Source: Candidatus Melainabacteria bacterium (GTDB lineage: Bacteria > Cyanobacteriota > Vampirovibrionia > Obscuribacterales > Obscuribacteraceae). From it: 64,000 nt of DNA. The stretch covers positions 1 through 64,000 of the forward strand of contig PLZS01000082.1 in NCBI GenBank assembly GCA_003153555.1. The letters run 5' to 3'. The notes beneath the pieces are model-generated. The model was not told the DNA's origin. It saw only the letters and a program-made list of their open reading frames with translations, and did not search any database. A program made the translations under genes and the position numbers. This document shows positions 1-64,000 of this stretch, in pieces; within the stretch, counting starts at the first letter, position 1; each line of letters opens with the position of its first letter.

Positions 1-746
1 GCGTTTTCATTGGAACACCTTTTGCTTTCGCGCAGGCTTCCAGAAAACGCCAACCAAGGCTGAATGTTGCCATAAGCTACCAAGCTAGAAGAGTTGATTG
101 GAGCTTTCATCGCAAATAGCCTTCGTTAGCGGCAGGATAACCTGTCGCTGTGGTTGCTATTTGCGCCAGATGTTGTCATCGAGCGGCCTTGCCGGTCGTG
201 CAACCCTGACTCAACCCACAAATCGCGCGCCTGCCTTCCACAGATAGAACAACCAACACACCACGGATGGTGCGCAATAGTTCCGAGATGTCTGTAAGTC
301 AGAAGGTCGAGGGGTGTTCCTTAAAAGAACTACACGCGATAAGTCGATACCCACACCCTAGCAAAGGCACCGTTAACGGCCCAGGGACTTAGCGACCCGC
401 ATGTTAAGCACCCTGGCACGACGGCGCTTAAAACTTCTTGACAATTCGGCTAAACAGCGACTCTGTTTACGTTTCAAATCCGAACAAAAGCACGCATGTA
501 AACAGTCAGCGATGCTTATCGGAGTCTCATCTAAACTACAGAAAAAACTTCTCGATTTACGCTGCGTCATCTCTCGTGAGTTTACCTAATGGCGCTAAGC
601 TCGCAATGCAACGAACCAGGATATGAAGCCAGTCTTACCAATTCAAGAACCTCAAAGTTCCGCAAAAGATGTCAGTTTAGCTTTTCGACACGTGCACATT
701 TTGTTTCGTAATACATTCAGCATTGCAATGTATGCCGCTCGGATTG

Positions 747-1451
747 CTAGCGCGAAGCTGCTTCGGGATGATTGCGGTTGCGATTCTCTTGCATCACCTG
801 TCGCTGCAATTGGACTGCCGACATGTAGCGCTGATTGGGATCTTCAATCGCCGCGATATTCCGATATTGCTGATACTTCTGCAGCGCACCGTCGAGAAAG
901 CCCAAGTATTTATCAGGGTCGTAGCATATCGATGTGTGCCACTCACTGATGTGCCCTGAGCCGGAAGTTCCCAGAGCTGTGTTCCCATCAGGCGCGATCA
1001 CCACGCTTGTCGTAAACCCATTCCTAGAGTTGTTTGGATGATTGTTTAACCAATTCTGCCAAGGCATAAGTGCTGGCGTATTTGCCGGCCAACCCTGATC
1101 ACTGATGTTATTGTCGACAGCGATAAAGTCTTTGTTGATTTCGTTGATTACTCTATCGTCCGAGAGCGAACTGCCCCGGGCCATGCGACCGCCCATTCAG
1201 CAATCGCCGGCGTTTTTTTCACCATGGAAACCAATCACCAGAAAGACAAGGATCGGCTTATTCTCAGCTCTTGATCTTGCTTTCGCTTGCTCCATATCTT
1301 TGAGCCAGTGAATTTGCGTCCACTTACCTTGGTGCTCACATTGGGTGGCCACCTGACTGAACTGCTGATGTGTCTGCCAATCCCTACATTGCCCTGGCGC
1401 CGCTGACAAAGTCAGCAAGGTCAACATCGTACTCAGAATGCCGTTGCGCAT
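747..1451 (-). CDS. Thioredoxin-like secreted protein with one in-frame TGA (candidate selenoprotein; otherwise an interrupted gene)
   Basis: ORFs 1197..1451 and 747..1196 are contiguous in one frame, separated only by TGA (1199-1197, minus). N-terminal signal-like segment, then '...ENKPILVFLVIGFHGEKNAGDC-[TGA]-MGGRMARGSSLSDDRVINEINKDFIAVD...', which reads as one thioredoxin-like domain. Confidence 0.6.
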
Positions 1452-1584
1452 AACTCACCTTTATTGTCGTCTCGCTAATGAGTCTACTGCGACTAGGCAA
1501 GAAGAACATCCAACGACAGCCATATCTCGCCTGTGACTTTAGTCATGTTTTGCTGGATGTTTTGCCGGAACGTTCTGATAGAAC

Positions 1585-2330
1585 TTAGCTTTTTGCTTGC
1601 ACAAGCGGAGTCGTGTGTCTTGTGATCCATTCCAGAACGCCTTTAAATATTACGTCGTCGAACTGTCCTTCCTCAAAAATCAAATGCTCAGCCCTGCCGA
1701 TAAAAATCATATCCTTATCCTTGTTCGTAATCGCTTGATAAATAGCAATCGTGCCCATTGGCTTGACTAGATTGTCGCTGTAACCCTGAAAGATAATCAC
1801 AGGAGTGTCGGTGATTTTTGCTGCAGCCTTAACGTTGTTACCCATAAAATTCTGGAAATTGAGAAGCTCGGAGGGTGAAAGTTTCATCCTCATTTGTGAA
1901 TCACCTTCCCACATATCACGTAAATCAGCATCAGCCGTGGCCTGCTCCACAACCGCCGTACCGATATCGAATTGCTCGTGTTCGTGATTGAGGAACTTCA
2001 AGCCAACTTTAAAAGCAGTCTTCTTTGCTTGATAGCGTGAACCCGAAGGCACTGAACTAATCACCGCATGCACCAAATGCGGTGACTCAGCGGCTATGCG
2101 CAACACAATAGCACCGCCCATTGATTCTCCCAAAAGAACAATTGGCGTATTGGGATAATCGATGCGCAACTCAGTGAAAATGCGCGTGATGTCAGCTATG
2201 GATGCCTGTAAATCGAGTTGCTGTAATACTTCGTCATTCCTGTAACTGCCAAATCCACGCCACATCAAATGAAATGACACCAAATCCCTCACGCAAAATC
2301 ACCGAGGCGCCAGCAATGAGCGCGTATCGA
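1585..2330 (-). pseudogene. Alpha/beta hydrolase, N-terminally truncated and frameshifted
   Basis: ORF 1585..2292 has the nucleophile elbow 'LLGESMGGAIVL'. The upstream part 'TLFRYALIAGASVILREGFGVISFDV' lies in another frame and joins 'RGFGSYRNDEV' after one extra base near 2267. The N-terminal HG oxyanion strand is absent upstream. Confidence 0.55.
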
Positions 2331-2801
2331 AAAAGTGTGTAGTCCAATTTTGGACATCACGTAAATCGGGAAAAGGACAAAAAGTGCCAAAAGTCCAGTG
2401 GCACGAGGTCATCACGAGAAATTGTGGTGCTACCTCGTGATGCAAAAAGTAAAAAAAGTACAAAAAGGAGCGGAAAAATGGGGAAAACGGGGCTTGACAG
2501 AATCCGCCACTTCCATAGAAAAACACAGCAGCAAGGTGTAACCCGGCATGGCGACACGCCCCTGCAGAAAAAAGGGAACCTTGTGAGACACCTTGGAGTG
2601 CCACAACTAGTTCCCTTGACGCATTTGCGCTTGCTTGACTAGATCCACCCAGGTGCAGAAGGGTTGATGAAAATGTTTGACAATGAAAGACTACTTGGCG
2701 CTCTTCTTGAAGATGCTGGCGAGGTATGGTGTCATAGTTTTTCTCCTTTGCTTGGTTAAACGTTTGCAGATTAGCAGTTGGGTTCGTGCCCCATGCTTTG
2801 G

Positions 2802-3065
2802 CTAGCCGATCTGAATGGTGAGCTTACCCAGCTTCAGTTTGTAGTTCTTCAGGGCCGGGCAGTTGTCGACCCGCAGATTGGTCAACGTGCTCGGCAGCGC
2901 AGGCAGGCTCGTCAGGGCCGGGCAGTTGTCGACCAGCAGATCGATCAACGTGCTCGGCAGCGCAGGCAGGCTCCTCAGGGCCGGGCAGTTATCGACCCGC
3001 AGATAGATCAACCCAGGATGCTCCCAGAAGTACGCTGCCATTGCCTCTTTCGATTCGAAGTACAT
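2802..3065 (-). CDS. Short leucine-rich-repeat protein
   Basis: Repeated 21-aa units 'LRVDNCPALxSLPALPSTLxxL' (bacterial LRR pattern). Confidence 0.6.
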   Translation of the reverse strand: MYFESKEAMAAYFWEHPGLIYLRVDNCPALRSLPALPSTLIDLLVDNCPALTSLPALPSTLTNLRVDNCPALKNYKLKLGKLTIQIG

Positions 3066-3350
3066 TGTGTGTCTCCTTAAATAACACTATGAGCTTTCGC
3101 TCGTTAGATTCCTGCTCGCGCATCTGAACTCGACGATGAACGCGAACGCTTAGTTTTGAAAGACATCGGACAGTACGCTCGTTGTTAACGACCGCGCGCA
3201 CTGGCTTCGTTTCAAACGCGCATTTCAGGCAGTCGTTACAGAACTCTTCTCCGCAACATCAGCCACAACACCATGCTGCGATCTATTGAACGGTTGAATA
3301 AGCAAGATGGCTGTTTTGGTTGGAAGTCTTCAGTGAAGTCAGTGCAAACA

Positions 3351-3438
3351 GTGCAAACAAGACGCTTCACCGTTGGTAAAGAAAACTGATTGGAGCGAAC
3401 TATTACTGTTATACACAGTCGTCGTGAAATCGTTATAC
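3351..3438. repeat. Copy 1 of ~88-bp imperfect direct repeat
   Basis: gtgcaaacaagacgcttcaccgttgg...gaactattactgttatacacagtcgtcgtgaaatcgttatac; matches 3652..3741. Confidence 0.75.
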
Positions 3439-3651
3439 ATGCTGTGCTGTCTAGCGCTAACAAGCTGGCTATTTATGGTTGTTCTGTTGTCCTTGGAAAA
3501 ATGTAATAGATAATTCAAAAATGTCGGCTTGAATCACACACACAGTTCGTGAGAGAGAAAAGGTTGAAACATAATCAGGGCTTGAGTTAGTATAGAATTC
3601 TAAGGTTGAGGCTGGTTGACAAGGGGATGCTTAACAATATCCCATTGGGTC

Positions 3652-3741
3652 GGTGCAAACAAGAGGCTTCACCCATTGGTCGTGAGAACTGATCGGAGCG
3701 AACTATCACTGTTATACGCAATCGTCGTGAAATCGTTATAT
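3652..3741. repeat. Copy 2 of ~88-bp imperfect direct repeat
   Basis: gtgcaaacaagaggcttcacccattgg...gaactatcactgttatacgcaatcgtcgtgaaatcgttatat; matches 3351..3438. Confidence 0.75.
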
Positions 3742-3864
3742 CTGGCGACTTGATAACATTTTCTCGATGGCTGTACACAACTGCATTTTGTTGCTCTCAC
3801 CAAACGAGCACGTTACAATCGTTCCGTGCCTTAATCGATTGTTTCAGCTTGCTGGGAATGTTTC

Positions 3865-5340
3865 ATGGTCTTAGCTCTTGCGATGGAAGGAGATGAGACG
3901 ATACCGCTCTATCTGAGGCTGTCTCAAGCCCTTATTAAGGCCATCAACAGCGGTCAATTACAGACTGGAGAGGCACTACCATCAACGCGGGTTTTGTCAG
4001 CCACTCTGTCAATTGCGGCAGTTACTGTTCACCGCTCCTACCAGGATCTTCTCAGTCGTGGTTATCTCGAAACAGTGTCAGGACGTGGCACGTTCGTTAG
4101 ACATCGAATACCGAACGAAGCACAGGAAGATAACTTAGTACAGTTACCATCGGTTGCGCTATCCGCTAAGGAGGCGAACATTCGCTGGTCCTGTTTCGCG
4201 CAAGCGTTGCTTTCGAGCGGTGCTTCGTTACCGGAAAAACCCGATCTCTTCGCCAGCATGTATCAGAGCCTTCCGACGCGCGAGCAGCTGCCTTTGGCAG
4301 CATGGCGCAAGATACTCGTAAAGAACAGCCGTCTTGTGGAAGAGACATCATTGGAATACACAGGTGATGCTTTTGGCTCGATCCGCTTGAGAAAAGCAAT
4401 TGCTGCATACCTGAGACGGGCTCGGGGAGCCATATGTGACTGGGATCAGATTGCAATTTTCTCCGGCTCTCAGCCTGCTCTCGACATGGTTTGCCGCGTG
4501 CTTTTGGACAGAAATGATGGTTTTGCCATGGAAGAGCCCGGCTATTTTGGAGCGCGACGTTCAATCGCCGCTAGCGGAGCACAAATTATAGCCGTGCCTG
4601 TCGATGAGGACGGCATCCGCGTATCGGATCTGAGACAGCTGGAAAGAGCACCAAAGATGGTTTTCGTCACACCGGCTCATCAGGACCCAACCGGCGCAGT
4701 GCTCTCGCTGAGCCGGCGCATAGAGTTGCTAGCGTGGGCTCGCGACACAGGCGCGCTGATTATTGAAGATGATAACGATTGCGAATATCGTCATGGAGCG
4801 CGGCCTTTGTCTTCCCTTATGGCTATGGATGAAGACGGCTGCGTTATATACTTGAACACCTTCTGGCGCACGCTCGGTTCGCTAGTGCGGATAGGTTATC
4901 TTGTGCTACCGCGCCGATTGCTCGAAGTCTTCACCTTCGTGAAGTCAATCGTGGAGCGAGACTTCCCTGTCCTGGAACAAGCCGCTCTGGCGGAGTTTAT
5001 CGAGCAAGGCTATTTGGAAAGGCACATACACAAGGCGGGTTCGCTTTACCGCAGGCGCTTACATGCCCTCACCCATGCATGTACACTGCACTTGAAAGGA
5101 TCGATGACGCTCACCAAAGAAAGTGGTGGCATGCGCGTCTTGGCGCGTTTTGATTCATCTCGATTTTCCAATGAAAAGATTATCGAAGCCGCCTGTGAGG
5201 CGGACTTCCCTTTGTTCAGCACGGAAAACTACTATATGGGAACAGCTCCGCAAGGCGAGTTCTTGATTCCATTTGGGCAGTTCGACGAACATACAATCGC
5301 GCAAGGCGTGAAGAGCTTTGCGGAATTGATTTCAGTTTAG
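3865..5340 (+). CDS. MocR-like transcriptional regulator (GntR HTH + aminotransferase class I fold)
   Basis: N-terminal GntR HTH 'IPLYLRLSQALIKAINSGQLQTGEALPSTRVLSATLSIAAVTVHRSYQDLLSRGYLETVSGRGTFV', then an aminotransferase-like domain with 'GALIIEDDNDCEYRH' and 'VIYLNTFWRTLGSLVRIGYLVLP'. Confidence 0.9.
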   Translation: MVLALAMEGDETIPLYLRLSQALIKAINSGQLQTGEALPSTRVLSATLSIAAVTVHRSYQDLLSRGYLETVSGRGTFVRHRIPNEAQEDNLVQLPSVALSAKEANIRWSCFAQALLSSGASLPEKPDLFASMYQSLPTREQLPLAAWRKILVKNSRLVEETSLEYTGDAFGSIRLRKAIAAYLRRARGAICDWDQIAIFSGSQPALDMVCRVLLDRNDGFAMEEPGYFGARRSIAASGAQIIAVPVDEDGIRVSDLRQLERAPKMVFVTPAHQDPTGAVLSLSRRIELLAWARDTGALIIEDDNDCEYRHGARPLSSLMAMDEDGCVIYLNTFWRTLGSLVRIGYLVLPRRLLEVFTFVKSIVERDFPVLEQAALAEFIEQGYLERHIHKAGSLYRRRLHALTHACTLHLKGSMTLTKESGGMRVLARFDSSRFSNEKIIEAACEADFPLFSTENYYMGTAPQGEFLIPFGQFDEHTIAQGVKSFAELISV

Positions 5341-5434
5341 GAATACACAAATCCCCGCAGATGAAAGCACAAGCGCGTTACGTTTATTCAGCTGTACAGG
5401 TGGTCAAACATGGTGCTCATTGCAAATAATGCTC

Positions 5435-6151
5435 TCAGGCAGCGATTTTCTGACGCGGGTCCAGTTGCTCGGAACCATCCGCTTCTGTGTAGATAGCGAA
5501 TCCACTCAGAATATCCTTAGTCGAGTTTCCGACCGTTGAGACGACTTTGCGATCAATGGACTGCGAGCTGCTCACTAACATCTGATTGCCTGTGAGGCTG
5601 TCAGTTTTAGTTTTCAAATCTGCTTGCTGCTGAACGAAAGCTTGATATTCGGCTGGTGTGCTGAATTGAGTTTGCACTGTGTTTGCGTTGTCACCCAAGC
5701 CATTAGTCGAAACAGCTCTCTGCAGATCAAGCTTGTTTTGTGCGGATTGTATGGCACCGGCAAGGTTGGCTTGAGCAAACGATCCTTCTGGATTGGTAAG
5801 AAGATTGCCGCTTATATCGCCGTATGCTGCTTGCGCTGCGGCCAAATCACCTTCACTGGCGACGGTTGTGTTCATCACCCGTCCAGCCACTTCATGGCCA
5901 CGTTGAATCGCGGCTTGGTTAGCATTAGGTGATTCATGACCAACTAAGGAGAAACCAGCTAAGCCCCAGGCTGCTTCCTGTCCAGCGCTCATGTTTTTGC
6001 CTGTTCCAGTTAAGGAGGCCATCAAGTGAGGATCGCCGAGAAGTTGAGCGGACTGTAAGTGCAGATTGTCACCCTTCTGCGTGTTATCGAGCTGCATCAA
6101 CGGATGATCGTTACCGCCATTATTTCGATTGTGAGTGTTATCGAATGCCAT
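5435..6151 (-). CDS. Hypothetical protein, paralogue of 10329..11051
   Basis: Long ORF; near-identical 240-aa paralogue in the same window. Confidence 0.8.
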   Translation of the reverse strand: MAFDNTHNRNNGGNDHPLMQLDNTQKGDNLHLQSAQLLGDPHLMASLTGTGKNMSAGQEAAWGLAGFSLVGHESPNANQAAIQRGHEVAGRVMNTTVASEGDLAAAQAAYGDISGNLLTNPEGSFAQANLAGAIQSAQNKLDLQRAVSTNGLGDNANTVQTQFSTPAEYQAFVQQQADLKTKTDSLTGNQMLVSSSQSIDRKVVSTVGNSTKDILSGFAIYTEADGSEQLDPRQKIAA

Positions 6152-6287
6152 AAATCACCTTAGGGGAAGTTTGGAAGATCCGTATGGGATGTTTGGTGGG
6201 CAATCCATCTCCATAACCAAAATATTAGATGCACTGGTGTGAAGTTTGTATGATGCATTCGTGACACTCAGAAAGTTGCCAAGCATT

Positions 6288-6312
6288 GTTAATGGAAACC
6301 GTTTCCATTAAC
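6288..6312. promoter_or_regulatory. Perfect 12-bp-arm palindrome (operator-like)
   Basis: GTTAATGGAAAC-C-GTTTCCATTAAC, in the divergent intergenic region upstream of 5435..6151. Confidence 0.6.
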
Positions 6313-6492
6313 GCTCTGTTCAACATTGTGGTGCAGTCGAAAATAGGCGAAGAACGGGCATAGCGACAGAAACACTGACCTAATTCCGAATGACTTATCC
6401 GGCCAGGTGCGAAGATCGATCTGCTCTCAAATATCTTACACAAGAAGCTATCAATACTATGGGCCTCTGCGCGAAAGCCCTTAGTCTCAACA

Positions 6493-6990
6493 TTGATTGT
6501 TTTCTACATTTATTGCGGGGCACTTTTTCTATGTCCGGATACAGGTTGGCGACAAACTCTTCTATCGCCTTTTTGGAATTTTATCGAATATGTAGGACTG
6601 TGGCAGTATTACACGGTATTCGTTCCGCCTCGTGTTTTCAATCTGTATCTTGAAGCCAACGTCAAGCTAGATAATGGACAGATCTTGATCTGGAAGTATC
6701 CGCGCATGGAGCAACTCGGATTGATTGAAAAGATGCAGAAAGAGCGCTACCGCAAGCTGTACAACGACATTGCAAATAACGCCAGCGATGGGGTTCTCTG
6801 GCCGGATCTGGCGCGTTTTATAGCCAGACAGGTTTACGCGCAACAAGGCAAACGCCCGCTCGAAGTGACTTTGGTGCGCTACTGGTCTGACATCCCACCA
6901 GCGCATGGAGATCCTCTGCCTCGCCCGCCAAATAAATACGCCTCGCTCGGCTTCTTTACCTATCCGATCAGAATTGAGGATCTGCAATGA
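6493..6990 (+). CDS. Hypothetical protein translationally coupled to the HTTM gene
   Basis: Stop overlaps the next start (ATGA at 6987-6990). Body 'WQYYTVFVPP...LPRPPNKYASLGFFTYPI'. True start may differ. Confidence 0.65.
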   Translation: MIVFYIYCGALFLCPDTGWRQTLLSPFWNFIEYVGLWQYYTVFVPPRVFNLYLEANVKLDNGQILIWKYPRMEQLGLIEKMQKERYRKLYNDIANNASDGVLWPDLARFIARQVYAQQGKRPLEVTLVRYWSDIPPAHGDPLPRPPNKYASLGFFTYPIRIEDLQ

Positions 6991-7943
6991 GGTTTGGAGC
7001 ATTACGACGTTGGTGGAATCGCTGCTGGTTTACCGAGACTTCTCCAAGTCCTATTTGCCTATTTCGTATCGCCTATGGCTTGTTGGTGCTCACGACTGGT
7101 GTGCTTCTTGGTCCAGATCTGCTCAACTGGTACGGACACGGTGCCGCCATTTCACAACAAACAATTCATGATTGGGAGAACTCAGAAGCTCGCTTTAGTA
7201 TTTTCTTTCTCTTGCCTGAAACGAACACAGTGGTTGTTATCACCTATTCGGTGTTAATGCTTGCTGCAGCCAGCTTAACAGTGGGACTGTTTTCGCGATT
7301 AAGCGCATTTCTTGTCTACGTTTGCCTGCTGTCGTTCCAACAAAGAATGGCTTGTATCTTTAACGCCGGTGACACTATTTTACGTCATCAGGCTTTGCTG
7401 CTTATTTTCTCGTCTGCGGGAGCTCTTTATTCGATTGATAGTGTGAGAAGAAACAAGTCAAATAAACCATCCACGGCAAGTGTGCTATGTAGTCCCTGGG
7501 CACAACGACTTATTCAGCTTCAACTAGCAGGCGTTTATTGTCAAACTTTTTTTTCAAAAATGGCGTGCTCTCAGTGGATTGATGGAACAGCGTTGTACTA
7601 CTCTAGCCGACTAACCGACTTTGCTCGACTGCCCGTGCCATTTTTATTCGATCACCTTTGGACATGTCAGCTATTAAGTTGGACGACGCTTGCGGTCGAA
7701 TTGTCGCTGTTTACATTGATCTGGTTTAAAAGATTTCGCTACCCGGTCATAGCAATCGGCACTATCTTTCACCTGGGCATCGATTGGTCAATGAACATAC
7801 CGGTTTTTGAGTACATCATGATAGCAAGCTACATCAACTTCCTTCAGCCAAATGACGTGGACCGATTTGTCAGCTCCTGTAAAAAATGGATCAGCGCTAT
7901 CCTAAGCAGATACCAAGGCAGCACAAAGCAAGACTCGGTATGA
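6987..7943 (+). CDS. HTTM-domain (vitamin K-dependent gamma-carboxylase-like) membrane protein
   Basis: Multiple TM segments; 'LFRIAYGLLVLTTGVLLGPDLLNWYG', 'SFQQRMACIFNAGDTILRHQALLLIFSSAG', 'QLQLAGVYCQTFFSKM...WIDGTALYYSSRL', typical of HTTM proteins. Confidence 0.8.
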   Translation: MRFGALRRWWNRCWFTETSPSPICLFRIAYGLLVLTTGVLLGPDLLNWYGHGAAISQQTIHDWENSEARFSIFFLLPETNTVVVITYSVLMLAAASLTVGLFSRLSAFLVYVCLLSFQQRMACIFNAGDTILRHQALLLIFSSAGALYSIDSVRRNKSNKPSTASVLCSPWAQRLIQLQLAGVYCQTFFSKMACSQWIDGTALYYSSRLTDFARLPVPFLFDHLWTCQLLSWTTLAVELSLFTLIWFKRFRYPVIAIGTIFHLGIDWSMNIPVFEYIMIASYINFLQPNDVDRFVSSCKKWISAILSRYQGSTKQDSV

Positions 7944-7955
7944 TAATGCATTACC

Positions 7956-8426
7956 TTATTGTTCGTACTCTGCCACATATCCAGTATCGAAGCCCAGCGA
8001 GCTTGCATAGGCTTTGGCACTTACTTGGCGACGAAATCTGATGTCGATCGCAGTTCCATTCGTAGTGTAAGTTGGCCGCACAGCAGACGGTCCGACCCGA
8101 TATGCCCGATATGTTGTTGATGGTGTCATAGTCTCGTTAAAATCTGATTGAGATCCCAGCAAAGGAATTGATCCTAAACCGTGTGGAGGCAATCCAGTGC
8201 CCGGGTTACCCCCGGTACCACTGGTACCGCCTGTGGTGCCCGTACCTGAAGTACCTGAGGTGCCTGAAGTTCCAGATGTTCCTGAAGTGCCGGAAGTGCC
8301 GGAAGTACCTGACGTACCTGATGTACCTGAGGTGCCCGATGTACCCGATGTACCATTGCAACTATTTGCCTGCAGGGTCAAAGAACAAGCAAAACAGACA
8401 AGGAACAATCGCACATCAACTTTCAT
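7956..8426 (-). CDS. Secreted protein with (GTS)n repeat linker
   Basis: Signal peptide, about a dozen GTS triplets, then a globular C-terminus; ATGA overlap with the upstream gene. Confidence 0.65.
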   Translation of the reverse strand: MKVDVRLFLVCFACSLTLQANSCNGTSGTSGTSGTSGTSGTSGTSGTSGTSGTSGTSGTSGTGTTGGTSGTGGNPGTGLPPHGLGSIPLLGSQSDFNETMTPSTTYRAYRVGPSAVRPTYTTNGTAIDIRFRRQVSAKAYASSLGFDTGYVAEYEQ

Positions 8427-10183
8427 TCAGCGGGTCCTCCTGTGATCACAGGATTGTGTGCATCGTTTTTCATACCAACAAGAGGGATGGATTGAAGCGA
8501 TTTCGATTTCGACTTAATGGCATGACTAGCGTTCATGGCAACTTGCGCATTGTCCATAGGTTCACCTCCATGCTTACCACCCAGATTGATTCCGGGTTGT
8601 CGCACCTCATCTCTGATGTAGACATCCCATTTATCGGTAAAATCGAGTTTACCAGGAACGTTTGTTACACCTTTTAACTGCGGCAGCACTGGAGGCGTTA
8701 TCGAGAAGGTGCTAATGGCACTTCCTGTAATTGCGTTAAGTTCCTCAGCATACATTTGATTGTTACTCGAAACCGAGAATGGATAAGGCTTAAGCGGCCC
8801 GCTCTTGTATAAAACATTTCCCGATGGGCCAAATTTGAATATATGGATGATCCCACCCGGAACAGGTCCCAGTGGTGTCCCGGTGGTACCACCGGCGGTG
8901 GTGATTGGGGCAAAAATAACTGTGGCCGGATTAGGCGCATCGAGAGGGGCGTTAACAATAGCAAGTACTTGGTCAATCTGCGCCTTACATCCTCCTCGCC
9001 GAATCCAGTCGTAAAATGCCCCTCGCCAGACTACGCCAATCGGCGGACTGGAAGCACCATTGATCGGCCAGGGCATGGGAGACATTGAGGCGTTGGGGTA
9101 ATCCCAAGGAAAATCTCCATTCGTTGGAGTGAAAAGACCTGCAGGCTTGCCATTGTCATTGAGTTGGCCATTGCTCAAAATATCGGCAAATTTTTTAATT
9201 TCAGGAACGGGTCCGTCAGGAAAACTTAATGAAAGGGAGCCTGGAGCGGGCAATGGGTCATAGAGACTTGATGGCACGCCGCAAGCGGCGCAGTGCACAG
9301 GCGCGCCACTCATAGTTGTTTCGATGAATTGATCGGCTTCAGCCTTTACTACTGAAGGGATGCAGTATGGTAGCGTGGTGTCTCCTCCTGCCACGAACAT
9401 CCTCGAATCAGCCAAAGTTGAACTCTTTCCGACCGAAGCAAAAACAAAATTTTGATTCAGGAATGGTACGTTCGTGTCAGACCTGTAGAAGCCATCTGCC
9501 TGCTGGTTCGTTGGTACAACCGCTAAATATTCAGGTTGTGGCACAGGCGTGTTGGAGGCTAGACCACCCTTGAGCGAGCCTAACGTTAGCTTCATTGAAT
9601 TCGGAACATAGGAGGAAGAGCCGGTCATGCGAACATTATTCCGATTGTATGCACTGAGGGCATCTGCATACGGATAGATTTTGTTGCCGTCCTTATCAGA
9701 ACCGATGCCGGTGGGAGTAATCGCTGCATTAAGAGCAACCATCAGCTTACTCGCCGCCTTTTGCGCATTTTGCGCGTCTATTATGGCAAATTGCTGCATC
9801 GTCTGATCATTCAAGGAGTTCGCGATAATCAAGTCTAGTCTTGCTGTTCCAATGATAGTATTGATACTTCGCACAGGCATCGAAAGCTGATCGGGCGCCG
9901 TTGTACTTCGTCCGATCGGAGCTGCATCTGAAAGCGAAACAAACCCAAACTCATCTGTGTTTACAACGATATTGGCTATGTCAGTCGCGGCAGCGAGTGC
10001 TGCAGATTCGATAGCCTTCTTCTGTTCGGCGTTGCTACCCAACAGTCGTGTATAGTTCAAGAAGAAAAATATAAGCGCCATGACTAGCCCTATGAAGGCA
10101 ATAACCAGAAGAATACTGCCTTGATTGTTTCGGCGAGCAGCCCGTGACAAAAGCAAAAAAATAGTAACTAGCGGTTTGTCCAT
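8423..10183 (-). CDS. TadE/TadG-like pilus-assembly-type membrane-anchored protein
   Basis: N-terminus 'RRNNQGSILLVIAFIGLVMALIFFFLNYTRLLGSNAEQKKAIESAALAAATD', as in Tad/TadG-like proteins, then a long extracytoplasmic region. Confidence 0.6.
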   Translation of the reverse strand: MDKPLVTIFLLLSRAARRNNQGSILLVIAFIGLVMALIFFFLNYTRLLGSNAEQKKAIESAALAAATDIANIVVNTDEFGFVSLSDAAPIGRSTTAPDQLSMPVRSINTIIGTARLDLIIANSLNDQTMQQFAIIDAQNAQKAASKLMVALNAAITPTGIGSDKDGNKIYPYADALSAYNRNNVRMTGSSSYVPNSMKLTLGSLKGGLASNTPVPQPEYLAVVPTNQQADGFYRSDTNVPFLNQNFVFASVGKSSTLADSRMFVAGGDTTLPYCIPSVVKAEADQFIETTMSGAPVHCAACGVPSSLYDPLPAPGSLSLSFPDGPVPEIKKFADILSNGQLNDNGKPAGLFTPTNGDFPWDYPNASMSPMPWPINGASSPPIGVVWRGAFYDWIRRGGCKAQIDQVLAIVNAPLDAPNPATVIFAPITTAGGTTGTPLGPVPGGIIHIFKFGPSGNVLYKSGPLKPYPFSVSSNNQMYAEELNAITGSAISTFSITPPVLPQLKGVTNVPGKLDFTDKWDVYIRDEVRQPGINLGGKHGGEPMDNAQVAMNASHAIKSKSKSLQSIPLVGMKNDAHNPVITGGPAE

Positions 10184-10328
10184 TTAGTCTGGCTCCAAAT
10201 TAACCGCAGGGATGGCCTTGAGCGCCTTCCCCTTGTATTAATTTCCATCATAGCCTAACTAAGCTATCTACGGACCATTTCGATGCGTCGCCAAATCCTT
10301 GTTTTTATAATCCCGAAATTGCTACCGC

Positions 10329-11051
10329 TCAAGCAGCAATTTTCTGACGCGGATCCATTTGCTCGGAACCATCCGCTTCTGTGTAGATAGCGAACCCACT
10401 GAGAATATCCTTGGTCGAGTTTCCGACCGTTGACACGACTTTGCGATCAATGGACTGCGAGCTGCTCACTAACATCTGATTGCCTATAACGCTGTCAGTT
10501 TTATTTTTCAAATCTGCTTGCTGCTGAACGAAAGCTTGATATTCGGCTGGTGTGCTGAATTGAGTTTGCACTGTGTTTGCGTTATCACCCAAGCCGTTAG
10601 TGGAAGCAGCTCTCTGCAGATCAAGCTTGTTTTGTGCGGATTGTATGGCACCGGCAAGATTGGCTTGGGCAAACGATCCTTCTGGATTAGTAAGAAGATT
10701 GCCGCTTATATCGCCGTATGCTGCTTGAGCCGCTGCTAAATCACCTTCACTGGCGACGGTTGTGTTCATCACGCGTCCAGCCACTTCATGTCCTCGTTGA
10801 ATCGCTGCTTGGTTAGCATTAGGTGCTTCAGAACCGGCTAAAGAGAATCCAGCCAAGCCCCAGGCTGCTTCCTGTACAGCGCTCATGGTCTTACCTGCTC
10901 CTGCTCCAGTTAAAGAGGACATCACGTGAGGATCGCCGAGAAGTTGAGCTGCCTGCAAGTGCAGATTGTCACCCTTCTGAGTGTTATCGAGCACCGTTAA
11001 GGGACGATCGTTACCGCCGGTATTTCGATTGTGAGTATTATCGAATGCCAT
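10329..11051 (-). CDS. Hypothetical protein, paralogue of 5435..6151
   Basis: Near-identical to the 238-aa protein at 5435..6151. Confidence 0.8.
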   Translation of the reverse strand: MAFDNTHNRNTGGNDRPLTVLDNTQKGDNLHLQAAQLLGDPHVMSSLTGAGAGKTMSAVQEAAWGLAGFSLAGSEAPNANQAAIQRGHEVAGRVMNTTVASEGDLAAAQAAYGDISGNLLTNPEGSFAQANLAGAIQSAQNKLDLQRAASTNGLGDNANTVQTQFSTPAEYQAFVQQQADLKNKTDSVIGNQMLVSSSQSIDRKVVSTVGNSTKDILSGFAIYTEADGSEQMDPRQKIAA

Positions 11052-11252
11052 AAATCACCTTCGGGGAGACAGATTGCCGCGCCAGCTTGAGGACTTTATC
11101 TAGTAATTCAAACTTACATATTTGGAAGATCCGTCTGGATTTTTCATTTAGTAAGAAGGTTTTGGGGCGACCTCATAGCCAAGACAATAGATGCACTCAT
11201 GTGAAGTTTGCATGATGCTCTCGTGACATCGAAGCAAGATACCAAGCATTGA

Positions 11253-11273
11253 AAATGGAAACCGTTTCCATTT
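11253..11273. promoter_or_regulatory. 10-bp-arm palindrome (operator-like), second copy
   Basis: AAATGGAAAC-C-GTTTCCATTT, same core as 6288..6312. Confidence 0.6.
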
Positions 11274-11333
11274 ATACTCTGTGTAACTCAAAAACTCGCC
11301 TCAAGGCGCAAACGGAATTAATAGGTAGCCTGG

Positions 11334-11355
11334 GAGCGCCGGCATCCTTGCCGGC
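11334..11355. repeat. Short dispersed hairpin element GGAGC-GCCGGCA-TCCT-TGCCGGC
   Basis: 7-bp perfect arms at 11338..11344 and 11349..11355 downstream of GGGAGC. Confidence 0.5.
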
Positions 11356-11390
11356 ATCAATGCCAAAGTTGGTTTCAACAAAGTGAGCTC

Positions 11391-14201
11391 ATGTTATTAA
11401 AGTGGCGTCTGGCGCTTAGCTTTCAATTTCTTATCGCATCATCAGTTATGTGCGCATCCTTGGCATCTGAGACTAGTTCGCTAGAAACGGTAGACTCATC
11501 TACAAACCAAAACTCGAAGTTATTGAACTTCCCGTACGCCCCAGAATACATATCACTGCCTGTCAATCAGACCCAAGTGGGTCGCAAAGCTATTGGAACG
11601 CTAAATTCGTCTCGTGGTTCGTCCTTTATAAGCCAGTCGATACTTCCCCCAGCGCTTCAGGAAGCTAAGACAGAGCAAAAAGGAAAAAGTTCGATTGTTG
11701 GAAAAATCACGGATGCGACTCTAAGCCATCCAGTGGCAGAAGCTCGTGTGGTGCTGTCAAAAGTCGGTGAGGAGCACAAACGATACCAAACCGAGACAGG
11801 ACCTGACGGAACATACAAATTTGAGAACATCGAAGATGGTGAATATTCCATCACTGTCTCAGCTAAGGATTTGCTTTCGGGCAACCAGAGCATCAAACTC
11901 GCCAATGGAGAAGTTCGCAATTTAGATTTCAAACTTGAAGATATCGAGCCGGTTGATGTCCTCCGAGTCAGCGGCAAACAGACTTTGATTCACCCCGAAA
12001 AAATTGGCAGCACTACCAATCTCGATCACAAATTTGTCTATCAATACAAAACAGGAAATGATCTCCGCGACTTAATCACCAGCACTCCAGGTGTGATGAA
12101 TGACAGCTATGGAAACATCATCACCCGCGGTGAGCACAACTCGATAAACTACATCGTAGATGACGTCGTCATCCCAGAAGCGGCGGGAGTCCTGCAGCAG
12201 TCCCAAGTAATAAATCCTCGCTCGATTCAGTCCATGAGTGTTGACATTGGTGGGTATCAAGCCAGCGACGGTGGTGGACCGTTGGGTGCAGTCGCGCACA
12301 TAAAATCTTTGCCGATCAACAGCAAACCAAATTTCAATATTGGCCAGCAAATAGGCGGTCCAATGGCGGGCAGTATTTTTTACAACTCAAGCGGCGCCTT
12401 TAGTCAACGACCGGACAGCATCTGGAACCGGCTTCGCTTCGAATCATCGGGCTCCTTTAGAGGGTCGTCGTACGGCATCGCTCCTCCAGTAAAAGACTAT
12501 GTGCAAAACGGCCGGGCCGACATCAACTCCTTTACCAAATTGGAGTTTTTAGCCACACCGCGAGACACATTCAGGCTAACAACATCCATTAATGAAACGT
12601 CTCTTCAGGTGCCTTCATCTGGGCTTTCTGCCACAGCCGGCGTCAAAAATCACCAACACGATGGACAGGATTACATCATTGCTAGTTACATCCGCAAATG
12701 CGAAAAGTATCTTGACGAAGTCAATTTGCACCTGCTCAACGGTATTTACTATGACCGATTTCGCAGCACTAAGGCGTTCGATCCCGGGGTTCAATTCAAC
12801 AATGGACAACCGCAAGAATCGATTTCTGCAAATGCGAAACGAATCAACTATGTGTTTTCTGCACAGGGAAATGCGCTAAAAACCTACAACAAAACTCATC
12901 ACTTCAAAGCTGGCTTTTACTCTGAAGTGCGCCCTGTTAGCACACTCTACAACGCAACATACTACAATGCGGATTACCTGGGCAGCGTCCCATCTGCTAC
13001 GAATCCGAATCCTACTCCATATGGTGCCGTAATCAGTCCGTTTACCGGTCAGCCAGGTGGTCCGGGCTTCGACGGAAAAGTGGGAAGATTTTCTGGATTC
13101 AGGTATTTGCAAAGCGCATTTTTCCAAGACAAATTCACACCTCAAAACGGATTTTGGCGCCGATTGACTTTAGACGCCGGTGTGCGCTTTGACATGCAGA
13201 GAAGTATTTACGGCAACACTATGACGTTGGCGCAAACTATCTTGAACACGCCTGGCTCTTCACCATTCTCGCTCCAACCGTACCAGAAGCAAACAACGAC
13301 TGATGCTCAAGTTAGCGGAAGATATGGTGCAGCGTTTGTTCTGGATAAGAAAACCGTTGTTCGAGCATCTTTCTCAAATTTGTTCATGCCGAATCCTGTC
13401 GATATATTTGTCACTCCGTACAACGTGGTGAGTGGACAAAATACTCCTGGAATTTATGATGGAACTCCCAAACCATTGCGCGCAACTCGTGGCTACCTAA
13501 TTGATAGCAGCATAGAGAAGCAGTTTGGAACCCGCTTTGCCTGGCGCACAAATTTGTTTTACAAATACCTCACCAATTTCGGGGACTCCGGAGTTGTGGG
13601 CAATCTGCCTCTCTATAATCGCCTCACTAATAGCGCCCAAGATGCAACCGGCGTCGAGACAAGATTCGACCTGAAGCCGAGGCGAGATGGTTACGGCTTT
13701 AATGGATTCGTATCCAATACTATGCAAGTAGCATATTTGCGCGGAACCCGGACGCCATCCGGGGGGTTCTATCAGACGCCAATTCCTCCATTCATGAAAT
13801 ATCCGGATCACGACAGGCGAATGTCTACAGTTGCAGGGATAGGATACAAGACACCGCAAAACATTTGGTGCCTTTTGACTACACAGGTGCTCAGTGGCTT
13901 GCAAGATGAGCGCGATCCAGCTGTTTATGGACCACATCTTAAACGCACTCCGTTTATTACCGATGTGGCTTTCAATGCTGGTTATCAAATGCCACGCAAG
14001 CTAGTTCAAGCTCATCGCTGGTTACCAACTTCATTTGATGTTCGTTGTGACAATTTACTGAATCAGCGCCTACCAGTTAACTTAGGCAGCCCCTTCCAAG
14101 GAACTAGATTTAGCCTGCCGCTTCGCGTTCTGGCAAGTTGCCAGTGGCAACTTGGTCCACAGGAAGCGAAGCTGAGCGCCATTCCGAAACCTCAGATCTA
14201 G
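11391..14201 (+). CDS. TonB-dependent receptor-like outer-membrane protein with N-terminal carboxypeptidase-regulatory-like domain
   Basis: 'GKITDATLSHPVAEARVVLSKVGE...GTYKFENIEDGEYSITVSA', plug-like 'LRDLITSTPGVMNDSYGNIITRGEHNSINYIVDDVVIP', then a beta-barrel-type sequence. Confidence 0.85.
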   Translation: MLLKWRLALSFQFLIASSVMCASLASETSSLETVDSSTNQNSKLLNFPYAPEYISLPVNQTQVGRKAIGTLNSSRGSSFISQSILPPALQEAKTEQKGKSSIVGKITDATLSHPVAEARVVLSKVGEEHKRYQTETGPDGTYKFENIEDGEYSITVSAKDLLSGNQSIKLANGEVRNLDFKLEDIEPVDVLRVSGKQTLIHPEKIGSTTNLDHKFVYQYKTGNDLRDLITSTPGVMNDSYGNIITRGEHNSINYIVDDVVIPEAAGVLQQSQVINPRSIQSMSVDIGGYQASDGGGPLGAVAHIKSLPINSKPNFNIGQQIGGPMAGSIFYNSSGAFSQRPDSIWNRLRFESSGSFRGSSYGIAPPVKDYVQNGRADINSFTKLEFLATPRDTFRLTTSINETSLQVPSSGLSATAGVKNHQHDGQDYIIASYIRKCEKYLDEVNLHLLNGIYYDRFRSTKAFDPGVQFNNGQPQESISANAKRINYVFSAQGNALKTYNKTHHFKAGFYSEVRPVSTLYNATYYNADYLGSVPSATNPNPTPYGAVISPFTGQPGGPGFDGKVGRFSGFRYLQSAFFQDKFTPQNGFWRRLTLDAGVRFDMQRSIYGNTMTLAQTILNTPGSSPFSLQPYQKQTTTDAQVSGRYGAAFVLDKKTVVRASFSNLFMPNPVDIFVTPYNVVSGQNTPGIYDGTPKPLRATRGYLIDSSIEKQFGTRFAWRTNLFYKYLTNFGDSGVVGNLPLYNRLTNSAQDATGVETRFDLKPRRDGYGFNGFVSNTMQVAYLRGTRTPSGGFYQTPIPPFMKYPDHDRRMSTVAGIGYKTPQNIWCLLTTQVLSGLQDERDPAVYGPHLKRTPFITDVAFNAGYQMPRKLVQAHRWLPTSFDVRCDNLLNQRLPVNLGSPFQGTRFSLPLRVLASCQWQLGPQEAKLSAIPKPQI

Positions 14202-14243
14202 ACCTGTCCTGGTCCCAAGAAAAGCCGGTTTCGCGGCGAAATA

Positions 14244-14915
14244 TTGCAAAAAAGTCTCGCAACTTTCCCGATCTTGCAACTTTCTCGGCCTCAACCTCGT
14301 CGAATGGCCACTAGCAAGACAACTCGCAGGAAAAGCCCTTTGGATATTCATAATTTTGTATTGCAGTTTGCAGTTCTATTCGCACCATTGATCCACACGC
14401 CCATGGAGCAACTAACACCGACGTTGTACCGAGGTTTAGACCCCAAGGTAAAAGACATCCATGTTTTACACGATAAGGGATTCAAGACGATAATATCGCT
14501 GAGAACAAATCCACAAATGAAGAAACAAAGACTCTGCGATCAACTTGGCATGAAGTGGATTTTCATTAAAACAGGCGTATTCAAAGTTCCAACTTTCGAT
14601 CAAATGGATCAGTTTCGAAGCATCGTTAATGATCCTAAGAATCAGCCCGTGTACACTTCCTGCGAAGTAAACATGGATCGCACCGGCGTGTACATTGAAG
14701 CATACCGCATGGTCGATTTACATTGGACCGCGCAGCAAGTCGCTGACGAATTCAAGCAATACCATCAGAAAACATGGTGGCCTCCCTTTAAAAAATATCA
14801 GAGCGCGGTCGAAGCATACGCAGCTCAGCGCACTACCGTAGCCTCAGAAACTCCAAGTTCTGGCTCGTTCACATCCTCATCGACAACAGTCGTAACCGGC
14901 AAACGAACGCAGTAA
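14244..14915 (+). CDS. Dual-specificity / tyrosine phosphatase-like protein
   Basis: 'LTPTLYRGLDPKVKDIHVLHDKGFKTIISLR...VYTSCEVNMDRTGVYIEAYRM' with a C-x5-R signature. Real start possibly 14304 or 14403. Confidence 0.75.
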   Translation: MQKSLATFPILQLSRPQPRRMATSKTTRRKSPLDIHNFVLQFAVLFAPLIHTPMEQLTPTLYRGLDPKVKDIHVLHDKGFKTIISLRTNPQMKKQRLCDQLGMKWIFIKTGVFKVPTFDQMDQFRSIVNDPKNQPVYTSCEVNMDRTGVYIEAYRMVDLHWTAQQVADEFKQYHQKTWWPPFKKYQSAVEAYAAQRTTVASETPSSGSFTSSSTTVVTGKRTQ

Positions 14916-15269
14916 ACCTGATAGCCCAGCATCCTTCCTAAACCTGGTAGCGCCGCCATGCTGCAAATATTTGTGGGGGTACGGGATGCCCTCTCCCTTT
15001 TTATTCCATTTAATATGTGAAGCAAAAAACGCGGCTTTTATGGAACCTGAAAAGCATTATCAATCGGGCTTTGGCGGAATCGTGGAAGTCTGGGAATGCT
15101 GATGTAATATAGGTTTACATGAAATGGGATCCCTTCTTTTGGAGGGAGGCACCACCTTTTAATGTTTCCAATTTCGAGCGCCTTTTAGATTGCAACCGAA
15201 AAAATCCGATGTTCGAACAAATGCGCGCATAGCACATGAAGTAGCATTCCTGATAGGTTATGACCTCAA

Positions 15270-16889
15270 CTAGGTCTGTTTTCTGGGCCTATACTCTTCC
15301 GGTTTCATATCGAAAGTCCACGCAACCGCCTCGCGCGCGGTCTTGATTGTGGGCGGCACGCGTAAGAAATAGGACTTGATCGAACCGTCAGGCTCTGGCG
15401 TGCTGTTGAGCACTTTCACCATGACGATAGGCTCATCGTTGAACAATGTTTTCTTGTACAAAATTCCACATTCATCTTCGTGTATTTTTTCTGCACCACA
15501 ATCGACGATAAACTTTGACATACCATAGCGATCAATCTTGACCCTTCGAACTTCTGCGTTCAATTCTTTCAAAATGCTCTCAACATTTATTGCCGATGGA
15601 TTATCTATGACCTCACTGGGAACCGTTGTTCCATGCCAGACATGAAGCTGATAGCCATCAGAAAAGCGCAGAGCTGGTCCAAGCTCAGAGTGAAGTCGTC
15701 CATTTTCGTCAGTCTTAAAGACGAGCGGAGCTTGTGATACAAGCACAACTTTGTCCAAGAACATGCAGTTCGTGACGCTTCTAGCAACATCGAGATAACA
15801 TCGCAGCAGTTTCTTGTTTGTCGGGCCAACCGGCAACCATGGCAACTCTTCGCAAAGGTATTCGTAAAACGGCAGCCAGTCAACAACCGACGGCACGAAC
15901 GTCAAAGCTGCAGTGCCGGTAATGGTGGCAATTAAGAAGTGGAACTGTTTTCGCTCTTCTGGCTTATAGGCCTTGTCAAATTCTACTTGCGCATTGCCGC
16001 GTACCACCTCAAATCCGAACTTAACTAAATTCTGCATTGAGAACATATTTGAAAAATCAGGATGAAACGGAAACGATGCCATCGTCATCAAATTGGCACG
16101 CATTTGTGTCGTTGGATTCTCTTGAAGACGACTGCGCAATTGGGTTTCGTATTGTTGCTTCAGTTGAGCAAATTTCGCATTTTCAGCCAATCTGATTCCG
16201 CATACACCATGCAATTCCTTCGTCAACTTGATTTGGTTTTGAGTTATCTTCAGGTTGGAAACAACCATTGATGTAGGCATTGAAGATAAATCAGGCTCGG
16301 TCGATGGTTCCTTTTTGCTAAAAAACGGAACATCATCAAACCAGTTCGCTTGTGCTTTTGCCAGTTTCGGTCGCAAAAACTTTTGACGGACCGTATCATT
16401 CACCTGAATATCAATTTGTCGCCACAGCTTTTCCCAAAGATCATCGACCTCCTTCGACGAAGGAATGAACGCAGTATGGACATTCAGCTGGCGACTGTCT
16501 GTTCGCGTGAAATTGGTCTGCAAAGCGGCGCACATCGCCACCAGCTGCCACGGGCTTTGACACCACAGGATAGCTGGTTCCTCTGAGTTGGGAGCTGCGA
16601 CAGCCGCATACAAAGCCTTAATTGCGCGCTCGGTAATTTCCTTGTCAACCGGTGCAGTGGAGTGAACTACGGAAAGCCACTGATTATTGCGATCAGTCAG
16701 TCCAGCGCTTACGCTGTCAGCGATTACAGGAGTATCACTAATCGACGACACGTCTAATACGTTCCGGTGTGTATTCGCGTTGAATAACCACTTTGTACAA
16801 GCCAGGCTTGAGCGCGATGGTGCTGTGTTCCTCGTGGACCAGCTGACCAGGTTCACGAAGTTCGACCAACTTATCTTCTTTCCATGCAT
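15270..16889 (-). CDS. DUF6745-like protein
   Basis: C-terminal 'YQLHVWHGTTVPSEVIDNPSAINVESILKELNAEVRRVKIDRYGMSKFI...DGSIKSYFLRVPPTIKTAREAVAWTFDMKPEEYRPRKQT'. Start is probably downstream of the annotated one because it overlaps 16738..17052. Confidence 0.6.
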   Translation of the reverse strand: MHGKKISWSNFVNLVSWSTRNTAPSRSSLACTKWLFNANTHRNVLDVSSISDTPVIADSVSAGLTDRNNQWLSVVHSTAPVDKEITERAIKALYAAVAAPNSEEPAILWCQSPWQLVAMCAALQTNFTRTDSRQLNVHTAFIPSSKEVDDLWEKLWRQIDIQVNDTVRQKFLRPKLAKAQANWFDDVPFFSKKEPSTEPDLSSMPTSMVVSNLKITQNQIKLTKELHGVCGIRLAENAKFAQLKQQYETQLRSRLQENPTTQMRANLMTMASFPFHPDFSNMFSMQNLVKFGFEVVRGNAQVEFDKAYKPEERKQFHFLIATITGTAALTFVPSVVDWLPFYEYLCEELPWLPVGPTNKKLLRCYLDVARSVTNCMFLDKVVLVSQAPLVFKTDENGRLHSELGPALRFSDGYQLHVWHGTTVPSEVIDNPSAINVESILKELNAEVRRVKIDRYGMSKFIVDCGAEKIHEDECGILYKKTLFNDEPIVMVKVLNSTPEPDGSIKSYFLRVPPTIKTAREAVAWTFDMKPEEYRPRKQT

Positions 16890-17052
16890 ACATGGAAAGA
16901 CCGTTGACTTTCGTCATTAGCCGATGTGAATGACCAGTCACCTCACCATAAGCCAAGACGACGCTCTCGTCCGTACTTTCCTTCTTAGCGCCATCGGGCA
17001 ACGCATCCACCCTGATCAGACAAACATCGCCCTGCCGATAATGTTCATTCAT
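16738..17052 (-). CDS. Small 'YRQGDVxLIRVD' protein, partner of the DUF6745-like gene
   Basis: 'MNEHYRQGDVCLIRVDALPDGAKK...VVLAYGEVTGHSHRL...ALKPGLYKVVIQREYTPERIRRVVD'; directly upstream and overlapping. Confidence 0.7.
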   Translation of the reverse strand: MNEHYRQGDVCLIRVDALPDGAKKESTDESVVLAYGEVTGHSHRLMTKVNGLSMYAWKEDKLVELREPGQLVHEEHSTIALKPGLYKVVIQREYTPERIRRVVD

Positions 17053-17262
17053 GTTTCACGTTCCTGAAGTGTTGTAAGTTTTGGCGTCCTAACCCGATTA
17101 TAGTCCCCACCACACCATAAAAGTAATGCACTCTTCCTGAAGAACTAGCTGTTTGCTAGCGCCGCTCGGAAAAAACAGAGATGACTGCTAAATATAACTG
17201 TAATGTTTGCGGCTGAACTTGGATCGCTTAATTTTTGAGCGCTCCATTGAATAGCGCACGGA

Positions 17263-18294
17263 TCAAGATCTACCAGATGCACCGTCGCCGGCTACGCGCA
17301 CAACAAGTTTACCAAAGTTCCTGCCCTTAAGCATGCCGATGAAAGCTTCCGGTGCTGCCTCAAGCCCTTCGACGATGTCCTCGCGATACTTGATGTGGCC
17401 TTGTTTGATCCAAGCGCTGACATCGCGGTGAAAACTTGCCGCCTGGTCAGCAAAGTCGCTGACAATAAAGCCGCGCAGCGTTAACCTTTGACGCAAGACT
17501 TTCGCCATCAACTCTGGTGTGCGATCGGGTCCCGTCGGCAGCTGAGTGGCACTGTAATAAGCAATCAAACCGCATACGGGGATGCGCGCGAAATCATTGA
17601 GAAGAGGCAGGACTGCGCTCCACACTTCACCGCCGACGTTTTCGAAATAGACGTCGATGCCCTTCGGGCACGCTTTGGCAAGTTCTTCGGCAAATTGCGG
17701 CGAGCGATGATCGACTGCTGCATCAAAACCGAATTCTTCGATCAATGCCTTGCATTTCTCGGCACCGCCGGCAATGCCAACAGTCCGGCATTGTTTAATT
17801 TTAGCGATTTGCCCAACCATCGACCCGACCGGACCCGTGGCTGCCGCAACGCAAACCGTTTCTCCTTCCTTGGGTTGCCCGATCGTCAGCAATCCGGCAT
17901 AGGCTGTCATGCCGGGCATGCCCAAAACGCCGAGTGCGGTCGAAACTGGTGCTGCCGATGGATCTAGCTTGCGAAGCCCCTGACTGGCCGTAGCATATTT
18001 CTGCCAGCCGGAGTAGGAGAGAACAACATCGCCCTCCTTGAAGGCAGAGTTTTTGGAGACAACTACTTCCGCGACCGTCCCGCCTTCCATAACTTCGTCA
18101 ATTTGCACTGGCTTCGCATAGGACTTAGCGTCACTCATACGTCCGCGCATATATGGATCTAATGAAAGGAACAACGTTCGCAATAGGACTTCGCCGTCCT
18201 TCGCCTGAGGGACCTCGCTTTCCTCGATGCGAAAGTCTGATGCCTTGGGGTCGCCCTTTGGCCGGGACGCGAGAACGACACGTTGGTTTTTCAC
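17263..18294 (-). CDS. NADP-dependent oxidoreductase, MDR superfamily (CurA / 2-alkenal-reductase-like)
   Basis: 'RPKGDPKASDFRIEE...LFLSLDPYMRGRMSDAKSYAKPVQIDEVMEGGTVAEVV...GMPGMTAYAGLLTIGQPKEGETVCVAAATGPVGSMVGQIAK'. Confidence 0.92.
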   Translation of the reverse strand: MKNQRVVLASRPKGDPKASDFRIEESEVPQAKDGEVLLRTLFLSLDPYMRGRMSDAKSYAKPVQIDEVMEGGTVAEVVVSKNSAFKEGDVVLSYSGWQKYATASQGLRKLDPSAAPVSTALGVLGMPGMTAYAGLLTIGQPKEGETVCVAAATGPVGSMVGQIAKIKQCRTVGIAGGAEKCKALIEEFGFDAAVDHRSPQFAEELAKACPKGIDVYFENVGGEVWSAVLPLLNDFARIPVCGLIAYYSATQLPTGPDRTPELMAKVLRQRLTLRGFIVSDFADQAASFHRDVSAWIKQGHIKYREDIVEGLEAAPEAFIGMLKGRNFGKLVVRVAGDGASGRS

Positions 18295-18446
18295 GATTCA
18301 CCTCATCAAGTAATCATTACAACTGGACAAAAATTTGTCGGCCTATTGTGGCACTTTCCGGCAGGTCCCGTTGGAAACGTTTCCCGAGACTGACCGAAGA
18401 CGCTTCGTCTGTGACAAAATAAACAAGCCTAGACCGACCTCAATCA

Positions 18447-18851
18447 ATGAACAAATTTGACCGATGCTTTTGCTGTAGCAAACAGCTTTATCACAAGTGT
18501 TGCCAGCCCTATCATCAGGGAGCGCTTCCACCAGACGCGCTTGCTCTGATGAGGTCACGCTATTCAGCTTTTGAACTCAATCTTCCAGAGTACATTATGA
18601 ACACGACCCATCCTGAACATCCAGAGTACACAACCGATCGAACACGCTGGAGGAAAGACCTCGAAACCTTTTCAAAACACACTCGTTTTGACCGACTCAA
18701 AGTCTTGGAGTTCGTTGATGGAGAAGACGTGGCCATTGTTTCATTCACCGCGTATTTAAGGCAAGCCGACAAAGACGCCAGTTTCACAGAGAAAAGTACA
18801 TTTGCCAAAGTGGATGGGAAATGGTTTTACAAATCCGGCGAAATCACTTGA
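18447..18851 (+). CDS. YchJ-family (SEC-C-like) metal-binding protein
   Basis: 'CFCCSKQLYHKCCQPYHQGALPPDALALMRSRYSAFEL...Y' signature. Confidence 0.85.
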   Translation: MNKFDRCFCCSKQLYHKCCQPYHQGALPPDALALMRSRYSAFELNLPEYIMNTTHPEHPEYTTDRTRWRKDLETFSKHTRFDRLKVLEFVDGEDVAIVSFTAYLRQADKDASFTEKSTFAKVDGKWFYKSGEIT

Positions 18852-18854
18852 TCC

Positions 18855-18883
18855 TGGAGTGCACGAGTCCCGCGCTTCGAACA
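18855..18883. repeat. Dispersed element, copy A (TGGAGTGCACGAGTCCCGCGCTTCGAACA)
   Basis: Aligns to 18921..18952 over most positions. Confidence 0.5.
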
Positions 18884-18920
18884 TAAGCACCGTTCCACTC
18901 AATCCGGCAACTCGCTAATC

Positions 18921-18952
18921 ATGGAGCGCACGCGTCCCGCGTGCCTCGAACA
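18921..18952. repeat. Dispersed element, copy B (TGGAGCGCACGCGTCCCGCGTGCCTCGAACA)
   Basis: Contains the perfect inverted repeat GCACGCG-TCC-CGCGTGC (18928..18944). Confidence 0.5.
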
Positions 18953-18993
18953 ATCCGACTACATGGTTAAGTGCGACTGGAAGAGTCACCAAT

Positions 18994-20778
18994 TCATCTC
19001 GCCTGATTAAAACTTGACTCCAGGCTGCCCGGCTGCACTCTCAGGACGACTCTACTCAGATTGGGAGTGGTGCCTTTCTGAGCTGCGTCTACTGCCGCAA
19101 GTGCAATTTGGCGCGACTGCTGTTCGCGAACGTTGGATGGTTCTGCAATTGCGATCAGGGTGCGAATGTAGCTTAGCGTAGCGGTCACAGCCTCTCGTTG
19201 CGAATGTCTTTGCAAATCGGATAACAAATATGCCAACGATTTCGCCACAAAGAAACTTCCCATAGTCCGTTTAAATGACTTTACTATTTGCATGCCTGTA
19301 GCTTCAGTGTCGTGACTCAGAGCGGATTGTCCTTGGCAATTTTGCAAGGCGGCAATGCGGAAATTAAGCTCGGCATCGTTGTATCCAGAACTGCGACGAT
19401 GGAATTTGTTACGCTCGAGCAAATGTCGATAGATCTGCTCTGCCTTTCCAAATTGCCCTTGGCAGAACAACAAATCGCCGAGAGCTTGCATTCCGTATGC
19501 ATCGATGCGCTCCTTCCCGTCCGCGTCTTTGCATATGAGAAATGCACGCTGAGCAAAATCAGCAGCCTTCGTACTTTGATTTTGACGATCGAAAACTGTA
19601 GCCATCAGCAAAAGGGGTTGGGCAGTTCGTTCATTCTGCGCACCATACAGTTCGATTCTGGAGTTCAACCACTGATTCAAGATTGGCTCAGTCACGCTCT
19701 TGGGCTCGAAGACCGCTGCTCCAGCCCAACTTTCCAGGAGGGCGTCCGTGCCATGGTTCGGCTTCGGATCGATTGCCATCCAATTAGTTACAGCAGACTT
19801 GTAACTGCTTTGTGCATCGCCTAACCTTCCTTCAAACGAATAAACATCACCCAGTCCGGCATACGCTATGGCAAGCAGGAAGCTGTTCTTCATGCGCTTG
19901 GCGATTTCAAGGGCGTCTAAATAATGCTTTTCTGCGGAGGAAAGATCTCCCGATTTAACGCAATCAAATCCTAATTTACATTGAGCCCTGCATCTTCCCG
20001 CGGCAAGCACATCACGCGCCTCCTGCGGCTGTCCAGCTTTGTCTAGCGCGGCTGCATAACGGCGATTGATACCATTCATCACCGACGGAGCGAACGTTGT
20101 AGTCAATCGCGGTGATGACACCAACGTGTACAGTCTTTGCGCTTCGTCCATCTTGTTCAGGTCTACGGCATTGTAGAGCGCCGATACTAGAGTCCCTGCA
20201 TAGTCGCTTCTCGCAAGCTGATCGATCTGAGGATGTTTATCATCCGCTTCCAACTGTTGATAGATTGTGATGGACTCATTCAATTCTTGTTCGGCTATGC
20301 TGAATTGGTGAGTTTGTTCATGCAAAGCACCTAAAAGACCGAGATTGTAAGCGAGGTGTTCGCGTTCAGTACTCAAATTGGCACTCGAAGAGTCCTTTTG
20401 CACAGCATTGCGAAGGATTCCTATGGCTCGCTGATAGGATGATTCCGCTGTCTGAGTGTCTCCCAACTTCGCAGAAGAACTCCCCAGTCGCGCCAGGGCA
20501 TCGCTTAGTCTCAATGAATTTGGCGCCAACTTTTCCGCATATCCAAGAGCATTGAAATAGTTAACACGCGCTTGATCGTAGTTTTTAGCGAGATCAAAAG
20601 TTTCGGCGTTAAGGTAAGCCCTTTCCCATTGTCTGAGGTTGTATGAGTCATTCCAGAAAGTCTGATTGGTGCAGCCGGAAACGGATGAAGTTACCAAGGC
20701 AAACCAAAATGCTCGTGCCAGTATGATTGGAGAGTTCTGTCCTTTGGTATGATTTGTGTGCTTATTACTCTTCCGCAC
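18994..20778 (-). CDS. TPR-repeat lipoprotein
   Basis: Lipobox-like 'VTSSVSGC'; multiple TPR-like helices ('YFNALGYAEKLAPNSLRLSDALARLGSSSAKLGDTQTAESSYQRAIGI'). Confidence 0.8.
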   Translation of the reverse strand: MRKSNKHTNHTKGQNSPIILARAFWFALVTSSVSGCTNQTFWNDSYNLRQWERAYLNAETFDLAKNYDQARVNYFNALGYAEKLAPNSLRLSDALARLGSSSAKLGDTQTAESSYQRAIGILRNAVQKDSSSANLSTEREHLAYNLGLLGALHEQTHQFSIAEQELNESITIYQQLEADDKHPQIDQLARSDYAGTLVSALYNAVDLNKMDEAQRLYTLVSSPRLTTTFAPSVMNGINRRYAAALDKAGQPQEARDVLAAGRCRAQCKLGFDCVKSGDLSSAEKHYLDALEIAKRMKNSFLLAIAYAGLGDVYSFEGRLGDAQSSYKSAVTNWMAIDPKPNHGTDALLESWAGAAVFEPKSVTEPILNQWLNSRIELYGAQNERTAQPLLLMATVFDRQNQSTKAADFAQRAFLICKDADGKERIDAYGMQALGDLLFCQGQFGKAEQIYRHLLERNKFHRRSSGYNDAELNFRIAALQNCQGQSALSHDTEATGMQIVKSFKRTMGSFFVAKSLAYLLSDLQRHSQREAVTATLSYIRTLIAIAEPSNVREQQSRQIALAAVDAAQKGTTPNLSRVVLRVQPGSLESSFNQAR

Positions 20779-20792
20779 TATTTTTCAAGGTC

Positions 20793-21467
20793 ATGGCAAA
20801 GATACTAATTGTAGAGGATGATCTAGACATCTGCACACAAGTAGTGGGCTGGCTTACATTCGATAAACACACTGTCGAAGCTGTTCACGATGGCAAGGAA
20901 GGCAGTGATAGACTCAAGTTTTATCAATATGAGGTGATCATATTGGATGTTAACCTGCCGCACATTTCTGGCTTCGACTTGTGCAAAAGGTATCGAGAAG
21001 CTGGCGGAAACACGCCGATTCTGATGCTAACTGGAAAAACTGAAATTGCCGACAAAGAAGAAGGTTTGGATTCAGGTGCTGATGATTACCTGACAAAGCC
21101 GTTTCATATGAAGGAATTATCCGCACGGATCCGCGCTTTGCTGCGACGCTCTACCAAAGCAGTTGGAAACGTACTAGAACTCGGTGGCTACTCGCTCGAC
21201 ACCGCCAAGAAACAATTCTCCGTTGACGGCGAAGCGGTTACACTTGCACCAAAAGAATTCGCGTTAATGGAATTTTTCATGCGCCATCCAGACGAAGTAT
21301 TCAGCCAAGAAACGCTCCTTGACAGAGTTTGGAGCAGTGAGTCCGACGCCTCAGTTTATTCCGTTTACACAGCCGTCAAAACACTGCGCAAAAAGCTAAC
21401 TACCGACGGCAAAAAATCCATCCTCAGCACCGTGCACGGAATGGGATATAGACTCGAATCCAAGTAG
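20793..21467 (+). CDS. OmpR/PhoB-family response regulator
   Basis: 'MAKILIVEDDLDI...VIILDVNLPHISGFDL...LTKPF' receiver and a winged-helix C-terminus ending 'TVHGMGYRLE'. Confidence 0.95.
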   Translation: MAKILIVEDDLDICTQVVGWLTFDKHTVEAVHDGKEGSDRLKFYQYEVIILDVNLPHISGFDLCKRYREAGGNTPILMLTGKTEIADKEEGLDSGADDYLTKPFHMKELSARIRALLRRSTKAVGNVLELGGYSLDTAKKQFSVDGEAVTLAPKEFALMEFFMRHPDEVFSQETLLDRVWSSESDASVYSVYTAVKTLRKKLTTDGKKSILSTVHGMGYRLESK

Positions 21468-21838
21468 CTGGGCAAGGTCGCACTTTCGAAGTGCACGAAA
21501 TTCGTCACCTTCAAAAATAGCGGATAAACTGGTCTCGTTTTCGAGGCGATTGAAGTGAACTTTGCCTAAGCCAAATTCAATGTGCCTGTTTCTGCAAAGA
21601 CTTGCTTCAACTAGTCACTATTGACGAATGTTATGTGGGCTTCGCGTCAGCGACACCGAATATGGTGCGAAGGAGGCGGCGCCAAAATACTACATTCGGC
21701 TAAAAATCTCATTTGCTTAGAAACTTAGCTGACCAGACCGGCATAGATGAAGATCGCCTTGACCCCCTATAATAACGGCTGCACGCGGCCTAATGAATAA
21801 TCCTCAAGACGGCTATAACTCAAGGGGATCTATAATAT

Positions 21839-23278
21839 ATGGCCACTGTCGATTCAAAGACCTCTCAACAAGCTCTGGACATGATTCTTGCCGCTATTGG
21901 GCTACGGGAGTCCGATCACAAGGGCGCTGTCACGATCCATGGCAAGGATCCAATTCTGGCCTCGCGGCACCGTTTTGGTGAACTCATGGCTGCAGCCCAG
22001 GCTGCACTTGGCATGGCTCTTAGCGATCTCTGGCAGCTTCGTGGCGGCAATCCTCAAAGTGTGACGACCAGCGTGAAAAACGCCGTGCACCAACACCATG
22101 GCGTCGCCTTCATGCGCCAGAATGGCCGGCAAGTACCTTTCACCGACTATGGTTCCGGTGTCGGCGTGGACAGTCCGCTGAGTAGCGAGTTTTATCCTAC
22201 ACGTGACGGACGTTTCGTGAAGATCGAGCTTTTCTATCCCCGGCTACGCGATGCAATGTTTAAAGTCCTCAAGTGCGCTCCCACCCAGCGCGCAGTCGAG
22301 GCAGCGATTATGCAGTGGGATGGCGAGGCGCTCGAGCTGGCCATCCGGGAGGAGTCGGGAGCAATTGGCATGATCCGAACCGCCTCGGAGTGGCTTGCCC
22401 ATCCGGTTGGGCGCCGCCTGGCCGCCAAGCCTGTGATCGAGGTGCAAAAGATTGGTGATAGCGATCCAATCCCCCTGCCCGCAGGGTGCGATAAACCGCT
22501 AAGCGGCATTCGTGTGCTCGACTGCACTCACGTCATCGGTGGTCCTGTCACGGCGCGTACGCTAGCCGAATTCGGCGCGGACGTGTTGCATCTTTCAAAG
22601 CCCAACTACCCGGATCACATGAATTGGCGATTGGAAACTGACATCGGAAAGCGTGCGGCCTACTGCGACTTCAACGAAGAGTCAGATATGCGTCGATTTT
22701 TCGAACTTCTCCAATCCACCGACGTGTTCACCTGTTCATATCTGAACCTCGACCAGAAGGGCATCTCGCCGCGTCGTCTGGCCACTAGCAGGCCGGGTAT
22801 TATTGCGCATGAACTGCGCTGTTTCGACTTTGAAGGAGAATGGGCGAATTTCCGGGGTTTCGACATGCTTGCAGTAGCTGTGTCGGGTTACTGTGATGCC
22901 GAAGGAGCAATTGATGCGCCAATCATGCCTTTGCAGGTGATTTTTGCCGACTACCTTGCAGCCTATTGCGGCGCAGCTGGTGTCGCAGCCGCGTTACATC
23001 GCCGGGCGATCGAAGGTGGCAGCTACCAAGTGAGGGTATCGCTCACCCGAATGTGCATGTGGGCGCAAGAGATCGGACTGCTCGATGGTAATGCCTTAGA
23101 CGGCACTCTTCGCTTTGCTGATATACCAAACCAAGCCGATGTGCCTGTATGCAAAATCGACAGTCCGTTTGGCCAGATCACCTACCTCCCGAGCCTGATC
23201 GACATGCCTGACATTAAACCCGGATACCTACGGGGTCCCCAGCCGCTTGGATCCTCACTTTTGGAATGGGTGGAGTAG
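21839..23278 (+). CDS. CoA transferase family III (CaiB/BaiF-like)
   Basis: 'LSGIRVLDCTHVIGGPVTARTLAEFGADVLHLSKPNYPDHMNWRLETDIGKRAAYCDFNEESDMRRFFELLQSTDVFTCSY'. Confidence 0.9.
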   Translation: MATVDSKTSQQALDMILAAIGLRESDHKGAVTIHGKDPILASRHRFGELMAAAQAALGMALSDLWQLRGGNPQSVTTSVKNAVHQHHGVAFMRQNGRQVPFTDYGSGVGVDSPLSSEFYPTRDGRFVKIELFYPRLRDAMFKVLKCAPTQRAVEAAIMQWDGEALELAIREESGAIGMIRTASEWLAHPVGRRLAAKPVIEVQKIGDSDPIPLPAGCDKPLSGIRVLDCTHVIGGPVTARTLAEFGADVLHLSKPNYPDHMNWRLETDIGKRAAYCDFNEESDMRRFFELLQSTDVFTCSYLNLDQKGISPRRLATSRPGIIAHELRCFDFEGEWANFRGFDMLAVAVSGYCDAEGAIDAPIMPLQVIFADYLAAYCGAAGVAAALHRRAIEGGSYQVRVSLTRMCMWAQEIGLLDGNALDGTLRFADIPNQADVPVCKIDSPFGQITYLPSLIDMPDIKPGYLRGPQPLGSSLLEWVE

Positions 23279-23433
23279 GTCATCTCTTCTAGTGGCGCAG
23301 CTTGCAAGAGGGCATAAAAGTCTCTCCGCACCACCAATGGTATCATCATGCAATAACTGCAGTAGGCGGACCGCCTCATAGTTCCTTATGTTCGTTTTCT
23401 AGGAACTAAATTGCTTCCAAAACATTCACGAAC

Positions 23434-23712
23434 TTAAGCAACTTTGCCTGCCATCTCTCTTTTGATGGTCCAGTGCAGTGCCAAAGCCGGTGTCAATAAA
23501 ACGAAGATGACATAAAACTTGACTGCAGTAAAGAAGTAAGCCATCAGTGGACCTAATGCCTCACGGCTTGTGTGAAACCACTGCGATATGAGCCCGGTCC
23601 ATGTGTCCCAAAGCGCAAAGGTGGCGAGCGCCATGAACAGATTAAAAACAAAAGCGACAGCCACAGCTCTCAAAAGTATATTCCGAACCAGTCGGAGCGA
23701 ATCCAATGTCAC
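23434..23712 (-). CDS. Small hypothetical membrane protein
   Basis: 92-aa ORF with two hydrophobic segments. Confidence 0.5.
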   Translation of the reverse strand: MTLDSLRLVRNILLRAVAVAFVFNLFMALATFALWDTWTGLISQWFHTSREALGPLMAYFFTAVKFYVIFVLLTPALALHWTIKREMAGKVA

Positions 23713-23865
23713 GTCGTGTTCCTCCTAATGAAGAACCTCAAATGCGCATTCTTCTTACTGATAATTTTACACCGAACAAGGTAACCGTGCTTTTGCAAGC
23801 ATGCTTAGCGCGCCTTTATACGCATGCTGTCCGTCCCGCGGCTGCCAAGTCGAAGATTTCTCGGT

Positions 23866-25308
23866 CTAACTCGGAATGCGAAACCAAAACGTACTGCCTT
23901 TATCTTCCTCGGAAATGACACCAATGGTGCCACCGTGAGCTTCAACAAATGCCTTGCAGATCGCCAAGCCCAGACCAGTTCCGCGCGCGTTCTGCGCGTC
24001 TTCATTGCGGACCTGCTGGTAACGCTCGAAAATGCTTTTCAGGAATCGCTTCGGAATGCCCCGTCCCTGGTCGGCAACTTTGAACTCCACGCCACCATCA
24101 TAGTTCTGCGCACTCACTGTGATTTTGGACGAGGCGGGTGAAAACTTGATGGCGTTGGAAATTAGATTGATCAGGACCTGGATCAATCGATCTCCATCCG
24201 CCACAATTACTAATTCGGTAGGAACATATTCTACTGTCAGCTGCTTTTGCTCAGCGAGCAGCGAGACCACATCTTCGACACGCTCAAACAATTCCTCGAC
24301 TACCACCTGCGCCTTTTGGATTTGTAGATTGCCGCCCTCCATCTTTTCAAAATCAAGCAGGTCGTTGATCAATCGAATCAATCGGTCCACGTTTCCTTCG
24401 GCGATAGAAAGCGTCTTAATAGCACCATCTGTAAGGTCGCCAAAGACACGATTGGAAAGCAAAGTCAAAGAACCTTGCACAGATGTTAAAGGAGCGCGCA
24501 GATCGTGACTAACAATGGAAAGCAGCTCTTGTTTCCTCTGAGAGGCCTCAGCCAATGACTCGGACATTTTGTGAAAAACCTGATCGACTACGGCGATCTC
24601 ATCATGACCTTTAAGTGGTGGCAACAAATCTTTGTTGGCGCCAAGTCGAACCGTGTTGTTTACGAGTATATCGAACCGACGAGTGGTGCTCAAATTGAAA
24701 ACAATCGCTGAGCCAACAGCTATAAAGATACTAAACAGAACACCACCAATTAAGCATTGGGAGATAAGAAAACGAGCGCGTTCCTCAGTTTCCGAATCGC
24801 CCGGACCTAGCTCTTGCTGCTCCTTGACCAGCTCCCTAAGTATGCGGATAAAGTCTGTTGCGCTTGATGTCAGTTCGGCTCGGCTGCTAAACATTTCCTC
24901 TTTGAACGTGTAGCCGGATAAAGAGCGCGCCCTGTGCAATGCAGCCACAGCTCGATCTGAAGCAGCTTCTAATTTATTGATGGATTCGATCGGCTTCTTA
25001 CTTTCGCGAAGAAGAACTTTAAGAGTGCGTATCTGTTCCGGAATCGCATCGGTCAATCTATTGAAGGTATCAAACGATTCGCTGCGGTTTGTGGATTTGT
25101 ATATGGCGAAGTTAGAACCGGCAGTGACAAAGTTTGTGATCAAACTATTGCACTCGTTTGATATGTCTTTATAGTGCCTCTCACGCCAGACGGCATCTTC
25201 TGCTTGCTTCTGCAAAATCGCTAGAGTGGAAACGAACAGGAGCATAAAGACGATCGGAATCGTAACCAAGATAAGGACTTTTTGGGAGAGCTTCAGGTCA
25301 AGCCGCAT
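23866..25308 (-). CDS. Membrane sensor histidine kinase
   Basis: N-terminal TM, 'LLSIVSHDLRAPLTSVQGSL' H-box, 'LISNAIKFSP', 'VADQGRGIP', 'GTGLGLAICKAFVEAHGG'. Confidence 0.95.
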   Translation of the reverse strand: MRLDLKLSQKVLILVTIPIVFMLLFVSTLAILQKQAEDAVWRERHYKDISNECNSLITNFVTAGSNFAIYKSTNRSESFDTFNRLTDAIPEQIRTLKVLLRESKKPIESINKLEAASDRAVAALHRARSLSGYTFKEEMFSSRAELTSSATDFIRILRELVKEQQELGPGDSETEERARFLISQCLIGGVLFSIFIAVGSAIVFNLSTTRRFDILVNNTVRLGANKDLLPPLKGHDEIAVVDQVFHKMSESLAEASQRKQELLSIVSHDLRAPLTSVQGSLTLLSNRVFGDLTDGAIKTLSIAEGNVDRLIRLINDLLDFEKMEGGNLQIQKAQVVVEELFERVEDVVSLLAEQKQLTVEYVPTELVIVADGDRLIQVLINLISNAIKFSPASSKITVSAQNYDGGVEFKVADQGRGIPKRFLKSIFERYQQVRNEDAQNARGTGLGLAICKAFVEAHGGTIGVISEEDKGSTFWFRIPS

Positions 25309-25531
25309 TATGCCTATCCTGTTGAAATGATCTAAATCTTAGCAGGTCAGAAGATCTCAAATTTCCTCAAATTTGACCAATATCCTGAATCAGTGATCGA
25401 GCGAACATCAGCTTCGAATGTGACACAAAAAAATTCAGAGCAGCCAAAAGGGCTATTGGAACAACGCTACCGAATCGAATCAAACCGGACGATATTAAAG
25501 CTGAGGATAGGCAAGTGATATGGCAGAACAA

Positions 25532-25996
25532 TTAACTGTGAGCGCACATGTTAATCAGCATGATAATCAAGAATGCCAATTGCTGAAACAAAAAGACTGG
25601 CAGTTCAAACACACAGATAATTAAGACCTTTCCCAGGGTGCCTCGTTCGCGGCAATATAAAGCTGCACCGATTAATTGCCATGTGACTGTCATCACTGCG
25701 ATTGTTCGGACCATAGCACTAGACATAGGCATGATCCCGAGAACTGGAGCGCCAATGATCCATTCTGATCCAGCCAGATATGGAATCGACGCTATCGCCA
25801 ATGGGACCACAACGAACCCGGCAAACACAATCGCCTCGCGCCTGAGCAAGATCGCCGGAAGGCAAAACGCGACACTGTTGGATTTTAGATCTAGCGATTT
25901 GCTAATACGATCTTGACCGACCAACGCCACGGATTCCGGTTGGTCTACGCGTAGACCTTGCTGCGGTTGCTCTGAATCATTCATCATAAATCGCAA
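25532..25996 (-). CDS. Hypothetical membrane protein
   Basis: Four or so hydrophobic segments in the C-terminal 100 aa. Confidence 0.5.
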   Translation of the reverse strand: MRFMMNDSEQPQQGLRVDQPESVALVGQDRISKSLDLKSNSVAFCLPAILLRREAIVFAGFVVVPLAIASIPYLAGSEWIIGAPVLGIMPMSSAMVRTIAVMTVTWQLIGAALYCRERGTLGKVLIICVFELPVFLFQQLAFLIIMLINMCAHS

Positions 25997-26584
25997 TGAC
26001 TCGTATGCGCGTCTGGACTCTTGACGGTTCGGACTACCTCACCATCTTAGCAATTCTGCACAAGTCGAGCAATTGCTGCTCTGAGCGGAATAAAGGAGTA
26101 GTCCATTGTCGCTATGTACAAACCAGAACTCACCGATTCCTTGGTCCTTTTGGGAGCACTCGTTGAACTGTGTCAATCCGGAAAAATTGACGGATGCGCT
26201 TTAGCATATTCTGCTATCGCATTGACTCCATTGTCATCATTCCGTACCGCTTTGTCATTACTCATCCCTAAATCCCCCTTTGATTCGCTCCGTCAACCCA
26301 ACCTGCGTCGGCAACTTAGATGCTGACAAGCAGCCGTCTTATGAGTGCTTAAACTTTTCGATCTACACCCCAAAGGAGCACCAGATTTGGTGCGCGGATT
26401 CTATTTCGATCAATTCACCTTGCAATGTTGAGGAAATTTTGAGCGATAGCAGCGCCACCTAATTTTCCAGAGGACACAGCTGTCTGGCAATCCGCCATCT
26501 TCACTTACAAGAGATAGAGCAACCAAACGATAAGCTTGATTGCTCTATATAGCTGGTGATTAAAATTCTGCCTTCAGCCGAACT

Positions 26585-27901
26585 TTACCAATCTCCAAGC
26601 CGACTGTAGAACTGGAATTGATCGGCACCAGGCAAACCTCTTACATCTGCCGTATCAAGCTGGTGAATACCGTAAACTAAAAGTGGTTTCGTCAGCGCAT
26701 ACGTTTCGCTCTTGCTCCATCTGTCTTTCTTGTATTCGGTCGTACCAAAGTTTTTGGCATTAAATTCGAAGGTCTTCGGATCTTCTTCCTTTGTGCATGC
26801 CGGCCGTTGTGCATACACATGTCCATGATCCTTTTCTTTCGGGGAAGAGGTATAGACCCAACCATTGTCGTATTTGTGTACTATTTGTTCGACCTGGTTT
26901 TTATTGTCAAAAGTCTCCACTGCGCTCTTCTTGCAGATCTGTGTAGGATCGTCCCAATATGGCCTGTTGAACTCATATTCTTTTGACACCAGATCTCCCT
27001 TCTCATTGCGGTGCACTGTTAGGCTTTTGACATTTTCGCCATCGTGTCCATGAAAACTGATCTTTTCATCTTTTGGATGAGCTGGTGCATCTTTTGGATG
27101 AGCTGGTGCATCCTTTAACTTAGCTTCTGCTTCTTTCTTCGCTTCCGCTTCCTTCTTCGCTTCTGCCTCAATTAGCTTTTTCGCTTCTTCCAGCTTCTTA
27201 GCATGATCGTCCGGTTTCTCTTCGTCCGCCTTTTTCGCTTCGGCTATCTTCTTCGCTTCCGCTCCCTTCTTAGCTTCGGTTTCAGACTTGGTGGCATCTG
27301 TCGGAACTCTTCCAGCCTTCAGATCGGCTAATTCTTGCCTCAATTTTTTGTTCTCTTCTTGCATCTCTTTCATCGCTTGGAGAATACCCTTCAGCGTGTC
27401 CTTCTCCGCATCCTCAGGCTTATTCGGCTTATCAGCTTCTTTAGTCTTAGACGCGGAAACATCTCCCGTCACGTCCTTTGGAACTCCTGGCCGAGTATTA
27501 CCAAAGTGCAAATCTAGACTACGGTCGGTGGGGGATTGTTCTGCATGATAGATCGCCCTCTCAATCGAGTCTGGTCCTGACATAGTGAGAATGTTGGCAT
27601 TGTTATAATTTTGATCGCCACATGTGGGTCTAGAGTAGGTTGCGTTGCTTGCCTTGGCCATATCAAATCCGCACGCTGGAAGATAGCCGTCCTTTTCCAA
27701 TTGTGCGGTTACAGCTGCAGCATTAACCTTTCGGATTTCGGGATTTGAACTGCTGTTATGAATATCCCGATCTTCTTCATGGAACGCCCTTGTGCTGTCG
27801 CCATTGCGCGCAGCAGCCTCGATTTTTGCCGCTTCAGTTTGGACTAGAGCCTGGTTCCATATACCTTCATTCGCCATTGCTGCATCTCCTATAATCGTCA
27901 C
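26585..27901 (-). CDS. Hypothetical protein with charged coiled-coil / KEA-repeat region
   Basis: 'EAKKGAEAKKIAEAKKADEEKPDDHAKKLEEAKKLIEAEAKKEAEAKKEAEAKLKDAPAHPKDAPAHPKDEK'. Confidence 0.7.
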   Translation of the reverse strand: MTIIGDAAMANEGIWNQALVQTEAAKIEAAARNGDSTRAFHEEDRDIHNSSSNPEIRKVNAAAVTAQLEKDGYLPACGFDMAKASNATYSRPTCGDQNYNNANILTMSGPDSIERAIYHAEQSPTDRSLDLHFGNTRPGVPKDVTGDVSASKTKEADKPNKPEDAEKDTLKGILQAMKEMQEENKKLRQELADLKAGRVPTDATKSETEAKKGAEAKKIAEAKKADEEKPDDHAKKLEEAKKLIEAEAKKEAEAKKEAEAKLKDAPAHPKDAPAHPKDEKISFHGHDGENVKSLTVHRNEKGDLVSKEYEFNRPYWDDPTQICKKSAVETFDNKNQVEQIVHKYDNGWVYTSSPKEKDHGHVYAQRPACTKEEDPKTFEFNAKNFGTTEYKKDRWSKSETYALTKPLLVYGIHQLDTADVRGLPGADQFQFYSRLGDW

Positions 27902-28107
27902 TTTAGAAACTTAATTACCCTTGTGGGCTTTGATGAGAGTTCAACCGGTCCATTCAGGCTGTCCGATGCGAGAACAATATTCTTCAAATTTGAGGATTCT
28001 TTGAGGATATAAAGATCTCCTCAAGGCAAAGCGTTATCAGCGAGCGCAAGCGCCCTGCAACTCACCTAGCTTCATAAATGCCGTCTTGTTAGACGTTAAG
28101 AAGACCG

Positions 28108-29136
28108 TTGCTTCGGGAAAATCAAAAGATACGGGAGAGATCGCTGAAATTGAACGTTCAATTCGCTGGCACACTTCAATATCAATTGCAGCTGTCTGAG
28201 GTCCTTCGCACGGTCATGGAAGGCAGCCGCGAGGATCTCAGCGCCCTTCTCCTGACAGATGTCGACAATGGTCGCTACGGCACTATTTTTATCTCGCAAT
28301 CTCGCTATGTTTGCGGAGCTGATTTAAAAGATGCCGCTGGTGCTCAAATTGACACAGGGTATGAAGCTCTAAAGATTATCTGCGCACTTGTTTCTGCCAA
28401 CTTTAAGTACGTCACGGCGCCTGCCGAATACTTCGAGAAAGCCGAATTAACGCTCAATATCGAGATTATCAAAATACTAAGTTACTTACCACGATTACCC
28501 GCTGACAGCGCTGAACTGCAAAGCGTAGAGTCCCTTTTAGACAGAGTGTTCAGCACGGAAGCCAATGCATCGAAACCTTCCGAAGTTAGGCGTGAACCGG
28601 CTCCAAAACCAAAGAAAAAAAGTGATTGGCACTCAGTTCCGATGCCGCACACGGCAGACAAGTACGAAGAAGACGTTGAGGTGAAATACGCTACTCTTGA
28701 AGAGCGCGCCTTAGCAGAGCTCGGTCCACCGGGTTCTCGGGTTAAGAAGAAAAAAACGTCATTCATAATGAAGGTGATTAGACGGATAGGATTCTTTTTC
28801 TATAGCGCATACACCGCCCCAGCTCACGTGCTAAAACGGCTTGCCCTGCCTGTAATCTTGCCACTGCTGGCGATCGCCTTGCTTTATCAACTGAGTATAT
28901 TCCTCGCACCTAAATTCCGCGCACTTAAGCTGCCTTCAACACCAGCAATGAAACATGCTCTGCCAGAGCGTGCAGTGCGAAGCGCACCCGTTTATCGAGC
29001 GCCACAACCGCACAAGGCACAGCCAAGTCAAGTGCCACACCCTGCGGCCTATTCAGAGACCACACCGGCCTCGGTGCCAGTACCAGTACCAGGCGCAATT
29101 CAACATCGTCATGCGTATCAATCCACACCGCAATAA
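28108..29136 (+). CDS. Hypothetical protein with internal TM segment and Pro-rich C-terminus
   Basis: Long ORF with soluble N-domain, TM 'LPVILPLLAIALLYQLSIFL', PVPVP tail. Confidence 0.65.
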   Translation: MLRENQKIRERSLKLNVQFAGTLQYQLQLSEVLRTVMEGSREDLSALLLTDVDNGRYGTIFISQSRYVCGADLKDAAGAQIDTGYEALKIICALVSANFKYVTAPAEYFEKAELTLNIEIIKILSYLPRLPADSAELQSVESLLDRVFSTEANASKPSEVRREPAPKPKKKSDWHSVPMPHTADKYEEDVEVKYATLEERALAELGPPGSRVKKKKTSFIMKVIRRIGFFFYSAYTAPAHVLKRLALPVILPLLAIALLYQLSIFLAPKFRALKLPSTPAMKHALPERAVRSAPVYRAPQPHKAQPSQVPHPAAYSETTPASVPVPVPGAIQHRHAYQSTPQ

Positions 29137-29360
29137 CTGACACCAAATACGATTGCGCATAGCAGGTCGAAGCAGTTCGGCTGGATTAAGTCCGTCGATA
29201 TTGTTCAGTCCTGACTTTTAGCCTTGGCGTCGGGGAAATATTAAATCGGATTACTCCTTAAAAAAGACCATGCTGCTTCGTAAGAAATAACGCTGTATTT
29301 CTAACAAGGGGTATCTCGAAATTTGGCTAAAGTTCTCTATGGCAGTACCAGTCTGGAATC

Positions 29361-29386
29361 GTTAGAAAAATTCTTTTTTTTCTAAC
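29361..29386. repeat. Dispersed hairpin GTTAGAAAAA...TTTTTCTAAC
   Basis: 10-bp perfect inverted arms; related copies at 29280, 37349, 42786, 42868 and 58177. Confidence 0.6.
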
Positions 29387-29548
29387 AACTCTAACTAGAA
29401 AAAAGTAGCCCTCACTGCTTTTAACAATTGAACTTTTCATAGATCGGCACATATTTACTCAACAGATAGCTTCAGCAGCAGGAGGGAAACAACAATTGTT
29501 TGCATCTCCAACTGGCGTGCGATCGAGAACTTCTGGGAACGGCTCAGG

Positions 29549-30673
29549 TTAAGGCATAACGATGATTTCGACACGCCGATTCTTTTCACGGCCTTCGTCT
29601 GTAGTGTTCGGTGCGAGCGGTCGGGTCTTGCCATAACCCTTTGTTTCAATTTTGAGATTGGTTAGTTTTTCATCTGTGACAAGAAAGTCTTTAACGGCTT
29701 CAGCACGAGCTTCGGACAATTTTTGATTGTACTCGTCTCCGCCAATCGAGTCTGTGTGACCTTCTATGATCAGTCTAGCGTTTGCATGCTGTTTCAAAAT
29801 TTGGGCTATCTCGTGGAGCTCGTTTCGCGCACCCGCTTTTACTGTCGAGTCTTTGTAGTCGAAGACCACTGAACTTTGCATCGACAACTTAAGAGCCGAT
29901 CCGATCGCGCCAACAGCGTCGATATCCGCCCCAGGATAGTCGCCTTCGCAGTGGGAGCGGAGATCTCTCAAACGGACGTAGTGAAAGATTTCACCTGGAA
30001 TAATATGTGGACCGATATCAACCGCGGAAGTAGCACCAGAAGTTTTGCCGATATCAATCCACTTTCTTCCGTCCTCAGAAATCGAAAGCTCGCATGCTTC
30101 TTCATCCTCACCTACTTCAAACACGTACAAATCCGGACCTTTCACATCAACAAGTGCGTTGTTAGTGAATCTGAATGTGACTTGCCCACCGCAACCCAAT
30201 GTTAGTGCAACAGGGCGACTGTCATTGGTGCCATATTTGTAATCAGGAGGACCCAACATATTCTTTGGATCCATAAAAGGCGCAGCTGCACCCGGATCTC
30301 CTTTGTCAAACTCGACGATTTCGTCGGCAAAGGAAAGATCACCTTCCGGGAAATGAACCAACTTTCCACGACTATCAGGATAGTCCTTTGGCTCCATCTC
30401 GCTTTTTGATTGGGCCGGCGTGGGCTGCGGGCTAGCAGCTTGCACCTTACTCGTGCTTACACTATTGCTGTTAACAGCGCTCCCAGAATCGGATGACTTA
30501 TGGATTGAAGTTGAATCGGATAAACCACTGCTAGAGGTGCCAGAAGAAGAATTGGGAGAAGTGGTCTTAGTAACATTCTTGCTCGCTTGTCCGAGCGTGG
30601 GGCATGAAATTGCTCCAGCTACCAGCCCGATCACCACGACCGACCACTTCGACGCTTCAATTTTTGATTTCAT
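29549..30673 (-). CDS. OmpA-family protein
   Basis: C-terminal 'SSVVFDYKDSTVKAGARNELHEIAQILKQHANARLIIEGHTDSIGGDEYNQKLSEARAEAVKDFLV...IETKGYGKTRPLAPNTTDEGREKNRRVEIIV'. Start reassigned to MKSKIEASK. Confidence 0.92.
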   Translation of the reverse strand: MKSKIEASKWSVVVIGLVAGAISCPTLGQASKNVTKTTSPNSSSGTSSSGLSDSTSIHKSSDSGSAVNSNSVSTSKVQAASPQPTPAQSKSEMEPKDYPDSRGKLVHFPEGDLSFADEIVEFDKGDPGAAAPFMDPKNMLGPPDYKYGTNDSRPVALTLGCGGQVTFRFTNNALVDVKGPDLYVFEVGEDEEACELSISEDGRKWIDIGKTSGATSAVDIGPHIIPGEIFHYVRLRDLRSHCEGDYPGADIDAVGAIGSALKLSMQSSVVFDYKDSTVKAGARNELHEIAQILKQHANARLIIEGHTDSIGGDEYNQKLSEARAEAVKDFLVTDEKLTNLKIETKGYGKTRPLAPNTTDEGREKNRRVEIIVMP

Positions 30674-30940
30674 TTTGTACTCGCAACCAAACGTATTATC
30701 AGCAAGTCGACATTCGCCTGCAGAATATTTTGCCGCGTGAGCGCAGACTTCAAACACGGCATGCTCTCGCCAAGCAATTCAAAGTCTCGTTCACGCTCCG
30801 GTCTCCATGATTGCATTCCAGGCAATGATGGGGACAATTTGATACTAAAGGCGGGGTATTTGTCCCATTGTCAGGCACCTACTGCTTGGGTAGTATCTGC
30901 ACAATCCTCTATCATCCAGTCCAACAAAGGTTTCGTAAAC

Positions 30941-31609
30941 ATGGCCGATAAGATAAGTATTCGCGATCTGACCACTCAGTTAGAGCACGGCGATGGACAC
31001 AATACATCCTCATTTTTCAGTGGAAAGTTTGAAGAAGAACGCTTCAAAGATCTGGAGGCGATCCGCAAGCTCAACGAGCAAGACAGGACCACTGGCAAAA
31101 CCGCGGTCACTCTTAATTGCGAGAAGGACTTCTATTATTCCGATACCATCAACATTACTGCCACAAATGGAGCGTGGGATGAGTTTAAGGGAGGCAAGAG
31201 TCTTTACTCAGACAGTCTAGACCTGCACACGCTTAAACACAGCGATGCCGCAGACAAAGTTCCGCCAATACGCCATGGGGTGAACGTGCGCACGCTCACA
31301 AGTGCGTTGGAATCAGGAGATGGTAAGGCATTACAGATTGCCCTAGACGGCAAGTATCAAGAAGAGCGAGCCAACATCCTCAATCAGGTGGGCGCTCTCA
31401 ATAAATTAGATCTGGCTGCTCACAAAACCACTGTCACACTGCAGATCGATGTAGCAGGAAGCAAGCACAATGCCGGCACCATGTCAGTCGATCGAGTACG
31501 CTCCGGATTTCACGACTCGTTCTTTGGCGGGGTGCCTCTTTATCGCGAAACTCTTGATTTAGAAACAGGCAAACGCGACATTTCGGCCAGTTTTGACGGG
31601 CGCAAGTAA
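30941..31609 (+). CDS. Hypothetical protein with two tandem copies of a ~100-aa domain
   Basis: 'ISIRDLTTQLEHGDG..FSGKFEEER...LNEQD.TTGKTAVTL...GGKSLYSDSLDL' aligns with 'VNVRTLTSALESGDG..LDGKYQEER...LNKLD.AAHKTTVTL...GGVPLYRETLDL'. Confidence 0.7.
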   Translation: MADKISIRDLTTQLEHGDGHNTSSFFSGKFEEERFKDLEAIRKLNEQDRTTGKTAVTLNCEKDFYYSDTINITATNGAWDEFKGGKSLYSDSLDLHTLKHSDAADKVPPIRHGVNVRTLTSALESGDGKALQIALDGKYQEERANILNQVGALNKLDLAAHKTTVTLQIDVAGSKHNAGTMSVDRVRSGFHDSFFGGVPLYRETLDLETGKRDISASFDGRK

Positions 31610-31612
31610 CAA

Positions 31613-33520
31613 CTAATGGGTTACGAGTTCAGCGCGATCGTTATCTTTGCGACCGGCATATGCAGCAGCCCGGCGAGCCGTTTCTAATGAGACAAGCAAA
31701 ACGGAAATATCGGCTGGACTGACACCACCCATTCGAGCCGCTTGTCCAAGCGTTTCGGGGCGGATCTTGTTCAACTTCTCGCGAGCTTCCTTGCAGAGAT
31801 TTTCGAGGGCAAGATAGTCGATATCCAGAGGCAATTTCACAGCATCAAATTTTTCGGTTTGTGCAACATGATTTTTCTGTCGCTCTATGTAGCCTGCGTA
31901 CTTAATCTCAGTTTCCAATTCGAGTGCAAACTTAAATATCTCAGGTGCGGGGTGCACCTTAGCGATTACCGAGTAAGGCACTCTTGGGCGTCTCAACAAT
32001 TCTTCCAAAGTCACGGATAATTTGAGTTGCTCGTCGAACTCTGACAAGGCATCATCCCATTCTTGCGACGGATGAATGCGAGTCTGTTTTAGTCTCTTAC
32101 GCTCGTTGATAATCGAAGCTTGCTTTTCCTCGTAGACTTTCCAACGCTCATCATTGACCATCCCAATTTCGCGACCGAGGGGAGTGAGCCTCTGATCGGC
32201 ATTGTCTTGTCTAAGCAACAAGCGATATTCGGAACGCGAAGTCATCATGCGATATGGTTCGCCGATTTCCTTGGTCACCAGATCATCAATCAGAGTGGCT
32301 GTATAACTGGTGGAACGCATAAGTACAAAAGGCTCTTTGCCCTGAACAAAATGCGCGGCGTTGATACCGGCCATGATGCCTTGAGCTGCCGCTTCCTCGT
32401 AACCACTAGTGCCGAGCATCTGCCCCGCTGCGAAGAATCCAGGCATATCTTTTGACATGAGTGCATGGGTAAATTGAATCGCAGGCAAATAATCATATTC
32501 GACTGCATAGGCAGGTCGAACCATGATTGCATTTTCCAATCCAGGCAATGAATGAACAATCTGATGCTGGATCGCGACCGGTAAACTTGTCGAACAACCC
32601 TGCAGGTAAACCTCATACGTCGAGCGACCTTCAGGTTCCAGGAAAAATGCGTGACTTTCCTTGTCGGCAAAACGCACCACTTTGTCTTCAACAGAAGGAC
32701 AATATCGTGGACCGACCCCATGAATCATGCCGGAGTACATGGGGGATTCATGCAGATTGTTGCGAATCAGCTCATGAGTAACAGCTGTCGTTCGCGTCTG
32801 ATGACAAGGCATCTGCTCGCGCACCGGGCGATTATCCAGAAAGGAAAAGAACTGCAGGCTATCGTCGCCTGGTACGATCGGCAAATTCGTGTAATCGATG
32901 GTGCGCCCGTCTAGTCGAGGCGGCGTACCTGTCTTCAATCGATCCATCTTGAAACCGAGCGACTTCAAATAAGCCGATAGACCCACTGCAGGGAATTCAC
33001 CGGCTCGACCAGCGGGCATCGTTTCTTTGCCAATCCAAATAGTGCCCTCTAAAAAAGTGCCGGCGCAGAGCACTACGGCCCTTGAATAAATCCGATCACC
33101 AAAGGCAAGTTCGATACCTGAGATTTCACCATTCTCGGTCAGAAAGCTTTTTACCATGCCCTGACGCAAGCTGACGTTGGGCAACGATTCCATATAATTT
33201 TTCATCCAAGCGCTGTATTCCCGCTTGTCTGACTGGGCTCGGAGGGACTGAACTGCGGGACCCCGGCTCATATTCAGCATGCGCATCTGCAGATAAGTGG
33301 CATCTGCGGCAATACCCATGACACCACCGAGCGCATCAATTTCCTTGACCAGATGTGACTTTCCAGGGCCGCCGACCGCCGGGTTGCAAGGCATGGCTCC
33401 AATTGTGTCGAGATTAACAGCAAGCAACAAAGTTGTACAGCCAAGCGCCGCTGCGGCATTAGCAGCCTCGCAGCCACCGTGTCCCCCACCAATCACAATC
33501 ACATCATATTTTTGGGTCAT
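31613..33520 (-). CDS. mnmG: tRNA uridine-5-carboxymethylaminomethyl(34) synthesis enzyme MnmG
   Basis: 'YDVIVIGGGHGGCEAANAAAALGCTTLLLAVNLDTIGAMPCNPAVGGPGKSHLVKEIDALGG' and full-length GidA sequence. Confidence 0.98.
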   Translation of the reverse strand: MTQKYDVIVIGGGHGGCEAANAAAALGCTTLLLAVNLDTIGAMPCNPAVGGPGKSHLVKEIDALGGVMGIAADATYLQMRMLNMSRGPAVQSLRAQSDKREYSAWMKNYMESLPNVSLRQGMVKSFLTENGEISGIELAFGDRIYSRAVVLCAGTFLEGTIWIGKETMPAGRAGEFPAVGLSAYLKSLGFKMDRLKTGTPPRLDGRTIDYTNLPIVPGDDSLQFFSFLDNRPVREQMPCHQTRTTAVTHELIRNNLHESPMYSGMIHGVGPRYCPSVEDKVVRFADKESHAFFLEPEGRSTYEVYLQGCSTSLPVAIQHQIVHSLPGLENAIMVRPAYAVEYDYLPAIQFTHALMSKDMPGFFAAGQMLGTSGYEEAAAQGIMAGINAAHFVQGKEPFVLMRSTSYTATLIDDLVTKEIGEPYRMMTSRSEYRLLLRQDNADQRLTPLGREIGMVNDERWKVYEEKQASIINERKRLKQTRIHPSQEWDDALSEFDEQLKLSVTLEELLRRPRVPYSVIAKVHPAPEIFKFALELETEIKYAGYIERQKNHVAQTEKFDAVKLPLDIDYLALENLCKEAREKLNKIRPETLGQAARMGGVSPADISVLLVSLETARRAAAYAGRKDNDRAELVTH

Positions 33521-33669
33521 GGAAATTCCGCTTTGTTGAGAGCCGAACCCAAAATATGGCTAGGCACTTAATTGGCGGCAGATGGCTGCGTAGCCAATTC
33601 CAGGATAAGTGTGCCATCATATCAAACATAGTCAGTTGAGCGCCTATTCTAGTTTACATATCAGCCCAC

Positions 33670-34218
33670 ATGAAGTCTGGAGCAACAACAATATTCGGTG
33701 GTCTATTCGTGTCCTTGGCTATTGGCTGCGTTTTCGCCTGGTCGGAATGGAGCGAAATAACCCAGGCAAGCGAAACGAAGCCGCGACCGCCAGCTGCAAA
33801 CGGCGCGGTCAAAAGCATCTTGCCGGCTGGGCAGTTTTTCGGGCAGGCAGCAGTAGGCTATCAAGCCGCACAGCAATGCCCGGAGATTATCGCCAATTTG
33901 TTCTGCTACTGCGGTTGCGATATGACCGACAAGCATACGACTCTGCTGGACTGTTTCACTTCAGAGCATGGCGCCGACTGTCCGATCTGCACTGATGAGG
34001 CAGTTATTGCCGCTCAGATGAAGAAACTTGGCAAAACTGTCCCCCAGATCCAACAGGCGATCGACAGCAAATACGCGAAGGAATATCCGTTCCAAGAAGA
34101 GAGTCCGGCGCTCAAGAAGTACCGCCTGATGGCGCTCGGGGCTAAATCGACAAGCCCCGACAAGCCGTCTGGCAAACAGCTTAAACCGGGACGCACGTCT
34201 GGAACTTGCTGCAAATAA
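33670..34218 (+). CDS. PCYCGC-motif-like Cys-rich exported protein
   Basis: 'IIANLFCYCGCDMTDKHTTLLDCFTSEHGADCPICTDEA' with N-terminal TM/signal. Confidence 0.7.
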   Translation: MKSGATTIFGGLFVSLAIGCVFAWSEWSEITQASETKPRPPAANGAVKSILPAGQFFGQAAVGYQAAQQCPEIIANLFCYCGCDMTDKHTTLLDCFTSEHGADCPICTDEAVIAAQMKKLGKTVPQIQQAIDSKYAKEYPFQEESPALKKYRLMALGAKSTSPDKPSGKQLKPGRTSGTCCK

Positions 34219-34269
34219 CACTGATAGTCGACATTATCTCAGTAAATTGAGGCATAATTGTGTGGTTGA

Positions 34270-34728
34270 TTGTCCACATGGTGTTGCATGGAGTTCCAGC
34301 AGTCAAGTGAGGCTAATCCGACTGGGCGCCCAAGGGTGCTCGTAGTTGATGATGACCTCGTCCATCAAAAATTGATGAAACTGGTCAGCGACCATCTTGC
34401 AATAGACGTGGAAGTAGCCAGCACTAGCAATGATGCCCTGGAAATTCTTGCCACCGAGAGCTTCGATATAATTTTGATGGACTGGCGGATGCCGGTGACT
34501 GACGGGCTGACCTGCACATTGAAAATTCGTGAGCTGCAAGACGCACAGGGCAAGCGTATTCCCATCATTGCTGTCACCGCCCACGCGCTCACAGGAGATC
34601 GTGAACGCTGTCTCGCTGCCGGCATGGACGACTATCTGGCTAAGCCCTTCACTCTGGAACAGCTGCAAGAAAAGATCAAAGAATGGCAGAAACAAACAGA
34701 TCCGAACCAACTGAAAGTAAGCGAGTAA
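34270..34728 (+). CDS. Single-domain response regulator (CheY-like)
   Basis: 'RVLVVDDDLVHQKLMKLVSDHL...FDIILMDWRMPVTDGLTCT...PIIAVTAHALTGDRERCLAAGMDDYLAKPF'. Confidence 0.92.
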   Translation: MSTWCCMEFQQSSEANPTGRPRVLVVDDDLVHQKLMKLVSDHLAIDVEVASTSNDALEILATESFDIILMDWRMPVTDGLTCTLKIRELQDAQGKRIPIIAVTAHALTGDRERCLAAGMDDYLAKPFTLEQLQEKIKEWQKQTDPNQLKVSE

Positions 34729-34946
34729 CAGACAACCTGAACCGATGAACCAGATTCGGTGGCATAGCGACCTGCTATTTCTTGACATCCAGAGCGTGAT
34801 TTTCGTCAACACAACTTTGCTAATGCGCAGCAGTGACAGGCGCGCAAACAAGCTGCAAACCATGGAAGGATCTAGGGTTTTCCCATATGTAACATCGGTA
34901 AAGTTCTGCTAAAATTAAGCAACTTGAAACCTCCTTATGCAGAAAG

Positions 34947-35348
34947 GTGCGCAACATGGAACAACTTGCCATGCATTGCCAGGAAGCTTATACCTTTAGG
35001 ATCGTTTGTGATGAACGATGCGCGCTCGTGAGCAAGTTGGCGGCGGTTATCAAGCACTGGGATCGCACCAAGAAATTCACGTTTATAAACCGCGAATGCG
35101 CCGAAGATAAAGATAGAAATCTGTTGAGCCAATTCGACTCGAGCCCATGGAGCCTAGTTCTTTTCGATGATTTAAACTATCGATGGGAGGGTCCTGAATC
35201 CATTCCTATCATTCTTAAGAACTTGCCCGGCGGAAAAATAGCTGCAGTTTTCTACTGCTTGCCAGGCACAATGTGGCTCACACGCCAGCTTTACTTGCTA
35301 GTCTCGCGAAATCGCAGACGTTTCGTGCAACAACCTGGCACCACGTAA
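34947..35348 (+). CDS. DCC1-like (DUF393) thiol-disulfide oxidoreductase-family protein lacking the CxxC
   Basis: 'FRIVCDERCALVSKLAAVIKHWDRTKKFTFIN...PWSLVLFDDLNYRWEGPESIPIILKNLPGGKIAAVFYCLPGTMWLTRQLYLLVSRNRRRF' follows the DCC1 pattern. Confidence 0.55.
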   Translation: MRNMEQLAMHCQEAYTFRIVCDERCALVSKLAAVIKHWDRTKKFTFINRECAEDKDRNLLSQFDSSPWSLVLFDDLNYRWEGPESIPIILKNLPGGKIAAVFYCLPGTMWLTRQLYLLVSRNRRRFVQQPGTT

Positions 35349-35693
35349 TTTTATTCATCGCACAATTCTAACTAACCTCCTTTCTATCGAAGCTTGAGCA
35401 TAGGTAGGCTGACCTGCTTAAGGCGGAGTACTGGCGGCGGCAGTATGCAGTAAATAGTATCGCCTGCAGTATCAGCCGATGAAAAATCCAAGGAGAATGA
35501 AAAATGAAGCGGGAAATAGTTTACGCAGCAATGTTGATCGTTGCAGCCACCTTGCAGGTGGTGCCAGGGCAGAAAGAGCAAGTTGCGAAGATGCTTGTAC
35601 ACGTCGCATACGATACTACCGAACCACTAAAAGAGTTCTATATATGTCAGATCTATCGATTTTGATAGGGAATGCCACAACCAATGAACTGTA

Positions 35694-36263
35694 TCAGCGC
35701 TCTCTTACACTAACCAAAATCTTACTTAAATTGATGTCCTTCCATTCAGTGTAGGAATGGTAGTAATAAATTGCCACACCAACGCTAATGCCATCTGCAT
35801 CGACCATTGTGTAGCACAGGAAATTGTCGTCGCCTGTAGCCGTGCCCGAGACCGCGCCCCAATCGAAGCACCACGCTTCCAAACCGGGCTGTTTGCCTTC
35901 AACCGGATCAGCTAAACTTCTCAGAGTTAGGTCACAAATTTTCTCGTAGAACGCTTGATCAAAGTGATAGCGAGTGCAATCGAAAATTCCTGCTTGCCCA
36001 GAAACGACACTTACAGAATCTCCCAGCGAAATTGTCCAATCAGATAACTGTGGCTCTGCTCCAGAAAAAATAGCAATCAACTTATAAGTATCAGCACCAT
36101 CATCTTCAACGAAGGCGTGCCACAAGCCCGCTGCACAATTGTTGAAGAATGCATGCCCACGTCCTTCCAGAGTTTTTCTGCAGGGATCTGCTGCGACTAT
36201 TTTTCCATCAGAGACTATAAAGCTTCCGATGTGTACGATTTTTTCAATCTTGGCCGGACACAT
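35694..36263 (-). CDS. Hypothetical protein, DUF4241-like
   Basis: 'IGSFIVSDGKIVAADPCRKT...VSGQAGIFD' resembles the DUF4241 layout; weak. Confidence 0.45.
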   Translation of the reverse strand: MCPAKIEKIVHIGSFIVSDGKIVAADPCRKTLEGRGHAFFNNCAAGLWHAFVEDDGADTYKLIAIFSGAEPQLSDWTISLGDSVSVVSGQAGIFDCTRYHFDQAFYEKICDLTLRSLADPVEGKQPGLEAWCFDWGAVSGTATGDDNFLCYTMVDADGISVGVAIYYYHSYTEWKDINLSKILVSVRER

Positions 36264-36300
36264 AGATTATAGTCTCCAAAAAATTTATTCCCCCAAGAAA

Positions 36301-37185
36301 CTAAATCAGCTTACAGGCTATGCGGCCCGCCCAAATATCTGCGTCGCCAGAATCGTTTTCCTCATTGAAGCAAAGTTTTTTTCCGTCGAAATCGTCGCTT
36401 CTAATCAAAACATCCTGGCCGGTTGTAGCTATAACCAAAGTGCATGTGTCTTGATCAAGCTCCGCGAATGAATCCCTCAAACCCTCGTTAAACTCTTGCT
36501 GAGAGGAAGACATGCGAAAGTGGTCGAAGCCATCTTTGGCTATAACAAGAACGTTTGGCTCGAGAGCGGAGAGAGAAATGCGGATGTGTTCGGGACTCGT
36601 AGGAGAAATTTCGACCACGACAACCTCGGTTGAATTGTTCATATTGAGCACCGCATTCAATACCGCGCCAGTCGACTCAATGGCCACCCGCCAATATTCT
36701 GTTCGGTGCTTCGTCTGCAGATCGTCATAACAGAACTTGCCCGCCGGGCAACGTTCTTCTGAGCGATTCACCATAACCGCGATAATCTTCGGACCGACGC
36801 GCCGTCGCCAATCGCGGGCAAGTTGTGCCAGGGCTTCCAGCGGATCGACCACTGCAAGCAAGGGGAAGCTGGTGCTGGCAATGGCATAACCAGCACGCTC
36901 CCCGACAATGCAACCGATCGCACCTTCAGAAAAAGCGTCACCTAAAAAATCGTGTCCGTCATATGTCTTGCCCGGCAGGGCTATGAACCAGGCGCCTTCG
37001 GGTAAAGTTCTTGTATCTGTGTGGACCTCGGCAGCTTCATCCCGCATCAATCCAGCGGCTAGTCTAGCTCCGGTTATTTCCATTATTTCTTCTGCAGAAT
37101 AGAGAGCAGCCAACGAAAAATCCTTTACTTCTGCTTCGCAAATGATGATAACGAGACTATCACTGATTAAGTCAATTAGATGCAA
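36301..37185 (-). CDS. MurF-like Mur-ligase-family protein lacking the ATP-binding P-loop
   Basis: 'EVHTDTRTLPEGAWFIALPGKTYDGHDFLGDAFSEGAIGCIVGE...LLAVVDPLEALAQLARDWRRRVGPKIIAVMVNRSEERCPAGKFCY', then a MurF-like central segment. Confidence 0.7.
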   Translation of the reverse strand: MHLIDLISDSLVIIICEAEVKDFSLAALYSAEEIMEITGARLAAGLMRDEAAEVHTDTRTLPEGAWFIALPGKTYDGHDFLGDAFSEGAIGCIVGERAGYAIASTSFPLLAVVDPLEALAQLARDWRRRVGPKIIAVMVNRSEERCPAGKFCYDDLQTKHRTEYWRVAIESTGAVLNAVLNMNNSTEVVVVEISPTSPEHIRISLSALEPNVLVIAKDGFDHFRMSSSQQEFNEGLRDSFAELDQDTCTLVIATTGQDVLIRSDDFDGKKLCFNEENDSGDADIWAGRIACKLI

Positions 37186-37426
37186 GACTACGCAAAAAGA
37201 ATTGCGCGAATGTGAGACAAAGCGTGCCGGAATGACGCTCTAAATAGACGCGCCACTTCTGCCATATCCATCTTTCACGGCTCTTTTGTGATTTCGGTGC
37301 GCATGTTCGTTCGACGCGATACCCCAAATGACCACAGGCTCTGCTCAAGTTAGAAATAAGGACGTTTTTCTAACAACGACGAGCCCTGATTAGGGAGAGT
37401 TCGAAAAGACCAGATCGTTGACGCAA

Positions 37427-37651
37427 TTACTTGCTGGAAACTAATTCTTTTGCTTCTTCTTTAGGTGCAAATTTTTCAGCTTCAGCTACAGTCAGCTTGC
37501 CGTCTGCTTTCTTACGATCATTAAGAACTCGATTCAGCAAGCGGCTCGCATAATTATTAGCAAAACTGTTTCGCTGTAAAGTTCCGGTAGAGTTGTCATT
37601 TGACATGGGTGGCAGCCCTCCGCTTGCAGATGTAAACGATTGCAAGCACAA
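37427..37651 (-). CDS. Small hypothetical protein (start possibly MSNDNSTG at 37606)
   Basis: Compact ORF; no family recognised. Confidence 0.4.
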   Translation of the reverse strand: MCLQSFTSASGGLPPMSNDNSTGTLQRNSFANNYASRLLNRVLNDRKKADGKLTVAEAEKFAPKEEAKELVSSK

Positions 37652-37828
37652 TTCTTATGTCTGAATTTCATCAGGCACAAGCGCCATTTATGCTTCTCAA
37701 CCGCATCAGGATGATCGTAGTAGAATCACCATCTGTTGGCAACCCCCAAAACGTCCTGCTTAAGCGCAATTAACTGAAGAATGCCTTATGATACTCACTG
37801 ACTGAAGCTCAGTTACGAAGGCTTTTAC

Positions 37829-38878
37829 ATGACAGATCAGCTCTCAATTGCAGATCCACATTGTTCTGACAAAGAAGGTGGTTTACTCATTCCGTGCGAT
37901 ATCCCGGGTGCGGATGCGTGGGCGAAACGTCGCCATTTACTGGATACAGCTGATCTGACAGTGCCGGAAATCGAGTGCCTTATGGCCCTAGCTGTAAAAT
38001 GCAAAAAATTACACGAGACCACGCGGGCACCAATTTCGGTGCTCAACAATAAAATCGTCGCCAACCTTTTCTATGAGAATTCAACTCGCACACGCAGCAG
38101 TTTTGAATTGGCCGCAAAAAAGCTTGGCGCCTCTGTGCTCAACTTGGATATCAAAACGTCATCCATCACAAAAGGCGAAACTATCGAGGACACCGCGTCT
38201 ACCCTGGTTGCGATGGGTGTCAACGCCGTCATTCAAAGACATTCGTCTTCTGGAGCCGCCCATAAATTAGCCCAGGCTTTGAACGACGAAGTACATGTAA
38301 TTAACGCAGGCGATGGATGGAATGCTCACCCAACCCAAGCATTACTCGATTTGTTCAGCATGCTGGAAATTCGCCCAAGCATTGCCGGTTGCAAGATTGC
38401 CATCATCGGCGATATCACTCACAGCCGCGTGGCGCGTTCCAATATTTCACTCTTGAAGAAACTTGGTGTCGATATCCACGTAGCTGGCCCGCCTACCCTG
38501 ATCCCCAAATACCTGGCCAGCTTGGGCGCCACGGTGCACTCAAGACTGGAACCAGCAATAGAGAATGCAGACTTTATTATTGCCTTGCGTTTGCAGATCG
38601 AACGACAGCAACAAGGTCTAATTCCAAGTATTGGTGAATTTCAAAGACTTTATCGAATCGATCACAAACGCCTCAAACTAGCCAAACCAGGTGTGCATTT
38701 GCTGCATCCAGGGCCCGTTAATCGCGGCATAGAAATTACTGATGAACTTATGGATGACACAAATGTGTCACTGATTAGTAGACAGGTGGCAAGCGGCATC
38801 GCGGTTCGCATGGCGCTGCTGTTTTTATTACTCTCTGAACAAACTCCGTCCAAACAAAGGTTTTCGAACGTTGTCTAA
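37829..38878 (+). CDS. pyrB: Aspartate carbamoyltransferase catalytic subunit
   Basis: 'NLFYENSTRTRSSFELAAKKLGASVLNLD...SSITKGETIEDTASTL...HPTQALLDLFSM...LLHPGPVNRGIEI'. Confidence 0.97.
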   Translation: MTDQLSIADPHCSDKEGGLLIPCDIPGADAWAKRRHLLDTADLTVPEIECLMALAVKCKKLHETTRAPISVLNNKIVANLFYENSTRTRSSFELAAKKLGASVLNLDIKTSSITKGETIEDTASTLVAMGVNAVIQRHSSSGAAHKLAQALNDEVHVINAGDGWNAHPTQALLDLFSMLEIRPSIAGCKIAIIGDITHSRVARSNISLLKKLGVDIHVAGPPTLIPKYLASLGATVHSRLEPAIENADFIIALRLQIERQQQGLIPSIGEFQRLYRIDHKRLKLAKPGVHLLHPGPVNRGIEITDELMDDTNVSLISRQVASGIAVRMALLFLLLSEQTPSKQRFSNVV

Positions 38879-40190
38879 ATCATTGCTGATTAAAAACGGC
38901 CTTCTTATAGATGGCACAAAAACACAACGCCTGGATGTTCGAATAGACTCCGGAGTCGTCTCGGAGTTAGCGGAACACCTTGATAATAGCAAAGACGATG
39001 AGCAAATCGATGCAACCGGCTTGTGGCTAACACCGGGCTTCATCGATCTACATACACATTTAAGGGATTTAGGACAATCAAACAAAGAGGATATCTTCAC
39101 TGGCACCCTTTCGGCGGCTTGCGGTGGTTACACAACCGTTGTAGCGATGGCGAACACAGATCCGCCCACGGACAATGTGCTGGTTATGTCTCGTATCAAG
39201 CAGTTAATCGCTGAGAGAGCCTGTATTGAAGTTCTGCCGGTTGCTTGCGTTACGAAAGGAATGGCAGGAAACGAATTAACCGAGATGGTTGCCTTAGCGG
39301 ATATGGGTGTGGTCGCTTTCTCGGACGATGGTTTACCAGTCACGAACCTAGCCGTCCTTCGCCGCGCTCTTGAGTATGCTGAGCTGGCAGAACGATTCAT
39401 CATCAGTCATGCCGAAGATAGAGATTTAGCGGCTGGAGGCTGCATCAATGAATCGCCAGCAGCGACAAGGCTAGGACTTCCTTCCATTACGCCAGCGGCT
39501 GAATCTGCATGTATTGCCAGAGAAATCGAAGTGGTGCGTCAAACTGGCGGACGGCTTCATTTTGCCCACGTCTCCACCGCGGCGTCAGTCGCTTTGATTC
39601 GTCATGCAAAGGCGAGCAATCTGCGCGTCACCGCAGATGTTACCCCGCATCATCTCGTGCTTTCGGATGAGGACATAAAAGACTTTGATACGTCCTTTAA
39701 AATGAATCCACCGTTGCGCTCGAAAGCCGATCAAGAAGAGTGCGTGAAAGGTCTAAAAGATGGAACACTCGATGCCATCGCCACCGACCACGCTCCGCAC
39801 AGTCGATCTGACAAAGCTAAAACTTTTGACGACGCACCATTTGGAGTGATTGGCTTGGAAACTGCCTTTTCGTTAGTTTATGAACGCCTGGTTTTATCAG
39901 GAGAAATTTCACAACATGATCTGCTTGCACTCATGATGTCGAATCCAGCGGGGATACTTGCTCGTAAAGGCACTGTAGACAAGGGTGATGTAGCCAATTT
40001 CGCGCTTATACAACCCAAATTGTCGTGGATTTATAGAACTAAAGAAGGCTTCTCGAAGAGCATTAATTCGCCATTCAACGAAAGAAAAATGACTGGGAAA
40101 AATCTGCTCACGATTTATCAAGGGCAAACGGTTTATCGCGACGAGCAACATCTGCCGAAGCTGACTGTCAGCCAATCAACATCACACTAG
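38871..40190 (+). CDS. pyrC: Dihydroorotase (TTG start overlapping pyrB)
   Basis: 'TPGFIDLHTHLRDLGQSNKEDIFTGTLSAACGGYTTVVAMANTDPPTD...IATDHAPHS'. Confidence 0.96.
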   Translation: MSKSLLIKNGLLIDGTKTQRLDVRIDSGVVSELAEHLDNSKDDEQIDATGLWLTPGFIDLHTHLRDLGQSNKEDIFTGTLSAACGGYTTVVAMANTDPPTDNVLVMSRIKQLIAERACIEVLPVACVTKGMAGNELTEMVALADMGVVAFSDDGLPVTNLAVLRRALEYAELAERFIISHAEDRDLAAGGCINESPAATRLGLPSITPAAESACIAREIEVVRQTGGRLHFAHVSTAASVALIRHAKASNLRVTADVTPHHLVLSDEDIKDFDTSFKMNPPLRSKADQEECVKGLKDGTLDAIATDHAPHSRSDKAKTFDDAPFGVIGLETAFSLVYERLVLSGEISQHDLLALMMSNPAGILARKGTVDKGDVANFALIQPKLSWIYRTKEGFSKSINSPFNERKMTGKNLLTIYQGQTVYRDEQHLPKLTVSQSTSH

Positions 40191-40205
40191 ATCTAAGTTA
40201 CTACA

Positions 40206-40676
40206 ATGAACGGCAACGCTATTTTAATGAGCTTGTGGAGAAAAACCAGCAAATACAGATTCATTTTAGTCATGAGTGCTGTTGCTGTAATCGCACTGAA
40301 ATTACCACTGCAGATATACATGACACTGGGCAGATACCAACATATAGGCATCGCCCTCTTTTTATTTGGCATGGGTTACGTCATGCAACTAATTTGGTCA
40401 TGGCGAATTTATACAAAGTGGGCGAGAATCAGCAATTGTGCTACTTGCGTCTTCTTTTGCTCAGTAGGCATGTTCTTTTATGCCAATTCCTGGCTGGATA
40501 CGAGCATTGCTGAACCAACCGAAGAAAGGATGATGCTTCGCAGTATTTTTTTAGGCATTTATCTGTTTCTTGCAGTTATAGTTGCTGCGATTTGGCTGAC
40601 GTGGATTCATGAGGATGGAAAAGCTGTTCCCGTGAAGGTTTCCGAGCACGAGCAAAACGAAGACGCGAGAAAATAG
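40206..40676 (+). CDS. Hypothetical membrane protein
   Basis: Four predicted TM segments; follows pyrBC. Confidence 0.5.
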   Translation: MNGNAILMSLWRKTSKYRFILVMSAVAVIALKLPLQIYMTLGRYQHIGIALFLFGMGYVMQLIWSWRIYTKWARISNCATCVFFCSVGMFFYANSWLDTSIAEPTEERMMLRSIFLGIYLFLAVIVAAIWLTWIHEDGKAVPVKVSEHEQNEDARK

Positions 40677-40707
40677 TGAAGTACAATTACAACAATCGAG
40701 GCAATAG

Positions 40708-41202
40708 TTGAAGCGGCTTATATTATTAGTTGGAATACCAGGCGCCGGTAAATCCACCCTTGCAAAGAAAATTATCGAAAAGGGTTTTCACTGTTTGAGC
40801 GCTGATCCAATTCGCGAAGAGTTGTATGGAGACGCAGCCGAGCAAGGCGATAAGGAGCAGGTCTTTAAAATCTTTTTTGAACGACTCGATGATGCTCTGG
40901 CTAAAGAATTGGACATCATCATCGACAACACCAACCTCAATCCTCGACAAAGAAAACCAATTTTGGAAAAAGCGCGGAAAGCTGGTTACAGCGACATTCA
41001 ATTGTGGTTGTTAGACGTGCCGTTGGACGTCTGCTTGAAGAGAAACGCTAGCCGTAACAGAGTCGTTCCTGACGATATAGTGGCAAACATGTTTATGGAG
41101 CTGAACAGATCCGGCAGACCCCAAAGAACCGAGGGCAAACTCGTTTTGATCAGGCCAGGAAATGACGAAAACGACTTTCGATTTTTCTTTCCACAATCAT
41201 AG
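40708..41202 (+). CDS. P-loop kinase (AAA_33 / polynucleotide-kinase-like)
   Basis: 'LILLVGIPGAGKSTLAKKI...LSADPIREELYGD...IIIDNTNLNPRQRKPIL...LDVPLDVCLKRNASRNRVVPDDIV'. Confidence 0.85.
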   Translation: MKRLILLVGIPGAGKSTLAKKIIEKGFHCLSADPIREELYGDAAEQGDKEQVFKIFFERLDDALAKELDIIIDNTNLNPRQRKPILEKARKAGYSDIQLWLLDVPLDVCLKRNASRNRVVPDDIVANMFMELNRSGRPQRTEGKLVLIRPGNDENDFRFFFPQS

Positions 41203-41344
41203 TAGCTCTAATAGTCACTACTCAATGCTAATGCTACTTGCTTATGCAAGTGTGGCGCATCCTCTTGGCATAAGAATCCTGATTGCACACGACGCGTTTG
41301 CGGCCGGACAAATCCGGACTACTGAGCGGCTACACAGGCTCTAG

Positions 41345-41901
41345 TTAAAAACCAGAACTGTCATAACTTGCGTCAACATTTTCCGAAACGTTTTTCACAG
41401 CATAGAACCTTGCCACCGGTGCCAGAGTCTCGGTACCAGATAAGCTAAATTCGCTGCCTTTCACGAACTCATCGCCGCCCCATGCGGCAGGCAAGACGCT
41501 GCCATGACCAGTGGTCAAACCCTTACTGCGGTCACCTGTAATGCCTCTTTCGATGCGATGGTCAGGGGTGAATCCCGGCTCCCCAAATGGAGGCAGTCCG
41601 ACCGTTCCCTCGTCACCATATATGGCATCAGCATTTCCCTTCGCTTGAAGCACAAAACTGTCTAACGTAGTTTCAGGCAATCCATTTCTTCTGTGCTCAC
41701 CCCAAAGATCCGAGCCAACTGACATTGGCCTATTGACTTCTGCTCGGGTCGACCTCTTAATGCCACACGAGAAATACCGAAGTCTCGCGCTTGCATGCCA
41801 GTGTGTCGAGTGGTGTTGCCGTAGACACCAGGGCTGGCTGCAAATGTTGGATCGCAATAGAACACGCACCAGGTCAGTGCAATCAAAATCAAAAGATGCA
41901 T
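41345..41901 (-). pseudogene. Secreted hypothetical protein split by a frameshift
   Basis: Signal peptide 'MHLLILIALTWCVFYCDPTFAASPGVYG' (ORF 41662..41901) lies in a different frame from the C-terminal ORF 41345..41869; the frames can be joined around 41730-41760. Confidence 0.45.
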
Positions 41902-42000
41902 AGTAAATTCTTCTCCGAGTCGAGACTCAGAACCTACAGTGCAAATTTGAGAAATTTTTGAGGAAGCACAAGTCCATTCTCTTCTAACAATGGCGTTATC

Positions 42001-42699
42001 TCAATGGCGGTCCGGTATCTGAACGTAGCCATGCTGCGGTATACGGATTCCCTGCCAAGCCAGTGGCTTTACCTCTGGAAGCACCGTCAGGAGTGCCCGA
42101 GACTCACAGCGTCCTGCCAAACATCTTGAACTTAGCCACTCCGGCATCCATCGAATACACTCGTTAACCCACGTGCTTTGGTTTCGGTTAAATCGGTACA
42201 TGCCAAGGTCGATTTGTTCAGGAGTCACCAATTTTTTACCAATGTGCCAAAGCGCTCTGATTGCATTACCTACCGTGTTATCGCCTGTGCAAATACCCTT
42301 TCTTGATGCAATTCTGTGCATTTTTATTTTGGTGTCACCGATATGAAAATAGCTCGTCGAACCATTGGTGTAGAAAGTTGGAATCTCGTTTTGGTCGCGC
42401 TTCAGTCCTAATTTAACTGCGATGTCATTGCCATGTTCAAGCAACTGCTTACCGAAAGCATCCGCTTTCACTCGCGCTATTTCCTCAATCGAATATTCTT
42501 GATTCGTAAAATCTTGACGCACAAATACTCCGCGCGCTAGACGGACAATGCTTCCAGCATTGACCATTCGGTAAAGACACTGATCAACAGCTCCTCGGGA
42601 GCCCATCTTCAACACATCTCTAGTAGTGAACAACTCTCCGGAGCGGAGTTTTACTATGTAGTTGCGAATTAGATAAGTGCACACAATGTTTCCCTCCAT
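42001..42699 (-). CDS. AbiEi-antitoxin-like / DUF6088-like protein
   Basis: 'IVKLRSGELFTTRDVLKMGSRGAVDQCLYRMVNAGSIVRLARGVFVR' winged-helix and 'NGSTSYFHIGDTKIKMHRIASRK...TVGNAIRALWHIGK'. Confidence 0.75.
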   Translation of the reverse strand: MEGNIVCTYLIRNYIVKLRSGELFTTRDVLKMGSRGAVDQCLYRMVNAGSIVRLARGVFVRQDFTNQEYSIEEIARVKADAFGKQLLEHGNDIAVKLGLKRDQNEIPTFYTNGSTSYFHIGDTKIKMHRIASRKGICTGDNTVGNAIRALWHIGKKLVTPEQIDLGMYRFNRNQSTWVNECIRWMPEWLSSRCLAGRCESRALLTVLPEVKPLAWQGIRIPQHGYVQIPDRH

Positions 42700-42785
42700 A
42701 AGAAGTACCTATGTATTGATACGTTCAGATTTAGAAAAAGTTCAAATCATTGCCAGTTAGTCCGCCTTTTTTCGACTCTCAAGTC

Positions 42786-42811
42786 GTTAGAAAAAAACAC
42801 GTTTTTCTAAC
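42786..42811. repeat. Dispersed hairpin GTTAGAAAAAAACACGTTTTTCTAAC
   Basis: Near-perfect inverted repeat; second copy at 42868..42893. Confidence 0.6.
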
Positions 42812-43036
42812 AAATCCTGACAGGTAGCACGATGGAGAGACTCTATGAAATCCCCGCGCTATGACAAGTTAGAAATAAAATCGTTTTTCTAAAAAAGGCG
42901 ACAAGCCTTTTTTAAGAGTGGTGCCTTTTTAATATTTCTGATCAGAGATAGAATTATTTGAGTTCACGCTCTCAAGCTAGCGATAAACGCTTAACGAGAT
43001 TAACACTGGATTATTGGCAGACAGAAATCATTCATT

Positions 43037-43303
43037 TTAAATGATTAAGCAGTCACAATTTTCACGAAAATCGCAACCAGGATCGTGGACAACGAAAGCA
43101 TAAAATTTCTGATTACATCCATCCGTGAACCATCCTACTGGAACCAATACTTCCTCCGGTCCACTGTAATCTGGCTGTCCCCAGGACGACTCGACAGCTT
43201 CCAACTGTTCAGGGGTGAGCGAATGAATCAGAAAAATACGATGCTCTTCATGCTCGCCGTTGAGCAGATCAAACCAATAGGTCTCACCTTCATATTCAAG
43301 CAA
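43037..43303 (-). CDS. Hypothetical protein (reading frame stays open further upstream)
   Basis: ORF 'LLEYEGETYWFDLLNGEHEEHRIFLIHSLTPEQLEAVES'; same frame upstream reads 'YEAKIQPRSRQWYLDGGAWYDGPLNG'. Confidence 0.5.
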   Translation of the reverse strand: MLEYEGETYWFDLLNGEHEEHRIFLIHSLTPEQLEAVESSWGQPDYSGPEEVLVPVGWFTDGCNQKFYAFVVHDPGCDFRENCDCLII

Positions 43304-43691
43304 GCCGTTGAGAGGTCCATCATACCAAGCGCCACCATCGAGATACCATTGACGCGATCGGGGTTGAATCTTCGCCTCGTAAACTGCGGCAGACCCTCTG
43401 TGGAGAGCTGTCCTAAAAAATGTGTTTCGCGCATAACTGCCTCGCAGTGATTCTAAGCCACAATGGAGTACATCTTGGAAAGAGTGCTTCCGGAAAAGAT
43501 TACATCACGACTGCCTTCACTAGATGATCAGTCCGCAAAATGAAAGTGAATGCTTTAACCGATCCACTGAACGCCTCTCATGAGCAATAACTTAGTCAGC
43601 GCATACGAAGTAACAGCAAAAGGATCAAGCCTCAGGTTAGCGCTCTAGCGCTCTGGATTTATACTAGTTTCTATAGTATTAAAAATCAAAA

Positions 43692-43730
43692 AGAAAGGTT
43701 AACACCGCATATGGTGCAACCTTCCTAAAC
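43692..43730 (-). terminator. Probable rho-independent terminator of the GH1 gene
   Basis: AAGGTT-aa-CACC-gcatat-GGTG-c-AACCTT hairpin; T-rich on the minus strand immediately beyond it. Confidence 0.55.
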
Positions 43731-43815
43731 CAAACCAGGAAATTGGAGACCAAACGCAGGCAGATTTGCTCTGCGTTTGGTTCCAGATCCGGCTACTCCT
43801 GTTGGGGAGTTTGGT

Positions 43816-45210
43816 TTACCGTCGTTTGCCCGATTTTCGCGAGCCGCGGACGTTGAACTTGATCATGTCGCGAAACCAGAGACCACTGTCCTTGATGGTC
43901 CGCACCAATGTGTTGCGGTCGACATGAACAATGCCGAAGGTCATCTTGAAGCCAAGCGACCATTCGAGATTGTCCATCAAACTCCAAGCAAAGTAGCCGG
44001 CAACGTTGACACCCGCAGCGACTGCGGATTCCAGAGCGCTGAGATGATCGTGAATGTAGGCCATGCGACCAACATCACGTACCCGACCTTTGGCAAACGT
44101 ATCATCCAGCGCCGCACCGTTTTCGGTGATGAAGATCGGCGGCAGACGATACTCCTCGTTCATGCTAACCAGCATCCGCGTTAGCGCTGGTGCATGAATT
44201 TCCCAGCCCATCAAGGTTTTCTGGGCACCCGGCATGTCGATGATGCCACCGTTCTCGTCAACCACGTGGCGCAAATACCAGTTCACACCGAGGTAATCGA
44301 TGCGCTGAGAGATGATCGCCATGTCGCCGGGATGGATGACCGCACCGGTAGCAGCCATTTCTTCCAGCACCACATCCGGATAACGAGCCTTGAAGATCGC
44401 CTCCAGATAGATGGCATAGTTCTTCAGCCAGTGCCGCCTAGCTGCGTTCACCGAAGCCGGATTGGCAGCGTCCTTAGCTTCCGCGGGCACCAGATTCAGG
44501 GTCACACCGATTTTGAAGTCGGGGTTGATCGAGCGCAACGCCTGAGTAGCCAGCCCATGCGCGAGCATGAGATTGTGAGCAACCTTGACGCGCAAATTTG
44601 GGTCGCTGAGACCGGGAGCGAGTCCGTCCCCGATGTAGCCGGCGACGATCACTTCCGGCTCATTGAGCGTGCCGAAATACTTGACGCGATCGCCGAGGCG
44701 ATGGGCAATCAACGCCGCGAAATCAGCAAAGGCATATGCCGTATCGCGATTCAGCCAACCACCTTCGTCTTCGAGAGCCTGCGGCAGGTCCCAATGGTAG
44801 AGCGTGACGTACGGCTCGATGCCGTTGCGGAGCAGCTCATCCACCAGGCGACTGTAGAATTCAAGCCCTTGCTCGTTGACTTTGCCCTTGCCCAAAGGCA
44901 AAACGCGCGACCACGAGATCGAGAAGCGATAGGCCTTCAGGTTCATGCTCTTCATCATCCGCACGTCTTCTTCCATGCGGTTGTAATGGTCGCAAGCGAC
45001 CGCGCCGTGATCGAGATGCGGGCGTGTTTCGAAATAGCGCTCCCAGATCGAGGCGCCGCGCCCGGTCTCTTCGCCAACTCCGCCTTCGATTTGGTACGCC
45101 GACGTCGAGGCACCAAATACGAAGTCAGGGGCAAAAGCGTACTTGTGAATCGGAACGGGGCTGTCCTTGGCTTTCCAGCGGGCAGACCGTTCGTAGTTTG
45201 CTTTAGACAT
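43816..45210 (-). CDS. GH1 beta-glucosidase
   Basis: 'FVFGASTSAYQIEGG', 'RFSISWSRVLP', 'TLYHWDLPQAL', 'GTLNEPEV' (acid/base), 'IFITENGAA' (nucleophile). Start reassigned to MSKANYERS. Confidence 0.97.
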   Translation of the reverse strand: MSKANYERSARWKAKDSPVPIHKYAFAPDFVFGASTSAYQIEGGVGEETGRGASIWERYFETRPHLDHGAVACDHYNRMEEDVRMMKSMNLKAYRFSISWSRVLPLGKGKVNEQGLEFYSRLVDELLRNGIEPYVTLYHWDLPQALEDEGGWLNRDTAYAFADFAALIAHRLGDRVKYFGTLNEPEVIVAGYIGDGLAPGLSDPNLRVKVAHNLMLAHGLATQALRSINPDFKIGVTLNLVPAEAKDAANPASVNAARRHWLKNYAIYLEAIFKARYPDVVLEEMAATGAVIHPGDMAIISQRIDYLGVNWYLRHVVDENGGIIDMPGAQKTLMGWEIHAPALTRMLVSMNEEYRLPPIFITENGAALDDTFAKGRVRDVGRMAYIHDHLSALESAVAAGVNVAGYFAWSLMDNLEWSLGFKMTFGIVHVDRNTLVRTIKDSGLWFRDMIKFNVRGSRKSGKRR

Positions 45211-45343
45211 TTGAGTTCTCCTGTATCCCGATGCGGGAATGAATGCCAGGTGGGCGCAAACGCACGGAATCATGCGCCTACGCTTCCTGGACTCTGTTGA
45301 AAATCACTGACCTTGCCGATAGGCGCGGAGGACTCAGTGCTGC

Positions 45344-46687
45344 TTACGAGAGCCAGCCACCCTTGAATCCAGCACGTCGAAGCGCTCGCTTGAGCGAACG
45401 GTCCTTGCGCATCACCTGCCAAACAAAGTCGCTACGATAGTTCTCGATCATGAGAACTATTGGTCCCTGGTCGATTGCCACCCGATCCTCGTCCACCCAG
45501 CCAGAAGGCTTGGTGAGGTCGTAGGTCGGGTTGAAGGCATCAACGAAACCGCTCAGCTCCGAGAAGAGCTCTGGGCGGTGCTTAAGCCAGTAACGCATCG
45601 TGCGGATGGCTTTACCGGGTGTGAACGGAACAGCGCTGATCGCCGCTGTGGGCGCGATCGTGCCGTCATCAAAACCACGCGGCGAACCTCGTTCGCTGTA
45701 TCCGCGGAAAGTGCGCTCCTTGCCGTCGACGACCTTGGTGCCATTACCCGGTCCATCGCAAGCAGTCAGCCCCCAGTCGAGTTCGTCGTATCCCCGCCAC
45801 TGATTGGGATTGTCAACGGAGTAACGATGCTGGGCCTTGGTTGCCCGCATACTGTTCGTGAAGTAGTCGAAACCGAGCCGACGATTGGTATCATCAGCGA
45901 TGCCTCGAAAATCGATCCAGCAGTGCGGGTACTGGTAGCAGAACAACGGTGTGCCCGGCATGGCGATGTACTTCTTGCCACCCAGGCTTTCCGCCTTCAC
46001 ACCATCGAGAAACGAAGTCCAGCAGGCGCTCGGCGCCGGCTTGCCCTTGGCTGACAAAGCCATCAGGTAGAGCAGCAAGGCTTCGCTGTAGCCCTGGTAG
46101 ACGTAGGGAATCAGTCCCTGCTCGGGTGTCCAGCCGTGCAGAATCTTGTAGTCGGCGCGCACCAACCAGTTCCAATCCACGCGCTCAAGGAGAGCGGTGG
46201 ACAGATTCCGAATCTCCTTCTCGACGGCGTTGCGCTTGGTGAAATAAGCGCGGGCGAAACTGACACCGGCCATGAGAAGGGCGGTGTCAATCGAGGAGAG
46301 TTCGGAATCCCAGAAGGTCGGGGCTGTGGCGCGCAAGCCTGTGCGCGGGTCCAGGAAGTGGTAGAAGAAGCCGCGATTGCCGCTGAAGCCTTCTCTGCCT
46401 TCACCCTGAGGGGCGTTGGCGAGAACGCGCAGTACTTTCACTGCGTAAGCGACAGCCTCATCGCGTAAAATCCATTTGCGGTTGACCGCAACTGGGTAAG
46501 CGGTCAAGGCAAACCCGACACCAGCGATGGTGGCGGGTGAGCCTTGCCTGTTTCGGTCAAAGATCAGACCGGTGTCATGGTTCTGACTGTCGAGAAACCA
46601 TTGGAAGGTTGCTCGCTGCACCCGCTCGAGGACGTCTTCGTCACTCAAGTGGTGCTTTCGAACTTTCTGCTGTGCGAGTTTTTTCAT
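45344..46687 (-). CDS. Glucoamylase-family protein (PF10091-like, GH144-type beta-glucan hydrolase candidate)
   Basis: 'VQRATFQWFLDSQNHDTGLIFDRN...ATIAGVGFALTAYPVAV...GFFYHFLD...TFWDSELSSIDTALLMAGV...WGLTACDGPG...GTIAPTAAISAVPFTP'. Confidence 0.88.
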   Translation of the reverse strand: MKKLAQQKVRKHHLSDEDVLERVQRATFQWFLDSQNHDTGLIFDRNRQGSPATIAGVGFALTAYPVAVNRKWILRDEAVAYAVKVLRVLANAPQGEGREGFSGNRGFFYHFLDPRTGLRATAPTFWDSELSSIDTALLMAGVSFARAYFTKRNAVEKEIRNLSTALLERVDWNWLVRADYKILHGWTPEQGLIPYVYQGYSEALLLYLMALSAKGKPAPSACWTSFLDGVKAESLGGKKYIAMPGTPLFCYQYPHCWIDFRGIADDTNRRLGFDYFTNSMRATKAQHRYSVDNPNQWRGYDELDWGLTACDGPGNGTKVVDGKERTFRGYSERGSPRGFDDGTIAPTAAISAVPFTPGKAIRTMRYWLKHRPELFSELSGFVDAFNPTYDLTKPSGWVDEDRVAIDQGPIVLMIENYRSDFVWQVMRKDRSLKRALRRAGFKGGWLS

Positions 46688-48444
46688 GGTGATATCTCGT
46701 GGGTTAGTCCATACTCGGTCGCCGAGTGAATCTTCCAGGAACCATTTCCCAGAAGCTCGAGAACGTGCGAATGGTGTTCAACCAGTGCTGGTCTGTGACC
46801 GACGCTGATCACGGTTGCTCCGACGCTCTGCAACACTGTGTAGAGCAACCTTTCATTTTCGGGATCAAGAGCCGAAGTCGCTTCATCGAGAAACGCATAC
46901 TTCGGCTTGGTAAGAATCACTCTGGCCATGCTCAAGAGCTGTTGCTGACCAGGCGAAAGCTTCTCGCGCCAGTTCCTGATCGCGTCCAACCCACCCACTT
47001 CGAGGGCCAGGTTAGGCAGGCGAACGAGGTTCAGCAAAGCTAGTAATTGAGCATCGTTGCCGCAGGCTTGCGTGCTGGGATAACACAGAGCTTCTCGCAA
47101 TGTGCATTCCGGCACGTAGGGTCTTTGCGGCAGAAACATCAAGTCGGCAAGTCGGGGTCGGTAAACGCGACCGCAGCCTGCTCTCGAGATGCCGGCAATC
47201 GCACGCAGAAGCGTGGATTTGCCACATCCGCTAGGACCCATAATCAGGAGACTGGATCCCGCGGGCAGTTGAAACGAAATGTTCTCCACCAGTGTTCTGG
47301 TAGCGTCTGGCGTCAGAACCGTGACGTCAGCAAGGGCGAGCCTGTCTGCCGTGACTATTTCGATGGTCTTGGCCGAATCCGCGGTCTTAGCATCGTACTC
47401 GTCCAGCACTTCCACAAAGGAGCCAACCCGATTGATGTTTGCAGCATACGAGCTGATGCCCGTGAACTGCTGAACGAGCAGGGTCATGCCACTGAAAATG
47501 GTGCCGAAGGCCATACCAGCCCGGGTAATCTCGCCGAAATCGATTTGGTTATCGAAGTACAGCGAGGCGATCACCGCTGCCGGAATGAGCGGTACGAGAA
47601 GGTTGAAGGGGATCGTGAAGAAACCAAGATTACGATTGACGCAGGCCATATCGTAAAGATTGGCTATCGTACGCCGCAAAGCGTCCGTTGACGATCGCTG
47701 CTCGCGAGCCTCACCATTGTACAAAGCGATGGACTCGGCGTCTCTGCGCACGTCGGTTAGACAATGACGCAGATTAGCTTCGAGCGCACTTTGCACAAAG
47801 TTCAGAGCGATGAGCTTCTTGCCGATCCACAACGAAACGAACGAACCAATCACCGAATATGCCACCACTGTAAAACTGAGAGTCGGGGAAATCGACCAGA
47901 GCACACCGATGAAGGTGCTGATGTTGACGAGCGCGTCAAGAACCGAGACGAACAATCCAACCGACGAATTGCAGAATGTTTCAACATCCTGGGTCATTCG
48001 CTGATCGGGATTGTCGATGCGCGGGTCGTTGTTGAGCTTGTAGTAAGTGTGACCGCCGAAAAAGCGACCGAACAGATGGTTCGATAGCCACTCTCGCCAC
48101 ACCAAAGCAAGCCGCGTGCGCAAAAATTGGTAGTAAACGGTGATCGGGGTGGCGAGCAGCATGACGAAGGCGAACTGCGTCATAGACCACGAAAAAGCGT
48201 GCACTTCTTGCTTTTGAAGTGCAGTCATGGTCTCGCCGGCGATTTTGCCAATGTAAACATTGACTGCCGACGAAACAAATAAAAGTATCAGCACGGCCAC
48301 AAGCATTGCAGATGCTTTGTAGCGTTGCTCTGAGATCCAGAACGGTTTCCCTACCGCATACAGGCGCCTCCAGGCAATTCTGTCTGTCATGGGGTTCATG
48401 ACAAATCTCCGGATTGGAAAAGGGGTAATGCAGTTGCGAGCCAC
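46684..48444 (-). CDS. ABC transporter, fused permease/ATPase of YddA/SbmA-BacA/ABCD type
   Basis: 'RMTQDVETF', Walker A 'GPSGCGKSTLL', 'LSPGQQQLLSMARVILTKPKYAFLDEATSALD'; 4-nt overlap with the glucoamylase-family gene. Confidence 0.92.
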   Translation of the reverse strand: MARNCITPFPIRRFVMNPMTDRIAWRRLYAVGKPFWISEQRYKASAMLVAVLILLFVSSAVNVYIGKIAGETMTALQKQEVHAFSWSMTQFAFVMLLATPITVYYQFLRTRLALVWREWLSNHLFGRFFGGHTYYKLNNDPRIDNPDQRMTQDVETFCNSSVGLFVSVLDALVNISTFIGVLWSISPTLSFTVVAYSVIGSFVSLWIGKKLIALNFVQSALEANLRHCLTDVRRDAESIALYNGEAREQRSSTDALRRTIANLYDMACVNRNLGFFTIPFNLLVPLIPAAVIASLYFDNQIDFGEITRAGMAFGTIFSGMTLLVQQFTGISSYAANINRVGSFVEVLDEYDAKTADSAKTIEIVTADRLALADVTVLTPDATRTLVENISFQLPAGSSLLIMGPSGCGKSTLLRAIAGISRAGCGRVYRPRLADLMFLPQRPYVPECTLREALCYPSTQACGNDAQLLALLNLVRLPNLALEVGGLDAIRNWREKLSPGQQQLLSMARVILTKPKYAFLDEATSALDPENERLLYTVLQSVGATVISVGHRPALVEHHSHVLELLGNGSWKIHSATEYGLTHEISP

Positions 48445-49024
48445 GTTTGCTGGCTGCGAAAACTTCTAACTTGGTCAGCGAGTGTGATCGTGCCAATGCC
48501 CGATGCGCTATGCACCGTAAGTTAGAAGACAAAAATAAGCTGAAAGATGTAGAGAGTTAAAGAAATAAGTTCAAAGAAAAGAAAAAACGATATCTTAAGA
48601 ACTAACGTTTATAACTAGCCAATACAAGTTCCGCGCGACAAGCAATCTCAAGAGGATCATGAAGGCGTGTTACGACTCTAATGGCAAATACGTGGTTGAG
48701 GGAGTTGTACGTTGCACTCTACGCAGCTGTGCAAAGCCATTTTTTGATGAGAAATCTCTCAGGCCGCGATTGGAACGATTGCACTAACCGCACCATCTTG
48801 ATGTAACGACAATCGCTAGGCTGGCGCGAAGAGTACCCAAAGTGTTTCCACAAGCTTAGATTGGTCGACGCGCTTGGACATAAGCAAGCTCAGATTGCTC
48901 GAAAATTTGGACAAAGTAAGCTCATTCGCATCACCCCGAGCCTTCCTAAAACCGAGAATATCGGCACCTCATATGGTGCTGCTCATGATCCCAAGTCAAT
49001 GGCACAACGCATGTTAGAGTGTGA

Positions 49025-49543
49025 ATGCAGTACCCGTTCTGTAGTAAGGACATTATGATGCCCAATCCACTCCACATTCGTCCGATGAACAACGACGATC
49101 TTCCTAGTTTGTCTCAAATCTACGTGCGTGCCTTGGACGGCACAGACGAGCGATGGAACCAAGAGTCCGCCCACGCGCTTTTAACCGATTGGTTAAGACG
49201 GCAACCGGAATTAGCGTTTACTGCTGAGTACGAAAACGAAATAGCCGGCGCCTTTGTTGTCGGCGTAAGACCCTGGTGGGACGGCAATCATCTCGTGGAT
49301 GGCGAATTGTTTGTCGAACCAGAATTTCAACAACACGGAATTGCTCGTCACTTGCTGAAAAGAGTCCTTGATCAGGCTATTGAAAAGTATTCTCCGGTTC
49401 TCTGGGAGAGTTACACATTTCGGAATGACACTTTTCCTCTCACCTGGTACAAGCGCCTCGGTTTTCGTGAAATCGAAGAGTGGGTTATGATCAGAGCCGA
49501 TATAACCACGGTTGCAAACCAACTGTCCTCATTACCTGGCTAA
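49025..49543 (+). CDS. GNAT-family acetyltransferase
   Basis: 'LHIRPMNNDDLPSLSQIYVRA...GELFVEPEFQQHGIARHLLKRVLDQA...WYKRLGFREIEEWVMI'. Confidence 0.85.
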   Translation: MQYPFCSKDIMMPNPLHIRPMNNDDLPSLSQIYVRALDGTDERWNQESAHALLTDWLRRQPELAFTAEYENEIAGAFVVGVRPWWDGNHLVDGELFVEPEFQQHGIARHLLKRVLDQAIEKYSPVLWESYTFRNDTFPLTWYKRLGFREIEEWVMIRADITTVANQLSSLPG

Positions 49544-49581
49544 ACCTGACAGATTTGTTCGCGGCCGAGCGGCACTGCGGA

Positions 49582-51759
49582 TCAGCGCTGCAACACGCCG
49601 CGCTCACCTATTGCCAGGTCTGTGCTGAGAATCGAAGGGTAATCGTGCACCACCCGCAGTAGCTCGGCAATCGACCATGCCTGGGCGATGCAACCACGGG
49701 CAAGGTGCGGCGCATCCCCGTCAAATATCTCAGATACAGAGCCTACGCAGCCCTCGTTCAAAATGTGGCTAAAAATTGGCTGTAAATGTCGCGAGATCAG
49801 TCGGACATTTTCTTGCTCAACTCCAAAGGCATAGATCCGACTATCAATCCACGGTCCAAACAGCCACGGCCAGACAGTTCCTTGATGATAGGTAATGTCA
49901 CGATCATACTGATTCGCCCGCTCTTTACCGTTGCCATACGCGCCTTTGTAATTGGGATCATTTGGAGAAAGAGTGCGTAAACCCTTGGCAGTAAGCAAGT
50001 CGCGTTCAACTACGAACAACATAGACTTGGTTTGTTCTTTTGTTGCTACTGGAAAAGTAAGACTGGCCGCTAACAGTTGGTTTGGTCGAATCGCTGAGTC
50101 GGAGGCACCATCCTCCCGAATGAAATCGTAAAAGCAGCCCAAATCTTGATTCCAGAATTTAGCGAAATTCGCCTTAACCAGATCAGCAATCTCGGCGTAG
50201 TATTCGGATTTACGATGCGCGCCAACCAAGCCTGGCTTTCCTTTCGGATTTTCGTAGAGACCAGCTGATCCAGTAGCGCAGTATAGAAATTCAATGGTTC
50301 TTAAAAAGTTGTACCAAAGTGCGTTTATTTCTACAGCTTTTCCGGTGCGTGGGGTGACCACAAAATCACCAACTTTTGCATCCATCCAAGTCAATTGAAC
50401 ATTCGGATCGCCTGCCGATATCAAGCCGTCAACAGAGTCCATACGCAGTCCATGACGCGTGCCCTTTATGTGCCAGTCCACGACGCTCTCAAGAAGGGGC
50501 AGCTGTTCCCGCACAAATTGCGTGTCAGTAGTTTCCCGGTAGTAGCGCAATAGTGCTGACGCCCACCACAATGTCGCATCGGATGTGTTGTACTCCGGAG
50601 CTTGACCAGAGTCAGGAAAAAAGTTGGGTAACATTCCGTCACTTAAATACCGTCCGAAAGTCTCGAGAACGCTGCGCGCTACTTTCACTCTTCCCGTGGC
50701 GATGGCGAGACCGGTCAAACTGATCATTGAATCCCTGCCCCAATCAGAGAACCAGTGATAGCCAGCAATAATCGAGTTGCTTCTCGTCGATTGCCGACGG
50801 ACAACAAAATCATCTGCTGCCAGCGTCAGTAATTTTTGCTCCAGGGGAACGTCTTTCAAGTTCGCCCGGGACACCAATTGGCTCTTATGCGCCCAAGAGA
50901 TCTTCACTACATCGTCAATGGAGCGAAGCAAGACATCATCTAACGCACCAAATACGGTGACAGATTGACCAGGGCGAAGATTAGCCTCGATTACACCAGC
51001 GTGAAAACAGTCCTCGCCATCCTCGAGCCCACGCTCTAGCTCACGCGGATAATGGTAACCGCAATACCAATCTGGTTGAACATGATAATCGCCGCAATCG
51101 TAATAAATACTAAGTGGGTGAGCCTGATCGAACGCCTTGATCCTGACCAGACCTTCCTCAACATGTTGCTCAAATTGCCAGCTATCCCAGCCTTGTGTGA
51201 CGCCATGAAAATCTCGATAATTGACGAGCAGATGGAGTTTCAGGACAGCCACGTCTTCTGACTCGTCCCTAACTTCCTTTGATCTGCGCACAATGAATGG
51301 GCTCTGCCATGTATAACCCACCGCTACCTGCTGCTTACCAGGCATCATTGCGATTTGCTTAATCAGCAGCCCATCTCCGATTTCGTACAGCCAAGTTGGC
51401 ACAGGCAAAAGGTAAAACGAACATATCGTCTTGAAACCCTGCGGCGACACTGCTCCTGATTTCCAGAAATTGGTCGCTAAATTTGTTTCAACACCATTGA
51501 CTGAAATCACTTCATCAATCCGAGAAAACATAACGGTGCGCCGGACTGGTGGCTGCAACGCAGCAACCAGCAAACCGTGATATCGACGAGTGTTGGCACC
51601 CCAGATATTCGCGGATGAATAGCTGCCGAGTCCATTTGTAATCAGGAACTCACGCAGATCATCAGCCTTTCGGTCGCCCAAATCAATTTCAGGGAAATCG
51701 AGATTTTCGTCTTCAGCTTGGTTGCGAAGCCATTCCTGTGGATGAAAGGTCATCTTCAC
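49582..51759 (-). CDS. Amylo-alpha-1,6-glucosidase / glycogen debranching enzyme
   Basis: 'EFLITNGLGSYSSANIWGANTRRYHGLLVAALQPPVRRTVM', 'AGYHWFSDWGRDSMISLTGL', 'YDRDITYHQGTVWPWLFGPW'. Confidence 0.95.
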   Translation of the reverse strand: MKMTFHPQEWLRNQAEDENLDFPEIDLGDRKADDLREFLITNGLGSYSSANIWGANTRRYHGLLVAALQPPVRRTVMFSRIDEVISVNGVETNLATNFWKSGAVSPQGFKTICSFYLLPVPTWLYEIGDGLLIKQIAMMPGKQQVAVGYTWQSPFIVRRSKEVRDESEDVAVLKLHLLVNYRDFHGVTQGWDSWQFEQHVEEGLVRIKAFDQAHPLSIYYDCGDYHVQPDWYCGYHYPRELERGLEDGEDCFHAGVIEANLRPGQSVTVFGALDDVLLRSIDDVVKISWAHKSQLVSRANLKDVPLEQKLLTLAADDFVVRRQSTRSNSIIAGYHWFSDWGRDSMISLTGLAIATGRVKVARSVLETFGRYLSDGMLPNFFPDSGQAPEYNTSDATLWWASALLRYYRETTDTQFVREQLPLLESVVDWHIKGTRHGLRMDSVDGLISAGDPNVQLTWMDAKVGDFVVTPRTGKAVEINALWYNFLRTIEFLYCATGSAGLYENPKGKPGLVGAHRKSEYYAEIADLVKANFAKFWNQDLGCFYDFIREDGASDSAIRPNQLLAASLTFPVATKEQTKSMLFVVERDLLTAKGLRTLSPNDPNYKGAYGNGKERANQYDRDITYHQGTVWPWLFGPWIDSRIYAFGVEQENVRLISRHLQPIFSHILNEGCVGSVSEIFDGDAPHLARGCIAQAWSIAELLRVVHDYPSILSTDLAIGERGVLQR

Positions 51760-51974
51760 CTCCTGCCATCAGACTTTCATCTGGACTATGCACGGGATCG
51801 AAAAATTATAAGCGCAGCGTGGGAAGGATGAGCTCAGCGCCACACACCGAGTGTGCTCAGCGGAAGCGAACTGCCACAAGGCATGGTGGCATGTTAATGG
51901 CGTCGCCAATCTGCCGCTAAGCAAACGTATTTAATTTGGGGATTTAACCGTAGCGAGTGTCAGAAGAAGCAGAG

Positions 51975-52140
51975 AAAAAGTGCAAAAAAGAAGCAAAAGA
52001 TTCGGGAAATGAAAAAAAGAATGCGAAAAGCGTTCGGAAAACTTCAAAAAAGATCAAAAAAAAATCTGGGAAGTGAAAAAAGCTCGCAAAAGTCAAAAAA
52101 AAACTGAAAAAGTGAGAAAAAGCTCAAAAAGTCAAAAAAG
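51975..52140. other. Phased A-tract array (predicted curved DNA)
   Basis: About 16 A-tracts of 3-9 nt starting at ~51975, 51984, 51995, 52007, 52012, 52026, 52038, 52046, 52056, 52076, 52088, 52095, 52107, 52117, 52126, 52134. Confidence 0.6.
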
Positions 52141-52143
52141 AAA

Positions 52144-52196
52144 GGCGACGGGAACAGGCAAGCCACCGCAAATGGTGGCTTCAACCTGTCCCCGCC
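52144..52196 (-). terminator. Two-tier hairpin terminator downstream of 52203..53399
   Basis: ACAGG-caa-GCCACC-gcaaat-GGTGGC-ttcaa-CCTGT, with long T tracts beyond it on the minus strand. Confidence 0.65.
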
Positions 52197-52202
52197 GACA
52201 AT

Positions 52203-53399
52203 TCAATCATCGATTTCGACGATCAGAGGAGCTGTCTTAACCTGGGACGGAACGGGTGCGGCGACGACCACGCTGTCAGCATGCCCGATCACTGCATCCA
52301 AATCCGCACCGGAAGCGACAACGGCTGCCTCCGGCGCGAGAGAAATAATCCCCTCACCACCGTCACCACCGTCAATGCCGTCAATGCCGTCTTCAATATC
52401 GCCATCACCGTCGCCAGCTGGGTCAGGCGCAGGCGGTGGATGACTCTCAACATCATCCTTTCTGCCACGCGACAGATCGGCGTCGTCCTCAGGCGTACCC
52501 GGCGCGACACCATCAGGACGATCCTGGTTGGGTGGCAGCGGATACTTGCGCCGGATCTCCGCCCTGAAAAGCTTTGCCGCAGGGCTGGGCTCTAAGTTAG
52601 CGAGACATTCGAAGATCTTTTCGCACAACTTCTTGGCGGCGCGCTGGTGCCGCTCGAAAGGCTTCCGTTTGTAGCCCCACGCACCCACAGTTTCATCCCA
52701 CACCGGCAACGAGCCGACAGTGAGAATGAACTTCGTCTCGTAGTCTCCGGTCTCGAAGTAACGCCAGGTGATACTGGTCACCTCGATGAACGTCATGGCA
52801 AGCTTGTCGAACACCGGCGCAGTCTTCGGCGCCCAAAGCGATGGACGCTTGCCGACTTGCCAGTATTGCCGCAAAATGCGGGTGTGCCCGGTAGCCCCAG
52901 GATAGTAGCCCTCGGGCATATTCACATGCTGATAAGGCTCAGTGAACGCGGTCCAGTCAGCGATCTCGTATTTCATGATGTCAGCCGAATCGTAGTTCGG
53001 CCGCATTTGGTCAATGCGCAGCATGTCACACTGACGCGCCACGGATTGGATCACACCGTTGATTGCGGCTTGACCGTGGTTCGAGACATGAACAACGAAT
53101 GTACGAATCTCGCCTGAATCACTGGCATCTTTGCCCTGCTCGCCAACTTTCGTATCCTGACGGCCGAGCCCAAGATGCACCATCTGCATGGAATGCGGAT
53201 GGGCGCCATTGACATGGCTACCAACCACTGAGAGGTGACTGGACTGCCCATGACTGAAAGCGAGCATCAACGCTTCGTGTGTCGCATGACCTCCATGCGC
53301 AGAGTCATTGCCATGATGACCGCCGTGTCCGTGGCCGCCTTCATGACTGAAGCTATGGTCGCCGCCACCATGGCCGCCACCACCATCTAGTCCTGACAT
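52203..53399 (-). CDS. Hypothetical protein with His/Gly-rich N-terminus and Asp/Gly-rich C-terminal region
   Basis: 'MSGLDGGGGHGGGDHSFSHEGGHGHGGHHGNDSAHGGHATHE...' and 'DGDGDIEDGIDGIDGGDGGEG'; no family recognised. Confidence 0.7.
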   Translation of the reverse strand: MSGLDGGGGHGGGDHSFSHEGGHGHGGHHGNDSAHGGHATHEALMLAFSHGQSSHLSVVGSHVNGAHPHSMQMVHLGLGRQDTKVGEQGKDASDSGEIRTFVVHVSNHGQAAINGVIQSVARQCDMLRIDQMRPNYDSADIMKYEIADWTAFTEPYQHVNMPEGYYPGATGHTRILRQYWQVGKRPSLWAPKTAPVFDKLAMTFIEVTSITWRYFETGDYETKFILTVGSLPVWDETVGAWGYKRKPFERHQRAAKKLCEKIFECLANLEPSPAAKLFRAEIRRKYPLPPNQDRPDGVAPGTPEDDADLSRGRKDDVESHPPPAPDPAGDGDGDIEDGIDGIDGGDGGEGIISLAPEAAVVASGADLDAVIGHADSVVVAAPVPSQVKTAPLIVEIDD

Positions 53400-53543
53400 A
53401 TTTAAGTCCTCCGTATAGTTAAAGATCCGAGCTTGCGCTCAGGTAAATCCAGCCGAAAGTAGTTCGGTTGGTGTGAACTTTCCGCATAGCAATTGAGTTG
53501 CAAGGCGGGAGTACAATGAAGAAAGGGATGGACCAACCGAGCG

Positions 53544-54533
53544 GTGATTCATTTGAATCAGTACGAAGAAGACGAAAGCCTCACACTTCTGGCGCCTGCG
53601 CCGGAAGAGAAACTAAACGCCTGGCTGGTGGAGTTCTATGGGAAACCTATTGAAATCTCGAGCAGGCAAATTTTGCGCCACAGAGATTTGTCCTACGTCG
53701 AACGACTGAACATCAACGATGCTTTGCCGTCGTCGCTGATTTACAAGCAAGTTCTACCTCCTTGGGACGTGGAGCAAGATTTGCACGAAAAAATCCTCAT
53801 ACCGTCAATTTCCAATTCGGCGCAGCTGTTTTTGAGTGCAACGCATGGTCCGCTCACAGCCTTGTTCATGGAAGATTTAGGCACGGGATTTTTAGAAACA
53901 TTGTCCACGCCAGAACTGGCTGGACGCGTCGGGGAGGAGCTAGCCAAGTTGCATCGCTCTTATAGCTACCGCACCGCTGAACTGATTCACACCGGCGTTT
54001 TGCGCATACTGTTTCCAATCGACTACCAAGAATTTACCGGCAAGATTGTTGAATTGCTCGAAGAATGGCAACTCGTCAGTCAAGCTGATTTGCTCTTTCT
54101 CGAGCAACTGGCCTCTTTGCTAGCTCAGAAGTTAGCGGACGAACCAAATTCCTTGGTGCACGGCGATTTGTACGCCGAGAACATCATCGTGCGCAGCGGA
54201 CGTCTGTTCATCATCGATTGGTCGTGGTTCACAGTGCTAGGCGTTCCTCTGATGGACCTTGCCACTCTGGCAATGACCCATTACAAAAACGGCAGGTTCA
54301 GTAACTTCAAAGACGATTTGATTGATTCATATTGCTACGAATCAGGACGCGATGTCTCGCAAGTGCGTGCCTTGCTCCCCTATGCAGAAACACTGAGCCG
54401 CCTATTGTTTTTGCAATGGCTGGTGGAGCGCAGGCGCAGAGGCATTCTTGGCACAACGGTTGGACCAGTTGACGGAGTGATTCCAAAAATCGTGCAGGAA
54501 CTGCGCGATCGTCGATCGTTGATTCCGGCTTGA
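53544..54533 (+). CDS. APH-like phosphotransferase
   Basis: 'NSLVHGDLYAENIIVRSGRLFIIDWSWFTVLGVPLMDLA' (HGD and IDW motifs). Confidence 0.88.
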   Translation: MIHLNQYEEDESLTLLAPAPEEKLNAWLVEFYGKPIEISSRQILRHRDLSYVERLNINDALPSSLIYKQVLPPWDVEQDLHEKILIPSISNSAQLFLSATHGPLTALFMEDLGTGFLETLSTPELAGRVGEELAKLHRSYSYRTAELIHTGVLRILFPIDYQEFTGKIVELLEEWQLVSQADLLFLEQLASLLAQKLADEPNSLVHGDLYAENIIVRSGRLFIIDWSWFTVLGVPLMDLATLAMTHYKNGRFSNFKDDLIDSYCYESGRDVSQVRALLPYAETLSRLLFLQWLVERRRRGILGTTVGPVDGVIPKIVQELRDRRSLIPA

Positions 54534-55619
54534 TTAGAACTTCCAGTATGGTGCGTTCGTCAGGCGCTCAACGCCATCTTTGGTGACGACTAGGTCGTCT
54601 TCGATGCGCACACCACCAAAGCCGTCGATATAGATTCCAGGCTCATCAGTAACGACCATGCCGACCTTGAACGGGTCGTTTTCGTAGTCGTAAGGGTCAT
54701 GTGCCACCAGCCCCAGACTGTGTCCCAGCCCGTGGGTGAAGTATTGCCCATAACCGCTTTTTTGAATCAAATCACGCGCCACTTTGTCGAATTCACGATA
54801 AGTCATGCCCACCTTGAGCGCCTTGCGTGCGGCCTTGTTGGCGGTGAGCACCACTTCGTAAATTTCACGCATTTTTGGATCAGGCTTCTTGCCTGGAACG
54901 AAGGCTGTGCGCGTGATGTCCGAGCAATATCCGCCGGGAAACAAGCCGCCAAAATCCATAATCACAGGCTCTCCGGCTTTCAGTTTACGCTCGCCTGTCG
55001 CATGATGCGGAATGGCTGAATTCGGTCCACTGGCTACAATCGAAGTGAAGCTGTTAGTCAAGGCACCATACTTGCGCAGGCGCATATCCAACTCGAAGGC
55101 AACTTGATTCTCGGTCATGCCAGGCTCGATAAGCTCGGCAACCTCGTTATAAACTCGGCTGGTGACCTTGCAGGCAGTGCGCAGAAGAGCAACTTCTTGC
55201 TCGTCTTTGTATTGCCGAAAGCGCTCGACGATGTGAATCGTCGGCACGAGCTTGGCCTTCAAATCGCTTTTCCAAATCTTTGCTATTTGCACGGGGATGT
55301 AGGCAGCCTCAAATCCAATCTTACTGCCCTTCTTCAACCCGGCAAGAGCGAGCGCTTCGTTGATGTGTTCGGTTACTTTCTTGCCGCGCACCACTTTCAC
55401 GAGCTTATAATCAACTGCTTCGGACGCGGCTCGAGTGTAATAACGCGCATCGGTAATGATGAACGCTTTCTTGGCGGTAATCAGCAACACACCGGTGCTG
55501 CCGCCGAAGCCGCTCAAGTAGGCAATGTTCTGGTTGTCGCCCTCGTTAGTGCGAACCAGCAAGCCGTCGATTCCGTGGCTGTCCAGTGACTTCTGGAGCT
55601 TTTTCAATCGCTTATTCAT
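54534..55619 (-). CDS. M24-family Xaa-Pro aminopeptidase
   Basis: 'PVIMDFGGLFPGGYCSDITRTAFVPGKKPD...YGQYFTHGLGHSLGLVAHD...VVTDEPGIYIDGFGGVRIEDDLVVTKDG'. Confidence 0.95.
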   Translation of the reverse strand: MNKRLKKLQKSLDSHGIDGLLVRTNEGDNQNIAYLSGFGGSTGVLLITAKKAFIITDARYYTRAASEAVDYKLVKVVRGKKVTEHINEALALAGLKKGSKIGFEAAYIPVQIAKIWKSDLKAKLVPTIHIVERFRQYKDEQEVALLRTACKVTSRVYNEVAELIEPGMTENQVAFELDMRLRKYGALTNSFTSIVASGPNSAIPHHATGERKLKAGEPVIMDFGGLFPGGYCSDITRTAFVPGKKPDPKMREIYEVVLTANKAARKALKVGMTYREFDKVARDLIQKSGYGQYFTHGLGHSLGLVAHDPYDYENDPFKVGMVVTDEPGIYIDGFGGVRIEDDLVVTKDGVERLTNAPYWKF

Positions 55620-55749
55620 AGCGATAACTCTACCAGACCACACCACGGAATTCATCCAGCTCAGCACTAGCAGAGTCGCTCCGCTTGACTGCTAGAGGCG
55701 CGCCTGACCAGCGAACTGGTGCCGACACATCGAAGTTAAGCAGAGGCTG

Positions 55750-56409
55750 CTAAGAGTTCTTGTCAGGGCTCACAGCCGCCAGCGCAGCCTTGTAAACCTT
55801 GATCGGCTTGGACCACATGTCCCCGTTGGAAACGACGATAGTGCCGTCTTCGGCCTCGATACTGGTCTGAACGTAGCTGATAGCCGTGATCTTGCCCTTG
55901 ACCTGGGTGCCCAGAACCTCAATCGTGTCACCGAGAGTGAAATGTGGATTGAAGGCCAGGAAGAAGCCGGAAATGGCATCGCGAGCGACGTCCTTGAAGG
56001 CAAGAGCGATGGCCGCGCCGAACAAGCTGACACCAAGGAATACCTTCGAGAGCAAGTCAGGCGCGATGAATGACAACGAGATGAAGGCGGCAACGAACCA
56101 GTACACGAGCCTGAGGCTTTGAGTGACCAGGCTCTTGATGCGTTCGGTGGCCCTGGTGCGATTCAGGAATCGTTCGTACTGGCTTTTGAGCAGCGGATGA
56201 AGAATCCACGCCACCCAGAAGAACAAGGCACCAGCCATGAAGTTGGCAGCGAACGGTCCAAGCTTGGTGCCGTACTCCGACAGAGCTTTGGAGAAGTGTT
56301 CGTGAACAGTCGAGCTGAAGACATCGGTTCCACCAGCGAGATAAGCCAGGCTGAGCAACACGATGACAGGAAGGAGCTTGCGAAAGACTCCGGAGAGCGA
56401 TTTGAACAT
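55750..56409 (-). CDS. MscS-family mechanosensitive ion channel
   Basis: 'GVSLFGAAIALAFKDVARDAISGFFLAFNPHFTLGDTIEVLGTQVKGKITAISYVQTSIEAEDGTIVVSNGDMWSKPI'. Confidence 0.9.
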   Translation of the reverse strand: MFKSLSGVFRKLLPVIVLLSLAYLAGGTDVFSSTVHEHFSKALSEYGTKLGPFAANFMAGALFFWVAWILHPLLKSQYERFLNRTRATERIKSLVTQSLRLVYWFVAAFISLSFIAPDLLSKVFLGVSLFGAAIALAFKDVARDAISGFFLAFNPHFTLGDTIEVLGTQVKGKITAISYVQTSIEAEDGTIVVSNGDMWSKPIKVYKAALAAVSPDKNS

Positions 56410-57060
56410 AGATACCTCCGCTAAATTTACGCTCACCAAGCAATTTAGATTGCGAGGTTAGCGGTGAATGGCTCGCGCTAGGCAAGCAGGTAACCCGAAG
56501 CAGCAGCGTTCAGGCGACAAATAACAATCGGAAGAATATTTCCGCTTGAAGATAAACTAGAGAGTTAAAGCTAAAGGTATATTGGACGAATAAGACTTTT
56601 GAGTAGATTGAAATGAGAAAGAGAACTCTTACAAACTACTTGAAACTGTTACCAAGTAGCAACGTTTTACTTTAGCGTACTCATTTCAATAAAACTCATG
56701 ATTCTCAAGTACTAGTACACCAGAGAAAAAGCTCTCTAGCGCGGATATCGCGAGGGTTTACGTAGGTGGAGAATCCGGAGGTTTTCAAGATGAAAGTGGT
56801 GCCAAATTATAAATGCTCGCGCACCATATGTGGTTGCTTCGTGAGTCCTGGTTAAGATGAAGAAACTGCGCTAAACATTTCTTTTCGTCCACAGCGTTGG
56901 ATTGGCAGTATGCGGTCTGTTAGTTTAAATTGCCTTTTTATTTTTCTTGTCCGACTCTAATTTCCAACAAACACCTTCTCCCACTCATTTTCAGCTTCTC
57001 TTTCGTATTGACATCCGTCAATGCGATGTTCGCATGACCAACCTCAAACAGAGGACTTTT

Positions 57061-57912
57061 ATGAACCAAGAACACACTTCACCAGCAGCTTCCGTCTCCA
57101 CCGACCAGGCTGCAAACGCTGCTCACTTCGCCATCGCGCTACGCAACTTCAACGGACTGCTACGCACTAACTCATTTGCGCAAGCGCTCATTTGGGCACG
57201 CCAGGCCGAACAACTCGCTGCTGTCACCGAAGAGCCTACGATGACTGCCGCGGTGCGCGAAGCCTACGTGGCACTCATTCTTACCAGTGCGGCCAAATTC
57301 GAAGCCCTGACACTCCACTGCGGCAACATCACTCGCACGCAAGGAACTCTCGCCGACATCATCGCCGAATCGACTGACTGCCTGGTGGAACATCTTCGCG
57401 GCGGCAAGGAGATACCGTATGCGGTGGCACTCGCTGTCCAAGGTTTCTCCAAGATTTTGCAGGGTTGCGTCTCCGCGCACGTCAAAAGCGCCGAGTTGCT
57501 CACTTCTGCCGAGTTCCTTGCCGATGTCTTCCAAAGCCTCGATCCAATCGTCCAGCATGCCAGCTCTCTGACCCGGTCGCCTGAATTGTGCGAACTTTCG
57601 ATCGACGAGAAGCTCGCATTCGCCGCCACAGCAATGTCGAACGCCGGCTACGAGTTGAACTGGCTGCTGCCTTCAGACTGGGACAAGGCAAGTTTCTATT
57701 GCAAGCGAGTCCAGCTGCTTCTCACCGAGAAAGCGCTGACGCTCGCTGGTCAGGAATTGCAGACCGCACCGCCCAAAGCCATCCATCCCCGGCTGCAAGG
57801 CGTCTTAGATGCTCTGCCCGCCGCCTTGATCTCGCTCACGGACAAACAGTACCGCCAGAGCAAGCGTCGCCTCAAGGCAATCACGACCGCCCTGCAGGCG
57901 ATCGTCGCCTAG
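57061..57912 (+). CDS. Hypothetical protein
   Basis: GC-rich coding ORF; start MNQEHTSPAASV more likely than the ORF-track start at 56947. Confidence 0.6.
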   Translation: MNQEHTSPAASVSTDQAANAAHFAIALRNFNGLLRTNSFAQALIWARQAEQLAAVTEEPTMTAAVREAYVALILTSAAKFEALTLHCGNITRTQGTLADIIAESTDCLVEHLRGGKEIPYAVALAVQGFSKILQGCVSAHVKSAELLTSAEFLADVFQSLDPIVQHASSLTRSPELCELSIDEKLAFAATAMSNAGYELNWLLPSDWDKASFYCKRVQLLLTEKALTLAGQELQTAPPKAIHPRLQGVLDALPAALISLTDKQYRQSKRRLKAITTALQAIVA

Positions 57913-58234
57913 AACGCCACACGCCAAGCCAAGACGACAAGGCTGGGACCACTGTGATCACCGCTATTCCCCCTGCAATGACAGGACAATGTGCTGGTCC
58001 CAGCCGACAAAAACGAAACTAATTAACTGAAGAATGGCGCCATTCCTAGTTCTCACCGGGCGCCTTCTTCTTTGTCCGCACGTCCTATAAGTTGTAGTAA
58101 AATCAATGAGCACGCCGAAAATGAGAGTCAAATGCGTGAGTGCTGCGTGCTGCATTACCCCACTGGGTATGGATTTGTGAGAAAAACAGGTTTTTATCTA
58201 ACGATACTTACAAGGGCACGTGCGCTCGGAGAAA

Positions 58235-58657
58235 CTAAGCAGCCGGCTTCAAAAATGCCACCGCACACGGTGCTTTACTGACCAGTTTTGCCGCCCGAAT
58301 GGAGCGGTAGGGACACTCACAAATTACCAGCAGATCGGCGTTATCTGCATTGGCTGCTGAAATTGCCACATCGGCAAAATCACCGACAACCGCTCTAGAT
58401 TGCACATCCATAGCCAAGCTCACTAGTTCCTTGGCTGACTGACAGTCTTGCTCGAGCGAACTCTCCGCGCTGAATATACGGTCGCTCATAACTTCGCGAG
58501 ACCTTGTTTTGCCAACGAAGGAGAGCGTCATATCAACTACTGTTGAAGGCTCAACGACACTTACCAATGTGAGATGAATCGGATCTGCTTCCTGATTACG
58601 CACTAGTTCGTAAGCTGCGACTGGAATCTGACCGACGGAGACTATAACGATGTTCAT
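58235..58657 (-). CDS. Universal-stress-protein-like
   Basis: 'HLTLVSVVEPS...AKELVSLAMDVQSRAVVGDFADVAISAANADNADLLVICECPY...KLVSKAPCAVAFLKP'. Confidence 0.6.
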   Translation of the reverse strand: MNIVIVSVGQIPVAAYELVRNQEADPIHLTLVSVVEPSTVVDMTLSFVGKTRSREVMSDRIFSAESSLEQDCQSAKELVSLAMDVQSRAVVGDFADVAISAANADNADLLVICECPYRSIRAAKLVSKAPCAVAFLKPAA

Positions 58658-58691
58658 TTCAGGGACCTCCTGTGGTTCCTCATTTCATACT

Positions 58692-58747
58692 AACGCAATC
58701 CCGCAAAATACCGCAAAATTCGGTACAATACTGCAAGAAACAATACA
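58692..58747 (+). promoter_or_regulatory. Direct-repeat array upstream of a DeoR-type regulator
   Basis: aatCCCGCAAAATACCGCAAAATTCGGTACAATACTGCAAGAAACAATAC; repeated CCGCAAAAT / CTGCAAG / ACAATAC. Confidence 0.45.
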
Positions 58748-58767
58748 AACCTTGACATAAGTGGGCT

Positions 58768-59517
58768 ATGCTGGCTGAAGAAAGACGCAAATTGATGCGA
58801 AACAAACTGTCCCGAGATGGACAACTGCTGTCCGCTGAGCTGATTCGAGAGTTCAAAGTTTCCGAAGACACCATCCGCAGGGATCTCAAAGAGCTCGCGG
58901 ATGAAGGCCTGCTGCGAAAAGTTCACGGGGGAGCAATGGCCGTCACAACTGTGCCGATCGAATACGCGGCCCGGCACGAAATGAACGTTGAAGCAAAATC
59001 CGCAATGGCACTGCAGGCGGTGAGTCTCGTGCGCAGTGGAATGCTTGTTTTCGTCGACGGAGCCACAACCACGGCTCTGATCGCAAATCACTTGCCCTCA
59101 AGTATTCAGACGACTTTTGTCACCAACAGCATAGCCACAGCTACCGCTCTGTCGATACTGCCGCGCTCAGAAATTATCTTGCTGGGCGGCAAACTTATCC
59201 GTGATCTTCTGATTACGACCGGACCAGAGCTTATTCAAGATGCAAGAGTTTTCAGACCAGACCTCTCGATAATTGGTGTTCACGGTCTAACAATAACTGC
59301 TGGAGCCACAGTTGAAAATTACGACGACGCTTTGATCAAGCAATATTTCGTCCAGAACAGCGGTGAAGTGGCTGTGCTTGCAGGGCATGAGAAATTGGGC
59401 TTCATAGCCTCTTACTTCGTCGCTCCCTTGTCTCAAATTTCGTATTTGGTTTGTGACGCACCGAACAGCAGCTTGAGCGAATATAACCAAGCTGGAATAA
59501 CCGTATGGAAAGTTTGA
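58768..59517 (+). CDS. DeoR/GlpR-family transcriptional regulator
   Basis: 'MLAEERRKLMRNKLSRDGQLLSAELIREFKVSEDTIRRDLKELADEGLLRKVHGGA...FVDGATTT'. Confidence 0.95.
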   Translation: MLAEERRKLMRNKLSRDGQLLSAELIREFKVSEDTIRRDLKELADEGLLRKVHGGAMAVTTVPIEYAARHEMNVEAKSAMALQAVSLVRSGMLVFVDGATTTALIANHLPSSIQTTFVTNSIATATALSILPRSEIILLGGKLIRDLLITTGPELIQDARVFRPDLSIIGVHGLTITAGATVENYDDALIKQYFVQNSGEVAVLAGHEKLGFIASYFVAPLSQISYLVCDAPNSSLSEYNQAGITVWKV

Positions 59518-59805
59518 ACTAAGTCGGGGATCGACGCGACTGCCGCGATGTTCTTGTTTCGCTGCAATAACTTTGAATGTGCTTTTTACCCCCGGGCAGC
59601 TGCATGTGGCATTCCTCGATATGTGCCTATGTTTAAACACGGTCGTGTTATTTATCTTGAGTCGAAATCGCAAAAGCGCTCAAGATCTTAAACCTACCTT
59701 TCAAGTCCGCTCGTCGTCTGCATCCGTATTTACCGAGTTCCTGGAATTGCAAAGACAGCGGAGAATTGTTTCATTACGAAACCGTTCTAGACAATAGGTG
59801 TAGCG

Positions 59806-60597
59806 ATGTCTCAACTCGTATTGCGCAATTCGGTATTCATGGCGACTTTGCTCTGTGCAAGCACGCCGGTTGCGTTCTCATACGAAATGCAACACAATAT
59901 CGTGAACTATCAAATATCTTCAGGACGAGTAATCACCGTCTCTGGAACAGGGTCTCGCCACATCTCACCAGACCAAGCACATCTGCGGTTGGCCTCAAAG
60001 AATTTCGATGAAAAGCCTCAACTCGCTTACGAACAAAATACAGCCACGTGCAAAAAAGTTTTGGCAGTCCTTGCAGAATTTCAAATTGCACCTCAGGACA
60101 TACAAACAAGTGAAATTAGCGTCGACTCTATCTATCCAGCAGACGGGCAAAACAGATATTCATTGGATCCCACTGCGAAAAAACCTCTCGGCTATAGGGT
60201 TGAGCGGTCGATCGAAATTCTGATCAAAGATCTCAAAATTATCCCCAATTTGGTTTCTCGCTCTGTTGCTGCTGGGGCAACCGATATCAGTGCACTGCTA
60301 TATGACACAACGAGAATGCGCGCCATGAAGGACGAAGCCCGATTGATGGCTTTGCGTGCAGCAAAGGAAAAGGCCGAGGCTATGGCACGCGAACTGAATT
60401 ACAAGCTTGGAAAAGCGCTTAGTATCAGCGAAGTCGGCTCCGAAGTAAAAGACATGTCGACAAATCAGACATCGATGGCGCAGTATAACGACACCTATGC
60501 TGGAATTTCTCCCGGCGAGGAGACAAACACTGGTTTTGAGCCAGGACAGATCGTCGTCAGCTCCTCGATTAGTATCACTTTTGAAGTAGTTGAGTGA
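59806..60597 (+). CDS. SIMPL (DUF541) domain periplasmic protein
   Basis: 'ITVSGTGSRHISPDQAHLRLASKNFDEKPQLAYEQNTATCKKVLAVL...EISVDSIYP...AKEKAEAMARELNYKLGKALSISEV'. Confidence 0.9.
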   Translation: MSQLVLRNSVFMATLLCASTPVAFSYEMQHNIVNYQISSGRVITVSGTGSRHISPDQAHLRLASKNFDEKPQLAYEQNTATCKKVLAVLAEFQIAPQDIQTSEISVDSIYPADGQNRYSLDPTAKKPLGYRVERSIEILIKDLKIIPNLVSRSVAAGATDISALLYDTTRMRAMKDEARLMALRAAKEKAEAMARELNYKLGKALSISEVGSEVKDMSTNQTSMAQYNDTYAGISPGEETNTGFEPGQIVVSSSISITFEVVE

Positions 60598-61196
60598 TCG
60601 TCACATGAGACGGAAACATCGCACCCGGATTGGCTGAATCGCTAGACTTAGTATCCTAAGCCAACGCAATAGCCTTCCGGGCTTGGTCGAGTTGCGCTTC
60701 TGCGCTGGAAAGCAAGCCTTCACCAACTTTGGTTGATCGTGAAAGATCGTCGGATATAAAAACTTTGCTGACCCTTGCGCAAATATTCGAGATTGTTTAG
60801 CCGCTATCAGAACCTCGCGATTTGCGGCCATAGCGGCCATTCTCAGAGGCGGGTTTTACTCAACGATTTTCCTTGAAAAAGTGCCGCAAAACTGCAGCCC
60901 TTAACCCCGAAAAGCAGTAGCCAAGAAGATTGAGCTTAATAATTCTACAAACATGGCCATAGGTAACGATGGTCTGTTTGCCCCAATGCATTGGAAAACG
61001 GGCGTTTTCAGCTTGGAAGAATATACGCCACTGGGCTACGTTGGGATATTACTTCACCATCTTTCTTCACCCAAGTCACAAACCAACAAACTGCACCTCT
61101 TTGCACAATCTTCTCCTTCTTGTCACCGCATTTGGTGCCTTGAGGTGGTTCAGATTCGTGTCAACAACAGACAAATTAGATTGGAAGGAGCGCATC

Positions 61197-62198
61197 ATGA
61201 ATGCATCTACAAACATCAGCGCGCCGCACCTCTCCAATCTTCACCTTGTGTGTGGAAGCGGAGGTACGCGAGCGTTTCTCACCGGTGCCGGCGCCATTCT
61301 GGCGTGTGACACTGCAGGAATTTCTAGTTGGGAGTCAATCGGTGGAGTCAGTGGTGGATCAATCATCAGTGCGCTTTACGCCGGGGGCATGCCAGCTCCA
61401 CAACTTGTTGAAGAGGTCATCGGCTACGACTTCTCAACGTTGTTCAAGAAGACCAACACCCTGCGTGACCTGATTCGAAGCAACCTGCCTCGGCGCCCCA
61501 AGACTCTTGCACGCCACGCAATCCGCGAGGGCATCATGAGCTCGGAGGGCCTCGGTGCGGTCATCGACAAGAATGTTCCGACCTGGCCGGAGAACTTCTG
61601 GACGATTGCTGTCACAGGCAAATTCCACATCCTCTTCACCGCACATGGAGTCTTCCAAATTCACAACGGACGTTCTTTGCGCATCAGCGAGACTGCTGCT
61701 CCACTCGGTCTTGCGATTCGAGCAAGCTGTGCGGTGCCTGGCATTCTCGAGTCGATTGAATACCTCGGTCGGCATCTCTTCGATGGCGCACTCAGCGATT
61801 ACGGTGATTGCCCGACCGGAGTTGTTCGCCGTCACTTCCAGGCACCACCGAACAAGATTGTCGCTTGCGACGTCTCCGGTGGAATGACTCGTCAACGACG
61901 AGCCATCTTCGCGTTGGGAAGGCTTATCACTGGGCGGATTTCGCAGAAGCTGCACGTCAACTCCCGAGCCGATGAGATCTTCATCGCGCCAAAGGTCCAG
62001 CATCTTGGCGGTTCACTTGAGTTCACGCTCAGTCGCGACCAAAAGGAAGCCGCCGTGCTCTCTGGTTTCAGCGCTGCTGTGGTCGAACTGGCCAGGACGG
62101 GCGTCTTGACTGACGACAAGCTGACGCTTTGCCAGGAGGCAATGAAGTCGTACAGCGATTTGCACCGGGTTCTCATCGCCGGGCAGCGAAACAAGTGA
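61197..62198 (+). CDS. Patatin-like phospholipase
   Basis: 'LHLVCGSGGTRAFLTGAGAIL...SIGGVSGGSIISALYAGG' (GxSxG) and 'LFDGALSDYGDCP' (DGA). Preferred start has an upstream GGAAGGA. Confidence 0.85.
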   Translation: MNASTNISAPHLSNLHLVCGSGGTRAFLTGAGAILACDTAGISSWESIGGVSGGSIISALYAGGMPAPQLVEEVIGYDFSTLFKKTNTLRDLIRSNLPRRPKTLARHAIREGIMSSEGLGAVIDKNVPTWPENFWTIAVTGKFHILFTAHGVFQIHNGRSLRISETAAPLGLAIRASCAVPGILESIEYLGRHLFDGALSDYGDCPTGVVRRHFQAPPNKIVACDVSGGMTRQRRAIFALGRLITGRISQKLHVNSRADEIFIAPKVQHLGGSLEFTLSRDQKEAAVLSGFSAAVVELARTGVLTDDKLTLCQEAMKSYSDLHRVLIAGQRNK

Positions 62199-62296
62199 GG
62201 GTGACAGTTCTGCGTCTTTAACGCCGAATTCTGTCACCTTTCACTTGGCGGTGTTCAACTATCTTCTATAAAAGAAAAAATTAAAAAGAAGAGACG

Positions 62297-62330
62297 ACGG
62301 GTCAACCCCGCCGCGCTCTTCTTCCGGCCA
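62297..62330. terminator. Hairpin between convergent genes
   Basis: AAGAAGAG ... CTCTTCTT inverted repeat with an A-rich left flank. Confidence 0.45.
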
Positions 62331-62461
62331 TTGAAGTGACCTTAAGCAAGAGCGCGGTCGGTGCCGAGCCAGTGCAGTCGAGTGAAACATCAAAAACAAC
62401 CCTCCAGGTTTGACAGATGTACGAGTCCGAAACCCGGGCTTCATACGTTCAGTCACCTGGA

Positions 62462-63910
62462 TTAGCCTTTGCGCTCCTTCTTCACCACCTCAGCGTCCGG
62501 GAACTTCTCCCCGATCAACTGAGCCATCTCCGCCGTGGTGCGGATGGTCACCGAAGCGATGTAAGGCGCCTCGGACATCTGGATGAACTGGTTCACGATC
62601 TTCAACTCGTAAACCTTGGTCAGGTCGTGCTGCATCGCGATCATTGCTTTGCCCAGCGCCTTCTCAGACGCGCAGGTGAGCGTAACCGCGTAGTAAGCGA
62701 GCCCGTCGCCCTTCGTCACGGTGCTCAGAGCCTTGTGCAGACGACGCTGAAAGATGGCCTGATCGCCCGTGCTGTGGTTCTCACCACGCTGAGCCATCCG
62801 GTCCACTTCCGCGACGTCGCCTTCGCCCTCGAGCAGCCCGAAGTCGAGCTTCTTGGCGCCCTCCGAATGGAAGACCACGACCTTGTCCCCGCCACAGATG
62901 GCGTGGTTGTTCATCAGACGGCTAAGCGGAGTGACGAGATGCTTCTCGAGCACGCGCTTCAACTCGGCAACACTGCCGCCGTCTGCCATCGAAGTGTCGA
63001 GCAAGAACGTCTTAGCCGAGGTTTCCACCTCGAGCTCGAACGCTTCACCCGGCTCCAGAGCTGACTCCATGCGGGCATGGAGAATGGCCAGCTCGGTGTC
63101 GACGATGCCCAGAAGGTCTTCCCGCGTGTGCATCTTGAACACCACGACGGCGTCCAGACGGTTGCGGAACTCCTTCTTGTAGAGCTGCCTCATGCTCTTG
63201 GTGACGATGCCCTCGATCTCCTCAGGAGTCGCCTTGTGAGCGCGGCTGATGAAACCGATGCCACCTTCCTCCAGCCGCTCCACCTCGTCCATGCCCAAGT
63301 TCATGGTCAGGATGAAGATGGTGTTGCTGAAGTCCACGATCTCGCTGTCGCCCAGGACCGCGTATCCGTTGTCGAACACGCCCATCCAGAACTTGTAGAA
63401 ATCGTAGTGAGCCTTCTCGAACTCGTTGATGATCACGACGTTGATGTCGCTCTTCGAGTTGAGACGCACGCGGCGAAGGTTGTGGTTGCTGATCCGCGAG
63501 CGCGGGTCAGTGTCCTCGGGCTTGAGTTCAGCCTTCTCCTTGGCAGAGAGACCGCCGACATAGGTCGGAGGCGCACCCTTGAGGTCGAGCACCTGATGCT
63601 TCTCGATGTAGTCCGCGCCCTCGAGCACGGTGACGGCATCGGCATCCTGGTGAATGAATTCGGCAATCACCTTACCGGAGTAAGACTTGCCGGTACGCGA
63701 AGGTCCGATGGCGACGCAGACCGCGATCGGCTGCTTCTTGTTGCGGATCTTGCTGTTGGCACGCTCGAAGACCATCTGGGCCATTTCGTTCGCCTTCGGC
63801 TGACCGATGACACGAGCGCCGAAGAACTTCATGAAGGCTTCGCTGCGATGATCGACCTGATCAGTGTCGAGCAGGATCATCTGACGTTTGATTTTCTTGG
63901 TAGTAGACAT
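62462..63910 (-). CDS. Solo Clp/HSP100-like AAA+ ATPase
   Basis: 'VIGQPKANEMAQMVFERANSKI', Walker A 'GPSRTGKS', 'NVVIINEFEKAHYDFYKFW', 'ILTMNLG', 'FRNRLDAVVVF'. Start reassigned to MSTTKKIK. Confidence 0.85.
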   Translation of the reverse strand: MSTTKKIKRQMILLDTDQVDHRSEAFMKFFGARVIGQPKANEMAQMVFERANSKIRNKKQPIAVCVAIGPSRTGKSYSGKVIAEFIHQDADAVTVLEGADYIEKHQVLDLKGAPPTYVGGLSAKEKAELKPEDTDPRSRISNHNLRRVRLNSKSDINVVIINEFEKAHYDFYKFWMGVFDNGYAVLGDSEIVDFSNTIFILTMNLGMDEVERLEEGGIGFISRAHKATPEEIEGIVTKSMRQLYKKEFRNRLDAVVVFKMHTREDLLGIVDTELAILHARMESALEPGEAFELEVETSAKTFLLDTSMADGGSVAELKRVLEKHLVTPLSRLMNNHAICGGDKVVVFHSEGAKKLDFGLLEGEGDVAEVDRMAQRGENHSTGDQAIFQRRLHKALSTVTKGDGLAYYAVTLTCASEKALGKAMIAMQHDLTKVYELKIVNQFIQMSEAPYIASVTIRTTAEMAQLIGEKFPDAEVVKKERKG

Positions 63911-64000
63911 AACAGACTCCTTTTTGCCGGGTTGATCCGGCGTTTGAAAGTCAGCAACGCAGGGCGTCGCCGTGGCCGTGTGGCCATGAAACATTGAAGC

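Follow-up and report, generated by a model that had tools for sequence, protein, structure and literature searches.

The sequence analyzed here, referred to as the window, is a stretch of 64,000 nucleotides. Near its start two minus-strand ORFs were found, 1451-1200 (84 aa, ending with ...NAGDC) and 1196-747 (149 aa, beginning with MGGRMARG...), which lie in one frame and are separated solely by the TGA at 1199-1197. This confirmed the two abutting ORFs of the initial annotation as well as their common frame and the UGA; the strand, which had been left unstated, is the minus strand. Around the UGA the protein reads ...NAGDC-U-MGGRMARGSSLSDDRV..., with U standing for selenocysteine (Sec). The following features were assigned to the locus:

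1454..1460, minus strand: purine-rich, ribosome-binding-like AGGTGAG just 5' of the ATG, by sequence reading
747..1451, minus strand: predicted thioredoxin-like selenoprotein gene, 234 aa and TAG stop, Sec at codon 85; homologues carry the same UGA
1386..1451, minus strand: N-terminal hydrophobic, signal-peptide-like segment MRNGILSTMLTLLTLSAAPGQC, by sequence reading; N-termini of homologues are similarly hydrophobic
1197..1199, minus strand: in-frame UGA, predicted Sec codon 85; column invariant in alignment A1
1160..1180, minus strand: putative bSECIS hairpin with inner stem 1177-1173 / 1167-1163, loop AGUUC 1172-1168 and, separated by a C-C mismatch, an outer CC/GG pair

The gene was compared codon by codon with its closest homologue (L020, approximately 70% protein identity). 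The 120 codons 3' of the UGA differed at 21, 13 and 60 first, second and third positions, and the 45 codons 5' of it at 9, 4 and 26, respectively. As judged from these substitutions, the same protein-coding pattern is present on both sides of the UGA and purifying selection persists downstream.

Two other ORFs on the minus strand of the window were noted. An alpha/beta hydrolase gene (1585-2292; Hydrolase_4, 82.8 bits) has an open frame that starts late, at profile position 39, and its N-terminal portion may have been lost or moved out of frame. A small ORF (2802-3065) with short leucine-rich-type repeats (VDNCPALxSLPALPSTL) gave no Pfam match.

The UGA codon among homologues and paralogues

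With the window protein as query, 26 matches were obtained in 19 of 50 genomes sampled from the taxonomic family, and every one of them contained a single in-frame TGA. When a profile of the thioredoxin-like core (A3) was used instead, the 50 genomes yielded 120 strong homologues (E<1e-20), spread over 37 genomes. Exactly one in-frame TGA was present in 118 of these, located at the Sec column in all those read. Aligning homologues at this position, a check proposed in the initial annotation, thus gave UGA in all but two sequences without TGA, which carry a natural Cys (TGT; L117, G031:C80) and a Glu (GAG; L118, G013:C1), the latter with loss of the hairpin. In alignment A1, whose members share 24-70% identity with the window protein, the Sec column was invariant and the preceding residue was Cys, Gly or Thr. 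The Cys-Sec pair assumed earlier has consequently to be abandoned as the active site of the family, since the preceding Cys is not conserved.

Seven members of the family were found in the host genome (C81, C182, C188, C98, C187, C88 and C132, the last being that of the window). Two of the paralogues (L125 and L126; G000 C182 and C188) have identical active-site regions and lie on different contigs, which may reflect a recent duplication or a mixture of strains. A contig scan gave one named relative (L045, JAJPJO010000301.1), the record of which is labeled 'Proteobacteria bacterium'. This label is probably wrong, because the contig encodes the same protein as G026:C424, and genome G026 is placed in the family of the window.

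The SECIS hairpin and the selenocysteine machinery

The hairpin as first quoted (CCGGGG/UCUCGG) pairs nucleotides 21-26 with nucleotides 35-40 (numbering starts at the U of the UGA; window 1179-1160). A hairpin is indeed present, with the register one pairing inward (GGGGC-AGUUC-GCUCU) being better supported; here the loop begins 24 nt after the UGA. Loop size, position of the G, spacing, stem length and energy all lay within the published bSECIS limits, for which criteria and consensus were taken from PMC13188914. By itself, the hairpin of the window is weak evidence on the sequence statistics, and conservation across homologues is what exceeds chance. Of all 2,385 TGA triplets in the window, 32% are followed by a hairpin that resembles a bSECIS and has at least 5 bp, and 7% by one that passes the energy limit as well; measured against synonymous recodings, the window hairpin was marginally better (p=0.05).

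The four codons at +8 to +11 from the UGA (GGC AGU UCG CUC) showed no difference in any of 60 comparisons between members of the window's group, while identity at other 4- or 6-fold degenerate positions that encode the same residue was 75/227 (33%) in this comparison set. With all groups pooled, these codons were identical in 70% as compared to 33%. The hairpin of group 2 has a six-nucleotide loop (GAGAGC-CGKGUC-GCUCUC); 97.6% of its pair cells were standard, a value which dropped to 38-69% when the register was slid, and a G-C to A-U double change was present in the stem of the CUTNAR-type sequences of this group. A wholly substituted stem (GGAUAC-CGUGAC-GUAUCC) at the identical distance from the UGA was found in L071, a sequence that belongs to another class of this phylum. 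The same-genome paralogue L039 carries an uninterrupted 8-bp version of the window hairpin, and the hairpin of homologue L021 is weaker still than the mismatched one of the window.

The host genome is a metagenome-assembled genome (MAG) of 7.84 Mb in 208 contigs (87% complete, 7% contamination). A genome search for selA, selB, selC and selD, as recommended initially, found all four above the curated cut-offs: selA with 532.7 bits (cut-off 268), selB with 304.6 (242), selD with 365.4 (125) and selC as a tRNA-Sec of 95 nt with 73.5 bits (47), which ARAGORN likewise called tRNA-SeC with anticodon TCA. These genes are located on contigs other than that of the window, and the paralogous selenoprotein gene C98 shares a contig with selB at a distance of approximately 19 kb. 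The tRNA-Sec most likely belongs to this genome and does not stem from contamination, since the cut-off was passed in 39 of the 50 genomes of the taxonomic family. Family members were present in 35 of these 39 genomes versus 3 of the 11 without tRNA-Sec (Fisher p=1e-4, a value that ignores relatedness); the three exceptions are MAGs of 65, 75 and 83% completeness.

A pseudogene that arose by mutation of a Cys codon (TGC or TGT) to TGA, or a TGA introduced by faulty assembly, would fit the position of the gene at the contig start of a fragmented MAG and the single natural Cys variant among the strong homologues. This is very hard to reconcile with a single TGA that recurs at the same position in 118 of the 120 strong homologues from 37 genomes, with purifying selection downstream of the TGA, and with constrained SECIS codons in a genome that carries the Sec machinery. 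A sequencing error or a local nonsense mutation, the latter having been considered in the initial annotation, is excluded in practice, because UGA and SECIS element recur in homologues from many independent assemblies. Decoding of the UGA as Trp or by general readthrough appears just as improbable: the column holds Cys or Glu and never Trp where Sec is missing, it corresponds to a catalytic Cys in the alignments, and tRNA-Sec, selA, selB and selD are found together with a conserved hairpin. The interpretation as a selenoprotein with thioredoxin-like sequence on both sides of the UGA is therefore supported by the homologues, the SECIS conservation and the Sec machinery.

Active site and putative function

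In the alignment with YyaL/DUF255 proteins the Sec column coincides with the first Cys of CxxC, without a gap to the following SD motif, and in ordinary thioredoxin-like proteins from the same family of genomes it coincides with the first Cys of WCxxC. The profile alignments thus place Sec at the N-terminal position of CxxC, which is that of the catalytic residue. The second (resolving) Cys is replaced by Gly, Ser or Ala (UMGG, UPGG, UMAS, USAG, UTNA), and the window's subfamily contains no further conserved Cys in A1. L071 retains the second Cys (UGGC), and this UxxC motif suggests an order from WCxxC via UxxC to UxxG.

The Pfam profiles PF13899 and PF03190 matched the window protein with 15.3 bits, below the gathering score of 27 for both. 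Weak matches to PF03190 were present in 8 of 9 family members, with a best E-value of 6.5e-5 among the relatives. AlphaFold2 models of the window protein alone and together with one relative were both poor (pLDDT 37 and 40), and the assignment to a thioredoxin-like fold therefore rests on the profile matches below the cut-off. Comparison of the window protein with PDB sequences by phmmer gave no meaningful match. The A3 profile matched 3ira (1.3e-4) and anterior gradient/thioredoxin-like chains in the PDB; a match to designed PPR repeats was dismissed as spurious.

Taken together, we consider it very likely that the gene encodes a thioredoxin-like selenoprotein, probably exported, which would act as a single-Sec oxidoreductase and belongs to a lineage-specific set. 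SelB with Sec-tRNA would read the UGA by means of the hairpin, and the 234-residue protein would leave the cytoplasm via its N-terminal signal. Outside the cytoplasm, Sec85 would serve as the redox nucleophile. A selenylsulfide or a selenenic acid would most likely arise at this residue and be resolved by an external thiol, since UMGG has no Cys three residues on and no other Cys is conserved. The protein would accordingly be a peroxide or disulfide oxidoreductase with a single Sec rather than a dithiol thioredoxin.

A selenoprotein in which Sec85 serves a purpose outside thiol redox chemistry, for example binding of metal or selenium or function as a sensor, is rather unlikely. Such a role would agree with the missing resolving Cys, the lack of any other conserved Cys in the subfamily and neighboring genes that are not conserved and hence indicate no substrate. 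However, Sec occupies the nucleophile position of a thioredoxin-like domain, and redox selenoproteins of the UxxT and UxxG types are catalogued in PMC13188914. The neighborhoods of eight family members had no consistently conserved genes in common, and an assignment of function based on operons was dropped for this reason.

Selenocysteine in the phylum and comparison with known families

Of 59 genomes sampled from the phylum, 20 encode photosystem II proteins, by which the phylum was identified as Cyanobacteriota. None of the 20 belongs to the window's class, which is therefore regarded as non-photosynthetic. Among six photosystem-bearing genomes tested, none had a tRNA-Sec above the cut-off. 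A true tRNA-Sec was found in a different class of the phylum (L133, G056:C120), so Sec use in the phylum is not confined to the family of the window.

The thioredoxin-like ORF L071 (G099:C290), with UxxC and a perfect bSECIS-like hairpin, originates from a MAG of 64% completeness. The sole tRNA-Sec hit above the Rfam cut-off in this genome exceeded it narrowly, was called tRNA-Ser by ARAGORN and was not counted; the 47-bit hits of family f2 were regarded with the same suspicion.

Overall, it seems likely that a non-photosynthetic class within the cyanobacterial phylum uses Sec and has expanded a superfamily of exported, single-Sec thioredoxin-like proteins, in which Sec would first have taken the place of the N-terminal Cys of CxxC and the resolving Cys would then have disappeared, and that a UxxC intermediate with a matching SECIS element survives in another class. 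Predicted Sec decoding in this branch of the Cyanobacteriota contrasts with a statement in a 2022 review (PMC9312934), where Cyanobacteria are among the lineages that appear to be without Sec use. In the literature searched, selenocysteine was not paired with Obscuribacter or Cyanobacteriota, and papers beyond this set may describe the family; a keyword check of the 2026 catalogue (PMC13188914) found no mention of Cyanobacteria, Melainabacteria or Obscuribacter. None of the NCBIfam and Pfam models tested represents the family, and annotation pipelines are likely to truncate its genes at the UGA. A ready set for testing the advantage of Sec over Cys exists in the many paralogues, together with the relative that has UxxC and the two natural variants with Cys or Glu.

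Among named selenoprotein models, the VPGUxxT thioredoxin-like (seleno)proteins NF041383 and NF041382 scored best. Both are thioredoxin-like and contain Sec as well, but the window family reached only 12-22 bits where 275 and 350 are required, and carries DCUMGG, TUSAGN or CUTNAR instead of the VPGUxxT motif. The Trx7/PDZ (seleno)protein NF041199 has a Thioredoxin_7-type domain with Sec and matched weakly at the domain start (approximately 13 vs. a cut-off of 300). Its motif is CxxU according to PMC13188914, whereas the window family has UxxG, and no PDZ match was found in the window protein. The core aligns with Thioredox_DsbH/DUF255 (YyaL-like, PF03190) and Thioredoxin_7 (PF13899) through the active-site helix; these proteins have CxxC, while the window family has Sec for the first Cys and Gly, Ser or Ala for the second. 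The hairpins share the limits of the bacterial SECIS elements described in PMC13188914, with stem and loop sequences that are lineage-specific, e.g. GAGAGC-CGUGUC-GCUCUC. The window gene would thus represent a new Sec-containing thioredoxin-like family. Its members would use the standard bacterial machinery for Sec, which was unexpected in this lineage, and they remain far from reaching the cut-offs of the named families closest to them.
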